Shown: positions 1 to 34,205 of the stretch, one piece after another | How the letters are laid out: each line of letters starts with the position of its first letter | How positions within the stretch are numbered: the first letter of the stretch is position 1 | Source: Candidatus Methanophagales archaeon | GTDB lineage: Archaea; Halobacteriota; Syntropharchaeia; Alkanophagales; Methanospirareceae | Direction: 5' to 3' | Length of the DNA: 34,205 nt | NCBI GenBank assembly: GCA_014859735.1 | Contig: JACUTR010000006.1 | Coordinates: 1-34,205, forward strand | The notes under the pieces: model-generated | Told to the model about the DNA's origin: nothing | Database searches by the model: none | What the model saw: only the letters and a program-made list of their open reading frames with translations | Position numbers and translations under genes: made by a program

Positions 1-2
1 CG

Positions 3-473
3 CTCGTTGCCGTTTTTTTATACATGGCGGCAACAGAAGAGGAAAGTGCTACGATCATGTTTGCCACGTTAGAGGGAACAAAGGTAAGAAGTGTGATGAG
101 AACTGAGAACGTGAGTGTACTGGCGGATATGCCAATCACGGAGCTCGCAGAGAAGATGCTTAAGGAGAAAAACGCTGAGTATGCGGTGGTGAGTGACCGT
201 GGTGATTTAAAAGGGCTTATAACATTCAGTGAAATTAAGGAGCTGTCAACCGAGCAACGGCACTCTTTAAGGACTTCTGATATAATAAGTCCGGTTGATC
301 GGCTGAGCGCGGTTATCTCACAGGAGGAAGAAGCAATAGAAGCGCTCAAACGAATGATACGAGCTAAAAAGAATATTTTGGCGGTGGAAGAAGAGGAGGG
401 TGGGGAGATTATAGGCGTTATAACGAAGAGGGATATAGTGATGCATCTAGAAATATTGAAAGGGGGTAGTTAA
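3..473 (+). CDS. Site-2-protease-like M50 metallopeptidase with CBS pair, C-terminal part
   Basis: Only the 3' end of this gene lies in the window. The frame is open from the first bases: before the first ATG at 24 it reads LVAVFLY, the end of a hydrophobic segment, then a short acidic linker (AATEEE). Two CBS repeats follow, one starting at KVRSVMRTENVSV and one ending in GEIIGVITKRDIV. A final membrane segment followed by EEE and a CBS pair is the usual C-terminal layout of archaeal M50 intramembrane metalloproteases, so the ATG at 24 is probably internal. CBS pairs generally bind adenosyl ligands and regulate the attached enzyme. The catalytic HExxH region would be upstream of the window and cannot be checked. 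The alternative is a stand-alone CBS protein starting at 24. It is convergent with the RNase P gene that follows. Confidence 0.7.
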   Translation, partial: LVAVFLYMAATEEESATIMFATLEGTKVRSVMRTENVSVLADMPITELAEKMLKEKNAEYAVVSDRGDLKGLITFSEIKELSTEQRHSLRTSDIISPVDRLSAVISQEEEAIEALKRMIRAKKNILAVEEEEGGEIIGVITKRDIVMHLEILKGGS

Positions 474-544
474 ACAGATATGCGCAACAAAGAGTGGGAA
501 AAATTCCAAATCCCAAGCATCGCGGGCTCTGCCCACGTCCCCGA

Positions 545-561
545 AAACCCTGAAAGGGTTT
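545..561. terminator. Hairpin between convergent genes
   Basis: A perfect 7-bp stem (AAACCCT and AGGGTTT) with a 3-base loop lies in the 98-bp gap between the convergent CBS and rnp2 genes. It could act on either strand, but there is no long T tract, so terminator function is a weak inference. Confidence 0.3.
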
Positions 562-571
562 AGTTTGAGAT

Positions 572-958
572 TTAGAGTTTGGAATTTAAGTCCACCGAAT
601 ATTGAGCAGTTACTTTTCGCGGTAGACGGGTTGCCCCTTTTATCGTACCCGATATTTTGATCACTCGTATGCCAACTCGTGCTCCATTTACCGAATGGAC
701 GCATGCTAACGACGCCCTCACTTCCTCGACTTTATCATGAGCACATTTCAGGATCCCCACGCCGCTCTTTCCCTCCTCTCTATTGTGGTATTCGATCAGC
801 CGTAACTTAATTTCACTTGCTCCTACATCGCCATATAATGAATAAATCGAATCCCATATCTCTTTCAACAGATCCCTCTTATCCATCTCTCGCTCACCCA
901 TCACTTCAAAGAGGAGATACCTCCTCCTCTCACGAAGCGAAGGCGGCATATAAAGCAT
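572..958 (-). CDS. rnp2: RNase P protein component 2 (Pop5/Rpp14 family)
   Basis: Protein subunit of archaeal RNase P, which removes 5' leaders from pre-tRNA; Pop5 pairs with Rpp30 to activate the catalytic RNA. Family marks are PPSLRERRRYLLFEV near the start and VIKISGTIKGA near the end, with a central alpha/beta core, at normal family length (about 128 aa). The frame stays open upstream to 1027, but the added residues are hydrophobic, unlike the family, and lie in a tandem repeat. I therefore start at MLYMPPSL (958), which matches the usual M-x-x-x-PP opening; an internal ATG at 949 also fits. The other Pop5 partner, rnp3, lies 131 bp upstream on the same strand. Confidence 0.88.
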   Translation of the reverse strand: MLYMPPSLRERRRYLLFEVMGEREMDKRDLLKEIWDSIYSLYGDVGASEIKLRLIEYHNREEGKSGVGILKCAHDKVEEVRASLACVHSVNGARVGIRVIKISGTIKGATRLPRKVTAQYSVDLNSKL

Positions 959-963
959 CAAAT

Positions 964-990
964 CCCAATACATACCAATACATACCAATA
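964..990. repeat. Short tandem decamer repeat upstream of rnp2
   Basis: Two exact copies of CATACCAATA (971-980 and 981-990), preceded by a partial copy (CCCAATA, 964-970), lie just upstream of the rnp2 start. A 14-bp direct repeat, CTTTGGATTTGGTA, occurs nearby at 1031-1044 and 1056-1069. Function unknown. Confidence 0.6.
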
Positions 991-1089
991 CTACCAATTT
1001 TGCACCCACCTTTTGTTTCACTTTCATTTGCTTTGGATTTGGTAGTTGTGATTTACTTTGGATTTGGTACTATTTGAAATTTGGATTTT

Positions 1090-1758
1090 TTACATTATCT
1101 CCACTTCTTTTTCCTTCTTCCATCTCTTCTCTACTATGCCTTGGGGGATATCGCATAACGCACTCGTAGCCTCCTCCTTACTCATCCCGAAGAGCGCAGC
1201 GAGGGCTATCATCTCATGTGGCGCCCTTAAATCGTATATCGAGTGAGCATTGCTGGTTAATATCATGGGGGCGTTATATTTCCTCACCAGCTTCAAAGTC
1301 TCTCGCATCTTATCAAGGATTCGTGCTCTCTCACTCCTTCTGGTGTGAATTAATGCCCCCAGATTAAAGTCTATCGCAACACCATTTGCCGCCGCGTATC
1401 TCACTGATACGTGGTTCAGTTCCCCTTCCCCGTTCTCTCCACAGGGATGAGCCAGTATATCCACCCGGGAATCCTCTACCGCCGCTCTATTAAGTTTATC
1501 ATCACCGCCATGAACCGCTAAGAGCGGCACTTTTCCCCAGTGGAGCGTTACTTTTCTTTTCAGTTCAAGAACCGAATGTGCTCTTATCTCTACACCAGTG
1601 ATGATGAAATTTGACTCCACACGCTCTTTAACGCTCTCATCGTGGTTTGTTAGTGCGATCCCGGCATAGCCATATCGTTTTGCAACTCTGAGCAGTTCCT
1701 CTACTGGTGCATCGGTTTCTGGATATGCATGCACGTTGAGGTCGAAGAAATTGGGCAT
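1090..1758 (-). CDS. rnp3: RNase P protein component 3 (Rpp30 family)
   Basis: PHP-like TIM-barrel subunit of archaeal RNase P, partner of Pop5. Visible family features are the opening FFDLNVHAYPE, the GIALTNHDE segment, ILAHPCGE, the conserved GVAIDFNL strand, and ILTSNAHSIYDLRAP. The length of 222 aa is normal for the archaeal family. The frame begins at a GTG at 1761, but the ATG at 1758 is the better start because a TATA-like box (1781-1788) lies about 25 bp upstream, which fits a leaderless mRNA. It is followed on the same strand by rnp2, so the Rpp30-Pop5 pair is probably co-transcribed. Confidence 0.9.
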   Translation of the reverse strand: MPNFFDLNVHAYPETDAPVEELLRVAKRYGYAGIALTNHDESVKERVESNFIITGVEIRAHSVLELKRKVTLHWGKVPLLAVHGGDDKLNRAAVEDSRVDILAHPCGENGEGELNHVSVRYAAANGVAIDFNLGALIHTRRSERARILDKMRETLKLVRKYNAPMILTSNAHSIYDLRAPHEMIALAALFGMSKEEATSALCDIPQGIVEKRWKKEKEVEIM

Positions 1759-1780
1759 CACACTAAACTAAAGAAGAGGA

Positions 1781-1788
1781 TATATATA
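1781..1788 (-). promoter_or_regulatory. Putative TATA box of rnp3
   Basis: TATATATA about 25 bp upstream of the ATG at 1758, the spacing expected of an archaeal promoter driving a leaderless transcript. Assigned by position and composition only. Confidence 0.45.
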
Positions 1789-1888
1789 ACTTAAAAAGTC
1801 AATAGTAAGGCCACAAAAACGAGATACAATATCTTCTCCGTGAGCTTTCGCCAGCTCTTCATTAAGAAGTTCAATCCAGATATAACGT

Positions 1889-2833
1889 TCACAAGCGAAC
1901 CAGAGCACCACTTACAAATGCAAATAAGCCAATACCAATTGCTATCAACGTCTCTTTCCTCATTGTGTTATAGTTTACATCCTCTCTTCCGAAAGGAATA
2001 GTTTTTGGATCAAGCCTTTTTCTAAAAGGTTTGAGTTTGAAACAGGTATGCACCAGGAGCATATCGGCTGCTATAATCGGGAGCAGATAGGCGGGATTGA
2101 AGAAGTAAGCGGTATGGTACGTGAAAAAGGGTATCACACTCAGTATGAGTGCCAGGGTATACGAAAAAATCACGACTCGTTTCGCTTGCTCGGTCCCGTA
2201 TACCCGTGCAATACTCCTTATATTCCTCAGCGTGTCTCCTTTAACATCGGCTATATCCTTCATCACTTCTCTCCCAAAACCTGCAAGGAACGCAATGGAG
2301 GAGAGGATCAGGAGCACCAGTTCTATTCTTCCCGGGTCCACGATTAATCCGCCAAAGATAAAAGGTATTGCCATCGTAAATGCGATATAACCATTACTCA
2401 CCGCGAGGAATTCCTTTATTTTCAGGTCGTAAAGAATACCCAAAGCCGCTGATATCAGTGCGAAGAGGAACAGAATGGGATTTAAGAACGATGCGCAGAT
2501 AATACCGAGGGTCGTGGCGAGGATCGCGACGAGCAAAGCATCTTCTTTTCTCAGCACACCTCGCACCAGAGGCCTATCTATTCTCCGGTTCGCAATATCC
2601 GATTCCAGGTCACAAAAGTCATTCAACGCAAATGTACCTGCTTGAATGAAGAGCGCGGTAAAAAAGCCAAGGAGAGCTATTTGCGAGGGAACCACCAGAG
2701 CTACACCAAAAATCGGCGCTGGTTCATAAAATCTCCCACCAGCGACGATTATCCCTAGTATTACCCCGAGCCCATACATCACGCCGTGTTCTAATCTCGT
2801 CAATTCCCACAGTGCTTTTATTCTTCGTATCAT
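1889..2833 (-). CDS. UbiA-family prenyltransferase (possibly DGGGP synthase)
   Basis: Integral membrane prenyltransferase of 314 aa with roughly eight or nine hydrophobic segments. The first Asp-rich motif is NDFCDLESD (the family NDxxDxxxD), followed by NRRIDRPLVRG. The second Asp-rich site is DIADVKGD, in the cytoplasmic loop that binds prenyl diphosphate and magnesium. In archaea the commonest member is digeranylgeranylglyceryl phosphate synthase, which attaches the second ether-linked chain in membrane lipid synthesis. I cannot separate that from other UbiA enzymes by eye. The start at 2833 has a GGTGA ribosome site next to it. It lies downstream of tRNA-Arg and a structured repeat. Confidence 0.8.
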   Translation of the reverse strand: MIRRIKALWELTRLEHGVMYGLGVILGIIVAGGRFYEPAPIFGVALVVPSQIALLGFFTALFIQAGTFALNDFCDLESDIANRRIDRPLVRGVLRKEDALLVAILATTLGIICASFLNPILFLFALISAALGILYDLKIKEFLAVSNGYIAFTMAIPFIFGGLIVDPGRIELVLLILSSIAFLAGFGREVMKDIADVKGDTLRNIRSIARVYGTEQAKRVVIFSYTLALILSVIPFFTYHTAYFFNPAYLLPIIAADMLLVHTCFKLKPFRKRLDPKTIPFGREDVNYNTMRKETLIAIGIGLFAFVSGALVRL

Positions 2834-2894
2834 TCACCAAAGGAACATAATAGGTTTTTTCCGTAAACGCTTTTGCGATAAATGTTTCTTTGAT

Positions 2895-2962
2895 AAAACT
2901 TTCTTTTAAGCCCTTACAGGGCTTGCGGGGTTGTGGGGCGGAGCCCCACAGAAGAAAGTTTT
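2895..2962. repeat. Structured palindromic repeat, copy 1 (junction fold)
   Basis: An 11-bp perfect outer inverted repeat (2895-2905 with 2952-2962) encloses two perfect hairpins: AAGCCCT/AGGGCTT (2908-2914 with 2918-2924) and TGTGGGGC/GCCCCACA (2932-2939 with 2943-2950), each with a 3-base loop. The whole could fold as a three-way junction in DNA or RNA. It ends 3 bp from the tRNA-Arg 3' end. A related copy lies at 12694-12776. Confidence 0.75.
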
Positions 2963-2965
2963 AAG

Positions 2966-3037
2966 CGGAGTCGCTGGGATTCGAACCCAGATCGTCAGGT
3001 CCGGAACCTGATAGGATATCCACTACCCCACGACCCC
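2966..3037 (-). tRNA. tRNA-Arg (anticodon CCG)
   Basis: Read on the minus strand, the acceptor GGGGTCG pairs with CGACTCC through one G-U pair. The anticodon arm TCAGG-TTCCGGA-CCTGA gives anticodon CCG (codon CGG), and the T arm TGGG-TTCGAAT-CCCA is canonical. The discriminator base is G, and CCA is not encoded. The D arm (GGGT/ATCC) is slightly irregular because of an extra base before the anticodon stem. No intron is seen. Confidence 0.93.
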
Positions 3038-3075
3038 TCCCCCACGGTATTACTAACTCAAACCAGAAGATAAAA

Positions 3076-4281
3076 TTATTTCTTTCTCTTTAACACCTCG
3101 ATCCCGGGCAGAGGCTTCCCTAAGAGATATCGCAGGAATGCACCGCCTGCAAGGCTCACATGGGCATGGGTCATCTCTCTTTTGTCCATTCCCACCTCGC
3201 TTATCGCCGCCGAGGTATGCCCGCCACCGAGGAGCGAGAAGGCATTTGAATTTGAAATCGCTTTAAAAATCTCGCGTGTGCCTTTTGCAAAATCGGCGTT
3301 TTCATAAAACCCCACAGGGCCTTTCATTATCACCGTTCTTGCCTCTCTTATTATCCCCGAATAGGTCTCAATCGTTTTCTCTCCAATATCGTATAGTGGT
3401 TGGTTTGGCTTTACCTGCTCAACCGGAATCTCTCCTCTCCTACCTTCCACCTCAATGGCGACATCCTCAGGATACTTTATTCTATTTCCTGCTTGTTCCA
3501 GTATACGCTTTGCTCGACTCACACTCTCCAAAAGGCGTGTATCGACTTTCATCGGGATTATACCGTTCGCATACAAGAAAATATTTCCGATGAGGCCCGA
3601 TGTGAGTATACTATCCACTTCCCTCGATCTCAATGCAAAATCGATGATATCAAATACCTCTTCTGGTTTCACGCCTCCGAGAACATAAACACACGGTCTT
3701 TCTATGCGATGGGCCGCTCGTTCCAATGCCCCCAGCTCTCGTTCCATCAATCGTCCCACGCCTGCGTCTAACACCATTGGAAACCCAACCACTGATGCAT
3801 GCGCCCGGTGAGCGACCGAGAACGCATCATTTATGTAAATATCAGCGAGAGGGGCAAGTCTTCTTACAAAGATCGATTTTGCGTGCTCCTCGGGCGTTTT
3901 ATCAAGCGTCTCCTCTGCAAGCATCCTCACGTTGTCAAGCAATAAAACGTCACCCTTATCAAGATTTTTTATCGACTCTTGCGCAGCGGGTCCTATTATG
4001 TCATCAACATACGTTAAATCCACGATTTTCCCGAGCAAGCGCGCATGCTGCTCGAGCGGTAGGAAATCATTACCGCCTGCACGACCCTGGTGCGCGAGGA
4101 TAACAACCTTTGCATTCTTCTCCGAAAGTTCACGTATCGTCTTTGCATTCTCCACTATCCGCTCCTTCATCTGCACTTTGCCGTTTATGACTACGGAGTT
4201 GACATCAGCTCGGAAAAGTGCTGTTTTTCCCGCTACATCGAAATCATCCAAGGTCAAAAAGGCTTTTAACTCTTCACTCAT
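3076..4281 (-). CDS. pgk: Phosphoglycerate kinase (archaeal type)
   Basis: Cytosolic enzyme interconverting 1,3-bisphosphoglycerate + ADP with 3-phosphoglycerate + ATP in glycolysis and gluconeogenesis. The N-terminal substrate domain shows ALFRADVNS, KVVILAHQGRAGG, VLLLDNVRM and INDAFSVAHRAHAS. The nucleotide domain shows VYVLGGVKPEEVF, KGPVGFYE and the glycine-rich LGGGHTSAAI near the C-terminus. Length (401 aa) and the LAHQGR form of the motif match archaeal PGKs rather than bacterial ones. The start at 4281 has AGGAGG immediately upstream. It follows gap by 37 bp on the same strand, so the two consecutive glycolytic steps are probably one transcript. Confidence 0.95.
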   Translation of the reverse strand: MSEELKAFLTLDDFDVAGKTALFRADVNSVVINGKVQMKERIVENAKTIRELSEKNAKVVILAHQGRAGGNDFLPLEQHARLLGKIVDLTYVDDIIGPAAQESIKNLDKGDVLLLDNVRMLAEETLDKTPEEHAKSIFVRRLAPLADIYINDAFSVAHRAHASVVGFPMVLDAGVGRLMERELGALERAAHRIERPCVYVLGGVKPEEVFDIIDFALRSREVDSILTSGLIGNIFLYANGIIPMKVDTRLLESVSRAKRILEQAGNRIKYPEDVAIEVEGRRGEIPVEQVKPNQPLYDIGEKTIETYSGIIREARTVIMKGPVGFYENADFAKGTREIFKAISNSNAFSLLGGGHTSAAISEVGMDKREMTHAHVSLAGGAFLRYLLGKPLPGIEVLKRKK

Positions 4282-4318
4282 CCTCCTTGCCCTCTTTATT
4301 TAATCTAATCGCTCTTCT

Positions 4319-5341
4319 TCACAGTCCCATCTTCGCTATTCTCTTTACCATGTCTACCACTCTGCACGAGTAGCCCCATTCATTGTCATACCATGCAAGC
4401 ACTTTCACGAAACGACCTTTACCGCCTATCACGTTGGTAGACTCTGCATCAACCACAGCCGAATAGGTTGAGCCGATATAATCGATGGAAACAAGAGGCT
4501 CATAAGAGAGGGTGAGAATCCCGCTCAAAGAGGATTTCGACGCTTTCTCAAAAGCACCATTCACCTCTTCCGCAGTAACTTCTCTCCCTAACTCCGCCAC
4601 GAGGTCGACCACGGAAACATTAAACGTCGGCACTCGTAACGCGATCCCATCCATTTTTCCCGCGAGCGAAGGTAATACGATCCCTATTGATGCCGCTGCT
4701 CCTGTGGTCGTTGGTATTATGGACATTGCGGCCGCACGTGCTCTTCTCAAGTCGTCATGTCGTCCATCAAGAATCCTCTGGTCGTTTGTGTACGAATGCA
4801 CGGTCGTCATAAAACCTCTATTTATGCCAAACTCGTCGTTTAATACCTTTGCCACCGTGGCCAGGCAATTGGTGGTACAGGAGGCAAGGGATATTATGTT
4901 ATGCGTAGCATGGTCATACATCTCGTCATTGGCTCCAGGAACAATAGTTACATCAGGGTTCTTCGCGGGTGCGGTTATTATTACCTTTTTACCCCCGGCG
5001 TCAAGATGTTTCGATGCACTCTTTCTATCTCTAAACGCCCCCGTGGATTCCACAACCACATCTATGCCTAAATCACCCCATGGCAACTTACCAATGTCGT
5101 TTTCCGCCAATATCTTTATCTCTTTTCCATTCACCACGATTATATTCCGCTCTTTATCCGCTCGTACCTCTCCGCCCATGATACCGTGTACGGAATCATA
5201 CCTCAATAGATGAGCCACCCAAGAAGCCTCCGCCCCACGGCTATTTATTGCCACAAAATCGGTATCTGACTTGTCTCGTAGCGCTGCTCTAAACACAATT
5301 CGACCAATTCTCCCCCATCCATTTATCGCTACCTTTACCAT
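4319..5341 (-). CDS. gap: Glyceraldehyde-3-phosphate dehydrogenase, bacterial class I type
   Basis: Interconverts glyceraldehyde-3-phosphate and 1,3-bisphosphoglycerate. The sequence is the bacterial/eukaryotic type: opening VKVAINGWGRIGR, active-site SLASCTTNCLA with Cys155, His182 in TVHSYTNDQ, the S-loop DLRRARAAAMSIIPTTTGAA, and C-terminal WYDNEWGYS. Most archaea instead carry a divergent type II enzyme. The position usually filled by the Asp that holds the NAD ribose reads INSRG, where Ser-Arg replaces Asp-x; this favours NADP use, an inference. A TATA-like element 25-33 bp upstream suggests a leaderless gap-pgk message. The mix of bacterial gap and archaeal pgk suggests lateral acquisition of gap. 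Confidence 0.95.
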   Translation of the reverse strand: MVKVAINGWGRIGRIVFRAALRDKSDTDFVAINSRGAEASWVAHLLRYDSVHGIMGGEVRADKERNIIVVNGKEIKILAENDIGKLPWGDLGIDVVVESTGAFRDRKSASKHLDAGGKKVIITAPAKNPDVTIVPGANDEMYDHATHNIISLASCTTNCLATVAKVLNDEFGINRGFMTTVHSYTNDQRILDGRHDDLRRARAAAMSIIPTTTGAAASIGIVLPSLAGKMDGIALRVPTFNVSVVDLVAELGREVTAEEVNGAFEKASKSSLSGILTLSYEPLVSIDYIGSTYSAVVDAESTNVIGGKGRFVKVLAWYDNEWGYSCRVVDMVKRIAKMGL

Positions 5342-5365
5342 GTAAAGATATTTGTTGTTTTTTTA

Positions 5366-5374
5366 TTTATATAA
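5366..5374 (-). promoter_or_regulatory. Putative TATA box of gap-pgk
   Basis: A TATATAAAT-like element on the minus strand ends about 25 bp before the gap ATG. The spacing predicts transcription starting at or next to the start codon. Confidence 0.45.
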
Positions 5375-5385
5375 CTTCAAGTTTC

Positions 5386-6708
5386 TTAGATGTGCCACAG
5401 CATGACGATTATCGGCAAGAGCAACACGCCCATCGAATTACTCCGTCTTACGCCGAAATAAATTGGAATAAGCCCTATGCATGAGCCTACGAGAAGAACC
5501 AGCAATCCTAGAGCACCGGTAAAAAGAAAAACGAGCACGGCGAGGAAAATTGCAATGCCGCTCAGCATCTTTCGATACGGTATTTTCACGAAGTGCAGAG
5601 AGAACTGCTTGCCGACGTATCTGGTAATGAAAAACGAGAAGGGGGATGCAATTAATGCTGCGGTGAGCAGATAAATCAATGCTGAAGGCGGAATGAGTCT
5701 TTCCCATGCTTGAACCTCTACGAGGCGGCTTATCGCTATCGTGGCCCCACTCCTCGCACGTGAGATGAGAAAGAGTGTTTCGAGGCAGAAAAACACATTA
5801 GCCGTGTTAACGCTGCTCAACGTGACAATTACCTGCTCAGGCTCTCTCGTTCTTCTTGCAAGCATTGCCATCACGGTTGCATGTGCAGGGGTGATCCCGG
5901 GCAGAACGCTAACTAAGGTACCAAAAACCGAGCCTGATAGAACCGATTTCATAATGCCCCCTCTCTCCAGTACCGGCTCTTCGATCCTCTGCTCCGGTAT
6001 CTCAGGTGTGTAAAGGAGCGAAAATAAGATGGTTGAGAGTCCAAACAACCCGGTAAGTGCAGGAAAAAGCATTGTCGAGCGAAGAAAGAACGGCGCGTGC
6101 ACCGGCATCTTCAGTATCACATAACCAAACAACCCGGAGAGGATAAAGACAAAGGAAGAGAGAAGGATAGCCTGGTATGCTGCCTTTCGTTCGCTGAAGC
6201 TCTCGGTGAGGATAAGCAGTGCGGATAGTCCAACGAGCAGGTAGAGCATCGAGCCTCGAAGCAGTTCGTAGAAGTGAAGCGAGGAGAAGATGAGATAGAA
6301 CGGGATAATGAAGAGGAAAGAGAAGATAACCGCACCGAAACTGCCTATTACTGAAAGGACTGTTGCTTCGTAGGCGCGACCCTCCAGAAGTAAGCGGTGT
6401 GCCGGCAGTAACGCGAGTGCGGTATCTCCTTCGGGCGCTCCGATGAATGCTGCGGGTATAAAACTCAAGAAGGTATGCGCTACGGAAGCGGCGAGGATAA
6501 TGGACGCAACCAAGACAAGTACCATATCAGGAGGAACAAGCGCATGTAACAGAGGTGACCCAGCTACTATCATCGGGGTAATGGCGAGGAGGATAAAGGC
6601 AACGTTATTGGGATGGAAGCCAGGAACAAGCCCTGTTATTGTGCCTAACAGCACGCCGAGCATCGAAAATGCAAAGAGCAAGAGCAAGAAGAAAAAAGAG
6701 TCCGTCAT
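5386..6708 (-). CDS. TctA/DUF112-like membrane permease
   Basis: A 440-aa, very hydrophobic protein with about ten or more membrane segments. It carries the TctA-type signature near the N-terminus, GTITGLVPGFHPNN, and later IPAAFIGAPEGDTALALLPAHR, with a second copy of the glycine-proline type motif in VLPGITPAHAT; this two-fold motif is typical of the family. In bacteria TctA is the large permease subunit of tripartite tricarboxylate transporters. Archaeal homologues usually stand alone with unknown substrate, and no TctB or TctC partner is seen here. It lies 44 bp upstream of gap on the same strand, in the gap promoter region, so it may be a separate unit. Confidence 0.75.
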   Translation of the reverse strand: MTDSFFFLLLLFAFSMLGVLLGTITGLVPGFHPNNVAFILLAITPMIVAGSPLLHALVPPDMVLVLVASIILAASVAHTFLSFIPAAFIGAPEGDTALALLPAHRLLLEGRAYEATVLSVIGSFGAVIFSFLFIIPFYLIFSSLHFYELLRGSMLYLLVGLSALLILTESFSERKAAYQAILLSSFVFILSGLFGYVILKMPVHAPFFLRSTMLFPALTGLFGLSTILFSLLYTPEIPEQRIEEPVLERGGIMKSVLSGSVFGTLVSVLPGITPAHATVMAMLARRTREPEQVIVTLSSVNTANVFFCLETLFLISRARSGATIAISRLVEVQAWERLIPPSALIYLLTAALIASPFSFFITRYVGKQFSLHFVKIPYRKMLSGIAIFLAVLVFLFTGALGLLVLLVGSCIGLIPIYFGVRRSNSMGVLLLPIIVMLWHI

Positions 6709-6829
6709 CTTTCAGGTCATCGTATCTCCTATTCTCTAAGAGAGGTTTCACTTTTTGTTTAAGAAAAGGGGGGGGTGTCTTTGATAGTAAATCGAAATTA
6801 CTCCAGTATTCGCTTTTTGAGAGAAAGAG

Positions 6830-6838
6830 TTTATATAA
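6830..6838 (+). promoter_or_regulatory. Putative TATA box of the C2H2 gene
   Basis: TTTATATAA, about 30 bp upstream of a 7-codon mini-ORF (6862-6885) whose stop overlaps the ATG of the following gene as ATGA. Confidence 0.45.
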
Positions 6839-6881
6839 TATGCTGATGAAATAGTGGGAACATGGAGGTAAAAAGCGAGAG

Positions 6882-7160
6882 ATGAAGGAATATAAGTGCA
6901 AGTATTGTGGTGAAGTATTTGAGAAGCCGTTACTGTTGGCTCGCCATGTAAGATTGGCACATAAAAAAGCAAAGACAAGAGAAAAGAAAGCGGTCGCAAT
7001 AGGGAAGGAGTCAGATCAGATTAACCGAAGTATTGAAGCCATCGGTATTCTGAAGGGATTGCAGGCATCACCTAATCTGAGTCAGGGTGAAAAGAAACTG
7101 TTGCAAGAGGTATCACAGAGAATTGAGGAGCTTTTGGCATATACACCGGGGAGTAAATGA
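6882..7160 (+). CDS. Small C2H2 zinc-finger protein
   Basis: A 92-aa protein opening with a single classical C2H2 finger: Cys6-x2-Cys9-x12-His22-x4-His27 (CKYCGEVF...ARHVRLAH). A basic linker (KKAKTREKK) follows, then an amphipathic helical tail (GILKGLQASPNLSQGEKKLLQEVSQRIEELL). One finger plus a helical tail suggests a small nucleic-acid-binding or oligomerising protein, but the target is unknown. The start ATG overlaps the stop of a 7-codon ORF that itself has a GGAGG at its second codon, so translation may be coupled. Free-standing C2H2 fingers of this size occur in archaea but few are characterised. Confidence 0.75.
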   Translation: MKEYKCKYCGEVFEKPLLLARHVRLAHKKAKTREKKAVAIGKESDQINRSIEAIGILKGLQASPNLSQGEKKLLQEVSQRIEELLAYTPGSK

Positions 7161-7426
7161 AGGCAGAATAGCTAAAGGCTTCTATCGTACCTTTGGTATT
7201 GGAAAAGCATTGTGAGGATAGGGGGAGTGTATTAGAGCTTGGATCAAGTGAGAACGTGCGAGTGGTGTAAACTTCGGTCACCATGCGGAGCATTTTTCTA
7301 TTGAACTTGAATAGAGCAAGGTGAGCAAATGAAGAGAGCCCTTCTCCTCAAAATATTCTTGTTGATAGACCGCATATATGCTCAAGCAAGACAATAAATA
7401 TTATCCCTCGCAATCTTTGTAGGGTC
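7161..7426. other. Intergenic stretch without a clear gene
   Basis: No intact gene is seen here. One plus-strand frame reads protein-like text (GRIAKGFYRTFGIGKAL, then ERASGVNFGHHAEHFSIELE) interrupted by several stops. This may be decayed coding sequence, possibly the lost front of the neighbouring fragment, but I cannot assign it to a family. Confidence 0.3.
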
Positions 7427-7846
7427 GTGCCCTTTGATCCTAAGATCGCGAGAGGAGAGGATATAGACTTTTTGATAAATGCCAGGATGTTTGGCTTTCC
7501 CTTCTTCCGGGATAATCAACTATCCATTACGCACCTCCCACCCCCTAAGACACATCCCACCTGGCTGCAGTTGAGAGTAGATATTTACCGGTTTATGTAT
7601 GAGCGAGCAAAGATTGAGCACCAAAAAGAGATAAAGGGGATGAAAAAGGTTTATCCTGAGGATTTTGACCCTTACCCAGGCGCTTTTTTGAAACAATGGC
7701 ATATACAAGCAAAAGAGAGGTTCGTTCGCGTATACGGGCAATTATTGAAGGGTGAAGAGAATAATTACTCTCCTGACAAAGTTACTCCGCCCGGGATATT
7801 CAGTAAGGTATTAAAATTGACGCCGAGGGGTATGGTAAAAAAATAA
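7427..7846 (+). pseudogene. Glycosyltransferase-like C-terminal fragment
   Basis: A 139-aa open frame starting at GTG. It opens with PFDPKIARGEDIDFLINARM and then DNQLSITHLPPPKTHP; both resemble the distal part of family-2-like glycosyltransferases, where RGED..D precedes a conserved His region. The nucleotide-sugar-binding N-terminal half is absent. The frame is open back to 7325, but those residues do not look like glycosyltransferase, and the frame before that is broken by stops. I read it as a 5'-truncated remnant, with a short independent protein as the alternative. No ribosome site is evident before the GTG. Confidence 0.45.
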
Positions 7847-7855
7847 AAAACGTGA

Positions 7856-7993
7856 TCAGGTTCTGGGTTGAAAAGCCCTCATTGGACACATCCCTGCATC
7901 CTTATCTGCTAAAACTTCACTTCCAAGATTAGAACAATTTCCCGTTGTCTCAGTTACTGGTGTATAAAACTTGCAGTCTTTACATGTCGGCAT
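7856..7993 (-). CDS. Small four-cysteine protein (45 aa)
   Basis: A 45-aa protein on the minus strand, opening MPTCKDCKFYTP and ending CPMRAFQPRT. Cysteines at 4, 7, 20 and 36 (CxxC...C...C) could hold one Fe-S cluster or one zinc. A strong ribosome site, GAGGTGA (7999-8005), stands 5 bases before the ATG, and a TATA-like element lies further upstream (8078-8090), so expression is well supported. The layout is reminiscent of the tiny one-cluster small subunits of some glycyl-radical enzymes (for example benzylsuccinate synthase), but no radical-enzyme gene is nearby. Function is unassigned. Confidence 0.7.
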   Translation of the reverse strand: MPTCKDCKFYTPVTETTGNCSNLGSEVLADKDAGMCPMRAFQPRT

Positions 7994-8159
7994 TTTTATC
8001 ACCTCTCAAACAGAAATTTACCACGTTGATATGCCCACAATACTTCACATGCCCTTCCAAGGTGTATCATGGCTGAGGATATATATAAACCTTTATGCAG
8101 AGAAATTGCTACGCCGCTCGTTGGTTCCTTATTAAGATAATCCCGCAGTTTTGCATTAT

Positions 8160-8168
8160 GTTATAAAA
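8160..8168 (+). promoter_or_regulatory. Putative TATA box of the CDF gene
   Basis: TTATAAAAG lies about 25 bp upstream of the ATG at 8191, consistent with a leaderless transcript. The 8000-8190 gap is a divergent promoter region shared with the four-cysteine gene. Confidence 0.5.
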
Positions 8169-8190
8169 GAGCAGGGGCAATCCGAATTAT

Positions 8191-9084
8191 ATGCATGATA
8201 AACCTCAACAACTCGGCTACCTTGAAGGGTGGCTTTCAATTGCACTTAACGTAATCCTCTTTGGATTTAAGTACTGGGCGGGTATTAAATCTGGTTCGGT
8301 AGCAATGGTCGCCGATGCATGGCATACCCTGTCAGATACGTTCACGTCACTCATTATCGTGGTGAGTTTCGTGATTGCTGCGCGGCCCGCAGATAAACGC
8401 CATCCCTTTGGACACGGGAGAGCAGAGGTTATCGGAGCTCTAATTATCGGTACCCTTCTAACCGTGGTAGGATTAACTTTTCTCAAAGAATCGATCCTCA
8501 GATTACAGAACTATCAGGCAGCACAGTTTGCCACCTTAGCTATAATCGTGTTCGGTATATCTATGATTCTAAAGGAAGCACTTGCGGAATTTTCACTGTG
8601 GGCGGGTAAAAAGATAGACTCTCGTGCGCTCCTAGCAGATGGATGGCATCATAGAAGTGACGCCATCGCGTCAGGATTAATTGTCATTGGAGCATTATCA
8701 GGAGCATATCTCTGGTGGATTGACGGTGTGATGGGGATTTTTGTATCCGCCTTAATTTTATACGCTACGTATGACATTTTAAAAGGTGCGGTGGGTTCAT
8801 TATTAGGAGAAAAAGTCGATCCTATACTTGAGGCGAAAATAAAAAATTTGATTAAGACGATTGCCCCCTCGGTATCATGTTTACATCATTTACATCTGCA
8901 CCGCTATGGCGACCACATTGAATTATCGCTCCATATAAAACTCCCCACTGAAATGAACTTGAAAGAGGCGCATGATTTAGCCACGATGTTAGAAGAAGCT
9001 ATCAGGATAGAACTGAAAGTTGAGCCGACGATTCATGTAGAACCTCTGGGTGAACCAGAAGAAGCCAGAAGATTTCCCGGATGA
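8191..9084 (+). CDS. Cation diffusion facilitator (CDF) metal exporter
   Basis: Proton-coupled exporter of divalent metals (zinc, iron, manganese or similar). Six membrane segments are apparent. The transport-site helices read ADAWHTLSD (helix 2) and ADGWHHRSD (helix 5), giving the DxxxD/HxxxD quartet, and the cytoplasmic loop HPFGHGRAE is family-typical. The C-terminal domain (about residues 205-290) is the usual metallochaperone-like fold and carries a His cluster, CLHHLHLHRYGDH. Length of 297 aa is normal. The reading frame ends in EEARRFPG, but the frame shifted by one encodes a rubredoxin-like tail just across the stop (see findings). Confidence 0.93.
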   Translation: MHDKPQQLGYLEGWLSIALNVILFGFKYWAGIKSGSVAMVADAWHTLSDTFTSLIIVVSFVIAARPADKRHPFGHGRAEVIGALIIGTLLTVVGLTFLKESILRLQNYQAAQFATLAIIVFGISMILKEALAEFSLWAGKKIDSRALLADGWHHRSDAIASGLIVIGALSGAYLWWIDGVMGIFVSALILYATYDILKGAVGSLLGEKVDPILEAKIKNLIKTIAPSVSCLHHLHLHRYGDHIELSLHIKLPTEMNLKEAHDLATMLEEAIRIELKVEPTIHVEPLGEPEEARRFPG

Positions 9085-9101
9085 GTGGCAGTGTCCAATT
9101 T

Positions 9102-9141
9102 GCGGCTCTCTCTGATAAAACGCATTTTATTTCAGAGCCGC
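9102..9141 (+). terminator. Nested hairpin downstream of the CDF gene
   Basis: An outer 8-bp stem GCGGCTCT/AGAGCCGC (9102-9109 with 9134-9141) encloses an inner 6-bp stem ATAAAA/TTTTAT (9115-9120 with 9125-9130). A short T-rich stretch follows (9146-9156). Position just after the CDF stop fits a terminator or mRNA-stabilising structure. Confidence 0.5.
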
Positions 9142-9240
9142 TTCGGGTTTTTCGGATGCCGTGGTTATTCCGATAATTTTATATAGAATGAAACATAGAC
9201 CAGAGAAAAATAGAAAATATAACCGTTAGAAGTGGTGGTA

Positions 9241-9711
9241 ATGTCGAACCAGAGAGAATTTTTAGCGGCATTTAAAGAGATATTTTGGTATCAAGTGAGG
9301 AGAAAATTTGGACTTCTGCCTGAAATGAATATCGTTGAAAAATGGTTGAGGCCCCTACTCACTCTCTTTTATATCCTCCTCCTGTATTATTTCACTCTGA
9401 ATCACCATGAAATAGCGCTCACCCTATTAACGTTGGTCGGCTGTACGTGGTTGAGTGCAACAGCGATTGATTCAATGAAACAAATTTATCATCGTCGTTA
9501 TACCTTGGCTGAGAACCCTAACGGCTTTAGAGATATCGATGAATTTACGTCTCTTGAGAAACTGTTTACGTATCTAATTCCAGCTTTCATATTAACCGGC
9601 ATCTTTGCAGGGAGTCTGTTTTTTATCACCTTTATCCGTACCGGAGATTTAAACGTAGATGTATTCATTGGCATGGTGAGTATACCATTTGTTATACTGT
9701 TAGAATGGTAG
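9241..9711 (+). CDS. Unrecognised multi-pass membrane protein
   Basis: A 156-aa protein with about four hydrophobic segments: WLRPLLTLFYILLLYYFTL, ALTLLTLVGCTWLSATAI, FTYLIPAFILTGIFAGSLFF and FIGMVSIPFVILLEW. A soluble, charged N-terminus precedes the first, and a basic loop (KQIYHRRYTLAENPNGFRDID) lies between the second and third. I recognise no family. The frame extends to a GTG at 9232, but the ATG at 9241 has GGTGG a few bases upstream and is preferred. A TATA-like TTTTATATAG lies about 60 bp upstream. The last residues run straight into the stop with no soluble tail. Confidence 0.6.
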   Translation: MSNQREFLAAFKEIFWYQVRRKFGLLPEMNIVEKWLRPLLTLFYILLLYYFTLNHHEIALTLLTLVGCTWLSATAIDSMKQIYHRRYTLAENPNGFRDIDEFTSLEKLFTYLIPAFILTGIFAGSLFFITFIRTGDLNVDVFIGMVSIPFVILLEW

Positions 9712-9772
9712 GTTTTGCAACACCCAGGTGAGTTCAGTTTTTATACTTCCAGATATTGGGCGTGATCGGAAG

Positions 9773-9782
9773 TTTTATATAA
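9773..9782 (+). promoter_or_regulatory. Putative TATA box of the 9807 gene
   Basis: TTTTATATAA, centred about 29 bp upstream of the ATG at 9807; compatible with a leaderless or very short-leader transcript. Confidence 0.45.
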
Positions 9783-9806
9783 CCCTATTTTCTATAGGAA
9801 TTGGTG

Positions 9807-10121
9807 ATGGCGGGAATAAAACAGGTAACACTTGATCGCTGTGAGGACGCGGCACCAAAGTCTGATGCAATCTCAAAGGAGGAAGAATTAGAAAAAACGC
9901 ACCTGGCGCAAGAGATAGCGTTCCCCTTTGAATGGAAGTATGGTGTGATTACCGAATTGAGCGAGGAAGAGAAGGAAGCGGTGATTCTCAGAGGGTGCGA
10001 TCTGTGCAACCAAAAAAAGATTGAATTTCAGAAGGTGAGCGCCGGCATTAAATCGTTACTTTGCCGGTCCTGCGCGGAGAACTATGTGCGAGACGCGATA
10101 AGGCTCAAAACTATCTCATAA
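9807..10121 (+). CDS. Small double-CxxC zinc-ribbon-like protein
   Basis: A 104-aa protein with CDLC (Cys64, Cys67) and CRSC (Cys86, Cys89), about 18 residues apart. This is a treble-clef or zinc-ribbon spacing that would bind one zinc. The N-terminal 60 residues are acidic and helical. The frame can begin at TTG 9801 or GTG 9804, but the ATG at 9807 follows AGGA at suitable distance and sits about 29 bp from a TATA-like element. No family is recognised; a nucleic-acid or protein adaptor role is a guess from the ribbon. It stands alone, convergent with elp3. Confidence 0.6.
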   Translation: MAGIKQVTLDRCEDAAPKSDAISKEEELEKTHLAQEIAFPFEWKYGVITELSEEEKEAVILRGCDLCNQKKIEFQKVSAGIKSLLCRSCAENYVRDAIRLKTIS

Positions 10122-10181
10122 GGTTCTTCCCATATTTAGAGACAATAATCCCCGCAATTAATGGCGAATATTAAATTTAGT

Positions 10182-11735
10182 TTAGATATCTTTCACCATA
10201 AATGGCCCTTCTCGTGTGTAACCAAACCGTTCATAGTACTCGCGCACACCGATCCCGCTCATCACTGCGATCCTCCGGTAGCCCTCATCACCTGCTATCT
10301 CCTCCGCGTTCCTCAATAATCGCGCGCCGTAGCCACGATGCTGCCAGCTGTGCTCCTTCCGTTCGCCCAGGCCAACTAATTCGCCATAGACATGCAAGTC
10401 ACGAACCAGAGCAGCATGCTTCAACTCTTCCCGGTGAGGCTGGTAGGGAAAGCGCAACCTCAAAAGCGCGATTAAAATATCGTTCTCAACGTCTTCATAC
10501 GAGAGGAAATATTCAGTCCCCTTGCATGCTTCATAATCCCCGGATAACAATTGTATATAACGTTCATCAGCAACCCGCCCTCCCAACCGAGAAAGACCTG
10601 CCTCCCTGCACCGGATACACCGGCAGGTATAGCCCAGCTCGTGCAGCCGCGCACCCACCAATTGCCGTAGGTTGCTCTTCTTCACCCCCGCTTCGATAAA
10701 CTGCACCGGAATATCGCGCTGTATTCGTTGTATCCTCACCCACGTCGGAATTATTCGTTTCGCATAAGCGATTATCTCAATCGCTTCTTCCTCACCAATC
10801 GGCTCATACTCACCCCTTTTCCACTGCTCATATAACTGCGTCCCTTTAACCACCAGCGTGGGGTATATCTTCAAATAATCAGGCTTGAAGTTTGGATCGT
10901 AAAAGAGGTGGTCAAACATCTCTTTATCATCATCGGGAGTTGCGCCAGGCAAGCCAAGCATCACGTGAAAGCCTACTTTTAATCCACTATCCCGTGCTCT
11001 TCTGTTCGCCTCGATCGACTCTTCTACCGAATGTCCTCTCCTTATATGCTCCAAAATCTCGTTAGAGACCTGCTGCACACCTAACTCGACTTTTGTGGCA
11101 CCCATCTCCAGCATCTGGTCTATCTCACCTTCTCGCGCATAATCGGGCCGAGTCTCAAACGTAATGCCGGTATTTCGTATCTCTCGCCCTCTCTCGTCCC
11201 CAAACCCCTTCATCGCATCAAGGCACCGTTTCACAAACCATCGCTGGTAATCCACGGGTCTTGCAGTGAGCGTACCGCCCATCAAGATCAACTCAACCTT
11301 CTCGAAATCATGTCCTATCTCCTCGAGCTGATAGAGTCGCGCTTTCACCTGCTCATAAGGGTCAAAACCATGCTGAGCAGCTCTAAATGCAGCCGGCTCC
11401 CGCCCTACATAACTCTGCGGCGACTCGAAATCCGAGAATGGCCCACCTGGACACATTACGCACCTTCCATGCGGACAGGGGTAAGGAGAGGTCATCACCG
11501 CAACGGGGGCAACGCCAGAAGCCGTTCGCATTCGCTTCCTCTTTAATCGCTCTTTTAATTCACTCCGGGTTAATTTCAGCAGATCAGAATTCCGCGGAAT
11601 GCTACTCAACCCGTATTTCCTGCTTATCTCCTTTTTTATCCTATCTATGCTCTCAGCTCCGCGTAATCCGCTTTCCGCCAGGACATCTGCTATCTCCCTG
11701 CATGCATCCTTGTATGCATTCGTCGTTGTTGCCAT
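10182..11735 (-). CDS. elp3: Elp3-family radical SAM acetyltransferase (tRNA U34 modification)
   Basis: Archaeal stand-alone Elp3, which makes the 5-carboxymethyl-type side chain on wobble uridine 34 of tRNA using SAM and acetyl-CoA. The radical SAM core carries the 4Fe-4S cysteines Cys87, Cys92 and Cys95 in CPHGRCVMCPGG, followed by ELILMGGTLTARP and GITFETRPDY. A cysteine pair, CRCIRC, lies in the linker region. The C-terminal GNAT domain ends with the acetyl-CoA loop HRGYGARLLRNAEEIA and a YYERFGY motif. Length of 517 aa is typical. No Elp1 or Elp2 homologue is present, as usual in archaea. Confidence 0.95.
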   Translation of the reverse strand: MATTTNAYKDACREIADVLAESGLRGAESIDRIKKEISRKYGLSSIPRNSDLLKLTRSELKERLKRKRMRTASGVAPVAVMTSPYPCPHGRCVMCPGGPFSDFESPQSYVGREPAAFRAAQHGFDPYEQVKARLYQLEEIGHDFEKVELILMGGTLTARPVDYQRWFVKRCLDAMKGFGDERGREIRNTGITFETRPDYAREGEIDQMLEMGATKVELGVQQVSNEILEHIRRGHSVEESIEANRRARDSGLKVGFHVMLGLPGATPDDDKEMFDHLFYDPNFKPDYLKIYPTLVVKGTQLYEQWKRGEYEPIGEEEAIEIIAYAKRIIPTWVRIQRIQRDIPVQFIEAGVKKSNLRQLVGARLHELGYTCRCIRCREAGLSRLGGRVADERYIQLLSGDYEACKGTEYFLSYEDVENDILIALLRLRFPYQPHREELKHAALVRDLHVYGELVGLGERKEHSWQHRGYGARLLRNAEEIAGDEGYRRIAVMSGIGVREYYERFGYTREGPFMVKDI

Positions 11736-11828
11736 CGTTTCACAACTAATATTTGGAGAGTACTATCAGGATGTAGGTAAAATTTAAAGTGGTTTAGCGG
11801 ACATAAGAGTGGAATTTTATCGTCCCGC

Positions 11829-12638
11829 TCACGCGTACCCGCTCAAATCTTCACTTCTCCGCTCTGTTTCTTCTTCTCCCTCCTCTTCCATCAGCTCCTT
11901 TTCTACTCGCCTCCTCGCCTCCAAATCTGATGTATCAACGCTAAGGTTTAATATCTCACCTACTTTCGCCAATAAGTTCTTCGCCGCATTAAAATCAGGA
12001 TATTCGGGGTCTACTACATTCTGCGTTGTGTTTGCGAATAAACAAACCCCTTTTATCCCCTTCTCTCTCCCTATTGCAACCACAAGCCCGGAAAACCCTA
12101 TAAATCTATCCACATTTGTTCTCTTAATTCCATATTGCGACATCTCTTCCAATAATTCCAAATCGGTCACACAGCAGCGTATTCCCTCCTCTATTACCTG
12201 CGCACCAAGCGAAATCATCCTTTTTACGTGAAGCTCCTTGAACAAATCCGTGATTTTATCAGCGACCATATATTGGTCGAGGACATCATAAGCCTGATAA
12301 CCTCGTGTTATTACGAGATCGCGGCCTTTGACTTGCTCTTGGGTTCTATTATCAAATATATAGAGCTCCACGCGTGGGAGTTCCACTATGTTGCCCTTCT
12401 CTACTTTTACACCCGCGCTGCTGGGCGCACCGAGATAAGAAGGGCCGTAGTACATACCCGGGAAACCATACGAGAAGAGTTCAGCATATAATTTCGGCTG
12501 TAATTTCTCAACAAGCGCATCTACTGCCAGTTTACCCACGGAACTGAGTCCTGGCGATCCTACCAGTGCTATCGGCTCCCTCAGCTCAATCTTACTCGTA
12601 TCCCTGTAGTGTATCCATGCTTTTTTCGTTATGCCCAT
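11829..12638 (-). CDS. PAC2 family protein (proteasome-assembly-chaperone-like)
   Basis: A 269-aa member of the PAC2 superfamily, related to eukaryotic proteasome assembly chaperone 2. Archaeal members are often called proteasome assembly chaperones but most are not characterised. The opening after a short lead, REPIALVGSPGLSSVGKLAVD, carries the family glycine pattern, followed by SYGFPGMYYGPSYLG, GYQAYDVLDQYMVAD and FIGFSGLVVAIGREKGI. The C-terminus is a highly acidic helix (KELMEEEGEEE). A TATA-like element about 25 bp before the ATG suggests a leaderless transcript. It is upstream of elp3 in the same direction, about 93 bp apart. Confidence 0.85.
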   Translation of the reverse strand: MGITKKAWIHYRDTSKIELREPIALVGSPGLSSVGKLAVDALVEKLQPKLYAELFSYGFPGMYYGPSYLGAPSSAGVKVEKGNIVELPRVELYIFDNRTQEQVKGRDLVITRGYQAYDVLDQYMVADKITDLFKELHVKRMISLGAQVIEEGIRCCVTDLELLEEMSQYGIKRTNVDRFIGFSGLVVAIGREKGIKGVCLFANTTQNVVDPEYPDFNAAKNLLAKVGEILNLSVDTSDLEARRRVEKELMEEEGEEETERRSEDLSGYA

Positions 12639-12660
12639 GGTTTAAGAATAAAACTTCTAG

Positions 12661-12669
12661 TATATTTAA
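12661..12669 (-). promoter_or_regulatory. Putative TATA box of the PAC2 gene
   Basis: TTAAATATA on the minus strand, centred about 27 bp upstream of the ATG at 12638. Confidence 0.4.
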
Positions 12670-12693
12670 CCAAAAAATATTATTTTCTTTGGT

Positions 12694-12776
12694 AAAGCTT
12701 TCTTATAAGCCCCTCCGGGGCTTGCGGGGGCACGGGCGGAGCCCGTGATGGGGCGGAGCCCCACATAAAGAAAGGG
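12694..12776. repeat. Structured palindromic repeat, copy 2 (extra hairpin)
   Basis: Related to the element at 2895-2962. Outer arms CTTTCTT (12698-12704) and AAGAAAG (12768-12774) enclose three hairpins: AAGCCCC/GGGGCTT (12707-12713 with 12717-12723), CACGGGC/GCCCGTG (12731-12737 with 12741-12747) and TGGGGC/GCCCCA (12749-12754 with 12758-12763). The last two share the GGA loop seen in copy 1, so this copy has one more hairpin unit. Its right arm runs into the ribosome site of the next gene. Confidence 0.75.
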
Positions 12777-12779
12777 TTG

Positions 12780-13490
12780 ATGAGAATAATAGCTCATCGG
12801 GGAGCTCGGCTCGAGGAGCCGGAGAACACGCTAAGAGCCGTAAAAAGAGCCTTTGAGTGCGGTGCTGATGCGGTAGAAATTGACGCCAGGTTGAGTAAAG
12901 ACCATGAGATAGTGGCCATTCACGATGATACGCTGGAGCGAACGACCAATGGTTCCGGAAAGGTCGGTGAGAAGACACTCAATTACTTGAGATCACTTGA
13001 TGCAGGAAAAGGAGAGCAGATTCCAGTGCTCTCTGAAGTGCTTTTACTCGCCCAAACGCGTGGAATCGAGGTGGTCATCGAATTGAAAGAAGTGGATATG
13101 GAGAAACCTGTCCTGCAGGACATAGCAGAGGCAGAGCTGGAGAAAAGCGTTACAATCTCCTCTTTCTTCCATCATTCGCTTCTCAAGATCAAAGAACTCG
13201 CACCTGCCATAAGGACCGGTGTAATACTCTCCTCTTTGCCTGTTTATCCGGTTAAATTAGCGCTTGATGCAAAAGCTGATTGTATCTTCCAGAAATATCC
13301 CAGACTAACCAGAGAATACATTGAAGAAGCATCAAGAAACGAGATAGCAATCTATCCATGGACGATAAACACGATCGAAGATTTTGAGAAAGTACGTGAA
13401 CTCGGTGTACCAGGCCTCGTTACTGACGATCCGTGCCTTTTCAAATCCCTTTGCAGTGAAAAGGAAGGCGGGAAAAATGGGGCTTGTTGA
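12780..13490 (+). CDS. Glycerophosphodiester phosphodiesterase
   Basis: Hydrolyses glycerophosphodiesters to glycerol-phosphate and an alcohol, in lipid head-group turnover. The GDPD signature is complete: IIAHRGARLEEPENT (catalytic His-Arg and metal Glu), AVEIDARLSKD (metal Glu and Asp), and AIHDDTLERTTNG (second catalytic His). The C-terminal barrel ends with IYPWTINTIEDFEKVRELGVPGLVTDDP. Length (236 aa) is typical of the short microbial form, and no signal peptide is present, so it acts in the cytosol. The start is the ATG at 12780; the preceding TTG is less likely. GAAAGGG just upstream serves as the ribosome site and overlaps the edge of the structured repeat. Confidence 0.93.
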   Translation: MRIIAHRGARLEEPENTLRAVKRAFECGADAVEIDARLSKDHEIVAIHDDTLERTTNGSGKVGEKTLNYLRSLDAGKGEQIPVLSEVLLLAQTRGIEVVIELKEVDMEKPVLQDIAEAELEKSVTISSFFHHSLLKIKELAPAIRTGVILSSLPVYPVKLALDAKADCIFQKYPRLTREYIEEASRNEIAIYPWTINTIEDFEKVRELGVPGLVTDDPCLFKSLCSEKEGGKNGAC

Positions 13491-13797
13491 GCTCCATCAG
13501 GGGTTTCTCACAGCCCCTTGGTGGTTGCCTTTACGATGGTGCCAAGTTTTATAAGTTTTTATAGTATAAAATTATAAAATGGTGCTATTCAGTCATAACT
13601 GGGGGTGAGAATCCCATCCGACTTTTATCTCGAATATACCACCTTTATTATATCTGCCCTAAGAAGATATTTTATAATACTCTCCTCTTTAAGTTTCGGT
13701 AAATCTTAAGGATGTTATGGATTATCTTGGAGCGTTCAAAGAGAATGACATATGATTGCTTGCAGGTATTGAAAAATTTTGTCGGGTGATTTAAAAA
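13491..13797. other. Non-coding stretch containing an extra ychF 3' end
   Basis: About 300 bp without a gene. It holds a 5-bp GC hairpin just after the GDPD stop (13499-13503 with 13514-13518), AT-rich sequence around 13545-13580, and at 13625-13654 a second copy of the last codons of ychF. The rest shows nothing recognisable. Confidence 0.6.
13625..13654 (-). repeat. Candidate attachment-site repeat, left copy
   Basis: Read on the minus strand this encodes DIIKVVYSR followed by a stop, the C-terminal end of the YchF protein. Twenty bases (13635-13654) are identical to 15686-15705 inside the ychF gene, and nine more (13625-13633) match 15673-15681 after a 3-base offset. Direct repeats of a gene 3' end flanking foreign genes suggest integrase-type att sites. 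Confidence 0.6.
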
Positions 13798-14160
13798 TCA
13801 TTGCTCTTTCTCTTGGTATTTTTCCATAATTCCTTTAGCGGCGAGGTCTTCCAAGATTGCTCCTAAAGCCTGCACGAGTCTCTGAGCTGCAGCATGAGTC
13901 ATGTATATCCGAGTTCCTGGAATATACATCTTTCCCTCTTTCTTGATACCTGGCATTTCCAAGAAATCGATGTGAACATCCCTATGAGAGACATTAATGT
14001 ATGCAAGATTTGAATAGCGGATAAGCGAGATATCAGGTACGGCTTCTTTAGGATCGAAGCTATACATTTGCTTTAGATCAAATGCAAATGGAACCACTTC
14101 GGTTCGTTTTTCAGAATCTCCACTTTTTTCCTGCGATATATCCTTCTTTCCAGTAGCCAT
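13798..14160 (-). CDS. DUF3467-like small protein
   Basis: A 120-aa protein. The core (about residues 45-112: IRYSNLAYINVSHRDVHIDF, then GTRIYMTHAAAQRLVQALG) resembles the DUF3467 family, whose members are short, beta-rich and of unknown function. The start ATG overlaps the TGA of the upstream wHTH gene as TGATG, so the two are almost certainly co-translated and may work as a pair. The N-terminus (KKDISQEKSGDSEKR) is charged and probably disordered. The pair sits inside the repeat-bracketed accessory patch, so it may belong to a former mobile element. Family assignment is tentative. Confidence 0.6.
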   Translation of the reverse strand: MATGKKDISQEKSGDSEKRTEVVPFAFDLKQMYSFDPKEAVPDISLIRYSNLAYINVSHRDVHIDFLEMPGIKKEGKMYIPGTRIYMTHAAAQRLVQALGAILEDLAAKGIMEKYQEKEQ

Positions 14161-14675
14161 CAAACTCCCTCCATAGCTACAGTGAAATCTTCACTTGCAC
14201 CATTTTTTCGCACAGAGATGATCTCCATCTCAGTTCTCCAATTTATAATAGAACCGCCGAAATCAGGATATCGGGTATCCGCTGTAGCAACTATTTTTGG
14301 CCAAAACTCGTTCATGTAATAATTTGATATAGCCTTGTCCATACAATTCAATCCATCGCGATCATCGACCACAGCATAGGCTAAAAATGTCAATGCGGTG
14401 ATTTTTTTTGACTCTAAATTCACTCGGTAGACAGGATGCTGCGCATCACTTGAATCCTTTATAAGCAAACCAAGAGCTGTTAGGTTACTAAGTGCTCTCC
14501 TGATACTAGGTGCTGAAGCTCCAATTATATCTTCAAGATCTTTCGGACGGTATTCGATGTAAGGGTCAGCTACTATCTCCTCCACGACCTTTACCTCTAC
14601 AGAATTTCCAAATAGTCCCCCGTATGGTTTATCCACATATCTTTCTAACCTTCGCGGGATCTCATCTTTTTCCAT
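14160..14675 (-). CDS. Winged-helix transcriptional regulator-like protein
   Basis: A 171-aa protein. Residues about 25-80 look like a winged helix: SVEVKVVEEIVADP, then YRPKDLEDIIGASAPSIRRA (recognition-type helix) and LTALGLLIKDSSDAQHPVYRVN (wing). The C-terminal half, with FLAYAVVDDRDGLNCMDKAI, is unrecognised and could be an effector or dimerisation part. The frame reaches a GTG at 14687, but GGGTGAGG ends 6 bases before the ATG at 14675, which I prefer. The promoter region contains a TCTA-type microsatellite. It forms a two-gene unit with the DUF3467-like gene. Confidence 0.65.
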   Translation of the reverse strand: MEKDEIPRRLERYVDKPYGGLFGNSVEVKVVEEIVADPYIEYRPKDLEDIIGASAPSIRRALSNLTALGLLIKDSSDAQHPVYRVNLESKKITALTFLAYAVVDDRDGLNCMDKAISNYYMNEFWPKIVATADTRYPDFGGSIINWRTEMEIISVRKNGASEDFTVAMEGV

Positions 14676-14688
14676 GTCTTGCCTCACC

Positions 14689-14732
14689 CATATATATCTC
14701 TCTATCTATCTATCTCTCTATCTCTATAAAAA
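14689..14732. repeat. TCTA/TCTC simple repeat in promoter region
   Basis: A run of TATC/TCTC units followed by TATAAAAA. It lies just upstream of the wHTH gene. On the minus strand the TTTTTATA end could serve as its TATA box, leaving the repeat in the 5' leader. Confidence 0.5.
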
Positions 14733-14761
14733 CCTTTTTTTCTGTTTCAGAAAATTTTCTT

Positions 14762-15052
14762 TTAGATTATTCTCCGCATCTGTCCGTGATGAGGTATTGA
14801 GAGATTATGAAACGATACCCATTGAGCGGCCCAAGCCCAATCTACTAATTTAACAACCTTTTCACCACTTCTTGAGATTTGGATTCTTATAACACTTATG
14901 TCCAAATTCCTAATGCACTCTTCAACATCTATACCTTCTCGTTCCCACTTTCTCTTGCACCTTTCCAAACTTGGCATGCCTCCGACTTTCATCAACCATG
15001 CAAGAAAACGAGCAGTTTCAACGGGTAGTCTTGGTGGGGATAATTCATTCAT
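14762..15052 (-). CDS. Unrecognised small basic protein
   Basis: A 96-aa open frame, LPVETARFLAWLMKVGGMPS then CKRKWEREGIDVEECIRNLD, with good codon texture and a plausible helical fold. A TTTAAATA box about 29 bp upstream of the ATG predicts a leaderless transcript, which supports a real gene. No family is recognised. A 9-bp tandem repeat of palindromic AACATGTT sites lies about 75-110 bp upstream and may control it. It sits inside the repeat-bracketed patch with the terminase remnant. Confidence 0.5.
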   Translation of the reverse strand: MNELSPPRLPVETARFLAWLMKVGGMPSLERCKRKWEREGIDVEECIRNLDISVIRIQISRSGEKVVKLVDWAWAAQWVSFHNLSIPHHGQMRRII

Positions 15053-15077
15053 TGATAATTATATATTTTGTATAGCC

Positions 15078-15085
15078 TATTTAAA
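15078..15085 (-). promoter_or_regulatory. Putative TATA box of the 15052 gene
   Basis: TTTAAATA on the minus strand, about 29 bp upstream of the ATG at 15052. Confidence 0.45.
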
Positions 15086-15120
15086 GCTTCTTAGTACTCT
15101 ATTTTCTCAATAGAGACATG

Positions 15121-15164
15121 AAACATGTTATATATGTTGAACATGTTGAACATGTTGAACATGT
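15121..15164. promoter_or_regulatory. Tandem AACATGTT palindromes, candidate operator
   Basis: Three exact 9-bp units ATGTTGAAC (15134-15142, 15143-15151, 15152-15160) plus a partial fourth create a ladder of AACATGTT palindromes. One more AACATGTT stands alone at 15122-15129. It lies upstream of the small gene at 15052 and downstream of the terminase remnant. The regular spacing suits cooperative binding by a dimeric repressor. Confidence 0.5.
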
Positions 15165-15236
15165 AATATGAAGTATTATACTAATACCCCTTCTTCATAT
15201 CCGCTCTTTTTCCATATCTTCTTCCGATGAAGCTTC

Positions 15237-15689
15237 TCACCACATCTCAGGTATATTCTTTCCCTTCTCTTTCACATTTCGCGTCCATCCCGGCTCATGC
15301 CTTTCATATAAGGATAGCTGGGGCATCCGACCGCCGCCGAAGCCGGGCATTCCGCCAAAACTCGCATTCTCCACGGGTATGCTTTCTCCACCGCCGGCAG
15401 GCAAGCCCATGACTGCATATCTGCAGCTATCCATGCTGTGATCATGTATTTTTAGAGGTTCATCCTGCTCATTTTCAGCATAAGAATACATCGAAAACTC
15501 ATTGATTATGTTCTGGCAGCGTTCATGCACAAAGAAGCGGTTTGTCTCTATCCTCGCCGTTACTGTTCTTATGCCCGCGTTCACATCATTATTTGCCTTC
15601 AGTGCGTCCAGTCCGGCCCCCACAAATTTCTCTATTGAGGCGGGCTCTGAGGGATCACAGTATATAAAAATGTTATCTCGATGAGTATA
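15237..15689 (-). pseudogene. Phage terminase large subunit, C-terminal remnant
   Basis: About 150 residues of a terminase nuclease (RNase H-like) domain. FIYCDPSEPASIEKF holds the catalytic Asp region, and HERCQNIINEFSMYSYAENE followed by HDHSMDSCRYAVMG is the family ending in which the later Asp is part of the metal site. The ATPase half (Walker A and B) is missing. In this frame a stop lies just upstream, at the ychF 3' end, and the frame overlaps the last ychF codons. A GTG at 15623 gives a shorter 128-aa frame, but the homology clearly extends upstream of it. The tail is Gly-rich. It is a degraded piece of a tailed virus or provirus. Confidence 0.75.
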
Positions 15690-15705
15690 CCACCTTTATT
15701 ATATC
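15673..15705 (-). repeat. Candidate attachment-site repeat, right copy (ychF 3' end)
   Basis: The end of the ychF coding sequence (DIIKVVYSSR, stop). Its partner is at 13625-13654. The two copies bracket the wHTH, DUF3467-like, small basic and terminase genes. Confidence 0.6.
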
Positions 15706-16890
15706 ATCGTTTTCCAACGCGTATTTCTCACCCAGTCGGAGTTTGGTTCTCGCATCAACCGCAAAAAGAAAGCCCTTACCGATGTCAGAATGAACGGCGA
15801 AAGCTAAGTCCCGTGCGGTACCCCCTCGCTTCACAAGAAATGCATCCGGCAAGATTCTTCCCGCAGAGTCAGTGAACTTGTGCTCATCCTCCACGGGATA
15901 CGCAACCACGTAATCCAACAAGTCAAATACAACCCGATTTATGATGGCCTGGACACCCGTGCCGTTATACGTCTGAATTAATTTCCTTATCCTTTCCAGG
16001 CCCTTCCTTTGCTTCTCCGTGAGTTCGCGTAACGGCTCAAAATCCAAATCACCCGGCAGATACATTATGATTTTATTCTTTGCGGCGGTTCTCAAAGCAA
16101 GTTCCGCCGCGGCTGAACAGGGAATAACCGGCTCACCATCTCCTGCTCCGCTCTGCACTTCCAGTTTTTTAATGTTCGCTTCTGGCGCTATGTCTGCTTT
16201 GTTCGCCGCAATAATCATTTTTTTACTCCGGTTTATAATATGCAACGCTAACTTTTTCAGGTCATCATCATTCCATACCTTCAATTTACTCTTATCCGAA
16301 AGGTCAGATTCTGATATCGCCATCTTTATGTGCTCTTCAGTTACTCCCACACCGGCTAATTGCTCAGAAAGCAGCCGTTCTATCTTCGTTCCTTCTAATT
16401 CCGCCTTCCTCTCCAATTTTCTCCAATTCCTCTTTATTATCCCATATACCCACATATTCAACTCCGCTTTGAAGAACGTGAGATCTTCCAGTGGGTTATG
16501 GTCCCCGATTTCCACCACATTACCATCCGCATCTGTTCCCCCTGATGCATCGACGACCTGTATTATCGCCTCTGCCTGTCTGAGTTGGTCTAAAAATTCG
16601 TTTCCCAATCCCCTCCCTTCGTGTGCACCCTTGACCAGTCCCGCAACATCGATAAGCTCCACCGGTACGAAGCGAAACCCCTCAATGCAATTTCCACACC
16701 CCTTTGGTCCAATCTCCTGCAGGATCTTTTCTTCGCTACACGGGCATTTCACCTTCACGTATGCGATCCCGCGATTAGGGGCGATGGTAGTGAATGGATA
16801 AGCGGCTATTTCTACATCCGCGAGTGTGGAAGCCTTGAAAAAGGTAGATTTTCCCGAATTTGGCTTACCTGCGATCGCAATGGTTATCAT
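15673..16890 (-). CDS. ychF: YchF/Ola1-type P-loop NTPase with TGS domain
   Basis: Archaeal member of the YchF (Ola1) subfamily of Obg-like NTPases, ribosome-associated and often ATP-preferring. The G1 loop is GKPNSGKST (residues 8-16), G3 is DVAGLVKGAHEGRGLGN, and the NANKAD-type G4 reads AANKAD. A cysteine-bearing insert (KCPCSEEK, GCGNC) follows G1, as in archaeal relatives. The C-terminal TGS domain (DAFLVKRGGTARDLAFAVHS) ends in NDDIIKVVYSSR. The frame extends to a TTG at 16902, but the ATG at 16890, one base after the UPF0147 stop, is better and signals translational coupling. Its 3' end appears to have served as an integration site. Confidence 0.93.
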   Translation of the reverse strand: MITIAIAGKPNSGKSTFFKASTLADVEIAAYPFTTIAPNRGIAYVKVKCPCSEEKILQEIGPKGCGNCIEGFRFVPVELIDVAGLVKGAHEGRGLGNEFLDQLRQAEAIIQVVDASGGTDADGNVVEIGDHNPLEDLTFFKAELNMWVYGIIKRNWRKLERKAELEGTKIERLLSEQLAGVGVTEEHIKMAISESDLSDKSKLKVWNDDDLKKLALHIINRSKKMIIAANKADIAPEANIKKLEVQSGAGDGEPVIPCSAAAELALRTAAKNKIIMYLPGDLDFEPLRELTEKQRKGLERIRKLIQTYNGTGVQAIINRVVFDLLDYVVAYPVEDEHKFTDSAGRILPDAFLVKRGGTARDLAFAVHSDIGKGFLFAVDARTKLRLGEKYALENDDIIKVVYSSR

Positions 16891-16891
16891 T

Positions 16892-17164
16892 TCATTCTTC
16901 AACAGAAATCGTTTCTAACTGACTTACTATGCTCCACACCAATGCCCTTGTATGTGAAGGAATATTAAGACTGGCTGTTAGTTCATCCAGATCAGAAATC
17001 ACCCGTGCCACTCGCACGGCCAGTGATTCATCCCCGTTCAGCAGCTTATTTTTCACTTCGCTCGCCGATCTCCTTATGTTTCGCGGAACCGTGATATCGC
17101 TCATCATCTCATCAAGCATCTCTATGCATTTCTTCATGATTTCTTCTTTATCCGCCCCTTCCAT
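16892..17164 (-). CDS. UPF0147 family protein
   Basis: A 90-aa all-helical protein of the archaeal UPF0147 family, function unknown. The marks are CIEMLDEMMSDITVPRNIRR, LLNGDESLAVRVARVISDLD and IPSHTRALVWSIVSQLE. The frame is open to 17269, but the added N-terminus does not fit the family. The ATG at 17164 has GAGGTGG upstream and gives the normal length. It is directly followed by ychF (1-base gap), a coupling that hints at a translation-linked role, by inference. Confidence 0.9.
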   Translation of the reverse strand: MEGADKEEIMKKCIEMLDEMMSDITVPRNIRRSASEVKNKLLNGDESLAVRVARVISDLDELTASLNIPSHTRALVWSIVSQLETISVEE

Positions 17165-17301
17165 TCGTTCTTGCCACCTCCTCGATTTCTCGAATATCCT
17201 TATATATAGAACAAAAGGAGACTGGTAAACTGTAAAAGAATTTCCCACTAAAAATATTTTACTCAGCAATAAATAAAAATAGCTATGTACTATTGGAGGA
17301 C

Positions 17302-18216
17302 ATGCGAGCTGTTGAAGAAGCGGTGCAGGATGAACTGAGACAAGGGAAGAAGCCGTTAACTCTGTTCATGCTCGGCGGTGTTGATGTGGGAAAGACGTAC
17401 ACGGTTACCGCTATTGCAAACAGATTTTATGAGCACGGCCTAACCGTAGCAGTTGTGGATGCTGATGTGGGCCAGAGTGATATCGGGCCTCCCTGCTGCA
17501 TAGGAATGGGTATTCTGGATAGGGAAATCCAGAAGCTTTCAGAGGTACCTCTTCACAGCCTCTATTTCGTTGGCAATACCTCACCCGAGCGAGGTATGCA
17601 GGACTGCATAACGGGGGCAGCAGCTGCTGTGCAGGAAGCAAAAAAGTGTGATGCGGATCTTATACTGGTGGATTCAACCGGATGGATAGAGGGAGAAGAT
17701 GCGAAGAGGTTCAAACTGCTCGAGATAAAAGGGATAGACCCTTCTCTTGTCGTTGCGATCGAGAGAGAGGATGAATTGAAGCATATCCTACCGCATTTAC
17801 CTCAAAAGGTCATTAGGTTGCGAATTTCACCTGAAACAAGGAGTAGAACGAGGGAAGAGCGAAGAGCACTGCGTGAAGAGGGGTATAAGAGCTATTTCAG
17901 AGCAGCTAAGGAGAGATCGTTTGACCTTTCTCTTTTGGCGTGGCTTCCCGAACGAGGCACGTTATTAGGTCTCTCTGGCAGTATACGCGGGGATAATGAC
18001 GACGGTGAGGAAACTCTGGGACTGGGGATATTGCGAGAGGTAGATTACGAACGTGGCAAAGCAGTAGTATTTACACCGGTAAATGCGGATACTGGTGATA
18101 AGGCAGGTATAAAAGGGATAAAACCGGGTGGTGTGAAGCTCATAACGGTAAATGGTGAATTAAAGGAGGTTAAATCTTCCTGGTATCCTATCAAACCCTC
18201 AAACCACCGAGACTAG
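17302..18216 (+). CDS. Clp1/Grc3-family polynucleotide 5'-kinase
   Basis: P-loop kinase that phosphorylates RNA or DNA 5'-hydroxyl ends; archaeal Clp1 has both activities and is thought to act in RNA processing or repair. The Walker A region reads MLGGVDVGKT (residues 23-32, a GxxDxGKS/T variant typical of Clp1/Grc3), then VAVVDADVGQSDIGPP (Walker B-like with the DxGQ motif) and LVDSTGWIEG. The C-terminal domain (LAWLPERGTLLGLSG onward) is a small beta domain. I start at the ATG at 17302; a TTG at 17293 is the upstream alternative. Its 3' end overlaps the convergent citG-like gene by 26 bp. Confidence 0.88.
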   Translation: MRAVEEAVQDELRQGKKPLTLFMLGGVDVGKTYTVTAIANRFYEHGLTVAVVDADVGQSDIGPPCCIGMGILDREIQKLSEVPLHSLYFVGNTSPERGMQDCITGAAAAVQEAKKCDADLILVDSTGWIEGEDAKRFKLLEIKGIDPSLVVAIEREDELKHILPHLPQKVIRLRISPETRSRTREERRALREEGYKSYFRAAKERSFDLSLLAWLPERGTLLGLSGSIRGDNDDGEETLGLGILREVDYERGKAVVFTPVNADTGDKAGIKGIKPGGVKLITVNGELKEVKSSWYPIKPSNHRD

Positions 18217-19066
18217 TGATAAACAAGGCGGCTGCTATGATATCCGCGGTAGACCCGGGATTGAGCCCTTCCCGTATGAGCTTCCCATCGAATTCCTCCA
18301 TCTCTTTCTGTTGGTAGCCCTTATCAACAATCCACTGTGCCCTCTCCTTCACGTATCTGCTCTTTTCGGGTCCGAACTTCATTTTAATAAAGGTATCCTC
18401 CTCTTCCGAGAGCAGCCTTAGATAAGCGTGAGTTATCGCCTCATTTATGCGCTTCTCCCTGGCAAAATCCTTTATGAGCGCCGCATACTCGAAGGTTTTA
18501 GCAAATCCACCCACCAACTCGCGTGAGATCAAATCATACGGTGCAGAGATGGTAAGTATCGCGTAAAAAGAGAGCTTCCTTTCCCTTATCTCAGGTATCG
18601 AAGCCTCATCCATCACATCAAGTTCGGGCACATCTCTTCTCACTTTCACTTTTGCTCGGGGAAAGGCGGTGTAAACCGCTATTGCATCAGCCATACTGGT
18701 CTTCAGCATGAGCTCCGTAGCCCTCCGCTTCAGCTCTTCCCTGTCATAGCGCTCACAAGCGCCCGCAGCCATCGCTAAAGGAACGAACAAGAGTAGTGCA
18801 CCGAAATGGGTATTTCCTCCGCTCTGCCATGCGACGCTTTCCTCCACCCCTCTTCTTATCAACTCACCCACACCCGTTCCGCTGCTGCTTCCCCGTGCTG
18901 CAGCTTCTCTCAAAATTGGGTACAGGGCAACCGAAGATGCGAGAAAATGCTCATAGCGTGTATCTATAAAGTCATGCGTTCGGTCCACATTACCGGGTTT
19001 GGGATACGCGGATACTTCCAGAAGCAGAGCTAATTGTGCACTTCGCGCAACATAATCCTCATTCAT
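18191..19066 (-). CDS. CitG/MdcB-like triphosphoribosyl-dephospho-CoA synthase family protein
   Basis: A 291-aa helical protein of the family that, in bacteria, makes the triphosphoribosyl-dephospho-CoA prosthetic-group precursor for citrate or malonate lyase. Conserved marks are EVSAYPKPGNVDRTHDF near the start, the central SGGNTHFGALLL, and the C-terminal LNPGSTADIIAAALFI. Citrate or malonate lyase genes are not seen here, so the archaeal function is probably different and unknown. Its ATG overlaps the dapF stop (ATGA, 19063-19066), so it is the last gene of the aroE-dapL-dapF transcript. Confidence 0.85.
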   Translation of the reverse strand: MNEDYVARSAQLALLLEVSAYPKPGNVDRTHDFIDTRYEHFLASSVALYPILREAAARGSSSGTGVGELIRRGVEESVAWQSGGNTHFGALLLFVPLAMAAGACERYDREELKRRATELMLKTSMADAIAVYTAFPRAKVKVRRDVPELDVMDEASIPEIRERKLSFYAILTISAPYDLISRELVGGFAKTFEYAALIKDFAREKRINEAITHAYLRLLSEEEDTFIKMKFGPEKSRYVKERAQWIVDKGYQQKEMEEFDGKLIREGLNPGSTADIIAAALFITSLGGLRV

Positions 19067-19896
19067 AACTCAACCACACCCTCGTACACCCTTTCCGCAG
19101 GACCGGTAAGATACGCACCTTCCTCCCTTAGCTCCACGATCAGATCCCCGCCCTCGGTATGCACGATGATCGGCGCACCTCTGGTTACATACCCAAGCGC
19201 ATTCAGCGCAAGCACAGACGCGGTTGATCCGGTTCCACACGATAACGTCTCCCCTACTCCACGTTCATACGTCCTCACACTGATCTCATTCTCATTCTTC
19301 TCTCTTCGTACCACAAAATTAACATTAGTCCTGTGAGGAAACGCCTTATGCGATTCTATGCCTTTCCCCACGGTGTCAATATCCAGTCCCTCAAAGGAAT
19401 CAGCAATAACAATGGCGTGAGGATTGCCAAGACTTAACGAAGTCAGCTTGATCTCACCAATCTGCTCATTCACATAAAACAGCTCATCTATTCTCGTAAA
19501 CACCGGCTTTCCCATAAACACCCGGACAGAAGTTACCACGCCTCTTTCATCAACCTCCACTTCGGGCACAATCAATCCAGCTAACGTCTCCACGTTTATT
19601 CTCTTCTTTTGCACAATCCCGTTTTCATACACATATCTGGCAAAGCACCGTATTCCGTTTCCACTCATCTCCGCCTCTGAACCATCGGGATTGAAGATGC
19701 GCATCCGCACCTCATACGAGCCCGAAGTGGGTTTACCGAGATATAAAATGCCGTCTGCACCTACCGAGAATCTTCTTCGGCACAGAAATCGTGCGATTTC
19801 CCCTTTCTTCCCATCCGGTATTTCCGCTTCACGATCGTCAATCAGAATGAAATCGTTACCACAGCCCTGCATCTTGGTGAATCTAACTATCATCAT
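19063..19896 (-). CDS. dapF: Diaminopimelate epimerase
   Basis: Converts LL- to meso-diaminopimelate in lysine biosynthesis. It has the two-domain epimerase fold with both catalytic cysteines: the first in EMSGNGIRCFARYV and the second in GVGETLSCGTGSTAS. The opening KMQGCGNDFILID and FNPDGSEAEMSGNG are diagnostic. Length (277 aa) is normal. Start may be either of two adjacent ATGs (19896 or 19893). It directly follows dapL, which makes its substrate, and overlaps the citG-like gene by 4 bp. Confidence 0.96.
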   Translation of the reverse strand: MMIVRFTKMQGCGNDFILIDDREAEIPDGKKGEIARFLCRRRFSVGADGILYLGKPTSGSYEVRMRIFNPDGSEAEMSGNGIRCFARYVYENGIVQKKRINVETLAGLIVPEVEVDERGVVTSVRVFMGKPVFTRIDELFYVNEQIGEIKLTSLSLGNPHAIVIADSFEGLDIDTVGKGIESHKAFPHRTNVNFVVRREKNENEISVRTYERGVGETLSCGTGSTASVLALNALGYVTRGAPIIVHTEGGDLIVELREEGAYLTGPAERVYEGVVEL

Positions 19897-19920
19897 CTTT
19901 TACTCTGTTCTGTTGCCCCT

Positions 19921-21114
19921 CTATAAGTTCAGCCCTTTTATCCGTTCACCCGCTTCTTTTATCCGTTCTACAGTTACACACAGGGCAAGCCGAATAAACC
20001 CTTCCCCATGCTCTCCAAACCCTATACCCGGTGTTACAACCAGACCTGCACGTTCCAACAGGAACAGGGAGAACTGGATAGAGGGTGAAGAGGCGAAATC
20101 CCTGACCTGAGGGACCTTTGCCCAGAGATAGAAGGTTGCCTTTGGCTTTTTCACCTCTATACCCGCGGATCTCAACCCTTCAACTAAAATATCTCTTCTT
20201 TCTCGATAAATCTCCACATTCCTCTTTATACAGTCCTGTGGACCGGCTAACGCCGCTATTCCCGCTACCTGGACAGTCTGGAAGGTCCCGGAATCAACAT
20301 TGGTTTTCACCATCCGTAACCCTTTTAATATCTCAGGATTACCTACAGCGAAGCCGATCCGCCATCCCGTCATGTTATAGGCCTTTGATAGCGAGTTAAA
20401 CTCGATACCTACCTCCTTTGCACCATCGACTGCCAGAAAACTCGGCGAGGCATATCCGTCAAACGTGAGCTCGGAGTAAGGGTTATCATGGAGAATGATG
20501 ACATCGTTGTCAAGAGCGAAATCTACCACCCCTTCAAAGAACGATTTTTCGACAGTCGCTGCAGTGGGATTATTTGGATAATTTAAGAACATGATTTTTG
20601 CTTTCCGCGCCACTTCCTTATCTATGCCTTCCAGGTCAGGCTTGAATTCGTTCTCTTCCGTTAAAGGGACTGAATGAGGTATCGAATTCGCCAATACCAC
20701 GGCATTGTTATAGACCGGATATGCGGGTTCCGGGACAAGAGCAATATCTCCCGGGTCTAAAAATGCAAATGCTGAATGCGCTATCCCCTCCTTTGACCCT
20801 ATCAACGTGAGAACCTCATCCTCGGCATCGAGCGTAACGTGCTTTCTGTGGTTGTACCATGCCGCCACCGCTTCACGGAAAGAGAGCAGCCCTTCGTAAG
20901 AGGGATATCTATGATTTGACGGGTCCTTCGCGGCGTGGCAAGCTGCTTCGACGATGTGCGAAGGCGTCGGTAAATCGGGATCACCGATACCTAAGTCTAT
21001 TATATCCCCACCTCTCTTCTCTGCTTTCTTCTTCCTCTCATCCAATTCCGCAAAAAGATAAGGAGGCAGAGAACTTATTCTTCTTGCATATATCTCCCTC
21101 ATAAGTTTTACCAT
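19921..21114 (-). CDS. dapL: LL-diaminopimelate aminotransferase
   Basis: PLP-dependent fold-type I transaminase turning tetrahydrodipicolinate into LL-diaminopimelate in one step. Motifs are LGIGDPDLPTPSHI, FLNYPNNPTAAT, VIILHDNPYSEL, and the PLP lysine in EFNSLSKAYNMTGWRIGFAVGN, with a C-terminal PGIGFGEHGEGFIRLAL. The frame is open to 21264, overlapping aroE, but the ATG at 21114 (MVKLMREIYARR) gives the family length of about 397 aa; the ATG at 21102 is an alternative. It lies between aroE and dapF, so lysine and aromatic precursors are co-expressed. The succinylase route genes are not present, consistent with the DapL shortcut common in methanogens. Confidence 0.94.
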   Translation of the reverse strand: MVKLMREIYARRISSLPPYLFAELDERKKKAEKRGGDIIDLGIGDPDLPTPSHIVEAACHAAKDPSNHRYPSYEGLLSFREAVAAWYNHRKHVTLDAEDEVLTLIGSKEGIAHSAFAFLDPGDIALVPEPAYPVYNNAVVLANSIPHSVPLTEENEFKPDLEGIDKEVARKAKIMFLNYPNNPTAATVEKSFFEGVVDFALDNDVIILHDNPYSELTFDGYASPSFLAVDGAKEVGIEFNSLSKAYNMTGWRIGFAVGNPEILKGLRMVKTNVDSGTFQTVQVAGIAALAGPQDCIKRNVEIYRERRDILVEGLRSAGIEVKKPKATFYLWAKVPQVRDFASSPSIQFSLFLLERAGLVVTPGIGFGEHGEGFIRLALCVTVERIKEAGERIKGLNL

Positions 21115-21191
21115 GGCTCTATCGTTGATGGTTATTAATCCTTTTGTTTTTTTGTACGTATATTTAAACCCGTAGAAATAGACCCCGGTTT

Positions 21192-22019
21192 TTAAGAGGT
21201 ACGAATCAAAGCATCCGTAACCGCCTCTTCCATCACTTCTATCGGCGGCTCCTCGTGTGTCCATATCTGGAACGATGCGGCACCCTGGTATACCAGCATC
21301 TTCACCCCATTTACGATCTTCTTCACCCCCGCACGCGTCGCTTCCTTCAGCAACCTCGTCTCCATTGGAGTATACACAATATCGAATACGACGAGGTCGG
21401 GGTGCATCATATCAGCAGTTACTAACGTTGCATTCTCATGAGGGTGCATTCCTACCGATGTCGCATTTATCAAAATATCCGAATCTTTGATACGCTCTTT
21501 AAGCTCGACGTCCAACCCGATAGCATCCGCATTACTGAGCTTAGAGGCTAACCGAGCAGCTCGTTCTTTCGTCCTGTTTGCTACCGTCACTTTCGCACCT
21601 TCCGTATCGAGGTAAAACGAGATAGCCTTTGCAGCACCACCAGCACCAAAAATGAGCACACTTTTGCCTTTTATCTCGCCCGCCGTCTCTTTCAATACCC
21701 TCAGAGAACCTATTCCATCAGTATTATAGCCAACCGGCCTGCCACTGCTGAAATCGATGGTATTGATAGCACCTATTTTCTTCGCCACTTTCTCAGCATC
21801 GACGAAAAAGAGCGCTTGTTCCTTCAGCGGTATCGTAACGTTAAGACCCGAGATACCGAGACTTTTCGCTCCCCTTATCGCATCTCCAAGTTCATCCATA
21901 GATACTCTGAACGCGAGATAAACAGCATCCATTCCGCGTTTCTCAAAGGCGGCGTTATGCATAACGGGCGAAAGACTATGTGCTACCGGATCGCCGATGA
22001 CACCATATATCTTTTTCAT
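21192..22019 (-). CDS. aroE: Shikimate dehydrogenase
   Basis: Reduces 3-dehydroshikimate to shikimate with NADPH. The substrate domain shows GDPVAHSLSPVMHNAAF (the SLSP motif), LNVTIPLKEQ (catalytic Lys) and INTI, with YNTDGIG later. The nucleotide domain shows LIFGAGGAAKAI and the NADPH-type VANRTKER. A C-terminal KMLVYQGAASFQIW closes the fold. Length is 275 aa. The preceding GTG gives one extra residue, but the ATG at 22019 follows AGAGG at good distance. It is the first gene of the aroE-dapL-dapF-citG-like cluster. Confidence 0.96.
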   Translation of the reverse strand: MKKIYGVIGDPVAHSLSPVMHNAAFEKRGMDAVYLAFRVSMDELGDAIRGAKSLGISGLNVTIPLKEQALFFVDAEKVAKKIGAINTIDFSSGRPVGYNTDGIGSLRVLKETAGEIKGKSVLIFGAGGAAKAISFYLDTEGAKVTVANRTKERAARLASKLSNADAIGLDVELKERIKDSDILINATSVGMHPHENATLVTADMMHPDLVVFDIVYTPMETRLLKEATRAGVKKIVNGVKMLVYQGAASFQIWTHEEPPIEVMEEAVTDALIRTS

Positions 22020-22092
22020 CACATACCTCTGAGTATATATAATATAGTTCCAAATAGAATTACGTGACGTTAAAGGGCGCTATTTTAAAAAC

Positions 22093-22100
22093 TTTTTATA
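22093..22100 (+). promoter_or_regulatory. Putative TATA box upstream of the fwd region
   Basis: TTTTTATA about 25 bp before the ATG of a 37-codon ORF (22123). Further AT-rich TATA candidates stand at 22112-22119 and 22186-22194; the last could start a short-leader fwdD mRNA. Which one is used cannot be decided by eye. Confidence 0.4.
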
Positions 22101-22122
22101 GAACAAAATTGTATAAATACCC

Positions 22123-22236
22123 ATGCCAAGCTCGAGAAGGCATGAGTTCCGAGAACTAATGGAACACCGTGAAAATATCGAAACATTTAAATCCCTGTTT
22201 GCAAGAAATAAGGATAAACAAAAATGGAGGGAATAA
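22123..22236 (+). CDS. Possible 37-aa upstream ORF of fwdD
   Basis: An ATG-initiated frame of 37 charged codons (MPSSRRHEFRELMEHRENIE at the start, ending KDKQKWRE). It reaches into the fwdD start region: its stop (22234-22236) lies 2 bases before a GTG (22239) that could begin fwdD, and its last codons contain the GGAGGG ribosome site for that GTG. A TATA-like box sits about 25 bp upstream of its ATG. Coupling of a leader peptide to fwdD translation is an inference. It could equally be chance, as no family is recognised. Confidence 0.35.
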   Translation: MPSSRRHEFRELMEHRENIETFKSLFARNKDKQKWRE

Positions 22237-22622
22237 AAGTGATACTGATAAGTGGGCGGACGATTGCGCAGGGTGAAAATTTAGAGAATAAGATGTCCGA
22301 AGAATACTTTAATGCAGTGGCGATCTGCGAGCTGAACGAGGGAGACATGGCGAGACTGGGCGTCTCCGCTGACGAGAATGTGAAGGTCAAAACGGATTAC
22401 GGTGAAGTGGTCGTGAAAGCGAAGAAAGCGAAAGGGTATCCCGAGGGAATTGCCTTTATACCGATGGGGCCGTGGGCGAATGCACTCGTGAGTGCGAACA
22501 CGCGAGGTGCTGGCATGCCTGCCTATAAAGGCTTAGATGCGGTAATAACGAAGACTGATGAGGCAGTTCTTTACATAACCGATTTGTTTAGGAAATACAA
22601 GGAGGAGGCGTGGAAAAAATGA
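22224..22622 (+). CDS. fwdD: Formylmethanofuran dehydrogenase subunit D
   Basis: Small subunit forming the molybdopterin-dinucleotide-binding C-terminal domain of the tungsten/molybdenum formate-dehydrogenase-like module of Fwd; it works with FwdB. Motifs are VILISGRTIAQGENLE near the start, ELNEGDMARLGVS, and the family stretch GIAFIPMGPWANALV. Length of 132 aa is normal. Two starts are possible: ATG 22224 (AAGGA 9 bases upstream) and GTG 22239 (GGAGGG 7 bases upstream, the stronger site). Its stop overlaps the fwdB ATG (ATGA). Confidence 0.94.
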   Translation: MEGIKVILISGRTIAQGENLENKMSEEYFNAVAICELNEGDMARLGVSADENVKVKTDYGEVVVKAKKAKGYPEGIAFIPMGPWANALVSANTRGAGMPAYKGLDAVITKTDEAVLYITDLFRKYKEEAWKK

Positions 22623-23923
22623 CCGTAGTAACCGATGTTGTATGCCCTTTGTGTGGCTCGGTATGTGATGACATAGAGGTAGAAGTGGAGGAGAACAAGA
22701 TAACCAAGGTAATAAAAGGAGCATGTGCGGTCGGGAAGAGCAAGTTACAGGGGCATGAGCGAATAAAGAGCCCGATGATACGGGTGAATGGTGTATTAAA
22801 AGAATGTTCTTATGACGAAGCGATAAAGAAAGCCGCGGAACTCCTTGCAAAGGCGAGAAGGCCTCTTCTGTATGGCTGGAGCTCGACGGTCTGCGAGGCT
22901 GACAAGGTTGGGATAGCGCTCGCAGAGGAGATCGGTGGCGTTGTTGACAATACTGCTTCGGTATGTCACGGACCTTCAGTCTTAGCAATACAGGATGTTG
23001 GCATTCCGTGTTGCACGCTCGGGCAGATCAAGAACAGGGCGGACCTCGTTATTTATTGGGGTTCGAACCCGGCTAATGCACATATGAACCACATGAAGAG
23101 GTATTCATACATCTCTAAGGGATATTTCCTGCCCGGCGGGAAGAAGGACAAGAAACTTGCGGTTGTTGACGTCAGGGAGACGAGTACGTCGAAGATGGCT
23201 GAACTCTTCGCGCAGATAGAACCCGGTAAGGATTTCTTGCTTTTCTCCGCGGTAAGAGCTGTTTTGATGGGATACGAGGATATAGTTCCTGATGAGGTAG
23301 GAGGGATTCCGAAAGAGAAGATCGTAACGCTTGCGAATATGATCAAGGAATCAAGGTTCTTCATAACTTTCTTTGGCATGGGAGTTACGCAGTCGAGGTG
23401 CAGGCAGAACAACATTGTGAACGCCATACAGACAACGAGAGCCGGTCATCTGCATACTAAAGGGGCTATAATGCCAATGAGAGGTCATTATAACGTAAAT
23501 GGCTTCAATCAGGTATGCACGTGGGAAACGGGGTATCCTTTTGCAGTAGATTTCTCGAGGGGATTTGCGTGGTATAATCCGGGTGAAACGGCATCTACGG
23601 ACCTCTTAGGAAGGGGGGAGTGTGATGTCGCGTTGATCATTGCGTCAGACCCTGCGAGTCATTTCCCTGCCGATGCGGTGAAACACCTTGCAAGGATACC
23701 AGTCATTATAATAGACCCATATCATAATCCAACCACGGAATTTGCGGATATCGTCATTCCTTCTGCGATATGCGGGATAGAGGCTGAGGGGAGCGTTTAT
23801 CGGATGGATAACGTTCCTATACGGGTCCGGAAGGTAGTGAATACCGACTACATGAGCGATGAGGAGATTGTGGAGCGGATATTAGAGGAAGTGCGAGCGA
23901 TAAAGGAGAAGGAGGGAGAATAA
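22619..23923 (+). CDS. fwdB: Formylmethanofuran dehydrogenase subunit B (tungsten type)
   Basis: Catalytic subunit that reduces CO2 to formate at a bis-pterin tungsten or molybdenum centre, or runs in reverse in oxidative metabolism. The N-terminal 4Fe-4S site is Cys9-x2-Cys12-x3-Cys16-x19-Cys36 (VCPLCGSVCDD...GACAVGK). The metal ligand is Cys116 in NTASVCHGPS, not selenocysteine. Later marks are YWGSNPANAH, MRGHYNVNGFNQVCTWETG, and ASDPASHFPADAV. The GTG at 22610 gives three extra residues, but the ATG at 22619 overlaps the fwdD stop and follows GGAGGAGG. Length is 434 aa. Confidence 0.96.
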   Translation: MTVVTDVVCPLCGSVCDDIEVEVEENKITKVIKGACAVGKSKLQGHERIKSPMIRVNGVLKECSYDEAIKKAAELLAKARRPLLYGWSSTVCEADKVGIALAEEIGGVVDNTASVCHGPSVLAIQDVGIPCCTLGQIKNRADLVIYWGSNPANAHMNHMKRYSYISKGYFLPGGKKDKKLAVVDVRETSTSKMAELFAQIEPGKDFLLFSAVRAVLMGYEDIVPDEVGGIPKEKIVTLANMIKESRFFITFFGMGVTQSRCRQNNIVNAIQTTRAGHLHTKGAIMPMRGHYNVNGFNQVCTWETGYPFAVDFSRGFAWYNPGETASTDLLGRGECDVALIIASDPASHFPADAVKHLARIPVIIIDPYHNPTTEFADIVIPSAICGIEAEGSVYRMDNVPIRVRKVVNTDYMSDEEIVERILEEVRAIKEKEGE

Positions 23924-25618
23924 ATGGTTGAAGAATTGCGGATAAAGAATGGAGTGGTTTACGATCCTATAAATGGTGTGAACGGCGAAAGGAGGGAGAT
24001 TTGTATCAGAGATGGAAAGATAGTCGAAGATGTTATGAATCCAAAGGTGATAGACGCAGAAGGGAAAGTAGTAATGCCCGGTGGAGTTGACGTTCATGCA
24101 CACATAGCAGGAGGCAAAGTAAATTCAGGGAGAATTTTCAGGCCTGAAGACGAAAGAAGGGGCAGAGAACCGAAGACGAAAGTTTGCAGATCTCAATCAG
24201 GGTATTCTGTGCCTAACACCTTCACCACCGGTTATCGGTATGCAAAGATGGGCTATACCTTTGTGATGGAGCCAGCGATGCCACCTCTGTTAGCGAGGCA
24301 TACGCATGAGGAGTTTATTGATATACCAATACTGGACAAAGCAGCACTTCCCCTTATTGATAATAATTGGATGACTTTTGATTATGTGAAGAGCGGTGAT
24401 AGTGAGAAATTAGCTGCTTACATCGCATGGATGATAAAGGCAACGAAGGGGTATGGCGTGAAGTTAGTAAATCCTGGGGGAACCGATGCATGGGGCTGGG
24501 CAAAGAACCAGGGCCTAAACGATGAATCGGAAGACTGGGGTATTACACCAGCAGAGATAATAAGGGCTTTAGCTGAAGCGAACGAGAAATTTGAGATGCC
24601 ACATGCTATCCATCTCCACCAGAACAATCTGGGACACCCGGGCAACTTCGAGATGACGCTCGAGACTTATGACGTCACGGAGGGAGTGAAGGCGAGCAAA
24701 GACCGCTCTGTCACGCATCTAACGCATCAGCAGTTTTTCTCTTACGGAGGCACGAGTTGGAAGGACTTCGAGTCGCAGGCAAAGGCTATTGCGGAGTATG
24801 TGAACAAAAATGAGCATGTCAGTATTGACACGGGTACCGTAATACTTGGTGATACCACCACAATGACCGCAGACGGCCCAATGGAATATAGCCTCTATCA
24901 GATAACGGGCAGAAAATGGACAAATTGCGATGTAGAGCTTGAAACCGGTGCAGGAATAACTCCGTTCTTATATTCAGGTAAAGTGGGCGTGCATAGCATC
25001 CAATGGACGATCGGCTTAGAACTTATGCTCCTTGTAAAAGACCCGTGGAAGGTTGCCCTCACGACTGACCATCCGAATGCTGGTCCTTTCATCGGGTATC
25101 CGATAGTCATTTCCACATTGATGAGCAAAAAAAGGAGGGATGAGGTATTGTCAGAAATTCATTCAGCAGTATACGATAAGTCAGAGCTTCCATCGATAGA
25201 TAGGGAATATGATTTAAATGAGATAGCGATAATAACAAGAGCAGGCACGGCGAAGATATTAGGGTTGCAGGAGCACGGAAAAGGTCATCTTGGCGTAGGT
25301 GCCGATGGAGATGTTGCCATCTATGATATTTCACCCGAGGAGAGAGATGCGGGGAAAATACAGAGAGCATTTATGAATACGAAATACACGATAAAAGGTG
25401 GTCAGATCGTGGTGAAGGATGGAGAAGTAGTAGCGGCGCCCGAAGGGAGGACTTTCCTGGTTGAACCGATATTCGAGGATGAAGAGATATACAAGGAGAT
25501 GCTCTCAGACCTGGAGACTAAATTTAGGGATTATTATTCGGTGACGATGAGGAATTATCCGGTTCAGGATGCGTATACTCCGCATCCGTATGTGATAAAA
25601 GCGCCGATGGCGAAGTGA
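23924..25618 (+). CDS. fwdA: Formylmethanofuran dehydrogenase subunit A
   Basis: Amidohydrolase-like subunit that condenses formate, delivered from FwdB through an internal tunnel, with methanofuran at a binuclear zinc site. Metal ligands visible are His58 and His60 in GGVDVHAHIAGG, the probable carbamylated Lys in YGVKLVNPGGTDAW, His in AIHLHQNNLGHPGN, and the later Asp in LTTDHPNAGPFIGYP. FwdA-specific segments include FTTGYRYAKMGYTFVMEPAM. Length (564 aa) is typical. Its ATG directly abuts the fwdB stop (TAAATG), with GGAGGG upstream. Confidence 0.97.
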   Translation: MVEELRIKNGVVYDPINGVNGERREICIRDGKIVEDVMNPKVIDAEGKVVMPGGVDVHAHIAGGKVNSGRIFRPEDERRGREPKTKVCRSQSGYSVPNTFTTGYRYAKMGYTFVMEPAMPPLLARHTHEEFIDIPILDKAALPLIDNNWMTFDYVKSGDSEKLAAYIAWMIKATKGYGVKLVNPGGTDAWGWAKNQGLNDESEDWGITPAEIIRALAEANEKFEMPHAIHLHQNNLGHPGNFEMTLETYDVTEGVKASKDRSVTHLTHQQFFSYGGTSWKDFESQAKAIAEYVNKNEHVSIDTGTVILGDTTTMTADGPMEYSLYQITGRKWTNCDVELETGAGITPFLYSGKVGVHSIQWTIGLELMLLVKDPWKVALTTDHPNAGPFIGYPIVISTLMSKKRRDEVLSEIHSAVYDKSELPSIDREYDLNEIAIITRAGTAKILGLQEHGKGHLGVGADGDVAIYDISPEERDAGKIQRAFMNTKYTIKGGQIVVKDGEVVAAPEGRTFLVEPIFEDEEIYKEMLSDLETKFRDYYSVTMRNYPVQDAYTPHPYVIKAPMAK

Positions 25619-25632
25619 ATGAGGTGATGAAA

Positions 25633-26421
25633 ATGCAGATGATAAAGTTGATGGTGAAGGATGACGTGATGAGTGGCGTGGCAAAGATACCGATTGAAGT
25701 TGATTCGCTGACACCGGATAACCTCTTTGGTAAGAATGAAGCGGAAATAAAGGCGGTGAAGGTCTGGTGGGGTAACCGGCAGGAGAATACGGGCGACCTC
25801 TTTGAGGTGAGCGTAGACGGAGCCGCTGGGAGCGCGGATGAAGTGAAAATCGTGTTTGAGGGCGATTTGACACGCGTGAAACACATCGGCGATGGCATGA
25901 AAGCAGGTGAGATAGAGGCTCATGGGGACGTGGACATGCACTGTGGCGCGGTGATGGAAGGAGGACGAGTAACCGTAAAAGGGAATGCGGATTGCTGGGC
26001 AGGCAGGGAGATGCGAGGCGGAGAGCTGGTTATAGAGGGCGATGCGGCAGATAACCTCTGTGCAATGTATCGAGGCGAGATGACCGGTATGACAGGTGGT
26101 AAAGTGACTGTGGGAGGCAATGCCGGTGAGTGCGTCGGGCAATACATGGCAGGTGGCGAGATCGTGATAAAAGGGAATGCGGACGTTCTTGCGGGCTATG
26201 CTATGAGAGGCGGTCGCATCGTAATAGAAGGAGATGCTGCGATACCCGGTGCGGATATGATCAAGGGCGAGATCATCGTGAAGGGCGATGTGGAGATGCT
26301 GCCTTCATTCAAATATATCGGTGTGGAGACGATCGAAGCAGAGACATACGATAAATACATCGGCGATTACGCAATGGGCGAGAAGAAAGCAAAAGGGACG
26401 CTTTACGTAAGAAAGAAATAA
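25633..26421 (+). CDS. fwdC: Formylmethanofuran dehydrogenase subunit C
   Basis: Beta-helix scaffold subunit. It consists of repeated GG-x-V/I-x-V/I-x-G-x-A/D units, for example GGRVTVKGNAD, GGELVIEGDAA, GGEIVIKGNAD and GGRIVIEGDAA, as in the glutamate-synthase GXGXG-type right-handed helix, with FIGV/YIGVET near the end. Length is 262-268 aa depending on start. The frame opens at GTG 25615, inside the fwdA stop; GAGGTGA (25621-25627) best serves the ATG at 25633, while ATG 25627 is an alternative. It is the last gene of the operon, followed by a T-tract terminator. Subunits E, F and G are not here. Confidence 0.95.
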   Translation: MQMIKLMVKDDVMSGVAKIPIEVDSLTPDNLFGKNEAEIKAVKVWWGNRQENTGDLFEVSVDGAAGSADEVKIVFEGDLTRVKHIGDGMKAGEIEAHGDVDMHCGAVMEGGRVTVKGNADCWAGREMRGGELVIEGDAADNLCAMYRGEMTGMTGGKVTVGGNAGECVGQYMAGGEIVIKGNADVLAGYAMRGGRIVIEGDAAIPGADMIKGEIIVKGDVEMLPSFKYIGVETIEAETYDKYIGDYAMGEKKAKGTLYVRKK

Positions 26422-26458
26422 TTTTTTTATTTATTTTTTTATTTATTTTTTTATTTTA
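26422..26458 (+). terminator. Triple T-tract terminator of the fwd operon
   Basis: Immediately after the fwdC stop come three 12-bp units of seven T followed by ATTTA or ATTTTA. Archaeal RNA polymerase stops in T tracts without a hairpin, so this is a strong intrinsic terminator candidate. Confidence 0.75.
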
Positions 26459-26504
26459 CCGCACCGTAACCTCAAAATGGACGAATTCAGCATAAGCGCC
26501 ATTG

Positions 26505-27089
26505 TTAATCCACAAACCGTTCTGACGTTTTACGGTAGAGGTACCAGGAGAGAAAATACGCTATTGCTACAGCGCCCACTCCGCCGACGAACCAGACGGG
26601 ACCAAACAATGCAGAGAAGTTATTTGAGAAATGAAGAATCACCGCAATCAGATAGAACTGCACTGGCCGGTGTGTTGCAATACCATAGGCGGTGATCGAG
26701 GTGCTTGCTGCATGGAAGAAAAGCCCCGGCAATCTGATCGGTATCGGCGCTCCTAATGCAAGTATGTATACAACAAATTCAGAGAGGCCAAATCCTAATC
26801 CAACGAGAAAGCCGAGCGTAAAAATCGACCGCTCTGTTTCACCATGACGATAGAAGAGCGGATATGCTTTTGCAAATTCCTCGATGAGCGGCGTGAAGAT
26901 GGCAGTTGTACATATGGTGGCATAAAATATCGATATCGCGGATACTTCACATAGGTAGTTCGTGAAGGATCCAATATAAAGTGTAAGAGGAACGCTTATT
27001 ATTATCCCGGAGAGTAAAAAGAACAGTTTCTCTCTTAAGTCAGGCTTATGAAGCGTTATTACCCGGTGCTCATCGGGCGCTGTCGCCAT
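26505..27089 (-). CDS. PrsW-like intramembrane glutamic protease
   Basis: A 194-aa membrane protein with about seven hydrophobic segments. The PrsW family motifs are present: TPLIEEFAKAYPL (Glu-Glu pair plus Lys), GLGFGLSEFVVY, and the His-bearing LFFHAASTSITAYGI and HFSNNF. Bacterial PrsW cuts anti-sigma factors; archaeal members are unassigned. Length is typical of the compact form. The start is ATG 27089. It is convergent with the fwd operon and divergent from the helicase gene, so it is a single-gene unit. Confidence 0.82.
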   Translation of the reverse strand: MATAPDEHRVITLHKPDLREKLFFLLSGIIISVPLTLYIGSFTNYLCEVSAISIFYATICTTAIFTPLIEEFAKAYPLFYRHGETERSIFTLGFLVGLGFGLSEFVVYILALGAPIPIRLPGLFFHAASTSITAYGIATHRPVQFYLIAVILHFSNNFSALFGPVWFVGGVGAVAIAYFLSWYLYRKTSERFVD

Positions 27090-27304
27090 GGGTAGATATA
27101 CTCGTTTATGCTATAAAAGTATGTCGGTAGAGCGCGCGTAATTTTATCCCCGTCGGAGTCTGAGTGCGTATAATTGTCGGGATATCCGTTATAGTGCGCA
27201 TATAACTAACTCCAAATATCAGCACGTTCCTTCCTATTTCATCTCTCCAAAAGATATTTGTTTGGTTCTTATTTAATGTAAGTAAGGTATAACGGCATCA
27301 AAAA

Positions 27305-29293
27305 ATGGACGAGAACGAATACATAAAGCATTTTGCCGAACTTGTGGAGTTGGAACGAGAGGAAGAGATGCGGCTGCATGAAGAGGAGATGAGAAGATTG
27401 AGCGGACGGGAGCGTGAAGAGAAGGGTCGAGCGTTCTTGAAGCTGAAGGGGAAATCCCAGGGCTTGGGATTGGGAGGAAAGCACTTAGTGCGATTTAGAA
27501 AACAAAACACGGGTTACACCTTACCGGAGAGTGAAATAGAAGTTGGCGACCTGGTTTTGGTGAGTCGAGCGGGCACAGCGCCGTGGGATGAGGACAACCC
27601 GATGGGAACGGTTGCGGAGAGGGCTTTGTATTCGCTTACCGTTGCGTTTGATGATGCGCCACCAGGCTTTGTGTATCGTAAAGACCTTAGAATTGACCTT
27701 TTTGTCAATGACATCACGTTTCAACGGATGATTGGGGCTTTAAAGAGATTTAAACGACTTCCAAGGCTGCGAAGGGATAAATTGCTGGGTACTACGCCTC
27801 CTGATTTCACCGGGATAAAAAGGATAGAATTTTTTAACCCGGAATTGAACAAAAGCCAGCGAGAAGCGGTTTTGAGATGTTTAGCCGCACGAGATTTCTT
27901 CCTCATTCACGGACCGCCAGGAACAGGGAAGACGATAACCTGCGTAGAAGTTATAATGCAACTCTTCACGCGTGGCTATAGGGTTTTAGCTACCGCGGAC
28001 TCGAATGTCGCGGTGGATAACCTGGTAGAGCGATTGGATAAGCTTGGTGTGGACGTCGTGCGAATAGGGCATCCTGCACGTGTGATTCCTTCTTTACGTA
28101 AAAGGAGCTTAGATTATCTGGTTCAGAGTGATCCGGACTATATAAAGGCGCAAGAGCTCAGAAGGAGGGCGTATGAGCTCAAAGAGCGCATGAAAGGGGT
28201 TACCATGCCGGAAATGCGCTGGAGAAGGGGGTTAAGTGATGAAGCGATAATGCAGCTTGCAGGAGAAGGAAGAACAGTACGGGGCATACCGGCGGAAAGA
28301 CTGAGGAGCATGAGGAGATGGCTTACGGTGAAGCAGCGAATCGATAACTTATTCAACACGGCGCGAGGACTGGAAGAGAGTGCGATACAAGGGATTATCA
28401 GTGATGCCGAGGTGATTTGTGCGACGAACAGCACTGCAGGTTCCGAGCTACTCAAAGGCGAGAAGTTCGATTTTGCTATCATTGATGAAGCAACGCAATC
28501 GACCGAGCCTTCTTCTTTGATACCGGTGCTCAAGGCTAAGAGGTTCATCATGGCGGGCGATCACAAGCAGCTCCCACCGACTATTTTGAATGAGGAAGCA
28601 GCGAGCGGTAGTTTGAGCAAGAGTTTATTCGAGCGGCTCCTGGAGTTGTATGGTGACCGGATAAGGGTGATGCTCGAGGTCCAGTACAGAATGAACGATC
28701 TGATAGCGGCATTTCCGAGTGAGGAGTTTTATGAGGGCAAACTGAGGGCTTATGAAGCGGTGAAGAGACGAAATCTTACGGATGTTCTCCCGAAATCGAA
28801 AGAGGGCGAGATTGAGAATGAGGATCTCGAACCACTTTTGTTTATTGACACAGGTGGCAGTGATGAGTTCAGGGAACGGGTGAGAAGAGGTTCCACATCG
28901 AGAGAGAATATAGGAGAAGCGAGATTGGTGAAGGATATTGCGGAACGCTTGTTACGCCTCGGTATAAGACCAGAGGAGATAGCAGTCATATCCCCGTATG
29001 ACGACCAGGTTTCGCTCATTAAATCGATGCTCAAAGTAGAGGGATTGGAGATAAAGACGGTGGATGGATTTCAAGGCAGGGAGAAAGAGGTTGTTATCGT
29101 ATCGTTTGTGAGGAGTAACAGATCAGGTGATATAGGATTCCTCAGGGATTTGAGAAGGCTCAATGTCTCGATAACGAGAGCGAAGAGGAAGTTGGTTTTA
29201 ATCGGTGATTCCAGTACGCTTAAAAGTGAGGGATGTTATAAGCGGCTCATTGAGTCGGCGAGGGAACGAGGCGCGTATAAGAGCGTGGTTTAG
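27305..29293 (+). CDS. SF1B UPF1/IGHMBP2-type DNA/RNA helicase
   Basis: A 662-aa superfamily 1 helicase of the IGHMBP2/Upf1-like (DNA2/NAM7) group, predicted to unwind 5' to 3'. The N-terminal 140 residues form the beta-barrel region (EVGDLVLVSRAG). Motifs in order are Q-type LNKSQREAV, I GPPGTGKT (203-210), Ia-type ATADSNVAVDNL, II IIDEATQST, III AGDHKQLPPT, IV-type QYRMND, V TVDGFQGREKEVV, and VI RLNVSITRAKRKLVLIGD. The extreme N-terminus is highly charged and helical. It is widespread in archaea, where it probably acts in nucleic-acid repair or RNA turnover. No close operon partner. Confidence 0.94.
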   Translation: MDENEYIKHFAELVELEREEEMRLHEEEMRRLSGREREEKGRAFLKLKGKSQGLGLGGKHLVRFRKQNTGYTLPESEIEVGDLVLVSRAGTAPWDEDNPMGTVAERALYSLTVAFDDAPPGFVYRKDLRIDLFVNDITFQRMIGALKRFKRLPRLRRDKLLGTTPPDFTGIKRIEFFNPELNKSQREAVLRCLAARDFFLIHGPPGTGKTITCVEVIMQLFTRGYRVLATADSNVAVDNLVERLDKLGVDVVRIGHPARVIPSLRKRSLDYLVQSDPDYIKAQELRRRAYELKERMKGVTMPEMRWRRGLSDEAIMQLAGEGRTVRGIPAERLRSMRRWLTVKQRIDNLFNTARGLEESAIQGIISDAEVICATNSTAGSELLKGEKFDFAIIDEATQSTEPSSLIPVLKAKRFIMAGDHKQLPPTILNEEAASGSLSKSLFERLLELYGDRIRVMLEVQYRMNDLIAAFPSEEFYEGKLRAYEAVKRRNLTDVLPKSKEGEIENEDLEPLLFIDTGGSDEFRERVRRGSTSRENIGEARLVKDIAERLLRLGIRPEEIAVISPYDDQVSLIKSMLKVEGLEIKTVDGFQGREKEVVIVSFVRSNRSGDIGFLRDLRRLNVSITRAKRKLVLIGDSSTLKSEGCYKRLIESARERGAYKSVV

Positions 29294-29360
29294 TCTTCTA
29301 TCTCCACAATTTTATTTCAATTCTTTTCATTCACGCGAATCGTATTTTAACAGGTACATC

Positions 29361-29423
29361 ATATAATACTTTTGAGAGCAATATAACACTTTTAAGAGCA
29401 TAAGACAAGACAAGACAAGACAA
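29361..29423. repeat. Tandem repeats upstream of the acylphosphatase gene
   Basis: Two 20-bp units (29361-29380 and 29381-29400) differ at only two positions, each ending CTTTT(G/A)AGAGCA and starting ATATAA. Four GACAA units follow (29404-29423), ending 16 bp before the acylphosphatase ATG. They may include the promoter. Confidence 0.65.
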
Positions 29424-29438
29424 GCGACCAAGCGCAAA

Positions 29439-29723
29439 ATGGGATCAAAAGTAAGAGCATGTGTGGTTGTCACGGGACGGGTGCAGGGCGTTTACTTTCG
29501 GTATGCAACGAGAGAAGAAGCGGATATGCGGGGCGTGAAGGGATGGGTGCGAAACCGGAGAGAAGGAGGGGTGGAAGCGGTATTTGAAGGTGAGAAGGAG
29601 AAAGTGGAGGAGGTAATAGAATTTTGCCATTATGGTCCACCTGCCGCGAAGGTTTCAGCGGTTGAGGTTACCTGGGAGGAGTATACGGGGGAGTTCAAAG
29701 ATTTTTCCATTCGCTATCGCTGA
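29439..29723 (+). CDS. acyP: Acylphosphatase
   Basis: Small ferredoxin-like enzyme hydrolysing acyl phosphates. The active-site signature VTGRVQGVYFRYATREEA contains the phosphate-binding loop and catalytic Arg, and GWVRNRREGGVEAVFEG carries the catalytic Asn. Length of 94 aa is exactly typical. No clear ribosome site precedes the ATG, so it may be leaderless or read from the repeat-rich leader. It is convergent with rubredoxin. The physiological substrate is not known for this family. Confidence 0.95.
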   Translation: MGSKVRACVVVTGRVQGVYFRYATREEADMRGVKGWVRNRREGGVEAVFEGEKEKVEEVIEFCHYGPPAAKVSAVEVTWEEYTGEFKDFSIRYR

Positions 29724-29765
29724 AACGAGCGTGATTTTAGCGTAGCTCTCGTTCGATTTGCTCCT

Positions 29766-29930
29766 TCATTCTTTAACTTCCTCGAATTGCTCCTTGCTTG
29801 CACCGCATACAGGGCATACCCAATCGTCAGGCAGTTCTTGAAAAGGCGTTCCCGGCTCTATCCCGCCGTCAGGATCACCTTCTTCGGGATCATAGATGTA
29901 GCCACAAACTATGCATTCGTATCTCTTCAT
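29766..29930 (-). CDS. Rubredoxin
   Basis: A 54-aa electron carrier with one iron bound by four cysteines: Cys6 and Cys9 in [11 protein letters not shown], and Cys39 and Cys42 in [10 protein letters not shown]. The central [12 protein letters not shown] is the family linker. It is too short for many gene callers but unmistakable. GTGAGG upstream of the ATG and a TATA-like element (29963-29970) support expression. In anaerobic archaea rubredoxin usually feeds oxygen or peroxide reductases; none is adjacent here. Confidence 0.96.
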
Positions 29931-29962
29931 CTTTGCCTCACTGGATTTTCATTCTTTTGTGG

Positions 29963-29970
29963 TTATATAG
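29963..29970 (-). promoter_or_regulatory. Putative TATA box of rubredoxin
   Basis: CTATATAA on the minus strand, 33-40 bp upstream of the ATG, implying a short leader that includes the ribosome site. Confidence 0.45.
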
Positions 29971-30011
29971 TTTGTTTTGCTTTACAGCTTACCCCACCCA
30001 TAATCGGCAAT

Positions 30012-30671
30012 CTAAATCATCCCCCGCTCCTTCATACTCGTATACCCTTTTGTGGATACGATTACATGGTCGTGCACACGAATTCCCAGAATCTCTCCAG
30101 CTTGCTTCAATCGTCGTGTTATCTCAATATCATCTTTACTGGGTTCTAAATTCCCCGAAGGATGATTATGAACCAGAATAACCGATGCGGCACGGTCTGC
30201 AATCGCGTCTGAAAATATCTCCCGTGGATGCACCTGGTTCACATTCAACAGTCCAACGGTAACCACCCTATTGCCAATCACCTCATTTGCGCCATTTAAC
30301 GTGATGCAGACAAAATGCTCCTGTTTCTTATCCACAATATCGCGTACAAACGGCAGCACGTCAGCGGGAAACGAAATTTTAACGTCTTTTTTACCGAAAT
30401 ACCGGCGTGCAAGCTCGAAACTGGCTAACAGTTGACATGCTTTTGCGGCTCCAATGCCCTCAATTTGCAGTAACTCCTCGAAGCCAATCTTGTCAAGATT
30501 CTCTTTGAATCGCTCCTCAATCTCCGAAGCGACCTGAAGTACGTCTTTGCCTTTGAAGCCCTTGCCAATGAGCACGGCGAGTAATTCGATATCAGAGAGC
30601 GATGAAGCACCACGTTGTATCAATTTCTCACGCGGTTTGTCTATGTCGGGGATTTCGGCGATTTTCTTCAT
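30012..30671 (-). CDS. radC: RadC/JAB-domain protein
   Basis: A 219-aa RadC family protein. An N-terminal helix-hairpin-helix part (LLQIEGIGAAKACQLLASFE, about residues 66-86) precedes a JAB/MPN domain whose metal site reads VHNHPSGNLEPSKDD (HxHx10D), with the Glu probably in NGANEVIGN. The domain has isopeptidase-like architecture. Despite its name a repair role is doubtful in bacteria, and many copies travel with mobile or defence loci. Here its ATG overlaps the HEPN-like gene's stop (ATGA, 30668-30671), so it is translationally coupled to an accessory operon. It is mainly a bacterial family, hence probably transferred. Confidence 0.9.
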   Translation of the reverse strand: MKKIAEIPDIDKPREKLIQRGASSLSDIELLAVLIGKGFKGKDVLQVASEIEERFKENLDKIGFEELLQIEGIGAAKACQLLASFELARRYFGKKDVKISFPADVLPFVRDIVDKKQEHFVCITLNGANEVIGNRVVTVGLLNVNQVHPREIFSDAIADRAASVILVHNHPSGNLEPSKDDIEITRRLKQAGEILGIRVHDHVIVSTKGYTSMKERGMI

Positions 30672-31057
30672 GCTCTCTCATTAGTGGATCCTTGTGCCCA
30701 CGAGATAACACTGAAGGATCTCTTCAAAGAGTCTTCGACTGCTGCTGATAGATTGCTCATAAAATCGTCGTAATCCGCTTGGCTTCTGCGATTTCTCAGC
30801 CGATTTAAATCAACTCCCGCCTGTTTTTCTTCTTCAAAGCTGCTGTCCTGGAGAAAATCACGGATATATCGATGACCCTCAGGCCCGCTAGGAATGCCAT
30901 GTCCTTTGTCAATTAAACATTTTCGTGCTACACAGTAGGCGGCAAAGTATGCTCGGCTAATAGAAGACCGCAACCGAGCCTCCTCATTCGCCGAACTTCC
31001 CTCCTTACCAGCAAGTTCCCGCGCCAGCTTCAAATACTCTGACCAGTCAAAAGTCAT
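30668..31057 (-). CDS. HEPN-domain-like protein
   Basis: A 129-aa all-helical protein. SSISRAYFAAYCVARKCLID matches the SxxSRAYYAAxxxA helix of a common HEPN subgroup, and RNRRSQADYDDF toward the end corresponds to the RNxRxxADY helix of the same group. HEPN proteins include RNase toxins with an Rx4-6H motif; here the last helix lacks a clear Rx4-6H histidine, so nuclease activity is uncertain. It overlaps both neighbours by 4 bp (31054-31057 and 30668-30671). Small HEPN proteins often pair with an antitoxin, here possibly one of the two upstream unknown proteins. Confidence 0.72.
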   Translation of the reverse strand: MTFDWSEYLKLARELAGKEGSSANEEARLRSSISRAYFAAYCVARKCLIDKGHGIPSGPEGHRYIRDFLQDSSFEEEKQAGVDLNRLRNRRSQADYDDFMSNLSAAVEDSLKRSFSVISWAQGSTNERA

Positions 31058-31677
31058 TTGAAGTCGAGATCAATACATATCTTTTTTCGAACATAAGTTG
31101 GAGTATCCAACCACCATTCTTTATCAAGCTGTGAGAGCCTGTTAAAGGCTTCTTCAGGCCGAAGATTTGTATGAATAGAGATGAGCAAATCCTCATCTCC
31201 AGCCTCAGGATCCGTTACAACCTCAAGAAAAACCTTTGAAGATTCCTCAAAATAATTACTAATTTTATCATATGCTTCTAAGAGTAATGGGAAAAGAAAA
31301 GAGTCCTTTACAAGGAAATCATAAACTTCCTCTTCTCTTCGCAGAACGTAAAGCTGCTTCAAACCTCTTAGATCCAAAAATGGATAATTAGATACCGTTT
31401 TATTCCAAAATTCCCCTTGGATTGATTTTATGAGCTGGTTATAAAAATTCGCCAGACTTTCAATTTTGGGGAATTGTTCAGGTCTCACTTCTTGTCTCGC
31501 AAAACGTTGACGAAGCATATAAAAATAAGGAAGGTAAATTAGACTGATTTTTGGTGCTTGGGTGGGAGCTTGAAGATCAGAAGAAGATTCTAGAGATACT
31601 CTAGAGCTAAATAGTTTTGAATCATCTATTGCTGCACTCATTTCTTCGGTTGGCAGTTCTATTGCATCACTGATCAT
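31054..31677 (-). CDS. Unrecognised protein, second gene of the HEPN-RadC operon
   Basis: A 207-aa soluble protein. Residues 1-45 are polar (Ser/Ala/Pro rich) and probably flexible. Then come LIYLPYFYMLRQRF and a helical middle, and a C-terminal alpha/beta part: KVFLEVVTDPEAGDEDLLIS, LRPEEAFNRLSQLDKEWWLD and KKICIDLDFK. The EEAF.RL..LD.EWWLD segment seems familiar from uncharacterised bacterial proteins beside HEPN genes, but I cannot name a family. Overlaps of 4 bp with the genes on both sides mean the four products are probably made in fixed ratio. Confidence 0.7.
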   Translation of the reverse strand: MISDAIELPTEEMSAAIDDSKLFSSRVSLESSSDLQAPTQAPKISLIYLPYFYMLRQRFARQEVRPEQFPKIESLANFYNQLIKSIQGEFWNKTVSNYPFLDLRGLKQLYVLRREEEVYDFLVKDSFLFPLLLEAYDKISNYFEESSKVFLEVVTDPEAGDEDLLISIHTNLRPEEAFNRLSQLDKEWWLDTPTYVRKKICIDLDFK

Positions 31678-32297
31678 TCTTTTTCTCCTAAAGAATAAAG
31701 ATTTTTAAGAATCCTCAGTGAATCGTCATATCTTGTCGAGAAATTTCCTATAAATTGTCTAATATCTTCCAAAGACCGGCCTTTAAGCTCATGATGGAAA
31801 TTGAAATTATTGATAAGGCTATTTTTTTCTTGCGATTCGATAACAAGTTTGAGCACATAAATCGCGCTTCGTGCATAAATTATACCGCCATAATGAACGT
31901 CATGATCTTCGAAAACTGAAAGTAAATCTGTTCCATTTATGTTAACCTCAATTTTGGGCAGGGTCTCACCTTCAGCCATCTCAACACTCCATGTGAAGTT
32001 TAGCCCGAGTGATTGGTATGGAATATGAGGTAACAAATCCACATATTTAGCAGCGAGGTCTGCTAAAGAATTCAATGTTGCATCATCTTGTTTTTTAGCT
32101 GTGATTTGGAGCCGTTGATGATCGACTAATAACGAAAAAGACTCTGATTCAAAGAGAGAAAAATCTGGTGTGTGTACAAAATGTATAGGCTCTTCAAGTA
32201 TCAATGAATTGTCCTTGAGCCACTGCGGAGCTATTATGCTTGGGTTATGAGCCGAGGCTATTATCACAATATCCTTGCGTCTTGGTTTTACCTCCAT
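31674..32297 (-). CDS. Unrecognised protein, first gene of the HEPN-RadC operon
   Basis: A 207-aa soluble protein. The N-terminal part reads KDIVIIASAHNPSIIAPQWL and later LLVDHQRLQITAKK, then LPHIPYQSLGLNFTW; together these suggest an alpha/beta protein with an NP-x-x-x-x-P-x-W-L motif. The rest is helical and acidic (FEDHDVHYGG, RQFIGNFSTRYDD). No family is recognised. The frame starts at GTG 32306, but GGAGGT stands 8 bases upstream of the ATG at 32297. It is the promoter-proximal gene of the four-gene unit; its stop overlaps the next ATG (31674-31677). Confidence 0.7.
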   Translation of the reverse strand: MEVKPRRKDIVIIASAHNPSIIAPQWLKDNSLILEEPIHFVHTPDFSLFESESFSLLVDHQRLQITAKKQDDATLNSLADLAAKYVDLLPHIPYQSLGLNFTWSVEMAEGETLPKIEVNINGTDLLSVFEDHDVHYGGIIYARSAIYVLKLVIESQEKNSLINNFNFHHELKGRSLEDIRQFIGNFSTRYDDSLRILKNLYSLGEKE

Positions 32298-32369
32298 ATT
32301 CTCCACCTCCTCTTTTATTGGTATACAGACCTAATTATTTAAAAGTAACGCTTTTCTCCACCCACCCCA

Positions 32370-32492
32370 TCAAGAATAATCTAACAACGTTTTTGTTTTT
32401 CTCTTAGCGATTTTCTTCTCCTTCCCGTTCTTCGCCCGCTCCTGGTTGATTCGCTTCAATAATACCGATGCAGGCTCTTCATTCGGATCCAT
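32370..32492 (-). pseudogene. hsdS 3'-end remnant (type I restriction specificity subunit)
   Basis: A 40-codon frame beginning MDPNEEPASVLLKRINQERA and ending in a Lys-rich tail. The DPN(D/E)EPASVLL(K/E)RI-x-x-ER stretch is the well-known C-terminal end of HsdS proteins. The two DNA-recognition domains that should precede it are gone; 7 bp upstream is the stop of the GmrSD-like gene instead. GAGAGG before the ATG could permit translation of the short peptide. I read this as a leftover where another gene has replaced most of hsdS. Confidence 0.65.
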
Positions 32493-32499
32493 TACCCTC

Positions 32500-34205
32500 T
32501 CACAGACTCGCGAAGTATGTTTTGATCTTCTGCGCCATTAATTTCCGCCGTTCTTCGAGAAAGGTGTTATAGTCCTCGACGGTCATATTCTCCATGCCGT
32601 CTGGGATGCAGTTCATACCGAAGTTATCTCGTAGCTCGCTGAGATCGGTAATGTTACCATAATACTTCGGTCCACCCTGGCACTGTTCCAAGAGATGCCC
32701 GAAGTAAAGCTTTGGCTCTTTGTTTCCGATGGCGATGTTTATCTCGCTCTGCGCAATGACATAGTTGGCGATCTGGTTGTACTGGCTCCTATTGAGCCCA
32801 CTCCTTTTGAGATATTTACGCGGAAAGAGGTGATGCACATCGGACTTCACCTCAATAAGCTCACGAACGCTAATATCGTGAGAAAGGAATCCGCGATCGT
32901 TCATCTTGACCTGGGCGGCTTGGAAGAGGCGGAAGTACGGGCTTGAAGCTGCTGATGTATTCATCTGTTGCGGCAGCGCGACGTCCCAGAACGCATCTGA
33001 AAGCTCGCCGCGGATGATCGAATCCGCATAGGTCTGAATACCCTGCGAGTGGATTTGGCGGATGTCGCGGTCAAAAGCGGTTTCGGGGGATCCGGAGTAG
33101 CGCCCGGTCAGTATGGACATGACGAACCAGCGGCGCACATATCGTTCGATGTCCGCATTTGGTATGCCCTGAGCACGAAGCGTGAGATAAAGGACATAGG
33201 CAAAGTTCAGTGCGTTCTGAGAGCCGATCATCGATGCATCGACGAATCCTGCGGAGCGGATGATCATGACAAACCGCTTGAAGTGCGTCTCGTTCATGAA
33301 TTGGCTGATCCCCTGCTTGAGACGGGCGAAGGACTCTTCGATAATGGCTTCCTCATACTGCCTCGTCTCGAAGTTACGGCCCGAAAGAAGAGAGACCAGA
33401 TCCTCGAGACGACCACGCTTGAACTCGGAAGTAAAGGCAACGCGGAGCATGTCGGTGTAGGAGGAGTCATAGAGACTATCTTTCTCGTTACGCAGCCAAG
33501 ACATCTGCGAGAAGAACTCGCTCTTAATAAAGTCCTTGTCGTTCTTGATGCCTTGATAAAACTCGGGTGCCACAGCTAGATGGCAGAAGTAGTCGATTGC
33601 CTTACGCAGCGTGTTGCCCCCGTAGGTCTCATTAACCGCTATCTTCGACATCACGAAATCTGCTTGGCTCAGCGGCACGCCCTCTGAGTTGACGCGGATA
33701 AAAATCTCGGTGACGGTTTCACTATCAAGATCAGAGGAAAGTTCGATTAGACCGATATGGTTGCTTGTTATACCGCGCAGGAGTTCAATGCTGCGGAAAA
33801 TGTTGTCTTTGGTTGTTCCGGGATTCCGCTCACAGTAAGCGCTCACGAGATCGAACAAACTAGTCTGGGGATCGAAGACAACTGCGATGTCAGAAATCCA
33901 TGAGACATCCCTTTCGATAGCAGGGTTGGATACCTCGAATTCCTTTCTGCCTGGATGGAAGGCGATACGGATCCGGACCTGCTGGTAGTCCTTGTTCACG
34001 ACCTCACGACCGAGCAGCGACGCCATGAGGGCTGTAACCCGTTGCTGACCGTCGATCAGGATGCGTTTGCCTGAGGATGAAGTGCCGTCCCTCAGCTTCA
34101 CGTCGGGGTTGCGCCACGCGATCAGGTAGCCAACCGGATAGCCATGAAAGAGTGAATCAAGGAATTTACGTACTTTAGTGGAATCCCAGACAAATGGCCG
34201 CTGGA
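32500..34205 (-). CDS. GmrSD-like DUF262/HNH restriction-type protein (5' end outside window)
   Basis: At least 568 residues; the frame is open to the window edge. Sequence before the first in-window GTG (34101) is clearly coding, opening [20 protein letters not shown] and PVGYLIAW. The N-terminal DUF262 nucleotide-binding domain has [16 protein letters not shown] (the DGQQR motif). The C-terminal part carries an HNH-like nuclease motif, [15 protein letters not shown], followed by [21 protein letters not shown], as in DUF1524. Such proteins are modification-dependent or anti-phage NTP-driven restriction systems, GmrSD being the model. Base composition is visibly more GC-rich than the operon downstream, suggesting separate acquisition. 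Confidence 0.88.

Follow-up and report, generated by a model that had tools for sequence, protein, structure and literature searches.

A putative TAC-like tripartite toxin-antitoxin cassette between hsdS and radC of an archaeal type I restriction locus

In TAC systems, an antitoxin with a transferable addiction segment is protected by a SecB-like chaperone, which a phage capsid protein is capable of pulling away (PMC5105189, PMC6377645, PMC11618068). The window, i.e. the whole stretch of 34,205 nucleotides analysed here from a Candidatus Methanophagales archaeon (contig JACUTR010000006.1), contains three chained genes, designated A, B and C, the last of which encodes a HEPN protein. With moderate confidence, these genes are considered to form a tripartite toxin-antitoxin-like cassette resembling TAC, which has been inserted into a type I restriction locus and separates its hsdS from radC.

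A first-pass annotation of this DNA had described four genes at this site, namely A, B, HEPN and radC, linked by three exact ATGA overlaps, and the coordinates on the minus strand (Table 1) confirm both the genes and the overlaps, the A/B, B/HEPN and HEPN/RadC junctions being exact ATGA overlaps in 3/3 cases. The A/B and B/HEPN coupling is seen again in relatives, with overlaps of 4–25 bp. Gene A starts with the ATG at 32297, and is preceded by the ribosome-binding site GGAGGTG (32310–32304) and by an A/T-rich leader of archaeal type. The restriction- or defence-like surroundings proposed in the same annotation are also found, as a gene for a GmrSD_N protein lies upstream of the cassette, while a short ORF encoding the tail of HsdS, absent from the ORF list, sits between this gene and A. 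The G+C content of A and B (31054–32297) is 37%, versus 46–47% for HEPN, RadC and all remaining parts of the window, which may reflect a composite or recent foreign origin of the cassette.

Table 1. Positions of the cassette and of its neighbours in the window.
Feature	Position	Strand	Description
Gene A	31674..32297	-	207 aa; first gene of cassette; no Pfam/NCBIfam family
Gene B	31054..31677	-	207 aa; residues 1–100 predicted disordered, 103–207 folded
Gene C (HEPN protein)	30668..31057	-	129 aa; PF05168 above cut-off
RadC	30012..30671	-	219 aa; PF04002/TIGR00608; neighbour, outside module
hsdS 3'-end remnant	32370..32492	-	40 codons, MDPNEEPASVLLKRINQERAKNGKEKKIAKRKTKTLLDYS followed by stop; matches C-terminus of 496-aa HsdS-like proteins ending at radC in L147 and L174
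Inferred insertion	30672..32369	-	about 1.7 kb, A-B-HEPN and leader, from hsdS stop to radC ATG; 8 bp at equivalent place in L147
GmrSD_N (DUF262) protein	32500..34203	-	open at contig end; PF03235 9.4e-26; PADLOC HEC-05 3.5e-26; neighbour

RadC is identified by its matches to PF04002 (1.2e-42) and, above the cut-off, to TIGR00608 and NF000642, and its JAMM metal site HNHPSGNLEPSKDD is intact in the translation. In the 53 genomes of the order searched, A-B-HEPN was found in five (the window, G035, G047, G027 and G029), one more (G004) has B-HEPN but no A, and RadC is present in 35. Among the A-B-HEPN loci of the order, those of the window and G035 alone have RadC next to the cassette, the copy in G047 being longer, unrelated and encoded on the strand opposite to the cassette. 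Most of the nearest RadC relatives inspected which have a readable flank adjoin type I restriction genes (hsdS/hsdR), the G035 copy being the single one of these relatives next to A-B-HEPN. The G035 proteins are 82–90% identical to those of the window; the HEPN/RadC overlap is lost there, the HEPN gene containing a frameshift and ending 9 bp earlier, and the start codon of radC is lost as well, its ATG reading ATA. The gene order thus rules out RadC as a member of the module, and RadC is a bystander left from the restriction-modification locus.

The first-pass annotation had taken all four proteins as one functional unit, in which the JAB domain of RadC removes a modification or cuts a partner and HEPN is the effector. 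The tight ATGA coupling in the window and the same gene order in G035 speak for such a unit, but it is already largely refuted by the gene order elsewhere and is now very hard to credit: no RadC accompanies the other A-B-HEPN loci examined, bar the opposite-strand copy in G047, the nearest RadC relatives keep company with hsdS/hsdR, and the overlap with HEPN is not kept even in G035. The functional unit therefore stands for A, B and HEPN, which are conserved together in relatives, and not for RadC, so that the JAB peptidase step is left without support. Likewise, the co-occurrence in other genomes which that annotation had named as its own test is observed for the first three genes and not for radC; a chance assembly is rejected for A-B-HEPN and accepted for RadC.

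Two related genomes retain what seems to be the uninterrupted arrangement, as radC starts directly at the end of hsdS in G026 (L147) and G021 (L174). In the window, the final 40 codons of hsdS persist, separated from radC by the cassette, and the same tail is present in G035, as shown by a 50-bp match. As hsdS and radC are separated by 8 bp in L147 versus about 1.7 kb in the window, where the hsdS tail is retained, the simplest account of these sequences is that A-B-HEPN entered a type I restriction locus at the point where hsdS and radC meet. In a further genome (G023, L152), a Upf1-like helicase gene similar to that at 27305–29293 of the window adjoins radC and an hsdR-like gene, and the window's place is therefore probably a syntenic restriction locus. 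Cassettes are often located in restriction loci: a Picosynechococcus copy is flanked by hsdR and hsdS, one on each side, and the G029 copy adjoins an N6-methylase-like gene (named from its sequence alone). Broken remnants of A are present in related genomes (G030:C136 17886–18112, G030:C70 and G024:C88), which suggests that the cassette is frequently lost.

Parsing of 56 A loci gave 32 with a compact A-B-C arrangement and 7 more with A-B; these counts are minimal, as the gene caller missed B in L096 and L102 though C is recognisable there. The three genes of the A-B-C loci are on the same strand, and mostly overlap or lie a few bases apart. A-B-HEPN occurs in Heimdallarchaeota as well. The third gene is toxin-like and encodes HicA (1.2e-5), PIN (4.9e-8 and 2.3e-9), HNH (6.7e-7) or HEPN (5.5e-9) proteins, the last being of three kinds, or aspartyl-protease-like proteins with weak matches (0.0017–0.024), while further families of third genes have no Pfam name, one containing a QGDI motif and another LSVNWLEYF. 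On the tree of A, the 13 partner classes need 14 changes (minimum possible 12, shuffled mean 26), indicating that partners have been swapped, mostly at depth.

The HEPN protein of the window scores 24.5 bits with PF05168, against a cut-off of 22 bits. The catalytic motif Rx4-6H is absent from this protein and its aligned relatives, which instead conserve R91-x3-D95-Y96 and, upstream, H62, the latter in 8/9 aligned rows. In AbiV and AF0298-type proteins Rx4-6H is replaced likewise, and an alternative active site has been suggested (PMC3710099). Judged from its sequence, the window HEPN is plausibly toxic. The absence of Rx4-6H would also be in keeping with A-B-HEPN being no toxin system, with HEPN as a non-catalytic RNA-binding protein that A and B regulate in normal RNA metabolism. 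This explanation is rather improbable, however, as HicA, PIN, MazF or HNH can replace HEPN in the third position, the distribution is patchy with the cassette inserted in restriction loci, and H62 and the R motif are together reminiscent of the alternative site put forward in PMC3710099.

The slot of A can be taken by another family, as TIGR04255 occupies it before B-HEPN in seven archaeal loci and one Thermus plasmid, and also precedes B with QGD proteins and B-MazF (PemK 1.5e-9). None of the A members in alignment A5 matches the TIGR04255 profile at E ≤ 0.1, and hhalign of A against alignment A7 gave a probability of 0.5%, which is not significant; homology between the two families, considered as a candidate relationship, is thus not detectable and was rejected. 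No paper naming TIGR04255 was found in the literature searched. At L193:1495–3102, an elongated B and HEPN follow a third class of first gene, which encodes 220 aa and lacks a Pfam match. The QGD family (WYEIV...QGDI...CP...; C-terminal YREHLSQAFARYFMRVGLP; no Pfam match) is a frequent third gene after A and after TIGR04255 (L077, L101, L102, L103, L128, L137, L138 and L141–L146), and is a toxin candidate.

B has no Pfam match at E ≤ 1, no NCBIfam match, and no fold match at E ≤ 0.001. In the model of the window B, pLDDT is 29–53 in residues 1–100 (below 50 over 1–52) and 70–93 from 103 to 207; the low values, obtained with an alignment of 7 sequences only, indicate that residues 1–100 are likely disordered. 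In HEPN modules, B is 147–207 aa long in the 17 loci that have a first gene, versus 118–135 aa in the 5 loci that lack one, a 73-aa fragment (L194) being set aside, and the two ranges do not overlap (p=3.8e-5, relatedness ignored). In three TIGR04255 loci with first genes 69–74% identical, every pair shows homology over the N-terminal ~95 aa of B (0/2000 shuffles), while the C-terminal ends match only with the same toxin, scoring 99 for the QGD pair and 16–20 across QGD/MazF. The same pattern, though weaker (2/2000 shuffles), is shown by L064/L066, which have A as the first gene. From these natural swaps, the N-terminal half of B goes with the first gene and the C-terminal half with the toxin, and B proteins look like a helper-reading half joined to a toxin-reading half. 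When the N-termini of B from different toxin classes were searched for a shared motif, the best score did not exceed chance (254 versus 234–257 in 12 shuffles).

A belongs to no Pfam or NCBIfam family. A profile search with A found its family in 59 contigs or more, from archaea (ANME-1, ANME-2, Methanosarcinaceae and Heimdallarchaeota) and bacteria (Nitrospirae, Desulfobacterota, Acidobacteria, Planctomycetota, Chloroflexota, Cyanobacteria and others). The AlphaFold2 model of A has a mean pLDDT of 93.4, with a predicted topology of two halves, each consisting of a sheet and a helix, as read from the order of elements. With a 53-row profile, no sequence in PDB was matched at E ≤ 10, and the 50 best PDB fold matches do not include SecB; a SecB fold, expected from the gene layout, was thus not found by sequence or in the top fold matches. 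The closest PDB folds are duplicated alpha/beta and ligand-binding folds, represented by AdoMetDC prozyme (E 3e-4), with PR-10/START-like folds being weaker, and every PDB fold match listed has a TM below 0.4. A good fit (TM 0.73) was obtained with an unnamed viral protein model (A0A515MGR4), and the BFVD matches include a viral TATA-box-binding-protein-like model, while no viral copy of A was confirmed in IMG/VR.

These fold matches bear on an alternative in which the module is likewise a three-part toxin-antitoxin system but A is a sensor of a ligand or phage product, or a promoter co-repressor with B, instead of a chaperone. The ligand-binding character of the closest folds, the TATA-box-binding-protein-like match and the archaeal-type leader before A are all in keeping with it, whereas the low TM values of the PDB matches weaken the comparison, and the correlation of B length with the presence of the first gene points to direct tethering; a sensor or co-repressor is accordingly held to be unlikely, if a more serious competitor than either of the other two.

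Many A genes are solitary, occurring beside pheST-like genes in Nitrospirae and giant surface-protein genes in cyanobacteria, and A is thus not exclusively part of toxin-antitoxin modules. These genes would fit a general helper protein which has been recruited by toxin modules. In several Nitrospirae (L085, L086, L087, L090, L091 and L093) the solitary A is directly behind pheS-pheT-like genes, apparently a stable chromosomal location. The cyanobacterial ones (L048, L051, L052, L056, L057 and L110) precede, on the same strand and within ~400 bp, very large surface-protein genes, whose products include polymorphic membrane protein, Ig, CARDB and S8 peptidase kinds, and L056 contains a second A-like gene between the solitary A and the surface-protein gene.

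In the favoured TAC-like reading, HEPN would be a toxin, probably acting on RNA, and B its antitoxin, of which the folded C-terminal half would bind and silence HEPN while the disordered N-terminal half would be held by A. A would act like the TAC chaperone: as long as it holds B, B would be stable and HEPN off, and if stress or a viral protein removed A from B, B would be degraded and HEPN freed. The chaperone role of A is proposed by analogy, A being unlike SecB in sequence and top fold matches. More tentatively, and with greater doubt than the cassette itself, A, with TIGR04255 as its counterpart, may constitute a new chaperone class, unrelated to SecB and dedicated to its clients, which spans archaea and bacteria; many antitoxins would depend on it via disordered N-terminal tails, and its solitary cyanobacterial forms would serve the giant surface proteins encoded alongside. 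The TAC-like reading offers a candidate role, as guardians of modular antitoxins, for the widespread uncharacterised A family and the unexplained TIGR04255. If it is true, chaperone-dependent toxin control would extend to the four archaeal groups named above, and its range of toxins would go well beyond HigBA, HicAB and MqsRA, the families named for SecB-based TAC. No description of the tripartite architecture was recognised in the literature searched, as judged by titles and abstract openings, and on this basis it is apparently a widespread and undescribed one.

Compared with known systems, the radC of the window is a normal member of the RadC family (PF04002) found beside type I restriction genes, formerly behind hsdS, but has been parted from it by the inserted cassette. 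As in MNT-HEPN (HepT/MntA) pairs, HEPN lies downstream of its putative antitoxin in a tight operon, whereas the window module has no nucleotidyltransferase partner, its B has no Pfam match and its HEPN lacks Rx4-6H. Modules of TIGR04255, a family described as 'sporadically distributed', share the slot before B-HEPN and B with QGD as well as the two-part B, but their first gene has no detectable sequence homology to A. The compact two-gene core also occurs alone, as a short B with HEPN in G004 and on Gloeothece plasmids, like a type II toxin-antitoxin system. The resemblance to TAC, represented by HigBA1-SecB(TA) of M. tuberculosis and CmdTAC, lies in the three genes, in one type of helper serving several toxin-antitoxin families with HicA in both, and in an antitoxin bearing an extra variable segment which goes with the helper. 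In contrast to TAC, A is not a SecB homologue by PDB sequence and the 50 best fold matches, the extra segment is N-terminal in B where the chaperone-addiction extension of TAC is C-terminal, the range of putative toxins is wider (HEPN, PIN, HNH, MazF and aspartyl-protease-like), and archaea are among the hosts.
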